This document shows positions 1 to 64,000 of a stretch of DNA of 64,000 nt, in pieces. Numbering within the stretch: the stretch's first letter is position 1; every line of letters begins with the position of its first letter. The translations under genes were made by a program, and so were the position numbers. The stretch is from contig NC_134825.1 of assembly GCF_004210375.1 (NCBI RefSeq), positions 9,300,001 to 9,364,000 of the forward strand, written 5' to 3'. The notes under the pieces are model-generated. The model worked only from the letters and a program-made list of their open reading frames with translations, made no database searches and was not told where the DNA came from. This DNA comes from Tachypleus tridentatus (taxonomy: Eukaryota > Arthropoda > Merostomata > Xiphosura > Limulidae).

Positions 1-770
1 GTTACCTAAACACTTATGATTATACCATGGAATGTTACCTAAACACTTATGATTATACCATGGAATGTTACCTAAACACCTATGATTATACCATGGAATG
101 TTACCTAAACACTTATGATTATACCATGGAATGTTACCTAAACACTTATGATTATGCCATGGAATGTTACCTAAACACTTATGATTATACCATGGAATGT
201 TACCTAAACACTTATGATTATACCATGGAATGTTGCCTAAACACTTATGATTATATCATGAAATACTACCGAAACACTTATGATTATGCCATGGAATGTT
301 ACCTAAACACTTATGATTATACCATGAAATTCTACCTAAACACTTATGATTATACCATGGAATGTTACCTGAACACTTATGATTATACCATGGAATGTAA
401 CCTAAACACTTATGATTATACCATGGAATGTTACCTAAACACTTATGATTATACCATGGAATGTTACCTAAACACTTATGATTATACCATGGAATGTTAC
501 CTGAACACTTATGATTATACCATGGAATGTTACCTAAACACTTATGATTATACCATGAAATACTACCTAAACACTTATGATTATGCCATGGAATGTTACC
601 TAAACACTTATGATTATACCATGAAATACTACCTAAACACTTATGATTATACCATGGAATGTTACCTGAACACTTATGATTATACCATGGAATGTTACCT
701 AAACACTTATGATTATACCATGGAATGTTACCTAAACACTTATGATTATGCCATGGAATGTTACCTGAAA
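1..770. repeat. 33-bp minisatellite array (left edge cut)
   Basis: About 23 head-to-tail copies of a 33-bp unit beginning ATGGAATGTTACCTAAACAC. The array runs off the left edge. Because 33 is divisible by three, an 11-residue repeat is open on the plus strand (27-794), and the minus strand is also open over 256-816. Opposed long reading frames are expected of such an array. The unit variants include Y-to-C, Y-to-N and T-to-A changes as well as silent ones, and I see no start context or splice signals. I treat it as a non-coding satellite. Confidence 0.95.
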
Positions 771-955
771 ATGTACAGTAATCATTGCAATTAAAATTTG
801 ATTTTGAATGAAACAAAATGTGTTACAATAAGACCGAACTGCGCAATTATATCAACTAGTTGAAATTTTGTATATATATACAGATGGTCGTATAGCTGGT
901 CCGATATATATGGAAAAACGTTTTAATCACAAGTCGTGATCTTGTTCATATACAT

Positions 956-1190
956 GGCCCGGCATGGCCAGGTGGTTAGGGCTCTAGACTCGCAATATGA
1001 GGGTCGCAGATTCGAATCTCCGTCACCTCAAATATGCCCGCCTTTCAAGCCGTTGAGGGGTTATAAGTGACGGTCAATCCCACTATTTGTTGCCAGAAAA
1101 GTAGCCCAAGATCTGCCATCCCTAATTTAGCATTGTAAGACTAGAGAAAGTTCGATTCCCCTCGTGTAGCTTTGCGTGAAATTCAAACCA
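956..1190 (+). mobile_element. tRNA-derived SINE, family 1, internally shortened
   Basis: The tRNA-like head starts GGCCCGGCATGGCCAGGTGG and has a B-box-like GATTCGAATC. The conserved body contains 'TGACGGTCAATCCCACTATT' and 'CCCTAATTTAGCA', and the tail is 'GTAGCTTTGCGTGAAATTC'. Compared with fuller copies at 2044-2326 and 39209-39494, the segment between 'AGTAGCCCAAGA' and 'CCATCCCTAATT' is reduced. Confidence 0.85.
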
Positions 1191-2040
1191 ATTGTTCACA
1201 CACCTAAATTATTTAGGGTACTTTAATAGTAATTGAAAATGACTTTAAAACATCGTAGGTGTCATTTAAAGTTTTGTACAACTACAGTTTCCATTAATTT
1301 TGTTTGAATATATGTTATTTATCTTATGACTGAATGATAATAAACCCCGAAAGTTCCTGGTATATTTCTATTTACCATACATCACTATATAATTTAATAA
1401 GTATCACGACATCTTGTACTAAGTGTCATGGTATCATTTAATAATTGTCACGTCGTAATGTTATGTGTTTTACTAATTAATGTTACACATGTGATATAAA
1501 TCTTAATCCAGTTTAGCAAACAGATCCTGTCTGATGTTACGTTGACTGTTAAAGCTGTACCATCTCCCCAGATCATGACGAAACTGACGTCACCCAACAA
1601 TTGCCACGACCTTCCGACGTCCCTTTTTAAACATTTCAAAACCAACAACAGAAAATAAAAAATAACAATAAGAAAACACGTGAAACGTTGAATTTGTGGA
1701 TCGTCGACAGCAGATCGATCAATTTCTGTAAGTTTCCATAATTGTACAAAGGGGGCGTTGAATGGTACACTTGTAAGTAACAGATCCACGTTTTATTTGT
1801 GATATCTGTTGAAACTTCGCGACTTAACCTCGAGTCTTTATAAATAAAGAAAAATATTTCCTCATAAGGCAGATGTTGACCAAAGGAATTTATTAAACTT
1901 GTTTTGATTACTGTAGGCAAAAATAAATAAATAAGTAAAAACCTGCAGTGACTTAAAAAGTATGTTCATAGTTTACCAGAAGATTGATAAATATATAGTT
2001 AAATCCCCAAACGAAAAGAATTGATGTAGAATTATGTGTA
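1191..2040. other. No gene recognised
   Basis: AT-rich sequence. Minus-strand open frames of 94-113 codons (1448-1920) show no domain I recognise and no convincing splice borders. Confidence 0.5.
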
Positions 2041-2043
2041 TGA

Positions 2044-2326
2044 TTGTTTGTTTGTTTGTTTTTGAATTTCGCACAAAGCCACTCGAGGGCTATCTGTGCT
2101 AGCCGTCCCTAATTTAGCAGTGTAAGACTAGAGGGAAGGCAGCTAGTCATCATCATCCACCGCAAACTCTTGGGCTACTCTTTTACCAACGAATAGTGGG
2201 ATTCACCCTCACATTATATCGCCCCCACGGCTGAAAGGGCGAGCATGTTTGGCGCGACGGGAATACGAACCCGCGACCCTCAGATTACGAGTCGCACCCC
2301 GTTAACACGCTTGGCCATGCCAGGCC
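2044..2326 (-). mobile_element. tRNA-derived SINE, family 1, near full length
   Basis: Reads on the minus strand from a tRNA-like head (GGCCTGGCATGGCC, anticodon-loop-like CTCGTAA, GGGTTCG) through the conserved body to a (TTTG)n-type tail. An imperfect 12-bp target-site duplication (TTATGTGTATGA / TTATATGTATGA) flanks it at 2032-2043 and 2327-2338. This makes it a good reference copy for the family. Confidence 0.92.
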
Positions 2327-2509
2327 TTATATGTATGAACATTTTAATACAATCAAGATTAAAACTTTCAGTGTGTGACAGTTAGCTAACAAAACTCGAT
2401 AAAATATACACACAAGATAAAAATACATCCGTAATATGTATCATCACATGAACAAGAATAAGCAAGCCCAACGTGAGTTAAAACAGCCTTCAAGTTTTCT
2501 CGGTACTTT

Positions 2510-2790
2510 GTTGTTTGTTTGTTTGTTTTGAATTTTGCACAAACCTACACGAGGGCTATCTGTGATAGTCATCCCCAATTTTGTAGTGTAAGACTACAGG
2601 GAAGGCAGCTAGTCATCACCACCCACCGCGAACTCTCAGACTACTCTTTTACCAACGAATAACGGGATTGACCGTCACATTAAGACGCCCCCACGGCCGA
2701 AATGGCGAGCACGTTTGGTTGACGGGGATTCAGACGCGCGATCCTCAGATTACGAGTCGAGTGTCTTACCCACCTGGCCATGCCGGACCT
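2510..2790 (-). mobile_element. tRNA-derived SINE, family 1
   Basis: Second minus-strand copy about 180 bp from the previous one. It has the same TTTG tail, body and tRNA-like head, with scattered substitutions including changes in the B box. The target-site duplication is not clear. Confidence 0.9.
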
Positions 2791-2988
2791 AGCTTGTTGT
2801 TAAACATGAGTGGTACTTTACCAGGAAATAATATTAAATAAGGCGATCTATCTACAAACAGACCACTACAAGAACACGATAGTTATATAAACTAATATAA
2901 ACACCTTCCTTCGGACAGCTGTTCCTGTTCATACCTCATTGAAATAAACGGAGAAAAAGTGAACATTTTCTATAAAAAAGGGGATATA

Positions 2989-3192
2989 TTTCTAGGAAGT
3001 GCCGCAGGGTAAGCTTCCGGATTGTACTGATATAAATATGTTTCTAGGAAGTACCGCAGGGTAAGCTTCCGGATTGTACTGATATAAATATGTTTCTAGG
3101 AAGTGCCGCAGGGTAAGCTTTCGGATTGTACTGATATAAATATGTTTCTAGGAAGTGCCGCAAGGTAAGCTTCCGGATTGTACTGATATAAA
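2989..3192. repeat. 52-bp minisatellite, four copies
   Basis: Units start at 2989, 3041, 3093 and 3145 with TTTCTAGGAAGTGCCGCAGG. Only a few substitutions separate them (GTGCC/GTACC, CTTCC/CTTTC). Spacing is exactly 52 bp, which indicates recent duplication. Confidence 0.95.
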
Positions 3193-3296
3193 ACTGTAAT
3201 GTTTCAAACCCTCGTGCAGTTTTAGTAAAAACCGTGTTTTTGTTGTGAATAAAGTACTTTATTTAAATTCTGTAATAAAGAAATGGTAATTAGCCC

Positions 3297-3345
3297 AGAT
3301 AGCCCTCGTGTAGCTTTGCGCTAAATTCAAAACAACCAACAAATG
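3297..3345 (+). mobile_element. Tail fragment of SINE family 1
   Basis: Holds 'CAGATAGCCCTCGTGTAGCTTTGCG' minus the rest of the element, followed by 'AAATTCAAAACAACC'. This is the 3' end only, typical of a strongly 5'-truncated SINE. Confidence 0.7.
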
Positions 3346-4010
3346 TACCGTAATTATTTTTCCAATGGTCTGGATCTTGAATTCCCAATGTATGAATATT
3401 TCTATGATTTTTTTGTTTGTTTCTGATGGCATTCAGTAGATGACTCAACACTGTATTTAGTATTATGGTCACACACATAGATAGATACATATATATTACA
3501 TGGCTCCTGCCAATGTAATAAGTAGTTCCTTCACATCCTCTTCTCTGCTTACATTCACATTCCAACAATAACATCAAGAAGACATATCTGAACCAAACAG
3601 ACTGTAGAAATAGAAGCCATAAAAACAAAGTAATAAAATCCAAACGAGGTTTATCAAACACACGTTTTGTAGACTCAACAAAAACAAATATAGTGTGCAT
3701 GCAAAAACCAGAACTTCAATAGTCAGTTAGGCTTAATATAATTTCTCTCCATAAACACGATTGAAAGACTAAAGATAAGTTTAAGTCATGAAATATTTTG
3801 TAAATTTAAAACAGTGATGCCATCATTATGATCAAGGGCTATTTTAAAGTAAAGTAAATATTATCCAAATAAGATTATATTGAGAGATGAGAAAGGTTGG
3901 GTAACTGGTTCTTAGGTGTGATACAGGAGTTTATTGTTGTTTTCCGGAATGGTAAGAAATACGAATGTTTGAATATAAACCTTTGTTTCTGTGTAAAACA
4001 TTAAAATGTG
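3346..4010. other. No gene recognised
   Basis: A 136-codon minus-strand frame (3290-3700) runs into the SINE tail and matches no family I know. It is hydrophobic in places and is most likely a chance frame. Confidence 0.5.
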
Positions 4011-4099
4011 TGTTTATTGTTTATATTTAAACATTTATCGTAGGTTAAGAGTTATTTCACTGTGGTAAGTAATACAGACACACAATGAAACCTTGTTTT

Positions 4100-4435
4100 G
4101 ATGTGAAATTACCACAAAACTGTGCTTTGTGTTACTGTTTACAGAGTTGTGGAGTATAAAATGTGTGATGTGAAATTACCACAAAACTGTGCTTTGTGTT
4201 ACTATTTACAGAGTTGTGGAGTATAAAATGTGTGATGTGAAATTACCACAAAACTATGCTTTGTGTTACTGTTTACAGAGTTGTGGAGTATAAGATGAAT
4301 GATGTGAAATTACCACAAAACTGTGCTTTGTGTTACTGTTTACAGAGTTGTGGAGTATAAAATGTGTGATGTGAAATTACCACATAACCATGTTTCGTTT
4401 TACTGTTTATAGAGTTTTGGAGTATACGACGTGTG
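4100..4435. repeat. 67-bp minisatellite, about five copies
   Basis: 'GATGTGAAATTACCACAAAA' starts at 4100, 4167, 4234, 4301 and 4368, a period of exactly 67 bp. Decayed units continue on both sides, roughly 4010-4530, so the array is older at its edges and more homogenised in the middle. Confidence 0.93.
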
Positions 4436-4529
4436 AGGTTTCTATATGTTAAGATGAAACACCACAAAAACTTTGCTTCGTATTATAATTTACAGAGTCG
4501 TGTAGTATCAGACATGAGAGCTTTCTATC

Positions 4530-5372
4530 TACAAAAGAAACTTTGCAGACCTTGTAATAAGGCTTCAATGATTTTCTGTTATTGAAATTTAAAGATCATG
4601 GGATCGATCGCTTCTGTACTAAAAGCTTACGACTCGTGACGTCAAAGCACGCGAGGGTTATATATAGGCTGTGATCGCGAGTTGTTTGCGTGATTGGAAA
4701 CCTCCCCATTTGTGTTTATAAACTTTCAAGAGGTGTTAGGAAAAGTGTATAAATCACCCACTAGGAACTTAGAGTTTAAATGAACTACAAATTCATTTTG
4801 CCAATACATGACTTAAGTCTATATTATATTGGAACCATTATTCTTGACATCGGATTATTTATTGTGCACCTCGAACTATTTAGTTCAAGGGAAATAAGAA
4901 ATCACATATACTTAAGCGTTATCGAAACATGAAAACATGTACTAAGAGGAAGAAATCAGGAAACAAGTAAAAAAAAAGTTATTTTGTTCCACACAATATC
5001 TTCTAGAAAAATGTTTGGATTATAACCTCGTAAAGTGTTGTTTTTACGTGTATAATGTAAACCCAGACAGTTATTTATTTCTTGAGCATGCGCAGTGAAA
5101 CACAACTAATTGCATTAAAGTGAGACTTTGGAATGTTTAAAAACAATAAATTTGGATCCATCACATCGTCAAGCTATAAAAATAAGCAAACTCCCATTGG
5201 TAAGAGAAACTGTAGATTGTCATAATTCAGCTGTAATATCACTGGAGTTATCCAAAATGTCTTGTCAACTGATGTGTGTTACGGATGCTTATTGGGGTTA
5301 CTGTTAATGACAACTTCACAAGAACGACCTGATTAACTTGAAATTGAACTTCAATCTCCACGGTGTAAGGCA
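4530..5372. other. No gene recognised
   Basis: Unique AT-rich sequence between two minisatellites. No long frame, tRNA-like head or splice pattern was seen. Confidence 0.5.
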
Positions 5373-6512
5373 GCTCTGATCAACTTGAAATAAAACCCAT
5401 GTTCATAGGATGTAAGGCAGCTCTGATCGGCTTGAGATAAAACCCATGTTTATAGAGGGTGAGGCAGCTCTGATCAGCTTGAAATAAAACCCATGTTCAT
5501 AAGATGTAAGATAGCTCTGATCAACTTGAAATAAAACCCATGTTCATAGGATGTAAGACAGCTCTGATCAACTTGAAATAAAACCCATGTTCATAGGATG
5601 TAAGATAGCTCTGATCAACTTGAAATAAAACCCATGTTCATAGGATGTAAGATAGCTCTGATCAACTTGATAAAACCTATGTTCATAGGATGTAAGATAG
5701 CTCTGATCAACTTGAAATAAAACCCATGTTCATAGGATGTAAGATAGCTCTGATCAACTTGAAATAAAACCCATGTTCATAGGATGTAAGACAGCTCTGA
5801 TCAACTTGAAATAAAACCCATGTTCATAGGATGTAAGATAGCTCTGATCAATTTGAAATAAAACCCATGTTCATAGGATGTAAGATAGCTCTGATCAACT
5901 TGAAATAAAACCCATGTTCATAGGATGTAAGATAGCTCTGATCAACTTGAAATAAAACCCATGTTCATAGGATGTAAGACAGCTCTGATCAACTTGAAAT
6001 AAAACCCATGTTAATAGGATGTAAGATAGCTCTGATCAACTTGAAATAAAACCCATGTTCATAGGATGTAAGATAGCTCTAATCAACTTGATAAAACCCA
6101 TGTTCATAGGATGTAAGATAGCTCTGATCAACTTGATAAAACCCATGTTCATAGGATGTAAGATAGCTCTGATCAACTTGATAAAACCCATGTTCATAAG
6201 ATGTAAGATAGCTCTGGTCAACTTGATAAAACCCATGTTCATAGGATGTAAGATAGCTCTGATCAACTTGATAAAACCCATGTTCATAGGATGTAAGATA
6301 GCTCTGATCAACTTGAAATAAAACCCATGTTCATAGGATGTAAGATAGCTCTGATCAACTTGAAATAAAGCCCATGTTCATAGGATGTAAGATAGCTCTG
6401 ATCAACTTGAAATAAAACCCATGTTCATAAAATGTAAGATAGCTCTGATCAACTTGAAATAAAACCCATGTTCATAGGATGTAAGATAGCTCTGATCAAC
6501 TTGATAAAACCT
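5373..6512. repeat. 47/45-bp minisatellite, about 24 copies
   Basis: The repeated unit is GATCAACTTGAAATAAAACC followed by 27 further bases. Most units are 47 bp. A run around 6070-6300 uses 45-bp units that lost two A residues (CTTGATAAAACC). The 45-bp run is divisible by three and so opens false reading frames on both strands (6036-6321). Confidence 0.95.
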
Positions 6513-6598
6513 TTAACTGTAAGTCAGCCCAGGTAAACTTGATTAAACCTCTACCTTTGATGTAACTGGTGAGCTTTAAACAAACTATGCGTCTATAA

Positions 6599-6746
6599 GG
6601 TAGTTAAAACATTACTTGTTTATCTATAAGGTAGAATAACTCAGGCAAGGTAGTTAAAACATTACTTGTTTATCTATAAGGTAGAATAACTCAGGCAAGG
6701 TAGTTAAAACATTACTTGTTTATCTATAAAGTAGAATAACTCAGGT
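6599..6746. repeat. 50-bp minisatellite, three copies
   Basis: Units start at 6599, 6649 and 6699 with GGTAGTTAAAACATTACTTG. It lies directly downstream of the 47-bp array but has an unrelated unit. Confidence 0.93.
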
Positions 6747-7884
6747 GACTCTAAATAAGATTGTTATGGGCATTACCCCATTTTAGGAACCTTTAGAATG
6801 ACACCTTCACTTTGCAACATGACTTTTCTTTTAATTAGGTCCTGCACAAAGGTCTACATCACTAAGCAACAGTCACTAGCCAGTTTTTTTCGTAATTAGG
6901 TCCTGTTCAAAAGTCTGGAAGTCTGGTTCACTGAACAACTGTCAGGAGCCAGTTCTTATTGTGACTGATTTAGTGTTATATATTTATTTTAATACTAATG
7001 TTTGTTTCACTATATATATTTAGAAACTCGTGTAGCATATACTATTAAATCAGTATTGCGAATTTTCCGCCTATTCACTAAAGTTGTGAATTGTGAGAAT
7101 CAACAATTAATGTTTTGCGAAAGCACTAGCGTATCTTCAGTATTATTGGACCAACTGAAATATCTAGAACCTCGCCTAAGCGTTTACAAACCGACGTGCT
7201 GAAACACGAGACAGTTTATATTGTTGGTTTGCTGCAGTTGGTATACTAAAAACCTCGAAAGCTATAACTATGATAAATGCTTATTAATCGAAAAACTACA
7301 AATACTTGACCAGGAATGTTTATATATTTCGAACGTTACATAGCATTCATCTTCAGTGAATTCGCATCGGACCTCGATATTTTTACGAAAACATGGCATA
7401 ACTTCAGCGAATAAAAGTCAACTCGTTAACTAGCGAGATAGCTCCCTGTTAAGTGAATTGTATCTACATTAACTTGTAATTAATTCGCTCATCGTGAACC
7501 CTGGATAAGATATCAAGGAAGTTCCAGACCGGAAAAAAGACTTATTATTATTTGTAAGTTAGTAAACCATTTGTATGTAAATCCTTTTTTATACTAACTA
7601 TTTATAATAACCGCTATCATAAATTGTATTATTGTTTGTATATTAATATATATTAATAATGAGAAAAAAAACTGTGTGTACCAGTGTTGCTGATAAACAT
7701 AATAAATATGATAATCTCTACATTTAATTAGCATCTAAATTAAGGTTAAAATTTCACTCAGTTTCAGACTATCTGAAATCATAATACGTAACATAATAAA
7801 TTGAATGATTGTTTGAGATAAATTACAGTACGTAACATTTAATACAAAATGATTTATTGCTTTAGTGCCATGACTTGTGCTTAG
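6747..7884. other. No gene recognised; weak two-copy repeat at its start
   Basis: 6780-6960 holds two diverged copies of a ~90-bp segment sharing 'TAATTAGGTCCTG' and 'AGCCAGTT'. The remainder is AT-rich, with no supported gene. Confidence 0.45.
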
Positions 7885-8010
7885 GACCCCGCGACTAAAG
7901 CGGTAAGTCTACGGATTTCCAACGCTAAAATCAGGGGTTCGATTCTCCTCGTTGGGCTCAGCAGATAGCCCGATGGGGCTTTTTTGCTATGAAAAAACAA
8001 ACAAACAAGC
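7885..8010 (+). mobile_element. tRNA-derived SINE, family 2
   Basis: The tRNA-like head has an A-box-like AAAGCGGTAAGTC and a strong T-arm/B-box AGGGGTTCGATTCTCCT. It is followed by 'GCAGATAGCCCGATGGGGCT' and a CAAA-rich tail. It is shorter than family 1, and its body differs. Confidence 0.85.
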
Positions 8011-8540
8011 TGGTGCTTGAAATACCTTTAGCTGTATTCTAAAGGTTCAATGCAATAAATACGTGGTCAGATTTACAACAAACTAGAAACTCCTTAACCG
8101 GATAGTGTCGTTTTTTATTTTGTTTTTTATATAATCTTCTTTTTGTTCTAATTTTTATGTTTCAAGTTTGGTGGGGGTCTACAATTTAATTAATTGAAAA
8201 ATATAATAACAGCAACTTTCACAGTTGAAAAAATTTGGCTTTAGTTATTACAATATTTCCTTCATAATATAGGTTCATCATCAAATAGTAATTACATTAT
8301 TAAAAAATATATTGAATGTAACGTTTACCTGGTAATAATCTGATACTATTGGTGAATAAGTTGTAATAATAAAAATATACTTTCTCTTCTGTGAAAGTTC
8401 CTATTACTGTATTTTGTTTAGTAGTTATTTGTTTTATTGTTTGTTTGTTTTTCTTCCACGAGACCGCACTATTGGTGGCTTTTTTTTTCTTTTTTGGAGG
8501 GTAGCTAAAAACGAATAAAATAAAAACAAATAATGTTTCC
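8011..8540. other. Likely intron of the receptor gene; nothing else seen
   Basis: AT-rich sequence immediately downstream (minus strand) of the splice donor at 8543-8542. I could not identify the next receptor exon here or elsewhere at 1-8540. Confidence 0.4.
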
Positions 8541-8543
8541 TAC

Positions 8544-9466
8544 CTAAAATTTATGGTGTTTTCCTGTCGTCCAAAAAAAGGCGCTGAGAAAGAAATTAGC
8601 CACTTGTTTCCAGCATCATTACACTCCAAATATGGCGAAGTCCACCTACCGTCAGATAAGCCAACTATAATGTCGCTGCCACCACTGACAAGAGGCGTAG
8701 AAGCGACACTAAAGTTTGTGTTGTTTTTCCTTTGGTCAGTGAAGTTTCTTTCAATAGGTTGCCAGAACCATTCACTTCCAACAGAATCTTCATCATAAGA
8801 AACGTTATAAGCGGTTGCTAAGTCCTTGGTTTCAATATATCCATCTTGTCTAAACGCGTAAGGAGTGAACAGTAGTGGTGGTATTTTCCCACGAGGGCGG
8901 AAAACGCCTCTTTGAAAACCGATACCACTAGCATATATGAAAGGATCACTCTCAACATTTACTCTAACCAAGGAGTAATAAAACTCTTCATTATAAATCA
9001 TTTCAGTATCTCCTGAATCCTTTAAAAAAAGGTTCGTCAGGATATTTGCTGTTTTTATAGCAGCAGCTGCTTGTCTTTCAAAACGATCCAAAGACTGATC
9101 AGGTAGGTCGTACTTAAAATGCGCTTTCAAAGACGTCCGCGCACAGTGTAGGGAATCGCTGCGGTTGTGCGTTAATTCGATGTAATTCAAGATAGCCGAA
9201 ACATAGTCTTCTTGTTGGAGAAACTCACGCACGTCATCCAAATACACAAAATCGGCGTCGCGTTTAGATCGCAGCATCTGTGGCTGAAAACTCACATCTG
9301 TTCTGTTTATCAACGGAAAAGTATAGCCAGTGTTTTCAAGAAATAATATTAAGTTTGGGCTTAAATCTGTTGTTGGGCTCAACCAACAAAATACTGGGTT
9401 TTGTTTTAAAAGTAAACATAGCAAAGAAAATATCAAAAATAGAGATCCGTCCACGGATATCATCAT
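8544..9466 (-). CDS. GPR158/GPR179-like (smog-like) orphan class C receptor, Cache-domain exon
   Basis: This exon encodes about 307 residues of the extracellular part of a class C receptor. A signal peptide (residues ~1-28, hydrophobic core LFLIFSLLCLLL) precedes a furin-like R66-S-K-R69. N-glycosylation sequons are at N54, N101, N221, N241, N248 and N251. The C-terminal part has W275-TSPYLEC282, then KWLISFSAPFFG and a final NFR. I recognise this as the end of the Cache domain of GPR158/GPR179, whose human homologue GPR158 senses glycine. C108 and C282 could form a disulfide. The exon ends AATTTTAG before GTAGGA at 8543, a phase-2 donor. The in-frame TAG two codons on is therefore intronic. 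The EGF-like and seven-helix exons are not visible and would lie at lower coordinates. A good acceptor (TTTTACTTCCAG) ends at 9468, one base before the ATG, so a 5' UTR exon probably lies upstream. Confidence 0.8.
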
Positions 9467-9500
9467 ACTGGAAGTAAAACAAAATGTTAATATTTAGTAA
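9467..9500 (-). other. Candidate splice acceptor just upstream of the receptor start codon
   Basis: The minus strand reads TATTAAC, then a T-rich tract, then TTTTACTTCCAG, then T-ATG-ATG. It has a branch-point-like element, a pyrimidine tract and CAG in the right order. It suggests that transcription starts further upstream and that the 5' UTR is spliced. This is inferred from sequence pattern only. Confidence 0.5.
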
Positions 9501-10355
9501 ACAAATTTCAAATATGTTGCACAAAATTCTAGTTACTTGACCCGTATTAAACAGAGGATTAATAAACTGACTTGTAACGTTTGGCGTAGAAAGCTTCTAA
9601 AAAAAAAAAAAAAAAGAATTGTTATAAGCCGACAAGATGTTTTCTTTCTTTCTTTCTTTCTTTTTAACTACTTGGACGTGAGTTTGTTTGTTGTAGACAT
9701 GAGACGTAAGTGAAAATGTCGCTTTCAGTAGGTGTATTTCTGTCAAAAAGTAACCCTAACTACCAACATGGCCGAAGGATCATTGTCTTTCTTTTCTAGT
9801 GTGCATTCTTCCCTTTTTCTTTCACTTCTCCCGTTTCTCAGTTCTACACCTATGTTTATATTTCTCGGAGCGGCATCACTGACGGCTGTTGCACGGTGTC
9901 GAATCCATCGCCTAGAAAATCAATAAACAGTTACTTACAGTGTGCTAGGATAGCATTACAGAAGACAGCAAAGATGTGAAGAAATACAAAGCAGAAATGT
10001 AATAATAAATTAGTCTGTGCCCTCGAACCTAGAAATAATTTAAAATTAACACCGTGAATATAATGGATATAAATATTTTCACACAATATCATGTTAATTT
10101 CATTGAAAACATCTACAATTTTCATATTCAGTATATTTTCACGAGGTCTTACAAAAAATTCTATTTTAATTTTATTTTATCAAGTGATAACAATACTACT
10201 GCTGCTTTGGGTCATAAAATACGTATTTGCTACGTGATTATTAACATGTATTGAATATGTAAAATTTATATTTCTGTTCTATCTATTTTTTGCTCAATGA
10301 TGCTACAGTATTATCAACAAACCAGTGTTTCTCAGTAGAAAGTAGATATGACATA
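9501..10355. other. Upstream region of receptor exon; simple repeats only
   Basis: Contains a poly-A run near 9600 and a (TTTC)n tract near 9643-9664. Short open frames here are chance frames. No core promoter could be assigned. Confidence 0.45.
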
Positions 10356-10359
10356 AACT

Positions 10360-10482
10360 GTGTTTGTGTTTTTTCATATAGCAAAGCCACTAAGGGCTAT
10401 CTGCTCAGCCCACCGAGGGGAATCGAACCCCTGATTTTAGCGTTGTACATCCGGAGACATACCGCTGTACTAGCGGGGGGCG
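10360..10482 (-). mobile_element. tRNA-derived SINE, family 2
   Basis: Minus-strand copy with head CCCCCCGCTAGTACAGCGGT, B box GGGGTTCGATTCCCC, 'GCAGATAGCCCTTAGTGGCT' and a short A-rich tail. The head and T-arm are very well kept. Confidence 0.88.
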
Positions 10483-11870
10483 ACATAAACTAAAAACAAA
10501 CCAAAAGTTCCTTTTCACTGATATCACATATACTTTAGAGTTCCACTTAATAATCATTGGTTGTGCAAAACTCGCGGCACGTGATTATTTTATTTACATT
10601 TTTGCTCCTTTTATTATCGTATGTCATGAAAGTGTTCCTCGCACACAAATTCAATTCGTCATTAATTTTTGTTTACACGTACAGGTTCGCAATTTCAACT
10701 ACTCATTATTTTCTAAGATTATTTTTAGCTTTCACCTGACTGTAGCATTGATTGTATATATATCCAAAATCTCTGATTTTGTTGGGTATCTTTTTTAAGT
10801 ATTGAGATTATCATTACAGCTTACTCAAATTCCGTACCTTTTCGTATCCTTATTTCTAATGTGTGGTCAGATATCGTTAACAATGTAATCTGGTTTATTA
10901 GTGTTCCATTTAAATACCAATTGATTTGTTCTCTTCTTCTTGCAAAACAACCAAAATGAAAGTTTGCCGATATCAAATGTTTCTGTAAAGTCATCACAGA
11001 GGTGAGTTTTGCGAGTACACGCAAGCAAAGCAAAATACAAAGCTGACGTGTGCGAGAGAAAGCGCCAGTCTTTTCCAGCGAAGGGAAGTTAGACAGTAAC
11101 CATGTATGTGTAGAAGAAAGGAAGGCGCGAAACAGAGAAGCAAATGAATGTCCCACGAAGTTTTTAAATCGTTTTAACACTTAACTGATGATGGAGAGAA
11201 TAATTAGAAGGAAGGTAAATAATATCCCTCTTGGTTACACATTACTAAACAAAATACGTTTATTTGATTTTTTCAATTTCGTCCTGTTCGTCAAATATTG
11301 CTATACTGATCACTTAAGCCTCAAGTTGCGGCCTAAAAATGGTCCATGAGACCTTGACACATAACCCATGTTACTAATCACACAAATTTGTATCTGTGGC
11401 CTGAATTTGAAGTTTGTAACTTTAAAGAAGTGGATGCTCATATGGAACAGACTCACAGAGAGAGTGAGACATTCGCGCTTATATATATATATATATATAT
11501 ATACTTATAAATCTAAGCACGTTATTTCCACACAATGGCCTCGTGTTTTAAAAGTGTTGCTTTTCATCGATGTCTTTTATCCTGTATTGATGAATATTAC
11601 ACATAACCAGGGAAATTAATCAGTTCTTGTATCTCGTACGTCAATTTTTATATTTTTACATAAAGGCATTTTCATAAACAGCAAATCCAGAAGAAGAAAA
11701 CTTGTAATAAGAGAATTTTAGAGTGATTAGTTACACGCAGTATAAACATTCAACAGATATTAAAGTAATTCTGCATTAGTAGATAACAGATTATCTATAC
11801 AACCATAACGTTTTCGCGATGAATGAATGTTATTTGACAAAGATGCAGTTCATTAAGTCAAGATGTGTAA
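10483..11870. other. No gene recognised; possible non-coding exon border near 11000
   Basis: 10990-11180 is less AT-rich than its surroundings and contains a textbook plus-strand donor (AGAG|GTGAGT, near 11001). A 119-codon minus-strand frame (10821-11180) matches nothing I know. A (TA)n tract lies near 11480-11503. Confidence 0.3.
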
Positions 11871-11871
11871 C

Positions 11872-11995
11872 AATTATCCCCCAGTAGTTCAGCGATAATT
11901 CTGGAGGCTTATAACGTTAAAATTCAGGTTTCTATCCCAGTGGTTGGCACAACATACAAAGACAATTATGTAGCTTAGCTCTAAACAACAATTTT
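11872..11995 (+). mobile_element. tRNA-derived SINE, family 3, decayed
   Basis: Head CCCCCAGTAGTTCAGCGATA, then 'AACGTTAAAATTCAGG', then a tail 'TATGTAGCTTAGCTCTAAACAA'. It aligns by eye with 17454-17570, 17610-17730 and 59820-59945, but is more diverged. Confidence 0.65.
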
Positions 11996-12078
11996 GTTCT
12001 TTTCAATATTCTTAGGTTAAGTGTTTCCGAAACGTTTCTTCATACAAGAAAATTTGTTGACTTTCAATAAGTACTAAT

Positions 12079-12205
12079 CCAATCAGAATGTCACGACACA
12101 AAACGTATCCAATCAGAATGTCGCAACACAAAACAAAACGTATCCAATCAGAATGTCACGACACAAAATAAAACGTATCTAGTCGAAATGTCACAGAACA
12201 GAATA
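12079..12205. repeat. 30/35-bp repeat carrying CCAATCAG
   Basis: Four units, starting at 12079, 12109 and 12144 plus one diverged unit, each with CCAATCAGAATGTC and an ACACAAAA stretch. Units differ by insertion of AAAA-type runs. Each good unit includes a perfect CCAAT box, which may be coincidence. Confidence 0.8.
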
Positions 12206-12269
12206 TCAAAGTAACATCATATATAGGTTAATATTGTCTATTATGTGATTAATATATACATATATATAT

Positions 12270-13250
12270 AATTTAATGTTATCTCTTCTATCACAAGTAT
12301 ATTATACAATTTAATTTTATATGTTGCGAGCTCAGTATATCGTATAGTTTAGTGTTATCTGTTTTGTTTTTAGTATATAGTTTTAGTATATTATATAGAA
12401 ATGGTATAAAACTGATCTTTCTTATTCAGGGGCAAACACATTATACAGTTTAATGTTATCTGCTCCGTTTAGTACATTATTTGGCTCAACGTTATCTGGT
12501 TTGGTTTAGTATATTACACATGTTACTCTTATCTGTTCTGTTTGGTAGATTATATAACTGAATGTTTTCCGTTTTGATTTAGTTTTTCTATAGTTTAATT
12601 TTATTTGTTATGTCTAGTACTATATATAACTCAATGTTAACTGTTTTGATTGAGAATGTTATATATGTAAATATTACCTGTCTGTTTAGTACACTATATA
12701 ACTCAATGTTAACTGTTTTGGTGTAGAATATTACATAGTTCAAAGTTATTTGTTCTGTTTAGTACATTATATAAATCAATGTTATCTGTTTTGGTTTAGT
12801 ATGTTATATATGTTAATATTATCTGTCAGTTTGGTATATTGTACAGCTCAAAGTTATCTGTTCTGTATAGTACACTATATAATTTAATGTTATTTGTTTT
12901 GGTTTAGTATATTATATGGCTCAGTGTTATCTGTTCTGTTTAGTACATTATATAACTCTGTTATCTGTTTTGGTTTAGTATGTTATATAATTTAAAGCTA
13001 TCTCTTCTGTTTAATACATTATAAAACTCAATGATATCTGTTTTGGATTAGTATGTTATATATGTTAATTTTATCTGTTCTGTTTAGCACATTATTTAAC
13101 TCAATCTTATTTATTTTGGTTTGGTATATTATATAGTTTAAAGTTATCTGTTCTGTTTAGTACATTATACAGTGCAATGTTATCTGTGTTGATATAGTGT
13201 GTTATATATTTTAATGTTATCTGTTCTGTTCAGTATACAAGAGTTTAATG
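12270..13250. repeat. Degenerate AT-rich dimeric array, ~36-bp monomers
   Basis: About a kilobase of alternating, diverged monomers. Type A contains 'GTTCTGTTTAGTACATTATA' and type B contains 'GTTTTGGTTTAGTATGTTAT'. Together they form a ~73-bp dimer. Divergence between units is much higher than in the other arrays, so this array looks old. Confidence 0.8.
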
Positions 13251-14165
13251 TTATTTGCTCCGTGCTTATTGTCTACAATATTTGGTAGTCTTTGAGTGTG
13301 TGTATGTCCGTTTATATATGGCGAATCGCTGAGCCGATTATCTCCAGTTTTTGCATGTACCCTTAGAGCACTTCGAGGAATAACATTAAAACCTCGACGT
13401 TCAGATGAGATTTTACTGTTTCTTCTACAATGGTCCCTGCAGCTTCCTCGTGCGTTTGAACGGGTAAGTTAGCTATATATTGTCAGGCTTAATATTATCT
13501 GATTAGTGACAGTCTTACCTGTGACTTATCACTAGTTACAGTTCGTCTTGTGACCTTCTAACTGGATACAATTCCAGAACGGCCTGGTCACTTAAGTAAG
13601 GTGCAAACTTTCCAATTAGAAGCTTCAACAAATTGTTATAGTTTTCAAAAGTCCTCTTACCGAGATAAGAACTGTTTAAACTACAGTAATCATACGAACT
13701 AAAGCTGCTGTAAGATGTACTGATACTGTAAGACAAGTCATGTTCAAAATGCACCTTGAGTATCAGTATACAAACAGGCACGTGTCTTAAGTGACAACCT
13801 CAAAGCAGCTGCAAATGTATTATCAAAGAGCAATTTGTTTTAAGAATGAAGCGTAGAGCATGTAGTGTGATACTGACAAACATGAAATATGTCAACGTAT
13901 GTGTGCATTAGGCCTATTATCTTCAGACTATCATGATTAACTGATGAAACATTACGATTCCATAGTTGTACTTACATTCGAGTATCTATATATATATATA
14001 TATATATATAGATAATAATTATCTACTGTAAATGTTATTTTACGTTGTATATGCACATATATCACCATAAACATTAGAAGATTGATGGGTTTTTAATTCT
14101 CTAAAATAAATTCATAAGACCAAAATCTTAACGATTATCAGAAAAACAAGGACCATATTTATCAG
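13251..14165. other. No gene recognised; possible old repeat fragment
   Basis: 13283-13470 contains 'GGCGAATCGCTGAGCCGATT', a phrase that looks like part of a dispersed repeat, but I cannot assign a family. A (TA)n tract lies near 13987-14010. An 81-codon minus frame (13536-13781) is unrecognised. Confidence 0.35.
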
Positions 14166-14167
14166 TG

Positions 14168-14275
14168 TTTGTTTCAGAGTAAAGCAACGCAAGGTTCTGC
14201 TGTGTCCACCACGGAGAATTGAGCCGTTGGATTTTAACGTTGTAATTCCGTAAAATTACTGCTATCTCACCAGAG
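14168..14275 (-). mobile_element. tRNA-derived SINE, family 2/3, decayed
   Basis: The minus strand shows a head with AGATAGCAGTAATTTTACGG and 'AACGTTAAAATCC'. It then runs through 'GTGGACACAGCAGAACC' to an AAACAAAC-type end. The B box is mutated. Confidence 0.55.
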
Positions 14276-14394
14276 TGAGATAAAATATTCAAAGTAATTG
14301 AATATTTTGAGATAATGATTTGCTATCATCACATGAAAATCAAGTCAATGTTGAAAACTACGTACAATAACTACAATTATAATATAAGTACTAA

Positions 14395-14512
14395 AGTGGT
14401 TCATTGGTAAGATTGAAGACTTATAACACTAAAAATCGGGCTTAAATATCTGCGATGGGCCGAAAACAAATAGCCCATTATATGGCTTTGCACTTAACAA
14501 CAACAAAAAATA
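14395..14512 (+). mobile_element. tRNA-derived SINE, family 3, decayed
   Basis: Contains 'GTGGTTCATTGGTAAGA', 'ACTTATAACACTAAAAATCG' and the tail 'AGCCCATTATATGGCTTTGC', followed by CAACAACAAA. The head is recognisable, but the B box is lost. Confidence 0.6.
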
Positions 14513-15090
14513 AATAAGCACTTAAGTTAAATGTGAGCCTTAAAATCGGAGAGTACTCTAACGCCCTCTATCCGTATTTAAACCATACAAAAATCTTCTG
14601 GGTTTTCTTCTCTACAGGTCAGATATTAAGAGTTACCCGGCACAGTCACCTCTCTTGGGTGTATATGCCGCGTTTCAGCTATCCAGAGCGTCATAAAGTC
14701 GAAAATAGACGAATAGCCAAAAACAGATTTCTTATCTTCGCTCATCATTGTCGTTCTTCAACAGGCCTAGCGCCTGCCGAGTTCTAGCAGTAACTATAAT
14801 ATTATCATCATTTGGCAGAATAAAGCAGTCTTCACGATCTTTGACCACCTGTTTTATTGTTATTCCATTTTTAAGGTAATTTAAACATATAATCATGTAG
14901 CCCTTTTAGGACAGGAAATCTAATAATTTAGTACTGAAAATCTTTAAACACTTGTTTGAGTAAGTTTAAATTATAGTACTGTCCTTGTAGAACTAATTAA
15001 TGATAAGGATGTCTAATATCCTCTTTTAGGACTCCATCTTTGTAAAACATTAGATAAAATAACAAGTTTAAATTATTTTATTGCAAAAAG

Positions 15091-15236
15091 CCAAATTAGT
15101 AAAAGATTTGTTGCATAACAAATGTTTTATTGACGATGTAAATTGTGGTATAAAGTGAAATTAGTTAAAGATTTGTTGCATAACAAATGTTTTATTGACG
15201 ACGTAAATTGTGGTATAAAGCCAAATTAGTAAAAGT
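15091..15236. repeat. 65-bp tandem duplication
   Basis: Two full units and the start of a third, at 65-bp spacing, beginning near 'AAATTAGTAAAAGATTTGTT'. The copies differ at only a few positions. Confidence 0.9.
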
Positions 15237-15281
15237 ACACATTTTAATTCTTCCATGATATTGAGTGTATAAATCTTATGT

Positions 15282-15394
15282 GTTTGTGTTATAGCAAAGC
15301 CACATCGGGCTATCTGCTGAGCCTACCGAGGGGAATCGAACCTCTTATTTTAGCGCTTTAAATCCCTAGACTTACCGCTGTACTAGCGGGGGAC
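15282..15394 (-). mobile_element. tRNA-derived SINE, family 2
   Basis: Minus-strand head CCCCCGCTAGTACAGCGGTA, B-box-like AGAGGTTCGATTCCCCT, 'CAGCAGATAGCCCGATGTGG', then an ACAAACAC tail. Well preserved. Confidence 0.88.
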
Positions 15395-15799
15395 AATACT
15401 GAGTTAAGCCTATAGACATGCATTGTGTACCTGGTAAAATGTATGTTGTGATCATATTAACATAAATATTATTTCATGTCTCTGAAAATGCTTGATTTAT
15501 TAAATGTTAATTATTGTATCATCCTTTTTTACAACGAATTAATTAGTCTACATTGTCCTTTCTTATGACGATTTGGTTATAATTGATGTAATTAACTAAT
15601 TATAAATGATTTAATAAATTAGTGTTAAGCGTCCTTTTTAAGACGAATTAATTGATTAGTGATAAATTATCGACATAATGTAATATGTATATATGAGTCT
15701 TGGCGGCCTAAAAACACGTTATCTACTTTGTGACGTAATCATCCATTATGGCTGCCTGTCATAGCGGCCCTGGAACGCGTCCCTAACGATGCAACTTCA

Positions 15800-15950
15800 T
15801 GGGTATCAAAACTAATTAAAATAAAATACAGAACAACGTTTCGACCTTCTTAGATCATCTTCAGGCTAACAAAGAAGATATACCCATACTAACAGTCTTG
15901 ATAATACACTTTTACTTCAAGCGGGTTTCTTGTCATCACGAATTACATCC
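15800..15950 (-). mobile_element. Short non-autonomous element with hammerhead-like motif (copy 1)
   Basis: Carries the family core in minus orientation (15831-15870) and, on the plus side, the family end AAGCGGGTTTCTTGTCATCA near 15919. Compared with better copies at 36187-36588 and 38768-38934, the two ends have the same relative orientation. I could not find its target-site duplication, so its borders are approximate. Confidence 0.6.
15831..15870 (-). other. Hammerhead-like ribozyme motif
   Basis: The minus strand reads CCTGAAGA, T, then GATC-loop-GGTC (stem II), then GAAACGTTGTTC. All 'CTGANGA' and 'GAAA' core positions are present. A single T lies between the core and stem II, which a canonical hammerhead lacks. 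Confidence 0.4.
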
Positions 15951-16219
15951 TCTGATGGCAGAACGTGAAACTATGATCTCGCCATCTTTGATGACACCAC
16001 CCGTAACCCTACCTTAAATAGGCAATAAGCGTGTGGAAGCATTTTTTGAACGCAACAGTGCCAACGTAACTGCTATGAAACAATTATTTCAGAAACATTT
16101 CTTCCAATAGAGATCGTTTCAAAGAAATCTGGACATCAGTAAGGTGAATGTTATTTTTTCAGACAAAATCTTAGAAGAAAAACTTTGAAATTGATTACGC
16201 TGTTATATTTATTTTAAAT

Positions 16220-16343
16220 TGCCTTCCGCTAGTACAGCGGTATGTCTCCAGATTTACACCGCTAAAACCGAGCGTTCGATTCCCCTCGGTGGGCGCAGCG
16301 GATAGCCCGATATGGCTTTGCTATACGAAAACACACACTTATA
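16220..16343 (+). mobile_element. tRNA-derived SINE, family 2
   Basis: Head CCGCTAGTACAGCGGTATGT, B-box-like GCGTTCGATTCCCC, 'GCGGATAGCCCGATATGGCT' and an AAACACACAC tail. Confidence 0.85.
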
Positions 16344-17179
16344 TTTAGCCCTAGTGATCTCACTTTTCTAATCAACTCAAATGACTAAGAAAATATATAT
16401 TTCTGAGTATACAACTCTACAACATCTATTATGTTCTACAGCACTATAATTGGCTGCTAGTATACAGGTAGATAAATGTAAAGAAAGAATCCACGTTGTC
16501 AACACGTATAATTGGATATCAAAATAATGACATAGGTCACGTAAAGCACAAGTTCTTCATCCAGTCCGTTATTTCGTATCTGCGTCTGAATGAACTGTGC
16601 GGCATCCATCAAAGAAACCTAAAAGCTGCTAAGGACTTAACACAACTGAAAATATATTCCTACAAATAATAAAAACACAGAAATAAATTTGCTTTTCTGT
16701 GGATCTTTAATGACATACATTTCATGTTTAAAGAAGCATCTCTCAATAACATAATTATATGTTTTTACGTATGACGTTCGACTAAAAATATTAAATAGTT
16801 AAATTGTTGATGTAACAGTTTTAATCGTTAAGCAGGTACTTTTGGATTAGTCGGTAAAAACAATGATGCAAGGTCTAATCCGTTTACATAGTTGCATGTC
16901 AAAGGGATAGGCCTAACTCCACAAATAATCATAAAAACTCACTTGCTGATGTTTTCATATCTCAAGTTCTTCTTTGGAATACAAAATAAAAACGTACAGC
17001 ACTGAAGTAAAATACAAACACATTAATAAAATGACTTACTCAGTAATCTAGTCTCCACTTACTAATCAATCCGCTAGCTAACATAACGTAACTCTCTTTA
17101 ATCTATTTATTTTTTCACGTCATTGCAAATAAGTTGCCCACGACAGACGACATGCTGATCGCATGTAACATAAACATTC
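16344..17179. other. No gene recognised
   Basis: AT-rich unique sequence. No frame above 60 codons, splice pattern or repeat was noticed. Confidence 0.5.
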
Positions 17180-17190
17180 CCTCTTGAAGC

Positions 17191-17442
17191 GGCCCGGCGG
17201 TTAAGGCACTCAACTTATAATCTGAGGGTCGCGGGTTTGAATCCCCATCAACCCAAACATGATCGTCCTTTCAGCCGTAGGTACGTTATAATGTGACGGT
17301 CAATCCTGTTAGTAAAAATAGTAGCTCAAAAATTGCGTAGTGATGACTAGTTACCTTCCCTCTAGTCTTACACTGCTAAATTAGGGACGGCTAGCGCAGA
17401 TAGCCCTCGAGTAGCTTTGCGCGAAATTTAAAAAAAAAACAA
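17191..17442 (+). mobile_element. tRNA-derived SINE, family 1, inserted at the edge of a family 3 copy
   Basis: Complete head-to-tail copy ending in an A-rich run. A perfect 11-bp target-site duplication, CCTCTTGAAGC, flanks it at 17180-17190 and 17443-17453. The downstream duplicate abuts a family 3 SINE head, so the insertion point was just ahead of, or at the first bases of, that older SINE. Confidence 0.92.
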
Positions 17443-17453
17443 CCTCTTGAAGC

Positions 17454-17570
17454 CCCCGGTGGTTCAGCAATTAGTCTCAGTCTTCCATCACTAAAATTCA
17501 GGATTCGATATATGCTGTGGGCAGAGCACTGATAACCCATTATACATTACAAATAAACAAATCCCTTTTC
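17454..17570 (+). mobile_element. tRNA-derived SINE, family 3
   Basis: CCCCGGTGGTTCAGCAATTA head, 'ATCACTAAAATTCAGGATTC' and 'GTGGGCAGAGCACTGATAAC', with a CAAATAAACAA tail. Confidence 0.75.
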
Positions 17571-17609
17571 CAAAAAGCAACACAAAAATCGAAGTTACAA
17601 AATTTGTAG

Positions 17610-17732
17610 AATCCTAGTGTCACAACGATATGTCTGCGGACTGGTACCGCTTGAAACCGCGTTTTAATACCCGTGGTGGGCAGAGCACAGATAGCCCATT
17701 GTGTAGCTTTGTGCTTAGTTCCAAACAATAAA
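17610..17732 (+). mobile_element. tRNA-derived SINE, family 3
   Basis: Contains 'CAACGATATGTCTGCGGACT', 'CCCGTGGTGGGCAGAGCACA' and 'GTGTAGCTTTGTGCTTAGTT', with a CAATAAATAA tail. The tail portion resembles the family 1 tail (GTAGCTTTGTGC), which suggests shared 3' ends. Confidence 0.78.
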
Positions 17733-18650
17733 TAAAAAATTTTAGATATAAATATTACTTTATTATTTTAATACAGTTAAATGGATTCATTTTGCTCAAT
17801 TATTTTCGACTCAAAAATACTAAATAATTATATTATAAATATGAAGTTCGACTCAATCATATTGAAACCATTAATTATTTGGATCATCACCGAGTTTTCG
17901 GTAGAAAATGTTTTCTCCTGAACAATAAGTATTAGTCATTATCCGTCATAGTTCACTCTTATCATAACAGTTTGTGATTTGTCGTGTCATTACACGAAGC
18001 GAAAATACGAACGTTACTTCACTCACATATTCTTACCCCTCTCTGTTCGAAATCATAGCGATCAAGGAGATAATCAGATTTGTGTTTTCGGTAAACGTTC
18101 GTCACCATACTTCGAATTTTGTCGCTTTGCCAAAACAAACAAGGAATTTCGTAATGGACTCCATTGCCCAAATATCTGTTACAAATCGTTTTATTAAAAG
18201 GTTAGTACGTAGACTAGGAGGCCTTTTCATGCAGATAATGAAAAAAAAAACACGACGAATAAAAAGTAATATATTTGAGTTACACTGAAATTCAAACATA
18301 TAGGCTCATTGGACAAAGTAGTTAATTGAAAATCTTCAATACAGTAAGTTTAAATCTCGTGAGGCATTGAAAGTGAATCAAGTGTAGAAATCGGGGGCGC
18401 AACCGCGTCCGAACCTTTACTGTTAAGAAACCTAACGCTGGTTATAATAGCATTACAAAAAAACAACTAAAAATTAAAAATAGAAACAAAAGCTAAAAAA
18501 AAAAAAAGATAGAGAGAAATAAAAACTTTATTTTGTGTTGTTTTTTATTTGAAAATGAGAAATTCTTTAAAAGCAAGTTTCAAAAATACTTCAAATTGAA
18601 ATAGTTGTTAAAATTGAACGTCCCACTGCTAAAATGTGTCATTCTTTTCA
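17733..18650. other. No gene recognised
   Basis: Overlapping plus-strand frames of 72 and 104 codons (17974-18288) give no recognised family and no conserved motif. They may be remnants of something older. Confidence 0.4.
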
Positions 18651-18651
18651 A

Positions 18652-18876
18652 GCCGCGCCCGCGTCGCGCTAAACATGCTCGCCCTCCCAGCCGTGGGGTG
18701 TATAATGTTACGGTCAATCCCACTATTCGTTGGTAAAAGAGTAGCCCAAGAGTTGGCGGTGGGTGGTGATGACTAGCTGCCTTCCCTCTAGTCTTACACT
18801 GCTAAATTAGGGACGGGTAGCACAGATAGCCCTCGAGTAGCTTTGTGCGAAATTCCAAAAACAAACAAACAAACTT
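18652..18876 (+). mobile_element. tRNA-derived SINE, family 1, 5'-truncated
   Basis: Begins after the tRNA-like head, in 'GCGCTAAACATGCTCGCCCT', and continues through the full body to CAAACAAACAAAC. The well-kept body suggests a fairly recent insertion. Confidence 0.9.
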
Positions 18877-19639
18877 TTCAAGCCGAAAGATTGAGAATCG
18901 AACTCAGGTTACATTGTATTCATGTGTTTGGTTTTAGTTTTTAATTTCAATGAAATTGTCACATTGAGTATTTCTATGTGGTGTTCAAAAATGAAATGAA
19001 ACACTGAGTAGAATTTCATAGTTACAGTTTACCAAAAATTAGTTTGTTTTTCAAGGGTGCTAAGAAAACTAACGACACTGAAAACAGTTTTAGGCCTAAC
19101 TCTTCAGGTATCTTTAACAGTAATGTTGGCCTACGTTTCGAAATGCCGAGAGTAGATTTAAATTTGATTTTAAAGAAAAAAGTTGATAAAAAATAGTAAG
19201 CCTAATAATATTAATATAAATTTACATCAGTCCTAAATTATGATGGCGTTTACAGCGATAGGCTTAGGTCAAATCTAAACACGTACTGACCCAGGAAGTT
19301 AGGCCTACAGTTGTCTAAAACTTGATAGGAAATGTTCTATTAATTTAGTTGCAAGAAAATACCTATAGGATAAAGTAATCTGTCCATGGTTCTAAATGTA
19401 CACAAAAAGAGTTTGTTTGTTTTTTTCAAAGTCATGATCTAACATTCCTTTCCATATGAAATAGCTAAACATTGAAAGTAAGAACTTTCAATACTTGTGT
19501 GTATGACGAAATGTTTGAAACTGGTATGAATTTACAACGGGTCTGATTGTGTATGTCGTTGACCGTAAATAAATGTTACTGTAAACCCTGTGAGGTATCT
19601 CTAAGTTTAGATAGGTTTGACATGAATTGTCAACAAATC

Positions 19640-20410
19640 ATAAAACGTTAAATGAGACCCTAGAGATGAAAATTAAGCAGGAGATTGATTACTGAAGTCA
19701 AGTTATAGACGGTGTTGCTAAAATAGCTCAGACTATTACTGTTTCAAAAATTTAGCTTTGAAGGGTTACGTAAAAGAACCATACCAAGTAGAATGTGGGT
19801 ATTTACACCCAGTTATTGAACCCCTAAGTAAATACGATTCTGTGTTGGAGGAATTGCCAGGAAATCTAAAGGTTTTGTTACCTATTTAGTCTTACAATAC
19901 AAAATTAAGTTGTTGAAATATTAGCACATTACATTCAGGAAAATGTAATAAATGATGTACAGAATACTTTGTTCTGTTAAATTATCATTGGTACTTCCAA
20001 AACGTACTAGTTCATGCAAATTGAATGCAGATAGGTAACAATAAACAAGACCAACTAACAGATAACCAACATGGACCATTTCTAGAACTTGTAAAAATGT
20101 TGGAACTGAATCTGCACCTCACCTTGAAAATTGGAAAACGAATGTTTCACTTCCTCAACAAAAAAAAAGATTTTGATCTGGAAAAACTTCAATGGCAAGG
20201 GTATAATAGTGCTCGAATATGCATAGTAAGTATTCAAGTGTCTAGCTAAGAATACTAGAGCGAGTCCCATTGATAAAAACAGAAAATGGTGTATGACACA
20301 ACCTAAAATTAGTGTTGAAAGAATGTTTAGTCAGTACTGGAAATTAATAACTTTTTCTGATTTGCTTCTGGAAATATGTGTGGTTGTACACAATCTTAAA
20401 ATGTGAGCTT
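19640..20410 (+). pseudogene. Possible hAT-like transposase relic
   Basis: Translation across frames gives fragments reminiscent of ZMYM1/DUF4371-type hAT proteins. 'SKYDSVLEEL' lies near 19825-19855, 'NQHGPFLELVKML' near 20057-20100, and 'ISVERMFSQYWKLI' near 20308-20350. The last resembles the C-terminal dimerisation motif that carries SVERxFS. The frames are broken by several stops. No terminal inverted repeats were found. The order of motifs fits a hAT protein, but each match is short. Confidence 0.3.
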
Positions 20411-20419
20411 TATTATCAT

Positions 20420-23400
20420 TATTAGAGGAATTTATTCTTGCTACAATACCACAAAAATTATGTCCCACCCCACCATATGGGTTTTCATGCCATGACTGTT
20501 TGGTAGCTTTGCTTTATAGGTTCATAAATATGCTCAAAACTATAATAAATCTTAGTTAAAAGTGAAATATCTGATGAATGTAATGTAAGGGGTTTCCTTT
20601 TTAAAATATATTCAGTTGTTCAATGTTGAGTGTCTCGTCACAGTTGAAACAAATATATTGTAATTTACTGACGTATCTGAACTGCTCCAGTCAAACTGAT
20701 GGACTACATCTGAATTGTTTTATACCTCTTGAAATAACGTTTTTTTAGAATCATATTCAATTAACTAAAAAAAACTGCAACATAAATGGTAACAAACAAT
20801 CTGAGCAACGGAAAAAAGTTTTCAGTCAAGCGAGTGCCTCAAGTTAAACGACATTTTTATGAATTGATTATTGATCAATGACTGAGAGTAGATTTAAACC
20901 CCAAACCATCAAAATGCAGGCGTACAAAACAGTTCAACCTTCAACAGTACAAGAACTATTATTATTTTGAAGAGCACATTTGAAATATTAACATTCAAAC
21001 TAAACTTTGTGAATGAACTTATACGTAACAAACAGCAGACAACCATATATTTTCTACAGCACTTTCAAACGTGTGTAGCTTTGCGCCAAAACAAAAAAAC
21101 TTGTTAGATAATTCTTGATTAGTTTTAAACTGGAGAAAGAAGAAGTGTACGAGTCCCGGGTTTTAGCTTTGTAAGTCTATAAACTATCCACTGACCCATG
21201 GTCTACTTGGAAAGTTCAATGAAGGAAGCAGGTTCGATTTAGCTTGCCATTCTGTCAGTAGAGGATAAACGAGATAGGCATTTGGGTACAACAAGTATTA
21301 TATTTCGTACAGAGAAAAAACTAAGCAAACATGGACTCTGATGAAACTATGTTGGGAAGGTTATATGTAGGTTATTTGAAATAAAGTACTGATGATTAAA
21401 TATTGAGTAAAACATCGGTAAGAGTGAGGCTTATTCTAAGTTGAATCCGGGCCCTTCCTATGTCCCTGAGATGTTTGTTTCCGGTTTTTATTTCTATTTT
21501 TTGACGTGAATATTAAGTCTTATTACAAAGTGTGGTTTAAATAAACAGTCCATCACTTGTCAATGAATTAAGGGAAACTAGTCTGGTGCAGTACAACTAG
21601 CGAATCAAATAATAAATTAAGTCTCTACGTCATCCTTTCTTCACTGAAATTCACGTTTAAATAAAAACGGATTAAGAAATACATATATAAACAGTTAGTT
21701 TCCGCTGAATTATAATTAATTGCGATAGTATGTCATATGTTACATAAACACCTCATGTATTTTAAGTTACCAGTGGTGAAAAGCGATACGTACTTGCAAA
21801 CCAAACAAACTGCTTATATTCTGTTACCACGTTAGGCCTACTTTATCTATTTGCTTCACTCTTTGCAGCAGCCGTGATTTCGGCGAAACTAGTCTGTTGC
21901 AATGGAAGTGAAGGGCAGAAAGAATAAAATATATTAGTCCTCTATGCCATCTTTTATTCAATAAAATTCACGTTTTATTCAAAACAAGAAATCAGAAAAT
22001 AAATAATTTTGGTGTTTTATGTTCATTATTAAAATAATGTGGTCGAATATAAATACTCATCCAGTTAAGTTTACGACTCAGATAATGAGTACAGAAATAA
22101 ACGATGAAACTCAAATGGTTTTGAAGAGAGAACAGTTCTTTTAGATAAGAAAGTAATATACTTTCTGGAAGCACTCGAACTTTTGTATCACTTTAACATT
22201 TACAAAGAAAACAACATTGCGGTCCTGTTAGCTTCTTTTTTTATTTTTTAATAGTCGGTTTGTTTACTGTGTGTTTTGAGCAATTAGTTTCTTATACTTA
22301 CGTCATCTATAACAATTACCCATAAATTAACAATAACTCAGACCACATCGTAATTGTATCAAAAATATTTATCGTGTAAATGCATGAATTCATAGAATTT
22401 TGTGATCGCCTCATTCATATTCAGATTGTTTTGATAATGATTTTAAAAGCATTAATGCTAACATAAAAATGAAAGCTTCAAAATAATCAGAACAATAACA
22501 AAAAAATAACACACATATCCATAAAGATATATGGTACTCTGTATAAACCCATTGAATTTGAAGTTGGTTTTGCAAAGTAAGTGGAAAATATTGAAATTCA
22601 ATCTCAGAAGGTAGTTACGCAGTAGAATGATTGGAAAATGAAACCATCAAATTACAGAGTAAAAAAAAAGGTATAGTTGTTAATAGCAAATTTTAGTACA
22701 CATAATAACAGCGATAAAGGACATCTGCCTGTATATTTCAACTCTTCAAAACGTGCAGCAAATATTCAAATACACCATACAGAAAAACAGCAGTTTTAGT
22801 GTATCCCTTTTGCAAACGTTGTTTCGAACTTCTTGCACAGACGAAAAGCACCAATAGATATAACCGCAAGTAATACGAAGCGTCCTCTACAATAATGTGA
22901 CTAAGCTTTTTTGATTATCTTCAGCGAAACCATTACCAAATTAGAACTCTTTTTACATATTTCTTTCATTTAGACTTATTTTTCATGTTTCATTCTACAA
23001 GTATTGATAAAAATTAGACGGATTCCAGGAAATTAGTATAAATGTACTATTATTTACCAAAAGAGTGCTTCACCTCGGTTGAACTCCTACGATCGCGTAA
23101 ATAAATCTTTGCTTACGAACAGATTACTTCACTTGGGTTTATATATATATATATATACATATAGAAGTATGTTAAAACAGGGTGAAATCATGTATCGAAC
23201 AGTGCTTAAGTCACGTTGGTTGATGTTGAAATATATATAAATGTAAAGAAAACTAACATTTAACATTATTTATTTAAAAGGTTTATCATAAGCTATACTT
23301 TCAATTAAAAATTAAAGAACTTAACCATTAATACAAAAGTCGCACATAAATACAGGTTTGTTTTCAATTTACAATATTTTGTTTAAATTAACCTTGTCTT

Positions 23401-23485
23401 AATTGTTACTTGGAATAGACGTCTGCTTAATACAATATACCATCGCCTATAAATTTTTAACAACTTTAACTGTTGACTAAAAATT
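20420..23485. other. No gene recognised; one diverged duplication
   Basis: Segments at 21575-21700 and 21885-22010 share 'GAAACTAGTCTG', 'ATTAAGTC/ATTAGTCC' and 'AAATTCACGTTT' in the same order, a weak ~310-bp direct duplication. 21070-21105 resembles a SINE tail. A (TA)n tract lies near 23141-23162. Confidence 0.4.
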
Positions 23486-23487
23486 AT

Positions 23488-23605
23488 CCCCCGATTGGAC
23501 AGCTGTAAGCCTTCGGATTTACGATGCTATTATCAGGGGTTCAATTCCGGTCGATGGACACAGCAGATAACCCAATATGGCTTTCATACAGGATAAATAC
23601 AAACT
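23488..23605 (+). mobile_element. tRNA-derived SINE, family 2, decayed
   Basis: CCCCCGATTGGACAGCTGTA head, B-box-like AGGGGTTCAATTCC and 'CAGCAGATAACCCAATATGG', with an A-rich tail. Confidence 0.7.
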
Positions 23606-24029
23606 AACCGAGAAATGTATATACCTTTATATGAAGAAGTGAAGTTAGGCCAATAAACTGCTCTGAGATTCTGTCTCTTCTTTGAAAATCTTCAATTTTT
23701 CATTTCATGCTTTAGTCCTGGAAACACATTTGATTATAAACATGTTTCGAAGAAATTGTTTGGGCACACAAAAAGAAGTTTTTGAAAATTACGAATTAAT
23801 TTCCTCGTAAATTATTTCCGTTCCACTGCACCTGTGTTAGCACCAGAATTCTTGATATTATAAAAACTATGAAGTTCAAAAACAGCTAATAATGATTTCC
23901 TTTAAATACTTAAAATATTTCTCACCGACCTTATCGTGTAACACACCGATATAGAAGATGTTTTTTTATTTCATCATTGCACTTGTTTAGAACGGTCTAA
24001 ACTTCTATTCTCTCAATCGTAAAAATCCT

Positions 24030-24240
24030 TTCGACAGATCCCGGTGCATGTATCTGGGCAACCGCCATGCTGTGTCACTAATCAATACGACGTTCCCCGC
24101 GTTTCCTAACCCAGCGCAAGCATAGCGACGACAAAAATGATGCATGTGGTTGCTAAGCGGCCTACAATCTTGCTGTCTTACAACCTACATCACACTAGAC
24201 CGATTGCAGAGCCGTCTAGAGGTGGTTATTTGCAGCAAAA
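24030..24240. promoter_or_regulatory. CpG-richer patch with YY1-like and X-box-like motifs
   Basis: This ~200-bp stretch is clearly richer in G, C and CpG than the surrounding sequence. On the minus strand AGCATGGCGGTTGCC (24056-24072) resembles a YY1 site overlapping an ATG. On the plus strand GGTTGCTAAGCGG (24148-24160) resembles an RFX half-site. It could be a promoter or first exon, but no downstream exon was recognised. Confidence 0.25.
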
Positions 24241-26440
24241 GATTTCTCGTTTCTTTATAACTATTTTCAATACTAATATTTGTACTATCCTAAATGAAAT
24301 TTTAAAAGTTATCTCACATTTTTGCACTCCAAACAATGGACGTTTAAAAACACTGAAACAAAACGATATGCTTAGTCCTACAAGAATGTAAACACTTCAA
24401 TCGTGCAAGATGTCACTAAATATTTTGAATTCTGGGAATTGTTGGTGCCAGACAGTGTAAATTGTTTAAATAAAATCCGTAGTTCTGTGTGTATAACAGT
24501 TGAAAATACTCTCTTAATTCATCTCCAGTGAGAGAGTAACATTTTGGTAGAAGTGTAGTGGCTTTCTAAAAGGTAATGATATACTCAGGTGGCGAAACAG
24601 GGACATATGGCTCCCAAATTTTGACCCGGTATGGAAGCGTTATCTTGGCTAGGAATTAGATTGTTTATAATTATCAGTGAAATTAGTTGTTTCGATTATC
24701 ACGATTAACGTAGCAATTAAAGTTTATTTCGTCACTTTCCATTTTAAAGTTAGTTCGACGTCTTTTATCAGGTTAAATAGGTTTTGAAATGATCATAGAA
24801 TTTAGTAGCAACTAGTTAGTTTAATTTTTAAGTCTTTAAAAATAAAGATTTAAGAGCTTCTGAAATAAAAATTTAATAATTTGTTCATTGTTCCATGCAA
24901 TTATGAGGAAATCAAATTATGTGACAATGATATTTCGTATTTCGTGTTGAACAAAAAAGGTTAATATAATTTATTATAAGCAAATTATAGAACAAGTAAT
25001 AAGTTTTGAGTAAATCCAGTTGATATTAAAACAAAATATATGATTGTGTGTTATGCTTAATAAGCCTTCGTACACTCATAAATACGTTTGAAAATGATTT
25101 GATGATCCTATTGTAGTTTAAGGTACTGACCGATAGATGGAGTTTTGAAAGACCATACTATTTACTATTGTCAACTGCAAAGAAAACGAGAATAAATAAT
25201 AAAATGTATAATGAGACTTATGAGAAGATATTTAAGAACGAAAATATTTTCAGAAATGTACTCCATGCCAGCACGGAGATACACGACATAATTGCACATC
25301 CTACATGACATTTTATAGCATTAATAAGATGTACGAATATACACTAAGGGTCTTGGAAAAATGAAATTTGGCTTCTCACAACATAAAAATATATTAGGAT
25401 ACTAAGTCATCCTATAGTCTGATCCTGTTACTTGTAATTCGAGAGATTGTGAAATACTTTACTACTTGAAACATCTTATAAGATAAGCTATCTCACCACA
25501 TTAAAAAATCATGTTTTCTTCAGCAATTACAAATGAATCAAACAGGTTGTGTTTAACATAGTGAGTGATTTTTCTTCCTGTCATACTTATATCAACATAA
25601 TAAACAAAACAAAGGAAATATTTGTTCTCCTAAACAGTTCACATGTAATACTATTTTGTATTTGTTTCAAACACATACAAACAAATTTTAATACTTATAT
25701 TTCATACTTTAAACCTATGTCTTTGAACCCATGGTCTGTAACTTTAATAAGCCAGAACACATTCTAAAGAAATCCTAGATGGTAAAAAGAAAAATGTTTT
25801 TTGAAATAAATTATGAAATCCTATGCTCGAACAAATAAATTTTATTTCAAAATTTAATACTTACATACTTATCTTGTCAGTGCTATTTTTATACATTTTA
25901 AGACCAGCCTATGACATAGACCTGACCACAGGGGTTGGCAAATTCGTCTTGAATTTGTAAAGGGGTCAAGAAAAAACTAAAAAAAAAACATTAAGAAACA
26001 CTACTTTAATTTTTTTTTACATATTTTCCACTATCACATATATCTCAACCTGTTTTGTGGCATAGAAATAACCCACTGTGTACCCTAGTTATAAAAAAGT
26101 ATACTTATGACTACATTAGATATTTTTCAGTTTACTTTAAATGAGCTCTCATACTTAATACAATGCCTGTTCATTAGTAGCAGTAGTAATCAACTTATTC
26201 ACCAATAATTTAAATCGTTTAAATATACTTGGAAAAATGGCAGTAATTCGGTTTTTGTTTACCTGAAAATGACTGAGAAAGGTCAATGCTTTCCCTGCTT
26301 ATCAACAAAAGTTTTAATACCCATACCAGCTATTCTGAGAAAATCCTATTTGTCCTGCCATTGAAAACAGCATATTGCTTGGATACCTTACGAGAACGAT
26401 CAATTAGAATATAAAATCCTTTTCTTCAACAACACTTTTA
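24241..26440. other. No gene recognised
   Basis: AT-rich unique sequence. Short frames at 24137-24391 and 25549-25767 have no recognised domain. Confidence 0.45.
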
Positions 26441-27420
26441 GGTTTTTCCCATCAAAATTATGCTTATAATTCAAATTTATATCCCACATACATTTATCAC
26501 AATTAAAAACCATTTGTCATTTATCTGTCCAACATGTCACGTCCTTTTGTAAAACAGCAACATCTCTTCATGGCCAGAAACACCCAATATCCTCAATAAA
26601 TTTGAATAACTTATTCACCATTCCTTCATCTATGTCACCAATGTAAGTCAAAATGAACAAAGGTCCAAACACTGAGCCCTAAGGTATCCCCCCACTTGTG
26701 ATCACTAGCATCTGCAGATATTTTTCCAGAAGGGCACAAAGTAGTGTGAAATTGTAAACGGAATAAATAATTTATATGCATATGCTGAATGAATAAAGAA
26801 TTATGTTCCTCATTTTCCAGATGGGGGCAAGTGCTTCCCTATTGCTCTTGTTCAGTAATCCAGTTTGGCTAAACTTTGCCAACTACCAATCTTCTAGCAC
26901 TTGCCCACCATTCAAGAATGTACAAAAAAGCAGCACGTGACTCACACATCCAATCCTTAATCTCCTTCAAAGCTCTTGGAAAAGTATTATCTGGCCCAGG
27001 ATCTTTATCATTCTCTAAACTTCCTTGTTCATGTTTCAGCAAGCACAGAGTCAGAGAGATCATTCTGTTCAATTTTTTTTCCATCTACCAAGTGTTCAAG
27101 ATAAGAAATAATGTTTAAATGTTCATCAGAAAAACTGATTAAAAAAAATAAGTAGAATTTAATAATTTATGCATCTCATAATCATCAGATGCAAGCCTTT
27201 CTGAATCACCCCTCAGAGAATCTACTCAAGGTATAAAACTTGTTATAATTTACTTAAAGGAATCTTTACTTTTTCAGCCAATGTTTTTCAATTTCCCATG
27301 TAATCACTTGAGCTTCTATACTTCTCTGAATTTCCTATCACAGCAGTCAATTTTAACTTAAATTTACAGTACTTTAATCTTTTCCTCTGTATCCTCCACT
27401 AGCTATGGTGGTTTATTATT
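26440..27420 (-). pseudogene. CR1-like LINE reverse transcriptase relic
   Basis: Minus-strand translation gives, in order, 'KDPGPDNTFPRALKEI' (26869-27084 frame), matching the usual KSPGPDxIPxxxLKE of CR1-group RTs. Then comes 'GSVFGPLFILTYIGDIDEGM' near 26600-26700, matching the PQGSVLGPLLFLIYINDI region, followed by a decayed FADD-equivalent 'KFIEDI'. Last is 'KWFLIVINVCGI' near 26500, equivalent to the WQMxFNxxKC segment. The catalytic aspartates are lost and several frameshifts are present. Confidence 0.65.
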
Positions 27421-27429
27421 TACAGCCAC

Positions 27430-28250
27430 TTCTCTTTTCTTCAATAAAGATAATGCCTATTTTAATGTTAATATATTTTTTAAGTTCCCCACATTTGACC
27501 AGTACCAAAGATAAAGTTCTTTATGAACTCATGCTATCAGTTACAACCTTCTCTTTATCACATCCACGCTATTTAGGATAGATAGCCTCGTATTTGTTCT
27601 TCAACCTGTACATCTACATACAAATTGCACACCTTCATTACTAAATTCCTTAAAAGCACATGCCAGTATGAAGTTACCAAAATAACTCACTCCTTGTGCC
27701 TATCACATCTTACAAATTCAGAACATTCAATACCTACACTGTTGTTAACCATAGTAGCCTAGGAATAAGTAATCAACAAGCAGCCTATTGACAACACTAT
27801 TATTATTAAGCCTAACATTATGGTTAAATGTAATATTTCATCACTACCTTATCTTTTCATTAAAAGTAATTAAGTTTACCTTCAAAATAAGAAATGGAAT
27901 ATAACTATTCTGTAGATGATATATAGTAATACATAATATGTAGCTTATAACTTAGCCTACTGAGTTACAAGTGCTAACCCTAATCTAAAGTTTGTGGTAT
28001 GCCACTAAGCTCTAACATGACATTTCACTCTTAATAGTATTATTTAATAATAACATTAAATCATCTTATAACAATCCTACATTTAAATAAGAATTTCAAA
28101 AATACAGTATTAATGCTACAAATTTATTCTTACAAATTATTCAGTCAACAAGTCATTTTAAAACATTAAAAACAAAACATGAAACCCAATGTACTATTAA
28201 ATTTACCACTTGTCACAGTGACTTCCATCCCTGATCAATAACAACGGATA
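27430..28250. other. No gene recognised
   Basis: AT-rich; may include further, unrecognisable LINE sequence on the 5' side of the relic. Confidence 0.4.
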
Positions 28251-28254
28251 AGAG

Positions 28255-28460
28255 CAAAAACTAAATTTCTCACAAAGCTACTCGCGAACTATGTGTCCCT
28301 AATTTAGGGATAATCAGAGGGAATGCAAGTCAACACTACCCATCACCAACTCTTTTTCTCCCAGTGAATCTCCACAGCTAAAAGGAAAAGTGATAGGATA
28401 CAAACACATAACCCAAAGATTAAAAACCAAACACATTAACCACCAGGCCATGCCAGGCCC
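28255..28460 (-). mobile_element. tRNA-derived SINE, family 1, old copy
   Basis: Recognisable from the head GGGCCTGGCATGGCCTGGTG, through mutated body motifs, to 'GAGTAGCTTTGTGAGAAATT'. Many CpG positions have decayed to TG/CA, so it is much older than 39209-39494. Confidence 0.8.
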
Positions 28461-29084
28461 TAATAATAAACTTCAAGACTACCATTTATTTACATACTTT
28501 CTATCTTCTGCTATCCTATACACTTCTATGTTATTACAAAAATGATTTTCCTAAGCTACTATTTGAAGTCAGACCTTTAGTGTAAAAATTATGCAGTATA
28601 CTTGTTTAACTAGCAGTGTTCATGTGCAAGATACAATCAGGAAAATGTATCGAAACTATACGGAAGTAAACTAATAGTTAATGCAATACATATTACAAAA
28701 GAACAAATTTATCATGAGATTCCATTTCTTAAAGTTTATATTTATATAATTAATTTGGATTTTTATAAGATAATGAAAACATTACATAAAAATCAAGCAT
28801 TAGCTGAAATTTGGTTAGGATCTGATGAGTTTTAGACAACTATGGTTTTTGGTTCAGGTTTGAAAACGTTTATACAAATGAGATGTTGGTTTTAGTATGA
28901 AAAATTTTACACATCAAACATTTGGTTGAGATTCGACATTTCTTACACCTGAGATTTTGTTTGAAGTCGGACAACTTTTAGATAACTGAGGAATTTGAGA
29001 GTGTGATATAATTTCTTGATTTTCTGTATATAATCCACACACAAAACTAGTGAATTCATCCAAGTTTTACTTTTCTCTGGTTGA

Positions 29085-29220
29085 GAAAATTTATATGCAA
29101 AACCGGCTCGTTTGGGCTGAGAAAACACTTTTACATAGAAAAGCAAACAACGTTCTCAGCCCAAACGAGCCATTTTTGCATATAAATTTTCTCAACAAGT
29201 GGGTTTCTCGTCATCACTGA
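29085..29220 (+). mobile_element. Short non-autonomous foldback element with 14-bp duplication (copy 2)
   Basis: A 136-bp insertion is flanked by perfect 14-bp direct repeats TTTTCTCTGGTTGA (29071-29084 and 29221-29234). Most of it is an inverted repeat. The arms are 29081-29123 and 29153-29194 (TTGAGAAAATTTATATGCAA and complement, also GGCTCGTTTGGGCTGAGAA). The spacer contains AAGCAAACAACG. It ends with the family terminus AAGTGGGTTTCTCGTCATCA. The hammerhead-like core itself is missing from this copy. Confidence 0.85.
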
Positions 29221-29473
29221 TTTTCTCTGGTTGATCGAACCTTCTTAATTTTAAACTCTCATTTCCGATTATTAAACTGAAATATTTCTGTTATCCATTA
29301 CTCAACTTACCTGTTATTCACCAATAATTACACGCCTAAAAATTTGTTATACCAGGTAAGAAACACGGTTTTCAAAAATGAACCTAAATTTATTACCACC
29401 AATTATGTAGACTATGCCCTGAACAAAGTTAAAAAAACAATATAAAGAACCTTAGAATACATATCAAGGCTGG

Positions 29474-30077
29474 TTAGTTGGTTAGTTGATTTAATGTTTT
29501 ATGGCACAAAGCAGCTAGGCTATCTGCACTAAACGTCCAGTAAAAAGGTAAAAAAAGTAATTGTAGTAAAATTCATAAAAGGAAATGAAGATAAAACAAA
29601 ATAGCATTGAAAAACATATAAGCATAAAATCAAAGTTGACATCTAGTCTACAATGTTAAGAGAGAAACCAAAGTAAGAGAAGTTGTAAAAGACTTTCTGT
29701 AGCATAATGGTAATTATTATAACCTGCCAGGAAGACTTAACAGGTAAGTACAAGAACCGTCGTCAGTCACCTGAAGTTGGCCTTTCCAGTCCTGGTTCTA
29801 GGTTATGTGTCATTACAACCATTATCAGAAGGTAAAGTAATAAAAGTTTTAAAAGACATGCAGCAAAATTGTAATAATAACTCACCAGGACAACTAACAG
29901 ATAATTCAAATGGATAGTTGAAACAGCAGCGTTAGTCACCTGAAGTTGGCCTTTCCAGTCCTGGTGTCGAGTTATTTAATATTACGGCCGTTTTCCAATT
30001 TCAAATCGAACTAGAGAGATTATGACTCTTAAAAGAGAACCACAATAAGAAAGCTTTAATGAATAAATATAAAACAC
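29474..30077 (-). repeat. LINE copy A 3' UTR with two ~169-bp-spaced blocks
   Basis: Two copies of a block containing GTCACCTGAAGTTGGCCTTT and 'CCAGTCCTGGT' lie 169 bp apart (29762 and 29931). The element ends 'TGCCATAAAACATTAAATCAA' before a TAAC/CAAC-type tail, read on the minus strand. Confidence 0.8.
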
Positions 30078-33000
30078 TTAAATGATAGTAAAAAGGTTAA
30101 TGGCCGTTAAAAAACTAAAAACTTTATCAAGGTGGACAGTGTTACTGACACCAATAACAGTGTCTAATGTTATGGACAAACCTTGGTACAGAACATGTTC
30201 AAAATAGTGCAGTCATTGAGAGTCGTAACGATGGCAAGAAAGTAAAATGTGGCTTACAGTGATCTGAGTGTTACGCAAACTACACACTGGTGCATCAGTT
30301 CGAGATAAAAGAAAACAATGAGTTAAAAAACTGTGACCAATGCAAAATCTAGTTGGAACAACTTCCTCCTTCTGAACCTTACGGAAGTTAGACAGCCAAA
30401 GTTCAATATACAGTTTGATTTGGAAAAGTTTGTTGTCCCGTTGCTCACTCCAAGTGGACTGCCAGCTGGCATGGAGCCAAGCCTTGAATACAGGACCACA
30501 GTCCATGTACAGAATAAGCACAGTGATGATAGTGCCAGAGCAGATAGATTTAGCTTCCGTGTCTGCAAGCTCGTTCCCGCAAATATCAACGTAGCCAGGT
30601 ATCCAGAAAAACTGGATAGAAGTAGATGTTGATGAGAAATGGGCCAGTCGGTTTTGAATATCAGTGAGAACAGGGTGTGAACCAACGTAAAGCGATTCCA
30701 GGGCCAGTAGAGAACTAAGCAAGTCAGTATAAATAGTGAAGTTGGAGTACTGCTTAGTTTCAATATAATATAGGGCAAGAGATATGGCATACAGTTCAGC
30801 AGTGAACACAGAAGCTGTGGAGGGGATTCTGCACACAATCACCGAACCTCAACAAACCATGGCAGAGCCCACAGAGTCACCTGATTTTGAAACATATGTA
30901 TAAATTAGAATGGAATGATTGTTCTAAAGATGTTCAGTAAATAAATGATGGTACTTCCAATCAGGAGTATCTGCTTTTCTCATATGACTTAAAGAAAGGT
31001 CACATTTGGGGACTGTAATAAGCCAAGGTAGGATGGGCTGACCAGTGGATTCTGCAATGTTATCCAAGGACACACCCAATTCATCCAATTGCACATGGAC
31101 AAGAGGGCTAAAAGGAGCAATGGCAGATCATCTGTTCTGAAAAGGTATGGCCCACCGAGGAAGGAAAACACATCCCCAGGAGGGATTGCTTTGGTAAGGA
31201 ACGAAGTTTCAAAGAATATAGTAAAGACAGTTGCAAACAGCAAAGGTGCAGAGAAGGTTCATGAGATTCTACATATAAGCTTTGAACTGGGAGGTGCAGA
31301 AAGCCCCAGTGCAGAGCCAAAGTCCTTGATGATGAATGAGGTCCAGCATCTTTAAGACCGGGGGTCTGGCAGAGCCATAGACCAGTGATCCATAGTCGAG
31401 TTTCGATCAAATAAGAGTACAATATATCTTTAATACAGAACATCAATCCACTCCCCAAATGGTGGTAGATAGGACACGGAGGATGTTCAGTGCTCTTGTG
31501 TATTTGACCCATAGCTGCTGTAAGTGTGGTATAAAGGTCAGCTTACGGTCAAAGATAAGCCCCAAGAACTTGTTCTCAGGGACCACAGGCAGCAAAACTT
31601 CACCGATATGGAGTTCAGGATCAAAGTGAATACCTCATTGGTGGCAAAAGTGCATGCAAACTGTTTTAGAGAGAGAGAAATTAAAGCTGTTTGCCATGGT
31701 CCACTTCAGTACATGATCGAGGGCAGTTTGTAGTTGCTGTTCAATATATCTCGTGTTCGACGACTGAAATGAGATGTAAAAGTCATTGACAAAGAGCCCA
31801 TTTGCAACAGTAAGAGAGAGTTATTCAGTGATGGCATTTATCTATAGACTGAAAAGTGTGACACTCAAAACACAGCCCTGAGGGACCCCATGTTCCTGTA
31901 GAAAAGAACAGGAAAGTGTCGAACCCACACAAACTTGGAATCTCCTGTCCGTTAAAAACATTTTTAATAAAGATGGGTAAATGGCCACGTAACCCATATA
32001 TATGGAGGTATCGCAAAATGTCATACATCCATGTTGTATCATATGCCTTCTCAATGTTAAAGAATATTGATACAAGATGTTATCGTTTGAGAAAGGCTTC
32101 TCTGATTGATGTTTAAAGTCCAATTAGGTGGTCCTTGGTGGAGTGCTGTCATCAGAACCCACACTGGGTGGGCGAGAAGAGGTTGTTTGATTCTAGGAAC
32201 CAAACAAGACAAACTTTAACCATTCTCTCTAAGGTCTTACAGAAACAGCTCGTCAAAGCAATTGGATTGTAGTTTAAAGGAATCTTGGGATCTTTCCCAG
32301 GCTTAGACAAAGGTAAGATAATAGCCTGGTGCCAGGTATTAGAAAAAAAAAATTATCCTGCCAGATTCGGTTAAAAACAATGAGAAGAATATCAAGAGAA
32401 GCAGGATATAGATGGTGCAGCATGTCATAGTGTACATCATCTGGTCCAATAGATGTACTGCCAGACTGATGAAGGGCCAGTTTCAGTTCCAGTAGTTTAA
32501 AGGGACGATTATAGTCAAAGAAACAGTCAGTTCGAAAGGAAAGAGGTGAACGCTCTGCCCAAGTCTTGAAGGCCATCAAGGTGGAGGAACAAGCAGAAGT
32601 GCGATATACCTGGCAAAAGCTTTCACCTAGAGTATCGGCAATGCTCCGGACATCAGCTACTTCTTGGCCATCAGAGTATGATTGAGAGAGGGGCAGAATT
32701 GTAGTGCCCACTGACCTTTTGAACCTTGTTTCATATGACCTTGTAACTGGTGGTAGAAGATATGCCAGTTGTGAACTTAATCCAAGATTCCTTCTGATTT
32801 TGACTTTGATTTTGATTTTCAATGAGAGCATCAAGGTCTGATTGATCATATGTCTCTCCAGGCAACAAGTAAAGAGAATAAACAGTGATAGTACGACCCA
32901 AAGAAACACGGATGGCTATGGCCTCCAAGGGTGTGTTGAGTGACAAAGACAGGGTGGGCACGTGTTGATCAACCAACAGTGGCACCCCTCCATACATTCA

Positions 33001-33180
33001 TCCATCACACAGCCTGTCATTTCTGTACAGAGAAAACTGCCAAAAGGTGACTGTATCAGCAGGTTTTAGAAATGTTTCTTGTAAAGAAAGACATAAAAGA
33101 TGGTAGGAAGCAATCAGTGTTTTGATATCATCCAGATTAGAACGTAAACCTCAAAAGTTCCATTGTATCAAGGTTGCCAT
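30078..33180 (-). pseudogene. LINE copy A ORF2 (endonuclease-RT-RNase H) remnant
   Basis: Starts MATLIQWN at 33180, the usual start of an EEP endonuclease. A stop soon follows where copy B has an Arg (CGA to TGA). The endonuclease is cut after 'DQSDLDALIE' and resumes at 'KESWIKFTT', so the catalytic core is missing. RT fragments follow in several frames (32274-32909, 31842-32123, 31108-31512). This copy keeps the RT segment between 'NRIWQD' and 'IEKAYDTTW' that copy B has lost. The active-site motif reads FVND (first Asp to Asn). The RNase H part (30213-30842) is the best preserved, with TAELYA, YTD and GNELAD, followed by a Cys-rich C-terminus (CSL..THxLLSCHRY type). Confidence 0.85.
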
Positions 33181-33296
33181 TTTTTACGACGTGTAGGCGA
33201 ATTGGCTGGAGAGCCATCCTGTTTACAACCACGTCTTTTTTCCTTACTGTCCTTATTCGAGGGAGGTCTATCAATCTCCATGGATCCTACCCTGGG

Positions 33297-34260
33297 TCAA
33301 TTGGGAAGGTCTTTGTTGTTGGAAGGGGATTCCAGTGACTGAGGATGCAAACGAATGATTCTTTTGCAACTTGGGGTGGGAGAAAAAGATGTATCTGAAG
33401 AAATGCCTGTATCTGAAACCAAAGGATGTGGATCATGGGGTTTGTTGGAATGTATGGGAGGAACAGAGATGGGTGTAGAAGTTGATTCATCAACTTTTTT
33501 AACCATGGAGGTCCAAAGGCTTTTCATTTGTTTTGAGAACAATTCTCTTGGAGGCACAGAGAGATCTGTCTGCACTCCCACTATAGTGGTGGAATGAAGT
33601 GCAGCAGCATATGTCCGAGATAAAGTGGTAGACAGCAATTTCCGAGCCTCAGAATAACTAATGTTATGAGTCGTTTTCAAATGCTGCACCTCTTTTTCCT
33701 CCAACCATTTAGGGCAAGAACGAAAGTAGGAAGGGTGAGAACCATTGCAATTGACATAATATGAATCAGTTTCACACTCACAGGCATCGTGATCCTTGCC
33801 ACCACAATGAGCACGTCAGCATTCGAGTAGCCGAACTTTTGACACTGGAAACATCTGAGAGGGTTTGGAAAGTACAGCCGTACCTTGCAATTTAGATAAC
33901 CTGCCTTGATGGTGGCAGGTGCACGTGGTGATGTAAATGTCAAAACAAGGACATTTGTAGGCAATGTAACTCCATCTTTGCGAGTGCAGATATGCCTCAC
34001 TGCAGAAACTCCTTCAGTGGAGAAACCAGTGAGAAACTCTGACTCGAGAACGATCTTCAAATCCCTCTCAACAATAACTCCTCGTGATGAATTCAAGATA
34101 GCATGAGGGGTAACCTCAATAGGTACATCCCAATAGCCTTTGAATTCAAGAAGAGTTCAGTGTTGGGATGTGGATGTTTCAACCAATATGTCTCCAGATC
34201 GAAGCTTCTTTACTGACTTTGGAGAGCCAGCAAGTCCCTCCAGTCCTCACCACGTACAGG
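33297..34260 (-). pseudogene. LINE copy A ORF1 (gag-like, zinc knuckle) remnant
   Basis: Frames 33677-34096 and 33297-33704 encode the nucleic-acid-binding ORF1 protein. Motifs include 'RGVIVERDLK', 'TFTSPRAPATIKAGYL' and a CCHC-knuckle region, then a Ser/Thr/Pro-rich tail. The first knuckle reads CFQCQKFGYS: the Cys pair is kept but the His is replaced by Tyr. A frameshift separates the knuckles. The N-terminus is missing through the internal deletion near 34250. Confidence 0.8.
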
Positions 34261-34285
34261 AACACACACCAAGGGGATATCAAGG

Positions 34286-34659
34286 TTGAAAGTTTATGTG
34301 ATTTTCATTGTTCCTTCAGCAAGTTTATCAGGAATGTGTGAAATCTGAAAACTGTCATTAAATTCTCAGAAGCATTTCACTATTGTTAAATCACTGTTAA
34401 TGGTTAAATCATTTTGAAGTGGCATCATGGATCACAATTAAGTGATCACAAGTTTTTAAAAAAATCTAAACAGCTTCAGAATTAAAAAATATTTTTAGAA
34501 TGTTCTTTTTTGACAGTGCAAACTTTTAAACTGTTTTTATCAAAAGTACCTACAATTTGGAATGTTTTACTGAATTTTCAATGATTAAGAAATAAAAACA
34601 AAATGAATGACAATATTTCTTTTATTTCAGAAGAAAATATTCATTACATCATAACTGCT
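34286..34659. other. RPS26 downstream flank
   Basis: AT-rich. Includes a second AATAAA on the minus strand near 34616-34621, which could serve as an alternative polyadenylation signal for RPS26. Confidence 0.5.
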
Positions 34660-34664
34660 TTATT
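34656..34664 (-). terminator. AATAAA overlapping the RPS26 stop codon
   Basis: The minus strand reads GTC-AAA-TAA-AGC, so AATAAA spans the last Lys codon and the stop. Another AATAAA lies about 45 bp further downstream. Confidence 0.6.
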
Positions 34665-34704
34665 TGACAGTGGCACGGGGAGCAGCTGGACGAGCACCTA
34701 TATC
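34660..34704 (-). CDS. RPS26: Ribosomal protein S26, last coding exon
   Basis: After a strong acceptor (TTTTTTGCCTTCCTCAG, minus strand) this exon reads DIGARPAAPRATVK and stops. It is phase 0 with the exon at 35010-35146. It gives the short, low-complexity C-terminal tail that is variable between animal eS26 proteins. The stop codon TAA lies inside AAATAAAG, so the AATAAA polyadenylation hexamer overlaps the end of the reading frame and the 3' UTR could be very short. The exon was too short to appear as a long open frame. It was found by following the splice sites. Confidence 0.85.
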   Translation of the reverse strand, partial: DIGARPAAPRATVK

Positions 34705-34997
34705 CTGAGGAAGGCAAAAAAATATTTAGAATCCAAGGATAACATTTTAGTATGTATTCAAAACAGTAAAAATGAAACATTAACAATTACACTTTACTTA
34801 GCATACCAACGACCTTCATTACCTACAGATTTCATTAAATAATAACAAACAAATGATATCTATTTAAGTACAATGTAATTACAACATTGTGTGCACTATA
34901 CATTACACTTGTCCAGATGTATTAAGTTAGTTATGGTAAGAAAAACTTGCTTTTAATGAGTTTACACAAACAAAAAGGTCATTCAAACATTTCTCTA

Positions 34998-35162
<165 letters not shown>

Positions 35163-35344
35163 TTAAACCTCTATATCACATGCTAAACACATAAAACTAA
35201 AAACATTTACAATTTTAGGGTTAACATTAAACTGTCTATCAAACTCAAGAGAAACAGATACTCTATTAACACATTTCTGACTGAATCTTAACCGATCCTC
35301 TTAACACAGAAATACTCATTATCCAAAACTTCTCCATCAATCAG

Positions 35345-35657
35345 AAATATCTATAGCTCTCACCACGCAGAATATAACTATACAACTAATAATGTGCAAA
35401 ATTATATAATTACCCACGTGCGGAGTGTAACTATACAACTACCCGTGCAGAACGTAACTATCTATAGCTCTCACCACGCAGAATATAACTATACAATAAT
35501 TACCCGTGCGGAGTGTAACGATACAACTACCCACGTGCAGAACGTAACTGTCTAATTACCCACATGCAAAGTATAACTGTAGAACTACCCACATACAAAA
35601 TATAACTGCATAACCACTCACATGAAGAATATAACTATATAGCTACCCACATGTAGA
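35345..35657. repeat. Degenerate ~29-bp minisatellite
   Basis: About ten diverged units around 'ATAACTATACAACTACCCAC' and 'GTGCAGAA', inside the RPS26 intron. Confidence 0.8.
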
Positions 35658-36235
35658 ATTGCTTAGAAAAAATAATTCCAAGTTCAAAACTGCTTATTCA
35701 GACAAAAACAGAATTTTCACAATAATGAAAGTCAAGAAAAAGATAGAGAAGACAAGCAAATAAGGAAACACTTTTGACATGGAAAGGATACCACCAAACG
35801 ATAGTTGCAAAACAAACCAGTAAGAGGGTCCTTTCTTTTCATTACAACACTGGGTCAAAAGCATGAGGTTAGGTCAGTCTTATTAAAGGCACCAGAAAAG
35901 CAAAATTGTGATACAGGAAGTAAATGCTTGTAATCATGTCAACTAGAAAGTCTGCAATAACAGCACTCAAGGAAACCTAACCCTGAATCTGCTAAACTAA
36001 TGTACAACAAAGTGAATGTATTTAAATAAAGGCAACTTTCAATATCCAGCATTATCTTCCGACATGAACTGAAAGGTTGCTGTCAAGAACAGTACCAGAA
36101 GCCACAAATGTTTAGATGAAACCAATAAAGCATATTACACTTCATTAACTTGGAAGTAATAAGTCCACCAAACAATGTATAACTCTTATTTATGTAAAAA
36201 TGGCTCATTTGGGTTGAGAAAATATTTTATATAGA

Positions 36236-36280
36236 GGAGCAAACAATGTTTCGACCTTCTTCAGTCATCGTCAGGTTCAC
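36236..36280 (-). other. Hammerhead-like ribozyme motif (left arm)
   Basis: On the minus strand: GTGAAC arm, CTGACGA, T, stem GACT-GAAGAA-GGTC, GAAACATT, GTTTGC arm. GTGAAC and GTTTGC can pair over six positions with G-U pairs. Confidence 0.45.
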
Positions 36281-36459
36281 AAAGAAAGAAAGAGGTAACT
36301 GACCACATGTTTGAAAGGGGTTGTGTAACTGAGTGTCGGAATGTAGAGGGCGTGCTTATATAATTATATATTCAAACATTTAAGCATGCCCTCTACATTC
36401 CAACACAACCCCTTTCAAACATGTGGTCAGCTTCCGGTCAGTTACCTCTTTCTTTCTTT

Positions 36460-36498
36460 GTGAACATGACGATGACCAAAGATCGAAACGTTGTTCGC
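36460..36498 (+). other. Hammerhead-like ribozyme motif (right arm, mutated)
   Basis: On the plus strand: GTGAAC, ATGACGA (first core C changed to A), T, GACC-AAA-GATC with one mismatch, GAAACGTT, GTTCGC. The outer arms GTGAAC/GTTCGC pair fully, with one G-U. Confidence 0.4.
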
Positions 36499-38767
36499 TC
36501 CTCTATGTAAAATATTTTCTCAACACAAACAAACCGTTTTAACATATATATTTTCTTTTACCTACAAGTGGGTTTTCTCAACATCACTAATGTATAACTC
36601 TGTTGAAGAAACAGAAGTACAAAAAAGATAACCATGGAGCTTTCAATAACAAAAACTACACAGCAGAAAAATATAAAGAAAAACATATGGCATCCATGAC
36701 ACCAACATCAACAATACAACACTCAAAATTGTAACTTCATAAAATGTAAGGAGCCCAAGAACACTGCAAAAGGTATGTAATTTAGTCTAACATAGAAACT
36801 TGGTAGATGCATACGAGATACTTCCATGAAGGAATATTCATATATTATAGGAAAAGAACAAAAATCTAAGGCTGAGCAGATCCAAGAGGGTCAATCAACT
36901 AGGAGGATAAAAGTTTAAGCTCTTGTATAAACTAACAAAGTTTATCCATTTAAAGTCTAGCAAAACTATGACTACTGACCAAATGTCAGAGAACTTATGA
37001 CAGAACAGAATGGCTAATGTCTTTTATTTAGACAATGACTAAACTGCAGTAAGCCACCTGGAGGGGTTACTTGTTTTAATCACTGTACGGTAGTGTATTT
37101 AATGTCAGTCAGCAGATAATTAAAGGACATAACATAAGGGACCCTTAATGTTGCTACTTGTACTGTCACGAAATCAATAAAAGGTGCACAAAAAAGAATT
37201 GTACTCCATAGGCTATGATACAGCATGATACATGAGCTTCAAAAGCAAGAAATAAGCATACTGTTATGTTAATATTGGTTTTATTTACTCTTGAAACAGA
37301 ACACTTTCAAGGACCCTGTGCAAGTACATCTAGCATTATAGTTTTCATATTTCATTTGCACAACATGTGAAACATCCTAAATGAATATCAAATGAGTTCC
37401 TGATAAGGCTTTATCTGATATTTTCTCTACCAAAAACAATATACAGTAAAACTAAAAAGTTGAAAACTATGATATAAAATTTTAAAAAAAGTTTATCCAG
37501 AATACCTGTGTATTGTAGCAGATAAGTAAATTTACAGATTTATATTCTAGCATCAACTCTCATGATTTTATGATACTCTCAGTACCCAAGAAGAGACTAA
37601 ATCAAGTTATTTCACAACTTCAAATCACATTATTTCTAGAAGTGAGTGATATAACTTGATCAATTCATTTTGTTTCATTTTTATTGTCTAACAAGTTTCT
37701 AATTTTTATATTTTAGCTATTTTTGTCAAAAGATTCATAATAATAAAAACTATACATAAAAAAACAATAGATTTAGCATTTAAGTTTAAACAGACCTTTT
37801 TGCCTTCAATGACCCTATTTTAGTTCACTATGTTTTAACTATGTGCAATGTATACATTTTTACATAAGCAAATTAGTACACAAAGATATATCAGGTATTA
37901 TAGCAGAATGTAACAAGGTTATAACTTATCTGATTTTCTAACTTAGCTAGAAATAGGTTTAACAATTACATTACTGCTCAGAGAAATACTCTTCAATACC
38001 ATGATTTTTTTTGGAACTGTAGCCACCAAATCTAAACAAGTGAACAAAAGGGGTGTGTTTATTTACACTTGCTCTTTTCTTTGGTTCAAACACATCCATC
38101 AAATAAGGATATTTTGTTTAGATACACTGGTTCAAAGTTATGATAGGTCAGTGGTGCTTAAAGGTAGATTGTGCAAAGTCACTTACATCCCAGAATGTAA
38201 GAGGTTCATATTTTACACTCAGACCTGCAAGTATCTAATTCATGTTGTCTAATTAACTGGATACTCTGAAGGCCACATAAGGGATAACAAAAAAATAATA
38301 AATAAAACAGAGAGATACAATTGGCAAATCACATTACAGAGAAGTGAAAACTGAGAAACAATTTAAGTATTTACCTTTTAAATTAAAACTTGGGTAACAT
38401 AAAACTGAATTATAAACTACATTTTAATGCTAAGTTTACTGACATACACTTTTAACAAATTTTAATTAAAGATTAATATAACTGTAAACAAAAGTTTGTG
38501 GAATGTGCACTTTAATCTTCCCATGCATAATAAATTAAGGAAAAGAACTTATGAACCATCATAAAGATTGGTTTAATTACTATAAGAATTTGTTTACTTA
38601 TACAGTTTACATGAGAATTAAAAACCAATATTCTTGACATTAGATCTAACTGGTTCCTTTGTTTTGTGTTTCACGTAACTGTGAACATTTCAAATGTTTT
38701 CTTGATAATTTTTGCCTACTTAATCTTCACCATTTATTACCTTGTATGAAGAACTTAGTACAATTTT

Positions 38768-38934
38768 TGTGATAACAAGACACCCACTTGAAGTAATGTA
38801 TCTCACAACAGCCCGTATGTGTAAACGATTTTACTAAAAAAGCAGAAAACAATGTTTCAACCTTCTTATGCCAAAACACCGTTCTCTGCTTTATTAGTAA
38901 AAGTGTTAATATCCATACCAGCTGTCCTGATACA
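38768..38934 (-). mobile_element. 167-bp non-autonomous element, 13-bp duplication (copy 4)
   Basis: Perfect 13-bp direct repeats TTAGTACAATTTT at 38755-38767 and 38935-38947. On the minus strand it starts with 'GGTATGGATATTAACACTTT', has an internal foldback (AGCAGAGAAC / GAAAACAATG region), and ends TTCAAGTGGGTGTCTTGTTATCA. The hammerhead-like core is partly deleted. Confidence 0.85.
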
Positions 38935-39208
38935 TTAGTACAATTTTGATTTTCTTATTTCATTTCAGCCTTTCAATTAAATTTATTAATATGTAGACAA
39001 GTGAATTAATTTGAATTTTTATGTGATACATTGGTATGAAACTAACATTTCACTCTAAGCTTTCTTCTTATCCAATTTTTCAATATATTTTTGTGTACCT
39101 GCTAACTTATTTTTCCACTGTAATGTCTTTTCCATTTATACATTGTTGCATGACATTCCATCATTTTACTGTTTTACTTTGTTCCTTTCTATAACAACAA
39201 AACACAGC

Positions 39209-39494
39209 TGTTTGTTTGTTTGTTTGTTTTGGAATTTTGCACAAAGCTACTCAAGGGCTATCTGTGCTAGCCATCCCTAATTTAGCAGTGTAAGACTAGA
39301 GGGAAGGCAGCTAGTCATCACCACCCACCGCCAACTCTTGGGCTACTCTTTTACCAACGAAAAGTGGGATTGACTGTCACATTATAACGCCCCCCACGGC
39401 TGGGAGGGCGAGCATGTTTGGCGCGACTCAGGCGCTAACCTGCGACCCTCAGATTACGAAGCGCACGCCTTAACGCGCTAGGCCATGCCAGGCC
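39209..39494 (-). mobile_element. tRNA-derived SINE, family 1, full length
   Basis: Best-preserved copy. The minus strand has head GGCCTGGCATGGCCTAGCGC, the full body, and a (CAAA)n tail. A perfect 10-bp target-site duplication AAAACACAGC lies at 39199-39208 and 39495-39504. It sits in the RPS26 intron in antisense-compatible orientation (same strand as the gene). Confidence 0.95.
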
Positions 39495-39639
39495 AAAACA
39501 CAGCCGAGTATTAATAAAGTTTCTTGGAGATTCTGTGGTCTAGATTTTCATAATGGTATCTAATTTCTGGTCTGCATTTAAATATAAAATATACATCATT
39601 CTAATAAGTAATAACATAGTTTACTAAGAATAAACTTAC

Positions 39640-39817
39640 TGTCATAGACACTTGCATCCGTAATATCTCTCACTGCTGCAGCTTCAACTATGTTTCTGAT
39701 TACAAATTTCTTAATAGCTTTGTCTTTTGGGACACATCGAGCACAGTTAGTGCATCTCACAGGCTTTACGTGCCCACGACCATGTTTGCTTCTTCCGTTA
39801 TTACGTCTTTTAGAAGT
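39640..39817 (-). CDS. RPS26: Ribosomal protein S26, first visible coding exon
   Basis: Acceptor TTTCTTTACAG ends at 39818 and donor A|GTAAGT starts at 39639. The exon encodes [20 protein letters not shown], then [20 protein letters not shown], and so on to DASVYD. C23 and C26 are the first zinc-binding pair of eS26, a small 40S-subunit protein near the mRNA exit channel. The exon starts in frame at residue 2, so the initiator ATG must close the preceding exon. I searched the minus strand upstream and did not find a convincing ATG|GT exon. The three exons together give about 120 residues against about 115 in human. Confidence 0.95.
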
Positions 39818-39822
39818 CTGTA

Positions 39823-41640
39823 AAGAAATTATCTAACTTAATGACATTCCACAAGAACACGACTAGCTTCAATTTTTTACATTTTGCTGTAATATTTCAA
39901 TCTCATCCAATACTTATTACAGTATCATGTTACAAACTTTGAACTTCCAATTCCTTTCATATTGGAATAATAGTAACATCTCAGGAAGTTCAAAGATTTA
40001 AATGACCAATGCATAATGTCCAATCATCATTAGCAATAGATTAAGGTGCTCAAAAACAGTGACAATTTTAGAACCACAAAATCTGAAAAGACCAAGTTCG
40101 TCACAAGAACACATATTCTAGTGACTAAAAGATGAAACAATGGTAGTTGAGATTGGTATTTTCTTTATAACTGTTCTGAAGTAGGTTTATCATTGTCAGC
40201 AATAACCCATTACAGAAATATCAAGTTATAAACTAAAAATAGTATAGAACTGTTTTCATTCATAATTTGTGAATCACACCATGTTAGCATTAAATAGTTA
40301 CTATTATTTGGTTCTAACAAACCTAGCTTCGTGTAAACTTCAAAGAATCCTGGGTAAAATTTGAAGATTTCAAAAGGAGTGAAACACAAAAATAAAGTAA
40401 AATGTCATAATCCACAAACCTGAGAAGGAAGAAGTCCAATAACAGTTTAGTTTTCAAAATTTAGCACTTAGTTGCTTTCTGATGAGACAAGGAAATTCGA
40501 CTTAATGGACGATAAAAAGTGCAAACTATTACAATTTAGCCCTGGCAAACCTTGGAGGGCTTTGTACACTGAGAAATAATTTTATCATAAGAGGGCAGGG
40601 TAAAAAACCTCCAGAGACTGAAAAGCATCAGGCATGCATAACGACTTTCTCAAGTAGAGGTTTATGCAATTAACTCCATGAAAACGGTCTACATTAATTA
40701 TATTTAATTCATTAAAAATTGGTAAATCTTACTTTATTCAACAAACATTAAAAACTATTCATAAAGTTGTGAGGAATCAAGTATGCTTAAGGCCCAGGTT
40801 TCAAGGTAACCACTCCTAAAATTTTTACTTGTAGTACTTCTAGTAAGTCATCTTTTTCTTACATGTACATTACACTGAAAAATACAAACACCTATTATGA
40901 CAATTAAAACACACACTTATCTTGGCAATTAATATATACTTATCTTACCTAGACTTAAATTACTATATTCTTTGTTATGATGAGAAGTAGAAACTGTGAT
41001 TTAGGAAAGAAACGAGATCTGTGCTAGAAACACTACTACAAATGTCAAATGCCATGAAGAAATATTTCAACTTTGCACTAATAAATTTTTACTGTTAACA
41101 TGGAGATAGTTCACACGTGTTCTAATCAAAAACAATAAAAATAAATACAACTTAAACAAACCAATGTCAAAAATAGAAGTAACTGAGATACCTAAAAAGC
41201 ACTATATAGTTTTAGGGTTAAGAATATGGTAAGAATATAAAAATATAATGTAATTAAGAACACTAATTAACAAAGAACTGGTGAAAAAAATTAAAGACAA
41301 AATACGTCAACAGACATTAGAGAAAAATTATGCTATTGTGCAGAAAACCTAAAAATATATACAAAAAAAAGTTGTACAAGTGACAAAAATATTGAAACTA
41401 AAACATACAATCAAATACAAAATATTAATTGAAATTAATAGAGTAGCCGTTCTTGTTCCAAATGACCATGGTTGTTTTTACAAAAAAGTTCTGAAGTTAG
41501 GTGAAATCTTTACTATTGTAAAACTAGAAGTTATAAAAAATAAAATTGGTTACTTCATTCAGAGTTCTGGTCAAAATGGAATACCTGAAATGTAGTTAAA
41601 AACAATTCTGATTAAAGGAATTTCTTTGCAACACAAAATT
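39823..41640. other. Probably RPS26 first intron or 5' flank; nothing else seen
   Basis: AT-rich with no long frame until 41380-41595, which is unrecognised. The missing RPS26 start exon was looked for here without success. Confidence 0.4.
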
Positions 41641-43250
41641 ATACGTTAATTAATATGGATAACGTACTAAAGAGACAGAAAAGTGGCTTTATATGTAAAA
41701 CCTGAGTTACATCCTGTTGAATTTGATAATACTGACACAAAATGCAAGATCAAATGTGTTTGGGTTTCTGCTAGTTGTCAGTCATAAGAAGAAGACTCTG
41801 TGGATATTTGACACAGACCAGATGAAATTAATGACAAACTCCACAAAGAAATTAAGACTTCAGTTACTAATGAGATTCATAATTATGTGGGATTTAAATT
41901 TCAGTCATATAAACTGGGTATGTTAGACTCAGAACAGGAAGACAGGTTTTTAAAAACTGTTTATGATGATTTTCTTCATCAATCTGTTATGAAACCCATT
42001 AGGAATAATACTACTTAAGTTTTACTGTTAACTTCTAACACAGAAACATCTGAAAGAATGGAATTGAGTAAAACCTAGGTGCAGCAAATGATCACTACAG
42101 TATTAGGTTTGATGTTTTAAACCATATGAAAATAAGGAATAATGACAATTTGATTACAAATTTCAGAATGGTAAAGGAATGCAATAAGAATTATCTGCTG
42201 TGTATTAAGTAACTGTATTGACTAGAGACACTAAAAATAAACCTAAGAATTTTTTTTAATATTCATGACAGACACATTCCTTATAGAATAAAAATATTTC
42301 TCCTCATTAAAAAAAAGTTTGTTCGTAAAAGGGTCATGGGATAAAATTAGATAAAAACATAAATTAAAAATAATTCTGAAATTGTTTTAAAATACTGGAA
42401 GCTTAAAGAATGATACTGCTTCTAAGCCAGATAATATCCCCTCAATAGTTACGAACTAGTACTTTTTGTACACCCTTGAACAGTAGGCAGGTGCCAAAAC
42501 ATTGGAAATAGGTAAATGTAACCGTTCTTTTTAAAGGAAGTAATGAAGACTGTCTCAGTAATTATGGACCTATTTGTCTTGCATCAGTTGTAGGAAAAAA
42601 AGTTTTTGAAAGAAGCTTTAAAGTCATTTGTCAAACATTTAAATTTTGTTGGATAGTCAATATGGTTTTTTCTAACTGTGGATTTGATTAAACTCAATTT
42701 TCAGAAAGCATAATGTGCCACATAAAAGGCTCATTAAAAAGAAACCTCTGGATGTGGGGTTTACATCTGCTCATTGGGTTAAAAGATGTCCACCTGGAAG
42801 GAGACAAAGGGTTGTTATAAATGGAGTTTGGTCAAACTGGACTAATGCCATAAGTGGAATGAGGGACCTCAGAGCTTAATCTTGGCACCTTTGCTACTTT
42901 TGATTTACATTAATGGCATATTTGAAGGAATGGGCAATAAATTACTTACACTTACCAATGACCCTGAGATTGTGGGTGTTTCTAGCTAGTATGAGTACTC
43001 TGCTGCTCCACAAAATTATTCAGATCATTTGGTGAAATGGGAAAATAAATATAATTATAATAGCTGCAAAGTAATGCATGTAAGTTATCATGGCTTGAAT
43101 TAATTTTGATGGAAGTAATCTCAACAGTATGATGAAAGGAAAACATTTTGGTATTCTAACTGACCAGTCTCCTAACTCATTCACAATGGGCCCAGTATAA
43201 TACACACGACTTCGTTTACACACGTTAAGTAATTGCACTATAAATTTAGA
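41640..43250 (+). pseudogene. CR1-like LINE relic (endonuclease and RT)
   Basis: Across frames the plus strand gives 'LNFSHINW' near 41895 (from GDFNFxHINW of the endonuclease). 'DTASKPDNIPSIV' lies near 42410-42450, and 'RQVPKHWK' then 'SNYGPICLASVVGK' near 42485-42595. Next come 'GPLLLLIYINGIFEGM'-like residues near 42880-42930, where the FADD box has decayed to 'LTNDPE', and 'CKVMHVS' near 43065-43085. The motif order is that of a CR1-group ORF2. Stops and frameshifts are frequent, so it is dead. Confidence 0.75.
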
Positions 43251-43389
43251 TATAGCATATATATCTTCACAAAATTTGATATACTTTCAGTAAAGATTAC
43301 AAGCATTTTGTATAATGAAAATAGAATTTCTTTCTTTACTAGTCTGAGTGCAAAGTGATTTCATGTTATGATTAAAAAAAACTATTATA

Positions 43390-43610
43390 TATGTAAAAAT
43401 GGCTGGTTTGAGTTGAGAAAATTTTTTATGTAGACCAGTGAACAACATTTCCACCTTCTTCGGTCATCGTCAGGTTTACAAAGAAAGAAAGAGGTAACTG
43501 ACCGATAGCTGATCACATTTCAAGGAGGTTGTGTAACTAATTGTAGGAATGTAGAGGGCGTGCTTAGATGTTTGAATATATTTATAAATATAGGTATAAA
43601 GATGTTCCAG
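43390..43610 (-). mobile_element. Half-palindrome copy of the hammerhead-like element family (copy 5)
   Basis: Matches the left arm of 36187-36588, from 'TATGTAAAAATGGCTGGTTT' to 'GTAGAGGGCGTGCTTAGATG', without the mirror arm. The core on the minus strand (43438-43480) reads GTAAAC, CTGACGA, T, GACC-GAAGAA-GGTG, GAAATGTT. No duplication was found. It may be a 3'-truncated or rearranged copy. Confidence 0.7.
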
Positions 43611-44219
43611 TCTAGATAATTATGTCAGAGTAGATAAAACACAGCATCGTTATTTCCAACCCACATAAACAGAAGTGTACTCTGAATAAAAATAAAGGTC
43701 CCATATTTTTTTTGCCATGAATTTGCAGCTAAAAAAACTCCTATGTTACTTGGTTCATTCTGCCAAGTTACTAAACAACCAACTGTCCAATCAGGTACCA
43801 AATAATATTTACTGATCTTTACCACTTGCCTTATACTGTATGTAGGCCTAGACCCAGACTAAAAACAGTGAGATCAGTAGTAATAAAATAATATAGATGT
43901 TCTAATGTTAAGTAAGCTTACATACAGATTTTGTCAGACAAGGTTGTACATATAAACTATATGTTAGCTGACATTTCAATTCAGTGCATAGAAAAAATGA
44001 AGTGGCATAAATAGTGAGGTCAGGTCTGTCTTATAAGGGTACAAGCCAGGTTTAGTTAAGACTAATACAATACATAGGATGATCTGCCAGAGAAGATCTG
44101 TTCAAAACTGTTTGCCACTAAGTAGTTAAATGAAACAATGTTTTTGATACTTTTGTTTAGAATTGGTCAAATTAACTATTAGTTATTATGAAGGATAAAA
44201 ATAATGTTGTGTTCAGGAT
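43611..44219. other. No gene recognised
   Basis: AT-rich unique sequence. A 66-codon minus frame at 43625-43825 is unrecognised. Confidence 0.45.
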
Positions 44220-45600
44220 CTCTATAGTCTGGTAAACTTAACAATGCCTTGTACAACACATGGACTTATGGTATATAGTCTCCAAACTGATGTCACGATA
44301 GTCTGGTAAACTTAACAATGCCTTGTACAACACATGGGCTAATGGTATATTGTCTCCAAACTGATGACTTAACAATGCCTTGTACAACACATGGGCTAAT
44401 GGCATATAGTCTCCAAACTGATGTCACGATAGTCTGGTAAACTTAATGCCTTGTACAACACATGGGCTAATGGTATATTGTCTCCAAACTGATGACTTAA
44501 CAATGCCTTGTACAACACATGGGCTAATGGTATATAGTCTCCAAACTGATGTCACTATAGTCTGGTAAACTTAACAATGCCTTGTACAACACATGTGCTA
44601 ATGGTATATTGTCTCCAAACTGATGACTTAACAATGCCTTGTACAACACATGGGCTAATGGTATATAGTCTCCAAACTGATGTCACGATAGTCTGGTAAA
44701 CTTAACAATGCCTTGTACAACACATGGGCTAATGGTATATTGTCTCCAAACTGATGACTTAACAATGCCTTGTACAACACATGGGCTAATGGTATATAGT
44801 CTCCAAACTGATGTCTCTGGTAAACAATGCCTTGTACAACACATGGGCTAATGGTATATTGTCTCCAAACTGATGACTTAACAATGCCTTGTACAACACA
44901 TGGGCTAATGGTATATAGTCTCCAAACTGATGTCACGATAGTCTGGTAAACTTAACAATGCCTTGTACAACACATGGGCTAATGGTATATTGTCTCCAAA
45001 CTGATGACTTAACAATGCCTTGTACAACACATGGGCTAATGGTATATAGTCTCCAAACTGATGTCACGATAGTCTGGTAAACTTAACAATGCCTTGTACA
45101 ACACATGGGCTAATGGTATATTGTCTCCAAACTGATGACTTAACAATGCCTTGTACAACACATGGGCTAATGGTATATAGTCTCCAAACTGATGTCACGA
45201 TAGTCTGGTAAACTTAACAATGCCTTGTACAACACATGGGCTAATGGTATAGTCTCCAAACTGATGACTTAACAATGCCTTGTACAACACATGGGCTAAT
45301 GGTATATTGTCTCCAAACTGATGACTTAACAATGCCTTGTACAATGGTATATAGTCTCAAACTGATGACTTAACAATGCCTTGTACAACACATGGGCTAA
45401 TGGTATATTGTCTCCAAACTGATGACTTAACAATGCCTTGTACAACACATGGGATAATGGTATATTGTCTCCAAACTGATGACTTAACAATGCCTTGTAC
45501 AACACATGGGCTAATGGTATATTGTCTCCAAACTGATGACTTAACAATGACTTGTACAACACATGGGCTAATGGTATATTGTCTCCAAACTGATGTCACA
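44220..45600. repeat. Higher-order minisatellite: 131-bp (57+74) units changing to 57-bp units
   Basis: The monomer CTTAACAATGCCTTGTACAA... exists as a 57-bp form and as a 74-bp form carrying an extra GTCACGATAGTCTGGTAAA. From 44220 to about 45250 they alternate as a 131-bp dimer. From there to 45600 only the 57-bp form repeats. 57 is divisible by three, so false frames open on both strands (45326-45624). Confidence 0.93.
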
Positions 45601-45842
45601 AACAAAACGTGGTTGCACACGTAGGTCTCATACCCTCACAAAACAATGCATTATTTAACACTACAAGAGAATTGATGAAAGAATATGAAAATACACAAAG
45701 TTAAATGTATTAATATAACTGAAAATGTTTCTGGTACTAAGCTATTTTAAAGTGTATCAGATCTTTCAATCACTCAACTAAAACAGTAACTGATGTGTAG
45801 AAAGTTCTCTATAGGAAATACAAAAATTGAAATAAACAAATA

Positions 45843-46520
45843 TTCCCACTGCTACGTTAAATAAATGTTGACTCCCACTGCTACGTTAAATACATGTTGA
45901 CTCCCACTGCTACGTTAAATACATGTTGACTCCCACTGCTACGTTAAATACGTTGACTCCCACTGCTAAAATACGTTGACTCCCACTGCTACGTTAAATA
46001 CATGTTGACTCCCACTGCTACGTTAAATACATGTTGACTCCCACTGCTACGTTAAATACATGTTGACTCCCACTGCTACGTTAAATACATGTTGACTCCC
46101 ACTGCTACGTTAAATACATGTTGACTCCCACTGCTACGTTAAATACATGTTGACTCCCACTGCTACGTTAAATACATGTTGACTCCCACTGCTACGTTAA
46201 ATACATGTTGACTCCCACTGCTACGTTAAATACGTTGACTCCCACTGCTACGTTAAATACATGTTGACTCCCACTGCTACGTTAAATACATGTTGACTCC
46301 CACTGCTACGTTAAATACATGTTGATTCCCACTGCTATGTTAAATACATGTTGACTCCCACTGCTACGTTAAATACATGTTGACTCCCACTGCTACGTTA
46401 AATACATGTTGACTCCCACTGCTACATTAAATACATGTTGACTCCCACTGCTATGTTAAATACATGTTGACTCCCACTGCTATGTTAAATACATGTTGAC
46501 TCCCACTGCTATGTTAAATT
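45843..46520. repeat. 29-bp minisatellite, about 23 copies
   Basis: Unit ACTCCCACTGCTACGTTAAA plus TACATGTTG. Units are nearly identical, and two lack four bases (TACGTTG). The 3' units carry CTATGTT instead of CTACGTT, a CpG-decay variant that has spread through the last three units. Confidence 0.95.
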
Positions 46521-48529
46521 TCATTATTAGATAAAAATATAAGATTGATCTGCAACAGTTTGATTATTAAACCTGGAATTAACTTGTCAGATAATAATGA
46601 AGTGTTTTCAATATAGAAAACCTTTGCTGTAAGTATAATTACTAGGTTATATGTAATAAGATTATAAAACTCTTGTATTAACAAAAAATAAAGTTCAAGA
46701 TATTTTCATCAGAACTGATGACAGAAAGTGATACGTATAGAAAAGTTATGCATTCAACAAGGAAATCCAGAGGGCCAACCTTTAACAGCTAGAGAAATTT
46801 CCCATCTACTTTCATCCCATGAATATTTATTTATTCAGTTTGATATATACTATTATCTAATAGAATCATACTCAATGAAACAACACATTTGTAAAAACAC
46901 AGACTGCAGTAATTGTGAACAAAATAAAGATAAAAATCAGTCATTTAATTTTAATACAAGTAAACCTTCAATGAAGGGAAATTTTGAAAGTGGACATTTT
47001 AAAAATATCTAAATTTATTTTCTCTGGAATAAAGATATACAAAAGGTAAACATTCAACAAGCACTTCCAAGGTTTCTTATGCTTATTTGTTGTTGTAAAA
47101 AACCTGAAAATAGTTACTGAAACCAATTCTTGGCCTCTTAACCCTTTTGTGATGGGTCACAGGTAAAAGACATGTCATCTTGTGTGTTGACTTGCATTCA
47201 GTATTTTATAAATTTATGTCAATAAGTTTGGAATCAAATTGTAAATTATAATTCAAGTTTTAATATTATACATGAGTTAATTTCTTAATTTAAAAGTAAA
47301 TATAAAAAGAACACAAATATAGGTTTAAGTAAGTCATGGTATGTTCAATGCAGCACTGTTTAAACTTAGATGTTTGTGATGTCAAAATATTAAGTCTATA
47401 GTTTCATACAAATTAGGAACTCAGATTACTAATATTGACAACCTAGAATATAAAGAATCTTGTATCTTTTTATATTACTGAGATACAGCTTATGTATGGA
47501 ATCAAACACAGTAGCCCTGTTCACCTCTTGCCAGCTTAGAATGTCCCTCTAGTGATTTTACCAGCCATTTTAATGTGTGAAAAGAAAACCATATTCTTTT
47601 GATCTATGGTATCAGTTTAGTTATTTATGATTTTCTGGTTATTCAGTTGTATACATAAAATATTTTAAAAAAAGTTTGATATCATCCACATGAAATTACA
47701 AAAGGCTTAGCAACCAATGTCCAGCAGCAACAGAGTTCAAAGGTCATGATGAAAAAAAAGATAGTTTGGCTTTACTTCTTAAATTATTATTCTATATTTT
47801 AGGAAAAATATCTTTAAAAGTTTATTTTTAGTAGTAATAATTTATATACATATATAATGCATAATAATTGAAATGTGACTGTACATTACAAAATACTAGT
47901 CCACTCAAACACAGTCAAGACAGGGAAGGCTCAAAGTTCATTTTATATTACTGGATACATGACCTGAGTGCATATGCATCATGTCAGTGCAAGCTGTATA
48001 ATCTTGGACAGGCATGACTGGAAGGTCAATATAATAAATATATATATAATTATATACAGCTGTGAGACTTACAACACTTAGACTAAACATTAGTATTTTT
48101 GCGTTATAATACATAGTCATTTTACTATAAAAAAAGCTATTTATATATTTTAACAAATTTTTTTATGATGGTTACAAGGTTCGTGAAGTGACAAACCCCA
48201 CATAGTATAAAACATAAAATATAAGTCTTACTAAAAATGAGCATTTGAAATGGATTTACGAGATCTGATATATTATGTAAATAATATTTGAGATTTTTGT
48301 GACAAAGAATAGTTTTCTTAATCATAACATGAATTCACTTTGCACTCAGACTAGTAACAAAACAAAATCAATACTTTCACAATCAAATCTTCAGTAAAAA
48401 TATTTCATAAGAAATTCTGATTTTTTTGTATATAAAAGAAACTTTTAATATTTATTAAGTCTAACTTTTGTGAAGACTCCCATGTTGAAACAAAAGTTAT
48501 GGTGCACATACTCAATGTGTGAAAACTCA
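46521..48529. other. No gene recognised
   Basis: AT-rich. A 94-codon plus-strand frame (46728-47012) contains 'HICKNTDCSNCEQNKDKNQS'; it is not a family I know. Its ATG lies in poor context and no splice sites are obvious. Confidence 0.4.
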
Positions 48530-48541
48530 TATATTGTACAG

Positions 48542-49801
48542 TTTGATTGATTGATTGATTTAGTGTTTCATGGCACAAAGCAGCGAGGCTATCTGCGCCA
48601 GACATTCGGTAAAAATGTAAAAAAAATAAAAAAAATAAATAAATAAATGTAGTAATAGACATAAATGGAAATGAAGATAAAGCAAAAAAGGATAAAACCA
48701 ATGTTGACACCTAGTCTACAATGTTAAGATAGAAGGCAGAGTATAAGAAGTTGTAAGGTATTTACTCTAACAAAAAGGTAATGATCATAACCTGACTAAC
48801 AGGTAAGTTCAAGAACCACCGTCAGTCACCCGAAGTTGGTCTTTCCAGTCCTGGTTCTGAATTATGTGTCATAGCAACCAGTATCAAAATGTAAAAGAAT
48901 AGAAGTTTTAAAAGATACATAGCAAAATTGTAACAATGAGTAGCCAAATGTCCAGTAAAAAGATAAAGTCAAGTAAATGGAGTAAAATTTGTAAAAGTAA
49001 ATGAAGGTAAAAACAAAACAGCAATTAAAACAGAAAATGGCATAAAAACCAATGGTGACATCCAGTCTTCAAAGTTGTAAAATATTTACTCTAGCAAAAT
49101 GGTAATGATCATATCCCGCCAGGAAGACTAACAGGTAAGTTCAAAAACCACCGTCAATCACCTGAAGTTGGCCTTTCCAGTCCTGGTTCTGGGTTATGTG
49201 TCATAGCAGCTATTATCAAAATGTAAAAGAATAAAAGTTTTAAAAGACACTCCGCAAAATCGTAATAATGAGTAGCCAAATGTCCAGTAAAAAGATAAAA
49301 GTCAAGTAAATGGAGTAAAATTTGTGAAAGTAATTGAAGATAAAAGCAAAACGGCAATTAAAACAGAAAATGGCGTAAAAACTAATGTTGACATCCAGTC
49401 AACAAAGTTGTAAAGAACTACCTGTAGCAGAATGGTAATGATCATAACCCACCAGGAAGACTAACAAGTAAGTATAAAAACCACCATCAGTCACCTGAAG
49501 TTGGTCTTTCCAGTCCTGGTTCCAGGTTATGAGTCAATATGGCCAGTACTAAAAAGTTAAGTAGTAAAAGTGTGAAATGATATGCAGCAAAAGTATAATA
49601 ACAACTCGCCAGGATGACTAATGAGTAGTTCAAACGGATAGTTCAAACAGTAGCATTAGTCACCTGAAGTTGGCCTTTCCAGTCCTGGTGTCAAGTTATT
49701 TAATGTTCTGGCCATTGTCCAACGTCAAATTGAATGAGAGAGATTAAAACTGTAAAAAAGGAACCACAATTAAAAAGGTGTAATGAATAAATATGCAACA
49801 C
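48542..49801 (-). repeat. LINE copy B 3' UTR with expanded 332-bp tandem units
   Basis: The block containing GTCACCTGAAGTTGG recurs at 48821, 49153, 49486 and 49655 (spacing 332, 333 and 169). Copy A has only the 169-bp step. Copy B has therefore gained two ~332-bp units, each about twice the basic length. The 3' end is TGCCATGAAACACTAAATCA followed by ATCA repeats. Confidence 0.85.
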
Positions 49802-52800
49802 TTAAATGAGATTAAAAAGATTAATGGCCATTAAAAAATTAAAAACATTATCAAGGTGGACAGAGTCACCATCACCAATAACTCTGTCCAATGTTACAGA
49901 CTGACCCTGGGAAAAAATATGTTTAAAATATTGCCGTCGTTGATAATTGTAACGATGGCAAGAAAGTAAAATGTGGCTGATAGTGATTTGAGTGTTACAC
50001 AAACTACACATTGGTGCATCAGTTCCAGATAAAAGAAAATGATGAGTTAAAAAACTGTGACCAATGCGTAGGCTAGTGAGAACAACTTCCTCCTTCCGAA
50101 CTTTACAGAAGCTAGATGGCCAAAGTCCAATTTTGGGTTTGATTTGAAAAAGTTTGTTGTCGCGTTGCTCACTCCAAGTGGACTGCCAGCTGGCACGGAG
50201 GGAGCCGAGCCTTGAAGACAACACCATTGTCCATCTACGGAACAGGCATAGGAGTGATGGTGCTGAAGCAGACATATTTAGCTGCCATGTCTCCAAGCTT
50301 GTTCCCGCGAATACCAACATGGCCTGGTATCCAGAAAAACTGGATTGAAGTAGCTGCTAATGAGAAATGGGCCAGTCAGTTTCGAATATCAGCGAGAATA
50401 GGATGTGAGCTAACGTGTAGCGATTCCAAGGCAAGTATAGAACTAAGCGAATCAGTATAAATAGTGCAGTTGGAGTACTGCTCAGCTGCAATATGATCCA
50501 GGGCAAGAGATATGGCATACAGTTCAGCAATGAACACAGAAGCTGTAGAAGGGATTCTGTGCGCAACTACTAACCCATAGCAAACCATAGCAGAGCCCAC
50601 TGAATTACCTGATTTGGAACCATCTGTATAAATGGGAACTGAATGATTGTTTGAAAGATATTCATTGAATAAAAGACGGTACTTCCAACCTGGAGTATCT
50701 GCCTTTTTTAGGTGACTGAAAGAAAGGTCACATTTGGGGGCTGTAATAAGCCATGGTGGAATGGGCCAACCTGTGGAATCTGCAATGTTATCCAAGGACA
50801 GACCCAATTCATCCAACTGTGCCCGGATGCAAAGGCCAAACGGAGCAATGACAGATCGTCTGTTCTGAAAATGTACTGCCCACCGAGGAAGGAAAACACA
50901 TTTCCAAGTGGGATGCTTTGGTAAGGAATGAAGTTTCGAAGTATATTGTAAAGATAGTTGCAAACGGCGAAGGTGTAGAGAAGGTTCATGAGATTCAATG
51001 TATATACTTTGAACTGGAGAGGTACGGAAAGCCCCAGTGCAGAGTCGAAGTCCTTGGTGATGAATGGGGTCCAGCATCTTTAAGGCCGGGGGTCTGGCAG
51101 AGCCATAGACCATTGATCCATAATCGAGTATCGATCTAATAAGAGCACGATATACCTTTAACATTGAACAGCGATCTGCCCCCCAACTGGTAGAAGAGAG
51201 AACACGGAGGATGTTCAGTGCTCTTGTGCATTTGACCCGAAGCTGCTTTAAGTGTGGTATAAAGGTCAGTTTACGATCAAAAATAAGCCCCAAGAACTTG
51301 GTCTCCGGGACCACTGGCAGCAAAACTTCACCGATATGAAGTTCAGGATCAGGGTGAATACCCTGTCGACGGCAAAAGTGCATGCATACAGTTTTGGAGA
51401 AAGAGAAATTAAAGCCGTTCGCCAGAGTCCACTTCCGTACACAATTGAGGGTGGTTTGTAGTTGCCGCTCAATATATCTCATGTTTGACGACTGACATGA
51501 GATGTGAAAGCCGTCGACATACAGCCCATTCGCAACAGTGAGAGGGAGTTGTTCAGTGATGGCATTTATCTTTATACTGAAGAGTGTAACACTCAATACA
51601 CAGCCTTGAGGGACTCCAAGTTCCTGTACAAAAGAACGGGAAAGTGTCGAACCCACACGAACTTGGAATCTCCTGTCCATTAAAAATTTTTTAATAAACA
51701 TGGGTAGATGGCCACGTAACCCATATGTATGGAGGTCTCGCAAAACGCCATACCTCCATGTTGTGTCGTAAGCCTTCTCTATGTCAAAGAACATTGATAC
51801 AAGATGTTGGCAGTTGAGAAAAGCTTCTCTGATAGATGTTACAAGACGAATTGGGTGGTCTGTGGTGGATCCTGCCAGATCTGGTTGAAAACAATCAGAA
51901 GGACATCAAGAGAAGCAGGAGATAGATGGTGCAGCATGTCATAATGAATATCATCAGGTCCAACAGATGTACTGGCAGACCGATGAAGGGCCATTTTTTA
52001 GTTCCACCAGGGTAAAGGGACAATTATAGTCAAAGAAACAGTCAGTTCGAAAGGAAAGAGGTGATCGCTCTGGCCAAGTCTTGATGGCCAGGAAGGTGGA
52101 GGAACAAGCAGAAGTGCTAGATACCCGGCAAAAGCTTTCACCTAGAGTGTTAGCGATGTTCCTAACATCAGTCACCTCCTGACCATCAGAGAGTAAGATC
52201 GAGAGGGGGACAGAATTGTAGTGCCCATTAACCTTTCGAATCCTGTCCCATATGATCTTGGAACTAGTGGTAGAAGATATGCTGGTTGTGAACTTAATCC
52301 AAGATTCCTTCTGGCTTTGACGTCTTACCCACCTAGCATGTGCACGGGCCCGTTGGAAAGCAACCCGGTTTGACAGTGTGGGATATCTACGAAAAGTATC
52401 CCAGGCCTGCTTTTGTGCCTTCCGTGCTAAGTGGCAAGCAGGATTTCACCACGGACGAGGATATCGTGGAAAACTTGTCGAGATTTTAGGAATACACTGA
52501 GCAGCTGCATGTGTAATACAGTCAGTTACCACTGCTACACAGTCGTCTATTGATGGCTGATTTACGATGGCAGGATCAAGTTCTGCGAGAGCAGTGAAAG
52601 TGGACCAGTCTGCCTGATCCAGCTTCCACCGGGGTACGCGGGTAAGGTGGCATCAACCACGGCCAGTCTCTCTCAAAAGGATCAGAAAATGATCACTGCC
52701 TAGTGGATTACTGTCAACCCTCCATGAAAAAATGGGAGAATAATGAAGGGGAGCAAACTGAGAGATCAATAGCGGTAAAGAACTGACTAGGTGCATGAAA

Positions 52801-53313
52801 GTAAGCGGAAGAACCAGTATTGAAAAGAGAAAGATTGTGATCAGAGAGCATCCGCTCTACAGATCGGCCCCTCCCATCAATAATAGCACTTCCCCAGAGG
52901 GGATAATGTCCATTAACATCCCTTAGGATTAGAAATGGAGATGGCAACTGTTCAATGAGAGCATCAAGATCTGATTGATCATATGTCTCTCCAGGGGACA
53001 GATACAGAGAACAAACAGTGATGGTATGACCCAAGGAAACACGGATGGCTACAGCCTCCAAGGGTGTGTTGAGTGACAAAGACAGGGTGGGCACGTGTTG
53101 ATCAACCAACAGTGCCACCCCTCCATGTACTCAACCATCACACAACCTGTCATTTCTGTACAGAGAAAACTGCCGAATGGAGACAGTATCAGCAGTTTTG
53201 AGAAATGTTTCTTGTAAAGAAAGACAAACAGGATGGTAGGAAGCAATCAGCGTTTTGATATCATCCAGATTAGAACGTAAACCTCGACAGTTCCATTGTA
53301 TCAAGGTGGCCAT
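49802..53313 (-). pseudogene. LINE copy B ORF2 (endonuclease-RT-RNase H)
   Basis: Starts MATLIQWNCRGLRSNLDDIK, an EEP endonuclease N-terminus. A stop near 53131 is followed by another frame with YLSPG, 'DVNGHYPLWGS' and 'AIDLSVCSP', conserved endonuclease motifs. The frame 51954-52175 leads to the deleted RT start. The 472-codon frame 50376-51794 holds DIEKAYDTTW, GVPQGCVLS (residues ~60-68), YVDG (92-95, normally YVDD), KFLGL, and RNase H residues TDGS (D391), AELYA (E424) and YTD (D448). The last frame (49802-50320) finishes RNase H with GNKLGD, where the usual Glu is Lys, and the Cys-rich tail. Not functional. Confidence 0.9.
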
Positions 53314-53429
53314 TTTTAAGAACGGATAGGTGAAGTGGCTGGAGAACCCTTCGGTTTACGACCACGTCTTTTTTCTTTACTGTCTTTAGTCGGAGGAGGT
53401 CTATCAACCTCTATGGATCCTGCTCTGGG

Positions 53430-54583
53430 TCAGGTGGGCAGGTTTTTGTTATTGGAAGGAGAATCCAGTGACTGAGAACGCGAACGAATAATTGTTTTGT
53501 CTCTTGTGGTGGGATAAAAAGATGTATCTGAAGAAATGCCTGTATTTGAAACTGAAGGACGTGGATCTTGAGGTTTGTTGGAAGGTATGGGAGGAACAGA
53601 GATGGGAGTGGAAGTCGATTCATCAACCTTTTTAACCACGTTGGTCAAAAGGCTTTTCATTTGTTTTGAAAAGGATTCTCTTGGAGGCACAGAGAGATCT
53701 GTCTGCACTCCCGCTGTAGTTGTGGAATGAAGTGCAGCAGCATATGTCCGAGATGGAGTTGTGGACAGCAATTTCCGAGCCTCAGGATAACTAATGTTAT
53801 GTGTTGTTTTCAAACGCTGCACCTCCTCTTTTTCCTCCAACCATTTTGGGCAAGAATGAAAGTAAGAGGGGTGAGAAACATTGCAGTTTACGCAATGTGG
53901 GTTCATGTCACAGTCATAGGCATCGTGGTCCTTGCCTCCACAACGAGCACATGTCAGGGAACCACGACAAGATGTCTTTGAGTGGCCGAATCTCTGACAT
54001 TGAAAAGATCGAAGAGGGTTTGGTATGTATGGCCGAACCCTGCAAATGAGATAACCTGCCTTGATGGTGGCAGGTGCACGTGGTGAAGTAAATGTTAAAA
54101 CGAGGGTATTTGTTGGCAGTGTAACTCCATCTTTGCAAGTGGAGATGCGCCTCACTGCAGAAACTCCTTGAGTGAGAGACCAGCGAGAATCTCTGACTCG
54201 GGAACGTTCTTCAAATCCCTTTCAACAATAACTCCTCGTGAAGAATTCAAGGTAGCATGGGGTGTAACTTCAATAGGTATATCCCCAATTGCCTTTGAAT
54301 TCAAGAGGAGTTCACTGTGTTGGGATGTGGATGTTTCAACCAATATGTCACCAGATCAAAGTTTCTTTACTCACTTTGGAGAGCCAGTAAGTCCCTCTAG
54401 TCCCTTTTGAATAAAAAAAGGGGACATTTGCCCTAAAGGTTTTTCCGAAAGAGAATGTAATATAAGAAAATGAGGTACGTGTGTTACTGATGTTGAAGAT
54501 TGCTGTTCTGAGTATTCAAGACATGGTCACTTACCCATTGACTGTTTTTTTACAATTTTATTTAAATTTTTTGGAGGATCCAT
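53430..54583 (-). pseudogene. LINE copy B ORF1 (gag-like, three zinc knuckles)
   Basis: ORF1 begins MDPPKNLNKIVKK at 54583 and is soon interrupted. Frame 54152-54343 has 'RGVIVERDLKNV'. Frame 53430-54155 has 'TFTSPRAPATIKAGYL', then three knuckles. The first is SFQCQRFGHSKTSC, with the first Cys changed to Ser. The second is CARCGGKDHDAYDC (intact CX2CX4HX4C). The third is CVNCNVSHPSYFHSC. A Ser/Thr/Pro-rich tail follows. It lies ~120 bp upstream of ORF2, the usual two-ORF layout. Product role in living relatives: RNA binding and particle formation. Confidence 0.85.
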
Positions 54584-55024
54584 AGGAAAAGGAAAAAATT
54601 TCGGTACCCACTGACCCCACCCACCATGGAGCCCTACAAGGGGACACACTACAAAGTCATGCAAGGACAATGCAGCAACGCCAGGGTTTCGTGAGCACTA
54701 TACCCAAACACCAGCATCAGGCACAATGTCCACTACACCCGTTGAGAACTTCCAACACTGGTACTTGGTTGACTCTAGCCCAAGTGGACCAGTCGATTGA
54801 CCCAAGGGGGGTCACCCAAAGGCCGCCCCTCTACAGGAATTTGAGGCCAAAGTGGTGTGTTAGGGTTGGACCCCTCAACCACCAGGATCCTCTCCTCCCC
54901 TTCACGGGTCGCCACGCACGGCAAAAACGTGGGTGGATGTCTAGATCCCAGAGAAGATAACCAGATAGAACAGAACCTTCCCTGGGAGGTCCCCTCACCA
55001 TGTACAGGAATCCACACCGAGGGG
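54584..55024 (-). promoter_or_regulatory. LINE copy B 5' UTR (internal promoter region)
   Basis: About 440 bp, far richer in G and C than the flanking DNA, from CCCCTCGGTGTGGATTCC to just before the ORF1 ATG. In this group the promoter lies inside the 5' UTR. No motif could be assigned. Frames of 84-111 codons here are chance frames in GC-rich sequence. Confidence 0.6.
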
Positions 55025-55036
55025 TATACTGTACAG

Positions 55037-56149
55037 AACCAGTCATAAAAAGCATTAATCTCAGAGAAAAGAACCACAATAAAGTGAACAGTTTTATCAC
55101 AGAGCTTCAAGTGTTGGCTGTATCTGTAGGAAAAACCAAGTAAGATGAAAACACTTCTGAGATTAGAATATCAGAATTCTGAAGTGATGAGAGAACTAAT
55201 ATTCTACACAAAATGACAAAGTTATCTGTATTCAGTAGTTCATCTGCTATTCAACGTGACATTTGTGAGGCGGAAGACAGCAAATTTACACTGTGTTGAT
55301 CTATTAAAACTTAATTTGTGGTATGAATACTGTGTTAGCTAGATAAAGGCTGAAAGAGAAACATACAAACAGGCCAATGTAGAATCAATCAAAGGTTTTA
55401 AAGTAATAAATACTGGCTGTTAGGTAAATAAATATCCAATGTAAAATATCTCCAGGTGAATTAGTTTAAGACCCAAACATAGTGTCAATAGGAGCCAGCT
55501 ATGGATTAGGTGAGATTACTTGTCTACCAATATTGGAAATTTTCCAATCAAATGCTGCTAAAGAAAATTGAAAAGCAATTTCAGATTTTGGAAAAGGCAA
55601 AATACACAGACAGAAAATGTGCATAAGCCAAAATAAAAGTGGTTTACCATTATGTATGTTCTTTAAAAATATAAACAACAAATGTCAAATAAAGTGGAAT
55701 AAATGTTGACTACCATTTCATATAAACAATCTCTTGTCCAAGGCTACTTTTCACTTGCAGAATGACTGATTATGTCACTTGCTAAAAAACAGAAATATCA
55801 CATTGCTATCGACAAGGGCAGTCTACAGAGTTTCTAAAGTTCAGGATTCCAAGAAGTTGAAAACACTCTGCACACCTTTGGGTATTACACACAGATTTCC
55901 AGAATTATAAACCCGCTAAAAAAACAAGAGTTTTTTTTTTTAGTTGTATTCAATTCATGGTAATATATTATAATCACTGAAAAACAACACTGATGCAACA
56001 TACTCAAAAGTTAGGGATAAAGTTCATTAAGTGACTGAAAATATTGTTTTATAAGATGAAAAAAATTACATGAGAAACTTATTAAAAATGAAATGAAGTT
56101 ATTTCAAAAAGGCAGTTTTTAAAGCATCTGGTGGGAAATTTTGTTAAAG
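55037..56149. other. No gene recognised
   Basis: AT-rich unique sequence with a poly-T run near 55930. Short frames only. Confidence 0.45.
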
Positions 56150-56420
56150 GTATGGAAGAACAAAAATAAAGCACCATGGCCAATCAAAATCTCCCCATAG
56201 ATTTAAAGGATATCAAAGCCCAGATAGGTAATCCTCTTTATTTCCATTATGTTTGGAGACTTGTTTGTTGTTCCTATTTTAAAATGAATTATTACCCTAG
56301 AAATTATAGGCCAAATTGTTCTTGCTTCTATAGTGGAACAAAAACCAGACGTTGTCAATTGCTAATGCTTTACCATTATCAACATTTAATCTCACAGTCT
56401 TTCAACCTGAAATTACTGCT
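56150..56420 (+). pseudogene. LINE reverse transcriptase fragment
   Basis: Frame fragments 'NKAPWPIKISP' (56163-56195, compare NKAPGPDKISP) and 'VVPILK' then 'YPRNYRP' (56270-56312, compare the P-x-NYRPISL motif of RT). The spacing between them is shorter than normal, so an internal deletion is likely. Clade not assignable. Confidence 0.45.
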
Positions 56421-57649
56421 TGTATAATTTAAGTTGAGAGTTAGAAACATAATGCTCGTCAGAGCCAGAAATGCTGTTAATCTTCTCTTCTAAAAAACAT
56501 TAAAGTGAAACTTTCCCAAAACAAAATATTTAACAAGGGCACTGCTCTCAGCATTCCTCAATGACCCAGTCTCCATTTTAACATTTCTTCACAAAGAATT
56601 GTGAAATGTGTAATAAAATTCCGAAGAATCCATCTGTAATTCAAATAAGTAATGTTAACCATGTGCTTTCTCGGCTGTTTAAGATAACGTTAGGCTTAAC
56701 ACACGACGGCGTTAATTTACAGTCTAAAATTTCCAACTAAAATTCTAAAAACACCTCCAAACGGAAGCTTCTTCAAAAATTACAGTTTCGAAATGTACTT
56801 CTTTATTTAATAATACTAAACTTAATATATCTTATGACTAATTTTTCTAATATTCTGTTTCATTTCCTACCATGATATATTGCTTCCACCATTAAGCTTA
56901 ATACAAAAGAGAGATTTGCAGTATGGAACACCACCACATAGTTTAAAAGTAGACAAGTACTCGCATAAAAAGAATAATTGAAATTAATAAATATATATAT
57001 ATATTTAAGTGTATGAAACACGTTATTTTTAGTTAAGTGAATTAATTTTGAAATAAATAAAAACCTGTGAAATTTCCTTAAAACTCCACGTAAAACTATT
57101 TTTGTTTGTATTTACTGGTTAAAAACATGTTTGAGGTATTTAAAGATAGGAGCCATATAAAAATTAATTCAGTTATTGATCACTGTAATGGAGTTTGTAT
57201 GTGAATCGAAATTGCATGTCAAATCATATATATCACGTTTTTTTTCGTTTTTTTTCTGTAATTGAAGATGAATGTGTGTTAGAAGTAAGTTATAAGGGTA
57301 GGCTTAATTGTTAGTATTGTAATGCTATATAAATATAATAGTACTGTCTATTATGTCTCCATGAAAGTACTTCGCAGGGTGTGAATGAAACTTCACCAAA
57401 ACTGATGTGGAGGTTCATGAAATCTAAGTGAGACTACATGTAAGTTTTCAGTTTTGCGGTTTGTATAGGCGTTTTTTCGCTTTTTTTTGTTTGTTTGTTT
57501 ATTTACTTTTACCATTACATATAAGGGAAGCAATTTTTCATGTCCTAAGATAACCTTTCATTAATCATGAATTTGCATAACTTCCGTCCAGAGGACAGGT
57601 ACTCCGGAAAGTAAGAAAAAAAAAATAGATGATGTTACAACACAGGTAG
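56421..57649. other. No gene recognised
   Basis: AT-rich; contains a (TA)n tract near 56990-57002 and poly-T runs. No supported feature. Confidence 0.45.
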
Positions 57650-58550
57650 GGATGAGGAATTTTGATATGATGGGAATAATTATAAAATTTTGAATGTTAA
57701 TTATCTTAACAGAATTAGAGCCTGTTTAATAAAAATAGAGTATAAAAAAGAAGGGGCAAAATAGTTTTATATGTAAAAGTGAGTTACAGCTTGTTGAAGT
57801 TGAGCATATAAAAAATAATGGTAAGGAGATTGAGCCAAATTGGATTTCTATTAACAGATACAAAGGAAAATTGATTTTATTGGGAATTTCTTACAGACCA
57901 CCAAATGTATCTCAGAACGACTGGTATGGGTATTAACACTTTTACTGATCAGAAGAGAACAACGCTTCGAACTTCCTAGGTCATCTTCTTAACCTGAGAT
58001 ATATTTTTATTTTAAGTGGGTGTCTCGTTATCAAGAAACCACCAAATGATACTGATCAAATTAGTGTGAAATTTTACGGTGATATTTATAGTTCAAGTGC
58101 TGGTGAAGTCATAATTATGGGCGATTTTAATTTCAGGCACATAATACTGGAAAATTCTCCAGTCTAACGACTAAAATGAAAAGTGTTTTTTGAAAACTGT
58201 TTAAAATGGCTTTCTTTATCAGTTGGTCAAGTAGCGTTTTAAAAACAATGTTATTTTTAGATTTTTGTTATCTTCAAATATATATATATGCTCGAGAGGG
58301 TTGAAATTGAGGAACCTCTTGGTGCACGATCATAAAAGGAATAGATAGTGTTGACATATTATTCTTTTACATAATTAACTGTTGGACTAATGGACATTTA
58401 TATAAAGTTTGGCAGGGTAGGAGTCATTTTCAGCTAAGACAGTTTCACTTTTTCTAACAGTATGGTTGGCTTTTGGAATGGGTTGCTTTTGAATGTTATA
58501 AATCCAATACATTTAAGTGAATCTAAGAGAAAACTTTATATGTATATGAA
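57650..58550 (+). pseudogene. CR1-like LINE endonuclease relic, interrupted by a small element
   Basis: The plus strand gives 'NWISINRYKGKLILLGISYR' and PPN before the insertion at 57908. After it come 'NDTDQISVKFYGDIYSSSAG' and EVIIMGDFNFRHI (58040-58145). YRPPN and GDFNxxHI are hallmark segments of CR1-group EEP endonucleases. The downstream part is badly decayed. Confidence 0.75.
57908..58037 (-). mobile_element. 130-bp non-autonomous element nested in LINE relic, 11-bp duplication (copy 6)
   Basis: Perfect 11-bp direct repeats ACCACCAAATG at 57897-57907 and 58038-58048 show insertion into the LINE coding sequence. It contains GGTATGGGTATTAACACTTT, a decayed hammerhead-like core (57957-58003, minus strand: AAGAAGATGACC...GTTCGAAGCG), and the terminus TTAAGTGGGTGTCTCGTTATCA. 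Orientation is given by the core. Confidence 0.88.
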
Positions 58551-59690
58551 TGATAAGAGTTGGCTTTGAGATTTTTAAAAATAGTTATTAATAATTTTAG
58601 TTTGGTTTTGAAGATGAGATAGCCGACATTTCTGTCACATACAATTATGTTATATTATAAATCATATATTATTCAGAGCTGAAATAATACTCAAATTTGG
58701 CATTGTAATATCGCTTGCTGGCCAGTCAGTTTGAAATTATTTGTTTATCAAATTATTTTCATCTTTCATAGTCTCTAATTTGAAGATTTAGAAAACAACA
58801 TTATTTGAACTGTTAAATATTTATTTAATTAAATATATACTTCTGTACCAAAAGTAATAATAAAATCTTGCAGTTGCATTTAGTTACGTGCCATTTGTTG
58901 TTAACTTTGAAATTGACAAAAATATATTTCAGTGTGTTTCAAAATCGATTTGTTATTTCTGCTACCGAAAGTGGACTGGAGTAATGTTCTCGCTTCTGTG
59001 TTTGCTTGTATGCGTGTTTTTGTAATTATCAGCAAACTGAATGGATTTGAACAAAAGTTGCCATACATTTGGACTATAACTCTTTGTTCAGCTTTGTGCA
59101 TAACAATAAACGACAACAAAAAAAGATTATATTTTAATTTTTCATGCAGGCAAAAATGTGTACTTTACAAATGATAAATACACACAATTACAGATTTTTT
59201 TTTGCCCAGTGTGGAACCCATACAGATCCACTACTATGATACATCAGAGAGGATTGAAATAAACCTAATAACCCAATTATGTAAAACTTTTATATGTTAA
59301 TAAATTTCGAGAGGAGCTTCTAATTGATGACCTTTTGATGGCTACAAGGTTCATGTTTTATTAGTTAAGTAATATATTTTTATCATTATTGTTTTCATCG
59401 GGGATTATATATAATAGCGGAGGCATATAAAGGTAATCTCTGATTAAATAACAGCAGATTGGCCAATCATTGCTCTTTGTCATTGAGCAGCACGTGCGAA
59501 TACGGCCGTCATTCTTTTATGTTAAATTTCGAACTGGCAGACTGTAAAATGGCTGGAAAAAACAAAAGGAAGACAGTGTTATACTACTGGTTGTTACATG
59601 TACCGTAAATAAGAGCCGAAGGTGGAGGATGTTACAAGTAAGTAAAACCTTTTTCTTTCTTTCTATAATATACTAAATTACAGTGAGCAG
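58551..59690. other. No gene recognised; possible promoter patch near 59460-59640
   Basis: 59460-59560 has an ATTGGCCAATCA (CCAAT-type) palindrome and a few CpGs, then ATGGCTGGAAAAAACAAAAG at 59550. The frame stops after 19 codons, and a donor-like AAG|TAAGT context follows near 59637. Suggestive of a transcription start, but unsupported. Confidence 0.25.
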
Positions 59691-59696
59691 CATTAC

Positions 59697-59765
59697 CTTG
59701 GTCATGGTGATGACATCAAACTGGCGTTGATCATGAATGTTTGGATCCAGTTTTTTGGAAGGCAT
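59697..59765 (-). CDS. Possible coding exon, unrecognised
   Basis: The open frame on the minus strand continues upstream of ATG 59765 as VKLMLNCVEK, then MPSKKLDPNIHDQRQFDVIT and MTK. It ends exactly at AAG|GTAATG, a good donor in phase 0. Acceptor candidates (ATTAG or ATTAGTAG near 59808) have a poor pyrimidine tract because a SINE abuts them. The peptide looks protein-like, but I do not recognise the family. Confidence 0.25.
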
Positions 59766-59817
59766 TTTTTCTACACAATTCAGCATAAGTTTGACAGCTA
59801 CTAATTTGCAATGCTGA

Positions 59818-59945
59818 TGCCCCCTAGTGGCCCAGCGGCATATCTGCGGACTCGCACCACTAAAAACCGGGTTTCCATACCCGTGATGGGCAGTGCTCAG
59901 ATAACCCATTACGTAGCTTTGTGCTTAATTCTAAACAAACTAAGC
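59818..59945 (+). mobile_element. tRNA-derived SINE, family 3
   Basis: Head CCCCCTAGTGGCCCAGCGGC, 'TCTGCGGACTCGCACCACTA', T-arm-like ACCGGGTTTCCATACCCGT and the tail 'TACGTAGCTTTGTGCTTAAT' with AAACAAAC. Confidence 0.85.
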
Positions 59946-60425
59946 AATACTGAGAACATTAAAAACTCATATCAGATTGAATAATCATCCACGACATTGT
60001 AATGTCGCTTGCTGGCCAGTCAGGTTACACAAAGACGTCAATAAAACATACATTGTATACAGATACAAATTCTGTGTACATTCACTTTTGATGCCATGAG
60101 TGTGAAGATAGAAGTTTATTACATATACCACTTCGCTTAACGGATAAGGGAAGAAATTCAAGTGTTTTTTTTTGGCTTAAGATAAGTAGCCTGATCACTT
60201 ACCTTATGGTTTAACCTGGAAAATATTTAAACATAAGCCTAACAGTAACACCGTGAATATACCCATTCTCAGAATTACATGAGAGATTATATTTTTTGCA
60301 GGTGACCTCCTTCTAGTCCAAAATGTGTGAGCTGTCAATGTCACTATGATAAATAATCAAGTGGCCCAAAATATTTTGTGTTGCTTTAACAACGACAAAT
60401 GACCACATTAATATAACTGATGTGT
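59946..60425. other. No gene recognised
   Basis: AT-rich. 'CATTGTAATGTCGCTTGCTGGCCAGTCAG' near 59995 recurs at 58705 (broken here: ATTGTAAT..CGCTTGCTGG), hinting at another dispersed repeat about 30 bp long. Confidence 0.4.
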
Positions 60426-60429
60426 TTAT

Positions 60430-60512
60430 GTGTGCGTTTCTTATAGCAAAGTCACATCGGGCTATCTGCTGTGTGTCCACCTAGGGGAATCAAACCCCTG
60501 ATTTAACGTAAT
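60430..60512 (-). mobile_element. tRNA-derived SINE, family 2, 5'-truncated
   Basis: The minus strand has AGGGGTTTGATTCCCCT (B box with one change) and 'CAGCAGATAGCCCGATGTGA', ending near a CA-repeat (60511-60530). The A-box half is missing. Confidence 0.75.
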
Positions 60513-60952
60513 ACACACATACACACACATATATATACGTTTGTTATACCTTAAAAACAGGCCAAAACAAAAATAAATTAAGCAAACAACGCTGCACGAA
60601 TTGAAAAGATCCCACGGTATAAGCTTTAATGTGAGACTATAACATGCAACTAGGTTTTGGAGGTGAATACGGAGGTAGGACTCACATTGTGATGGGAATA
60701 CACCGACTTTCACTCTTAACTACCATTTACTAGTCTCACGTCAGAATTAAGAGAGTGGCAGTAAATATATAAATTAGAAGAACGAGATGTGGGTGATAAA
60801 ACCCACAACGTTCTATATCTATATCACCCTTCACTGCTTGCAGACAGTTGTGGGAAGGTGACTGCTCTCCAAAATAAAGAAGAAAAATTAATTGAAATAA
60901 GAATAAGAAAATAAGATACTACAATTTGGGGAGAAGTAATTTAAAAACTTAC

Positions 60953-61009
60953 CTCTCGAAGATTGTATTCTAGACGATTTAGAACAACTCGTAAAGAAAA
61001 GAACAGCAT
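60953..61009 (-). CDS. Possible short first coding exon, unrecognised
   Basis: The minus strand reads ATG for MLFFSLRVVLNRLEYNLRE, ending at GAG|GTAAGT, a consensus donor in phase 0. No acceptor lies just upstream, so it would have to be a start exon. The sequence 60520-60950 between here and the SINE shows nothing else. A chance donor cannot be excluded. Confidence 0.2.
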
Positions 61010-61059
61010 TTCGACAAATCAATTGAAATAAAAATGAAAAAGAAAATGAGAGGAATTTT

Positions 61060-64000
61060 AGAAAGGAATTACAAAAAGATACATAAGGTTTACAGACAAA
61101 TTATAAAAAGAGACATAAGGTTTACAGACAAATTATAAAACGAGACATAAAGTTTACAGACAAATTATAAAAAGAGACATAAAGTTTACAGACAAATTAC
61201 GAGTAAAGTTTACAGACAAAAATTCAAAACAAAAGAAACAAACAGACAGACAAATTATAAAAAGAGACATAAAGTTTACAGACAAATTATAAAAAGAGAC
61301 ATAAGGTTTACAGACAAATTATAAAAAGAGACATAAGGTTTACAGACAAATTATAAAACGAGACATAAGGTTTACAGACAATTTATAAAAAGAGACATAA
61401 AGTTTACAGACAAATTATAAAAAGAGACATAAGGTTTACAGACAAAAAGAGACATAAGGTTTACAGACAAATTACAAAAAGATACATAAGGTTTACAGAC
61501 AAATTATAAAAAACACATAAGGCTTACAGGCAAATTATAAAAAGAGACATAAGGTTTACAGACAAATTATAAAAAGAGACATAAGGTTTACAGACAAATT
61601 ATAAAAAGTGACATAAAGTTTACAGACAAATTATAAAAAGAGAGGTTTACAGACAAATTATAAAAAGAGACATAAAGTTTACAGACAAATTATAAAAAGA
61701 GACATAAGGTTTACAGACAAATTATAAAAAGAGACATAAGGTTTACAGACAAATTATAAAACGAGACATAAGGTTTACAGACAAATTATAAAAAGAGACA
61801 AAGTTTACAGACAAATTATAAAAAGAGACATAAGGTTTACAGACAAAAAGAGACATAAGGTTTACAGACAAATTATAAAAAGAGACATAAAGTTTACAGA
61901 CAAATTACGAGTAGCTTTGTGCGAAAATTCAAAACAAAGAAACAAACAGACAGACAAATTATAAAAAGAGACATAAAGTTTACAGACAAATTATAAAAAG
62001 AGACATAAGGTTTACAGACAAATTATAAAAAGAGACATAAGGTTTACAGACAAATTATAAAACGAGACATAAGGTTTACAGACAAATTATAAAAAGAGAC
62101 ATAAAGTTTACAGACAAATTATAAAAAAAGACATAAGGTTTACAGACAAGAAGAGACATAAGGTTTACAGACAAAAAGAAACATAAGGTTTACAGACAAA
62201 TTACAAAAAGATACATAAGGTTTACAGACAAATTATAAAAAACACATAAGGCTTACAGGCAAATTATAAAAAGAGACATAAGGTTTACAGACAAATTATA
62301 AAAAGAGACATAAGGTTTACAGACAAATTATAAAAAGAGACATAAAGTTTACAGACAAATTATAAAAAGAAAGGTTTACACACAAATTATAAAAAGAGAC
62401 ATAAAGTTTACAGACAAATTATAAAAGAGACATAAGGTTTACAGACAAATTATAAAAAGAGACATAAGGTTTACAGACAAATTATAAAACGAGACATAAG
62501 GTTTACAGACAAATTATAAAACGAGACATAAAGTTTACAGACAAATTATAAAAAGAGACATAAAGTTTACAGACAAATTATAAAAAGAGACAAAAGGTTT
62601 ACAGACAAATTACAAAAAGATACATAAGGTTTACAGACAAATTATAAAAAACACATAAGGCTTACAGACAAATTATAAAAAGAGACATAAGGTTTACAGA
62701 CAAATTATAAAAAGAGACATAAGGTTTACAGACAAATTATAAAAAGAGACGTAAGGTTTACAGACAAATTATAAAAAGAGACATAAGGTTTACAGACAAA
62801 TTATAAAAAGAGACGTGAGGTTTACAGACAAATTATAAAAAAGATACATAAGGTTTACAGACAAATTATAAATTAAAAAACACATAAAGTTTACATAAGG
62901 TTTACAGACAAATTATAAAAAAGAGACATAAGACAACAAATTATAAAACGAGACATAAGGTTTACAGACAAATTATAAAAGAGACATAAAGTTTACAGAC
63001 AAATTATAAAAAGAGGCATAAGGTTTACAGACAAATTATAAAAAGAGACGTGAGGTTTACAGACAAATTACAAAAAGATACATAAGGTTTACAGACAAAT
63101 TATAAAAAAAACACATAAGGCTTACAGACAAATTATAAAAAGAGACATAAGGATTACAGACAAATTATAAAAAGAGAGAGACATAAGGTTTACAGACAAA
63201 TTATAAAAAGAGACATAAAGTTTACAGACAAATTATAAAAAAGAGAGGGTTTACAGACAAATTATAAAAAAGAGACATAAGGTTTACAGACAAATTATAA
63301 AAAAGAGACATAAAGTTTACAGACAAATTATAAAAAAAAAGAGACATAAGGTTTACAGACAAATTATAAAAAGAGACATAAAGTTTACAGACAAATTATA
63401 AAAAAGAGACAAGGTTTACAGACAAATTATAAAAAAGGTTTACAGATACATAAGGTTTACAGACAAATTATAAAACGAGACATAAAGTTTACAGACAAAT
63501 TATAAAAAGAGACATAAAGTTTACAGACAAATTATAAAAAGATACATAAGGTTTACAGACAAATTATAAAAAACACAGACAAGGTTTACAGACAAATTAT
63601 AAAAATTATAAAACGAGACATAAGGTTTACAGACAAATTATAAAAAAAGAGGTTTACAGACAAATTATACATAAAGTTTACAGACAAATTACAAAAATTA
63701 TAAAAAAGAGACATAAGGTTTACAGACAAATTATAAAAAGAGACATAAGGTTTACAGACAAATTATAAAAAAGAGACATAAAGTTTACAGACAAATTATA
63801 AAAAGAGACATAGCTTTACAGAAAATTAAAACAGGTTTAAGACAAATTATAAAAAGAGAAACAAACAGACAGACAAATTATAAAAAGAGACATAAAGTTT
63901 ACAGACAAATTATAAAAAAAGAGACATAAGGTTTACAGACAAATTATAAAAAAGAGACATAAGGTTTACAGACAAATTATAAAAAAGAGACATAAGGTTT
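61060..64000. repeat. 32-bp minisatellite, about 90 copies, with embedded SINE-tail units (right edge cut)
   Basis: Nearly 3 kb of a ~32-bp unit (ACAAATTATAAAAAGAGACA plus TAAGGTTTACAG), continuing past the window. Variants (TAAAGTTT, AACGAGACA, ATACATAAGG, GGCTTACAGG) recur in the same order, for example GGCTTACAGG at 61521 and 62250, showing block duplication of about 0.7 kb. At 61909-61945 the array contains a piece of SINE family 1 tail (GAGTAGCTTTGTGCGAAAATTC), with a hybrid version at 61196-61250. Confidence 0.95.

Follow-up and report, generated by a model that had tools for sequence, protein, structure and literature searches.

The 402-bp palindrome at positions 36187-36588 of the window, the 64,000-nt stretch of DNA analysed here (C1:9300001-9364000), is an old, heavily 5'-truncated insertion of a common Penelope-like element (PLE) of ~2.8 kb, not a separate element. 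The insertion itself is an ordinary decayed PLE and presumably inert; what is new is a strict rule for the ends of such insertions. Among the distinct head-to-head insertions flanked by a target-site duplication (TSD) that were examined, 61 of 61 have one end with a tail of ~34 nt and one end with no tail. This rule of one tail, one no-tail end and one TSD, drawn from a genome where hammerhead-core sites number in the tens of thousands, is a constraint for models of PLE integration. It is not stated in the accessible parts of the open-access PLE and hammerhead literature examined, and may be in print elsewhere.

The insertion lies between perfect 13-bp duplications (AATGTATAACTCT, 36174-36186 and 36589-36601), as the initial annotation had described, and its arms are inverted copies of one ~195-bp unit, with arm blocks of 72, 47, 33 and 29 nt that are 85-94% complementary. 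The no-tail arm (36187-36353, minus strand, inner boundary approximate) is the reverse complement of the PLE 3' end, and its outer end is located at the presumed proximal reverse transcriptase (RT) start site. The tail arm (36354-36550, plus strand, inner boundary approximate) contains the PLE 3' end in sense orientation. At this end of the insertion only, the unit is followed by a tail, generally ~34-38 nt and here 38 nt (36551-36588, plus strand), which spans the interval from one presumed RT start site to the other. Both arms stop less than ~200 nt from their own start. A search of the 2.17-Gb assembly with the 402-bp element returned 96 matches among those listed, the non-self ones at 76-90% identity. 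They include full palindromes, so that the structure is not a chance one, as well as many single arms. The assembly also has 19 matches to the coagulogen family, located on two contigs, against none in 14 control genomes; this points to a horseshoe crab, coagulogen not being known from other animals.

The family call made at the outset, a PLE with a minimal type I hammerhead, is borne out by sister insertions, in which both a reverse transcriptase domain and a motif resembling GIY-YIG are present. The RVT_1 domain was detected above the Pfam cut-off (E 2.9e-12) in the open frame of one copy (L049), the one protein scanned. Motifs such as NIIYKIQCDNCHDFYIGETSR, read by eye as GIY-YIG-like, are present in several copies; in the one protein scanned, Pfam gave no GIY-YIG match up to E 10, and a comparison with solved structures yielded no match at E 0.01. 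Tandem copies are spaced at 2.79-2.84 kb steps, and pseudo-LTRs in tandem and in head-to-head arrangement, with the tail, are found in the family. The RT domain, the motif, the termini and the hammerhead together place the family among PLEs of the Penelope/Poseidon type. Of the 42 script-scored pairs with a clear TSD, 24 have a TSD of 13 bp and 33 one of 13-14 bp. The 24 TSDs of 13 bp are 72% A+T, a value that describes the TSDs themselves.

The rule for the ends was scored in several sets of insertions. All 42 head-to-head pairs with a clear TSD, from 52 scored by script, are tail/no-tail (26 young and 16 old), with tail offsets of +31 to +34 and no-tail offsets of -2 to +6; the tail is on the right in 24 and on the left in 18. 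In a forward test with a pattern that requires neither ribozyme nor tail, 26 head-to-head neighbours were listed, 16 of them new, and all 16 of these close pairs (15 distinct) are tail/no-tail, 15 by script (no-tail offsets 0 to +7) and L099 by eye. Four further insertions were read as tail/no-tail by eye: L035, which the script had wrongly scored tail/tail, the palindrome at 29.1 kb of the window and its counterparts at 38.8 and 57.9 kb, which belong to a second PLE family (F2). With the 42 and the 15 distinct forward-test pairs these make up the 61.

The pairs were drawn from head-to-head neighbours less than 5 kb apart among the first 100 places listed, 12 from the hammerhead-core list and 25 from a second list, which contains 0 convergent and 7 same-strand neighbours in the same range. 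The patterns behind both lists exclude the tail, while palindromes added from the full search and the ten-kb loci were picked from matches that include it. The 16 older pairs were found by whole-element similarity, tail included, and could not have shown a pair without any tail; the 26 younger pairs and the 16 forward-test pairs were chosen independently of it. Sampling covered the first places on contig C1 and the best matches, not the whole genome. Insertion ends were partly set by eye (L035, L099 and the palindromes at 29.1, 38.8 and 57.9 kb). Dropped before the count were L006 (the L004 locus), L031/L032 (a duplicate of L029/L030), L092 (a duplicate of L091) and the alternative pairings L019 and L021x.

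Several head-to-head arrangements stand outside the 61. L055, L005, L007, L073/L074 and L028 are tail/no-tail but have a weak TSD or none by script. L081/L082, for which two minus-strand arms lie 364 bp from each other and the outer one was used, is likewise tail/no-tail and has no TSD. At the F2 locus L085-L087 there is no tail on the left, a tail on the right and no TSD seen. L024b has no TSD and one unclear end, L039 and L040 each join two subfamilies with no TSD, and eight further head-to-head neighbours among the places listed for the T-containing hammerhead pattern described below are left out. L067 is tail/tail; PLE sequence extends beyond it in both directions, which places it inside a tandem array.

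The window contains three further TSD-flanked PLE palindromes, at 29.1, 38.8 and 57.9 kb, with ends set by eye. The palindrome at 29085-29220 (plus strand; 136 bp) belongs to the same family as the 402-bp element, in a young subfamily. It has no tail on the left, a tail on the right and a 14-bp TSD (TTTTCTCTGGTTGA, 29071-29084 and 29221-29234), and its arms are too short for a complete hammerhead. Both others are F2 copies. One (38770-38934, minus strand; 38755-38948 with its TSDs) has its tail on the left and no tail on the right, with the TSD TTAGTACAATTTTG and an extra T in the left TSD copy; the other (57908-58037, plus strand) has no tail on the left and a tail on the right, with the TSD ACCACCAAATG at 57897-57907 and 58038-58048. 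A single tailless arm of the same family as the 402-bp element lies at 43388-43608, within the stretch read. A stretch of the F1 tail, CAAGTGGGTTTCTCGTCATCA, recurs in the F2 copy L085.

In each of the 61 head-to-head insertions both ends are 3' ends of the PLE sense strand, facing outward, with a single TSD around the whole. The two ends seem to be the counterparts of the neighbouring pair of internal RT start sites in PAc (Poseidon_Ac), from Anolis carolinensis (PMC11167929, Frangieh et al.), a correspondence of position and spacing, not of sequence. PAc cuts and extends both target strands in vitro, prefers AT-rich targets and starts reverse transcription internally at two adjacent sites that bound a tail of 30-40 nt, and in these respects the insertions described here resemble it. 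In the published text of that study, unlike here, the two start sites are not linked as a pair in single insertions. Its assay found no start-site difference between strands and reads one strand at a time, so that pairing per molecule lies outside the assay; later steps of PLE integration are described there as awaiting validation.

We consider it probable that the 402-bp element was made by two-ended target-primed reverse transcription. AT-rich DNA would be cut in a staggered manner by the PLE endonuclease. Of the two target strands, one would use its 3' end to prime copying at the distal start site, giving the tail end, and the other would prime in the same way at the proximal site, giving the no-tail end. 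The two cDNAs would halt at different points, and their head-to-head joining would often take place where they match over a short stretch. A single source of RNA may usually have served for both, perhaps even one RNA molecule occupied by two RT complexes; such an arrangement would account for the finding that no start site appears to be used twice in an insertion. The hammerhead is located directly upstream of the start sites, and most of the arms read run through its cut site, which indicates templates uncut at that position. Two-ended priming is not the sole route, since 9 of 20 ten-kb loci hold one-ended copies without a clear TSD (L018 with a possible TSD).

A more general proposal is that PLE integration is obligately asymmetric, in that each internal start site on the RNA would be used exactly once per two-ended insertion, one per target strand, most simply by two RT complexes on one RNA. 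In our view this proposal is as apt to fail as to hold. If true, obligate asymmetry would set PLEs apart from LINEs and R2 in their mode of target-primed reverse transcription, and it would account for two PLE traits at once, namely the optional tail and the repeats in head-to-head order.

Several features of the arms bear on the source of the RNA. Variants common to both arms and absent from other loci were found at 5 of 21 compared loci, those of L054 at the extreme arm end. In the 34 palindromes with inner ends read, arm lengths correlate (Spearman 0.80, n=34), mainly through the short palindromes; in the 13 longer ones rho is 0.30 and not significant. It is possible that the correlation reflects a local folding step. 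Internal deletions are ignored in this set, and the old copies are left out of it, as are L035, L067, L092, L093, L097 and L100. The two arms of L050 differ at three sites that vary elsewhere, which fits two templates. Partner arms are not consistently each other's closest relatives: in a test on young copies, the old ones being uninformative, the partner is strictly closest for 7/20, 2/16 and 5/8 arms in three regions, with many ties. The shared variants and the length correlation thus fit RNA of one source, while L050 and the distance test are not clearly supportive.

The same measurements bear on self-priming, in which the head-to-head repeat would result from a single cDNA, or an antisense template, that folds back and is extended on its own sequence. 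Such an origin was proposed for Penelope of Adineta vaga from palindromes at inverted junctions, where self-priming on an antisense template was taken to explain the inverted repeats (PMC3846280). It would account for arms that, once aligned, overlap by at least 1 nt at the junction in 24 of the 34 palindromes, and for the many near-equal arms (median length difference 57 nt, against 351 nt expected by shuffling). A copied arm should, however, share the outer end of its template, and the ends differ by ~34 nt at fixed points in 61/61 insertions. Were the no-tail arm copied from the tail arm, the tail arm would always be the longer one; it is longer in only 11 of 34, against 22 for the no-tail arm and one tie, and a tailless arm cannot template a tail. 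The surplus of palindromes with the longer arm on the no-tail side does not reach significance by itself (P 0.08). We regard self-priming as unlikely.

In other respects the Adineta vaga elements are close to those described here, with head-to-head inverted pseudo-LTRs, a TSD, an optional tail on the 3' end of one pseudo-LTR and 5' truncation (PMC3846280). In that account TSDs are 8-10 bp or absent, copy number is low and self-priming on antisense RNA is favoured, whereas here TSDs are mostly 13-14 bp, sites number in the tens of thousands and the one-tail rule is without exception among the insertions examined.

The initial annotation also described hammerhead-like motifs. In the family these have the form GTGAAC-CTGACGA-T-GACC-GAAGAA-GGTC-GAAACGTT-GTTCGC. 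The core CTGACGA, said to be present in each arm, is found in the left arm only. The motif of this no-tail arm (36239-36280, minus strand) reads GTGAAC CTGACGA T GACT-GAAGAA-GGTC GAAACATT GTTTGC, with an intact core and a mismatched stem III (ACAU). That of the right, tail arm (36460-36498, plus strand, read directly) is GTGAAC ATGACGA T GACC-AAA-GATC GAAACGTT GTTCGC, in which core C3 is replaced by A and stem II contains a C.A mismatch; it is presumed inactive. Cutting of the transcript by a ribozyme, as had been suggested, is unlikely for the 402-bp copy, because the right arm no longer has C3 and the left arm has ACAU in stem III in place of the ACGU palindrome.

The one-base T insertion after CTGANGA, noted earlier as a departure from the canonical core, was confirmed as near-universal in the family, and is a standing feature of these elements. 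The T-containing pattern CTGANGATG...GAAACGTTG occurs at 9,292 + 9,249 = 18,541 places in the genome (controls 1 + 1), and a somewhat narrower pattern without the T at 2 + 4 = 6 (controls 1 + 0). The extra base is not unique to the family, as the minimal hammerhead of PAc RNA carries the same extra U after CUGANGA (PMC11167929). A start codon was considered as the reason for the extra T and fits PAc, where an AUG over the hammerhead opens the ORF, which starts at stem II. In the present family the corresponding frame ends with a stop after 13 codons, which leaves the explanation unsupported here. Ribozyme cleavage in PAc is reported to need the protein (PMC11167929).

Allowing up to 3 mismatches, the 31-nt hammerhead core is found at 13,016 + 13,102 = 26,118 genome sites, with 0 for the reversed control. 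The core and all ten pairs are present in 60 of 105 gap-free family arms, many of them from loci picked by the core pattern. A lack of stem covariation among copies had been named in advance as evidence against the motif. Within the family there is indeed no two-sided change in 105 related arms, an outcome that does not count against the motif, since the copies are recent and decaying. In a single comparison between the family form and the PAc hammerhead, 7 pairs form in both, of which 4 differ on both sides, 1 differs on one side and 2 are identical; the outer three stem I pairs form neither in PAc nor in a 15.8-kb F2 copy. The covariance models, another check proposed, gave no hammerhead: Rfam has no match at the gathering threshold across the window, nor at E<=10 for 36100-36700, where all 24 matches score below their own gathering scores and are mostly microRNA hairpins. 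At the family level the predicted core with stems I and II conforms to the minimal type I hammerhead class, with one extra U after the core. Like other minimal hammerheads (PMC6155905, PMC7761336), the motif lacks helix III and may cleave as a dimer; it differs from them in that Rfam finds no hammerhead at the element and both motifs of the window copy are decayed.

These observations leave little room for the proposal of the initial annotation that the palindrome is a non-autonomous, MITE- or retrozyme-like derivative, copied as a unit with a ribozyme that processes its transcript. Full-length palindromes of similar size do exist elsewhere in the genome, and many copies contain the hammerhead core in both arms. 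The inner junctions, however, differ between the distinct insertions read, with reference positions that range from near 2757 down to near 1, and the TSDs likewise vary from copy to copy, so that each palindrome appears to have arisen independently, by truncated insertion of a PLE. A common junction was seen in two sets (L085-L087; L091/L092), whose members also share flanks or TSD, which identifies them as segmental duplicates. The equal spacing of L085-L087 had suggested a mobile F2 palindrome, which was rejected on the finding that they are one duplicated locus. Some palindromes, such as L089, contain no core at all. None of 68 inner insertion ends lies within one base of the ribozyme cut site, so the insertion ends examined show no recognizable trace of ribozyme cutting. 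Many short arms stop slightly upstream of the cut site; we claim no peak there, since pairs of the second list are detectable only if their arms reach it. In the plant and animal retrozymes a hammerhead is likewise contained within a mobile repeat (PMC6155905, PMC7761336), but the ends of the present insertions bear no sign of ribozyme-cut templates and the parent PLE has its own RT. Copying as a palindromic unit is thus very improbable.

Least credible of all are two separate side-by-side insertions or a later rearrangement of a tandem array: L039 and L040 join different subfamilies with no TSD by eye, L067 sits within a tandem array, and single convergent neighbours less than 5 kb apart occur in the hammerhead-core list and in the ribozyme- and tail-free list, but one TSD surrounds the whole palindrome in 61 distinct pairs, and head-to-head exceed convergent neighbours by 12:1, 25:0 and 26:1 in three overlapping lists.

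In the arm ends of L067, L016 and L010, the tail can pair with the flank of the proximal start site through AACCCA/UGGGUU (or AGCCCA). This pairing would place the proximal site in a loop, and is predicted in 3 of 4 copies for the end region and in 1 of 4 with a 150-nt stretch. Elsewhere in the window, the open frame at 256-822 (minus strand) encodes a short repeat (GNIPWYNHKCL-like) and is a tandem repeat rather than a clear gene. Two degraded LINE-like copies on the minus strand (30213-34156 and 49802-54221) contain RT-like and zinc-knuckle-like stretches, as read by eye.
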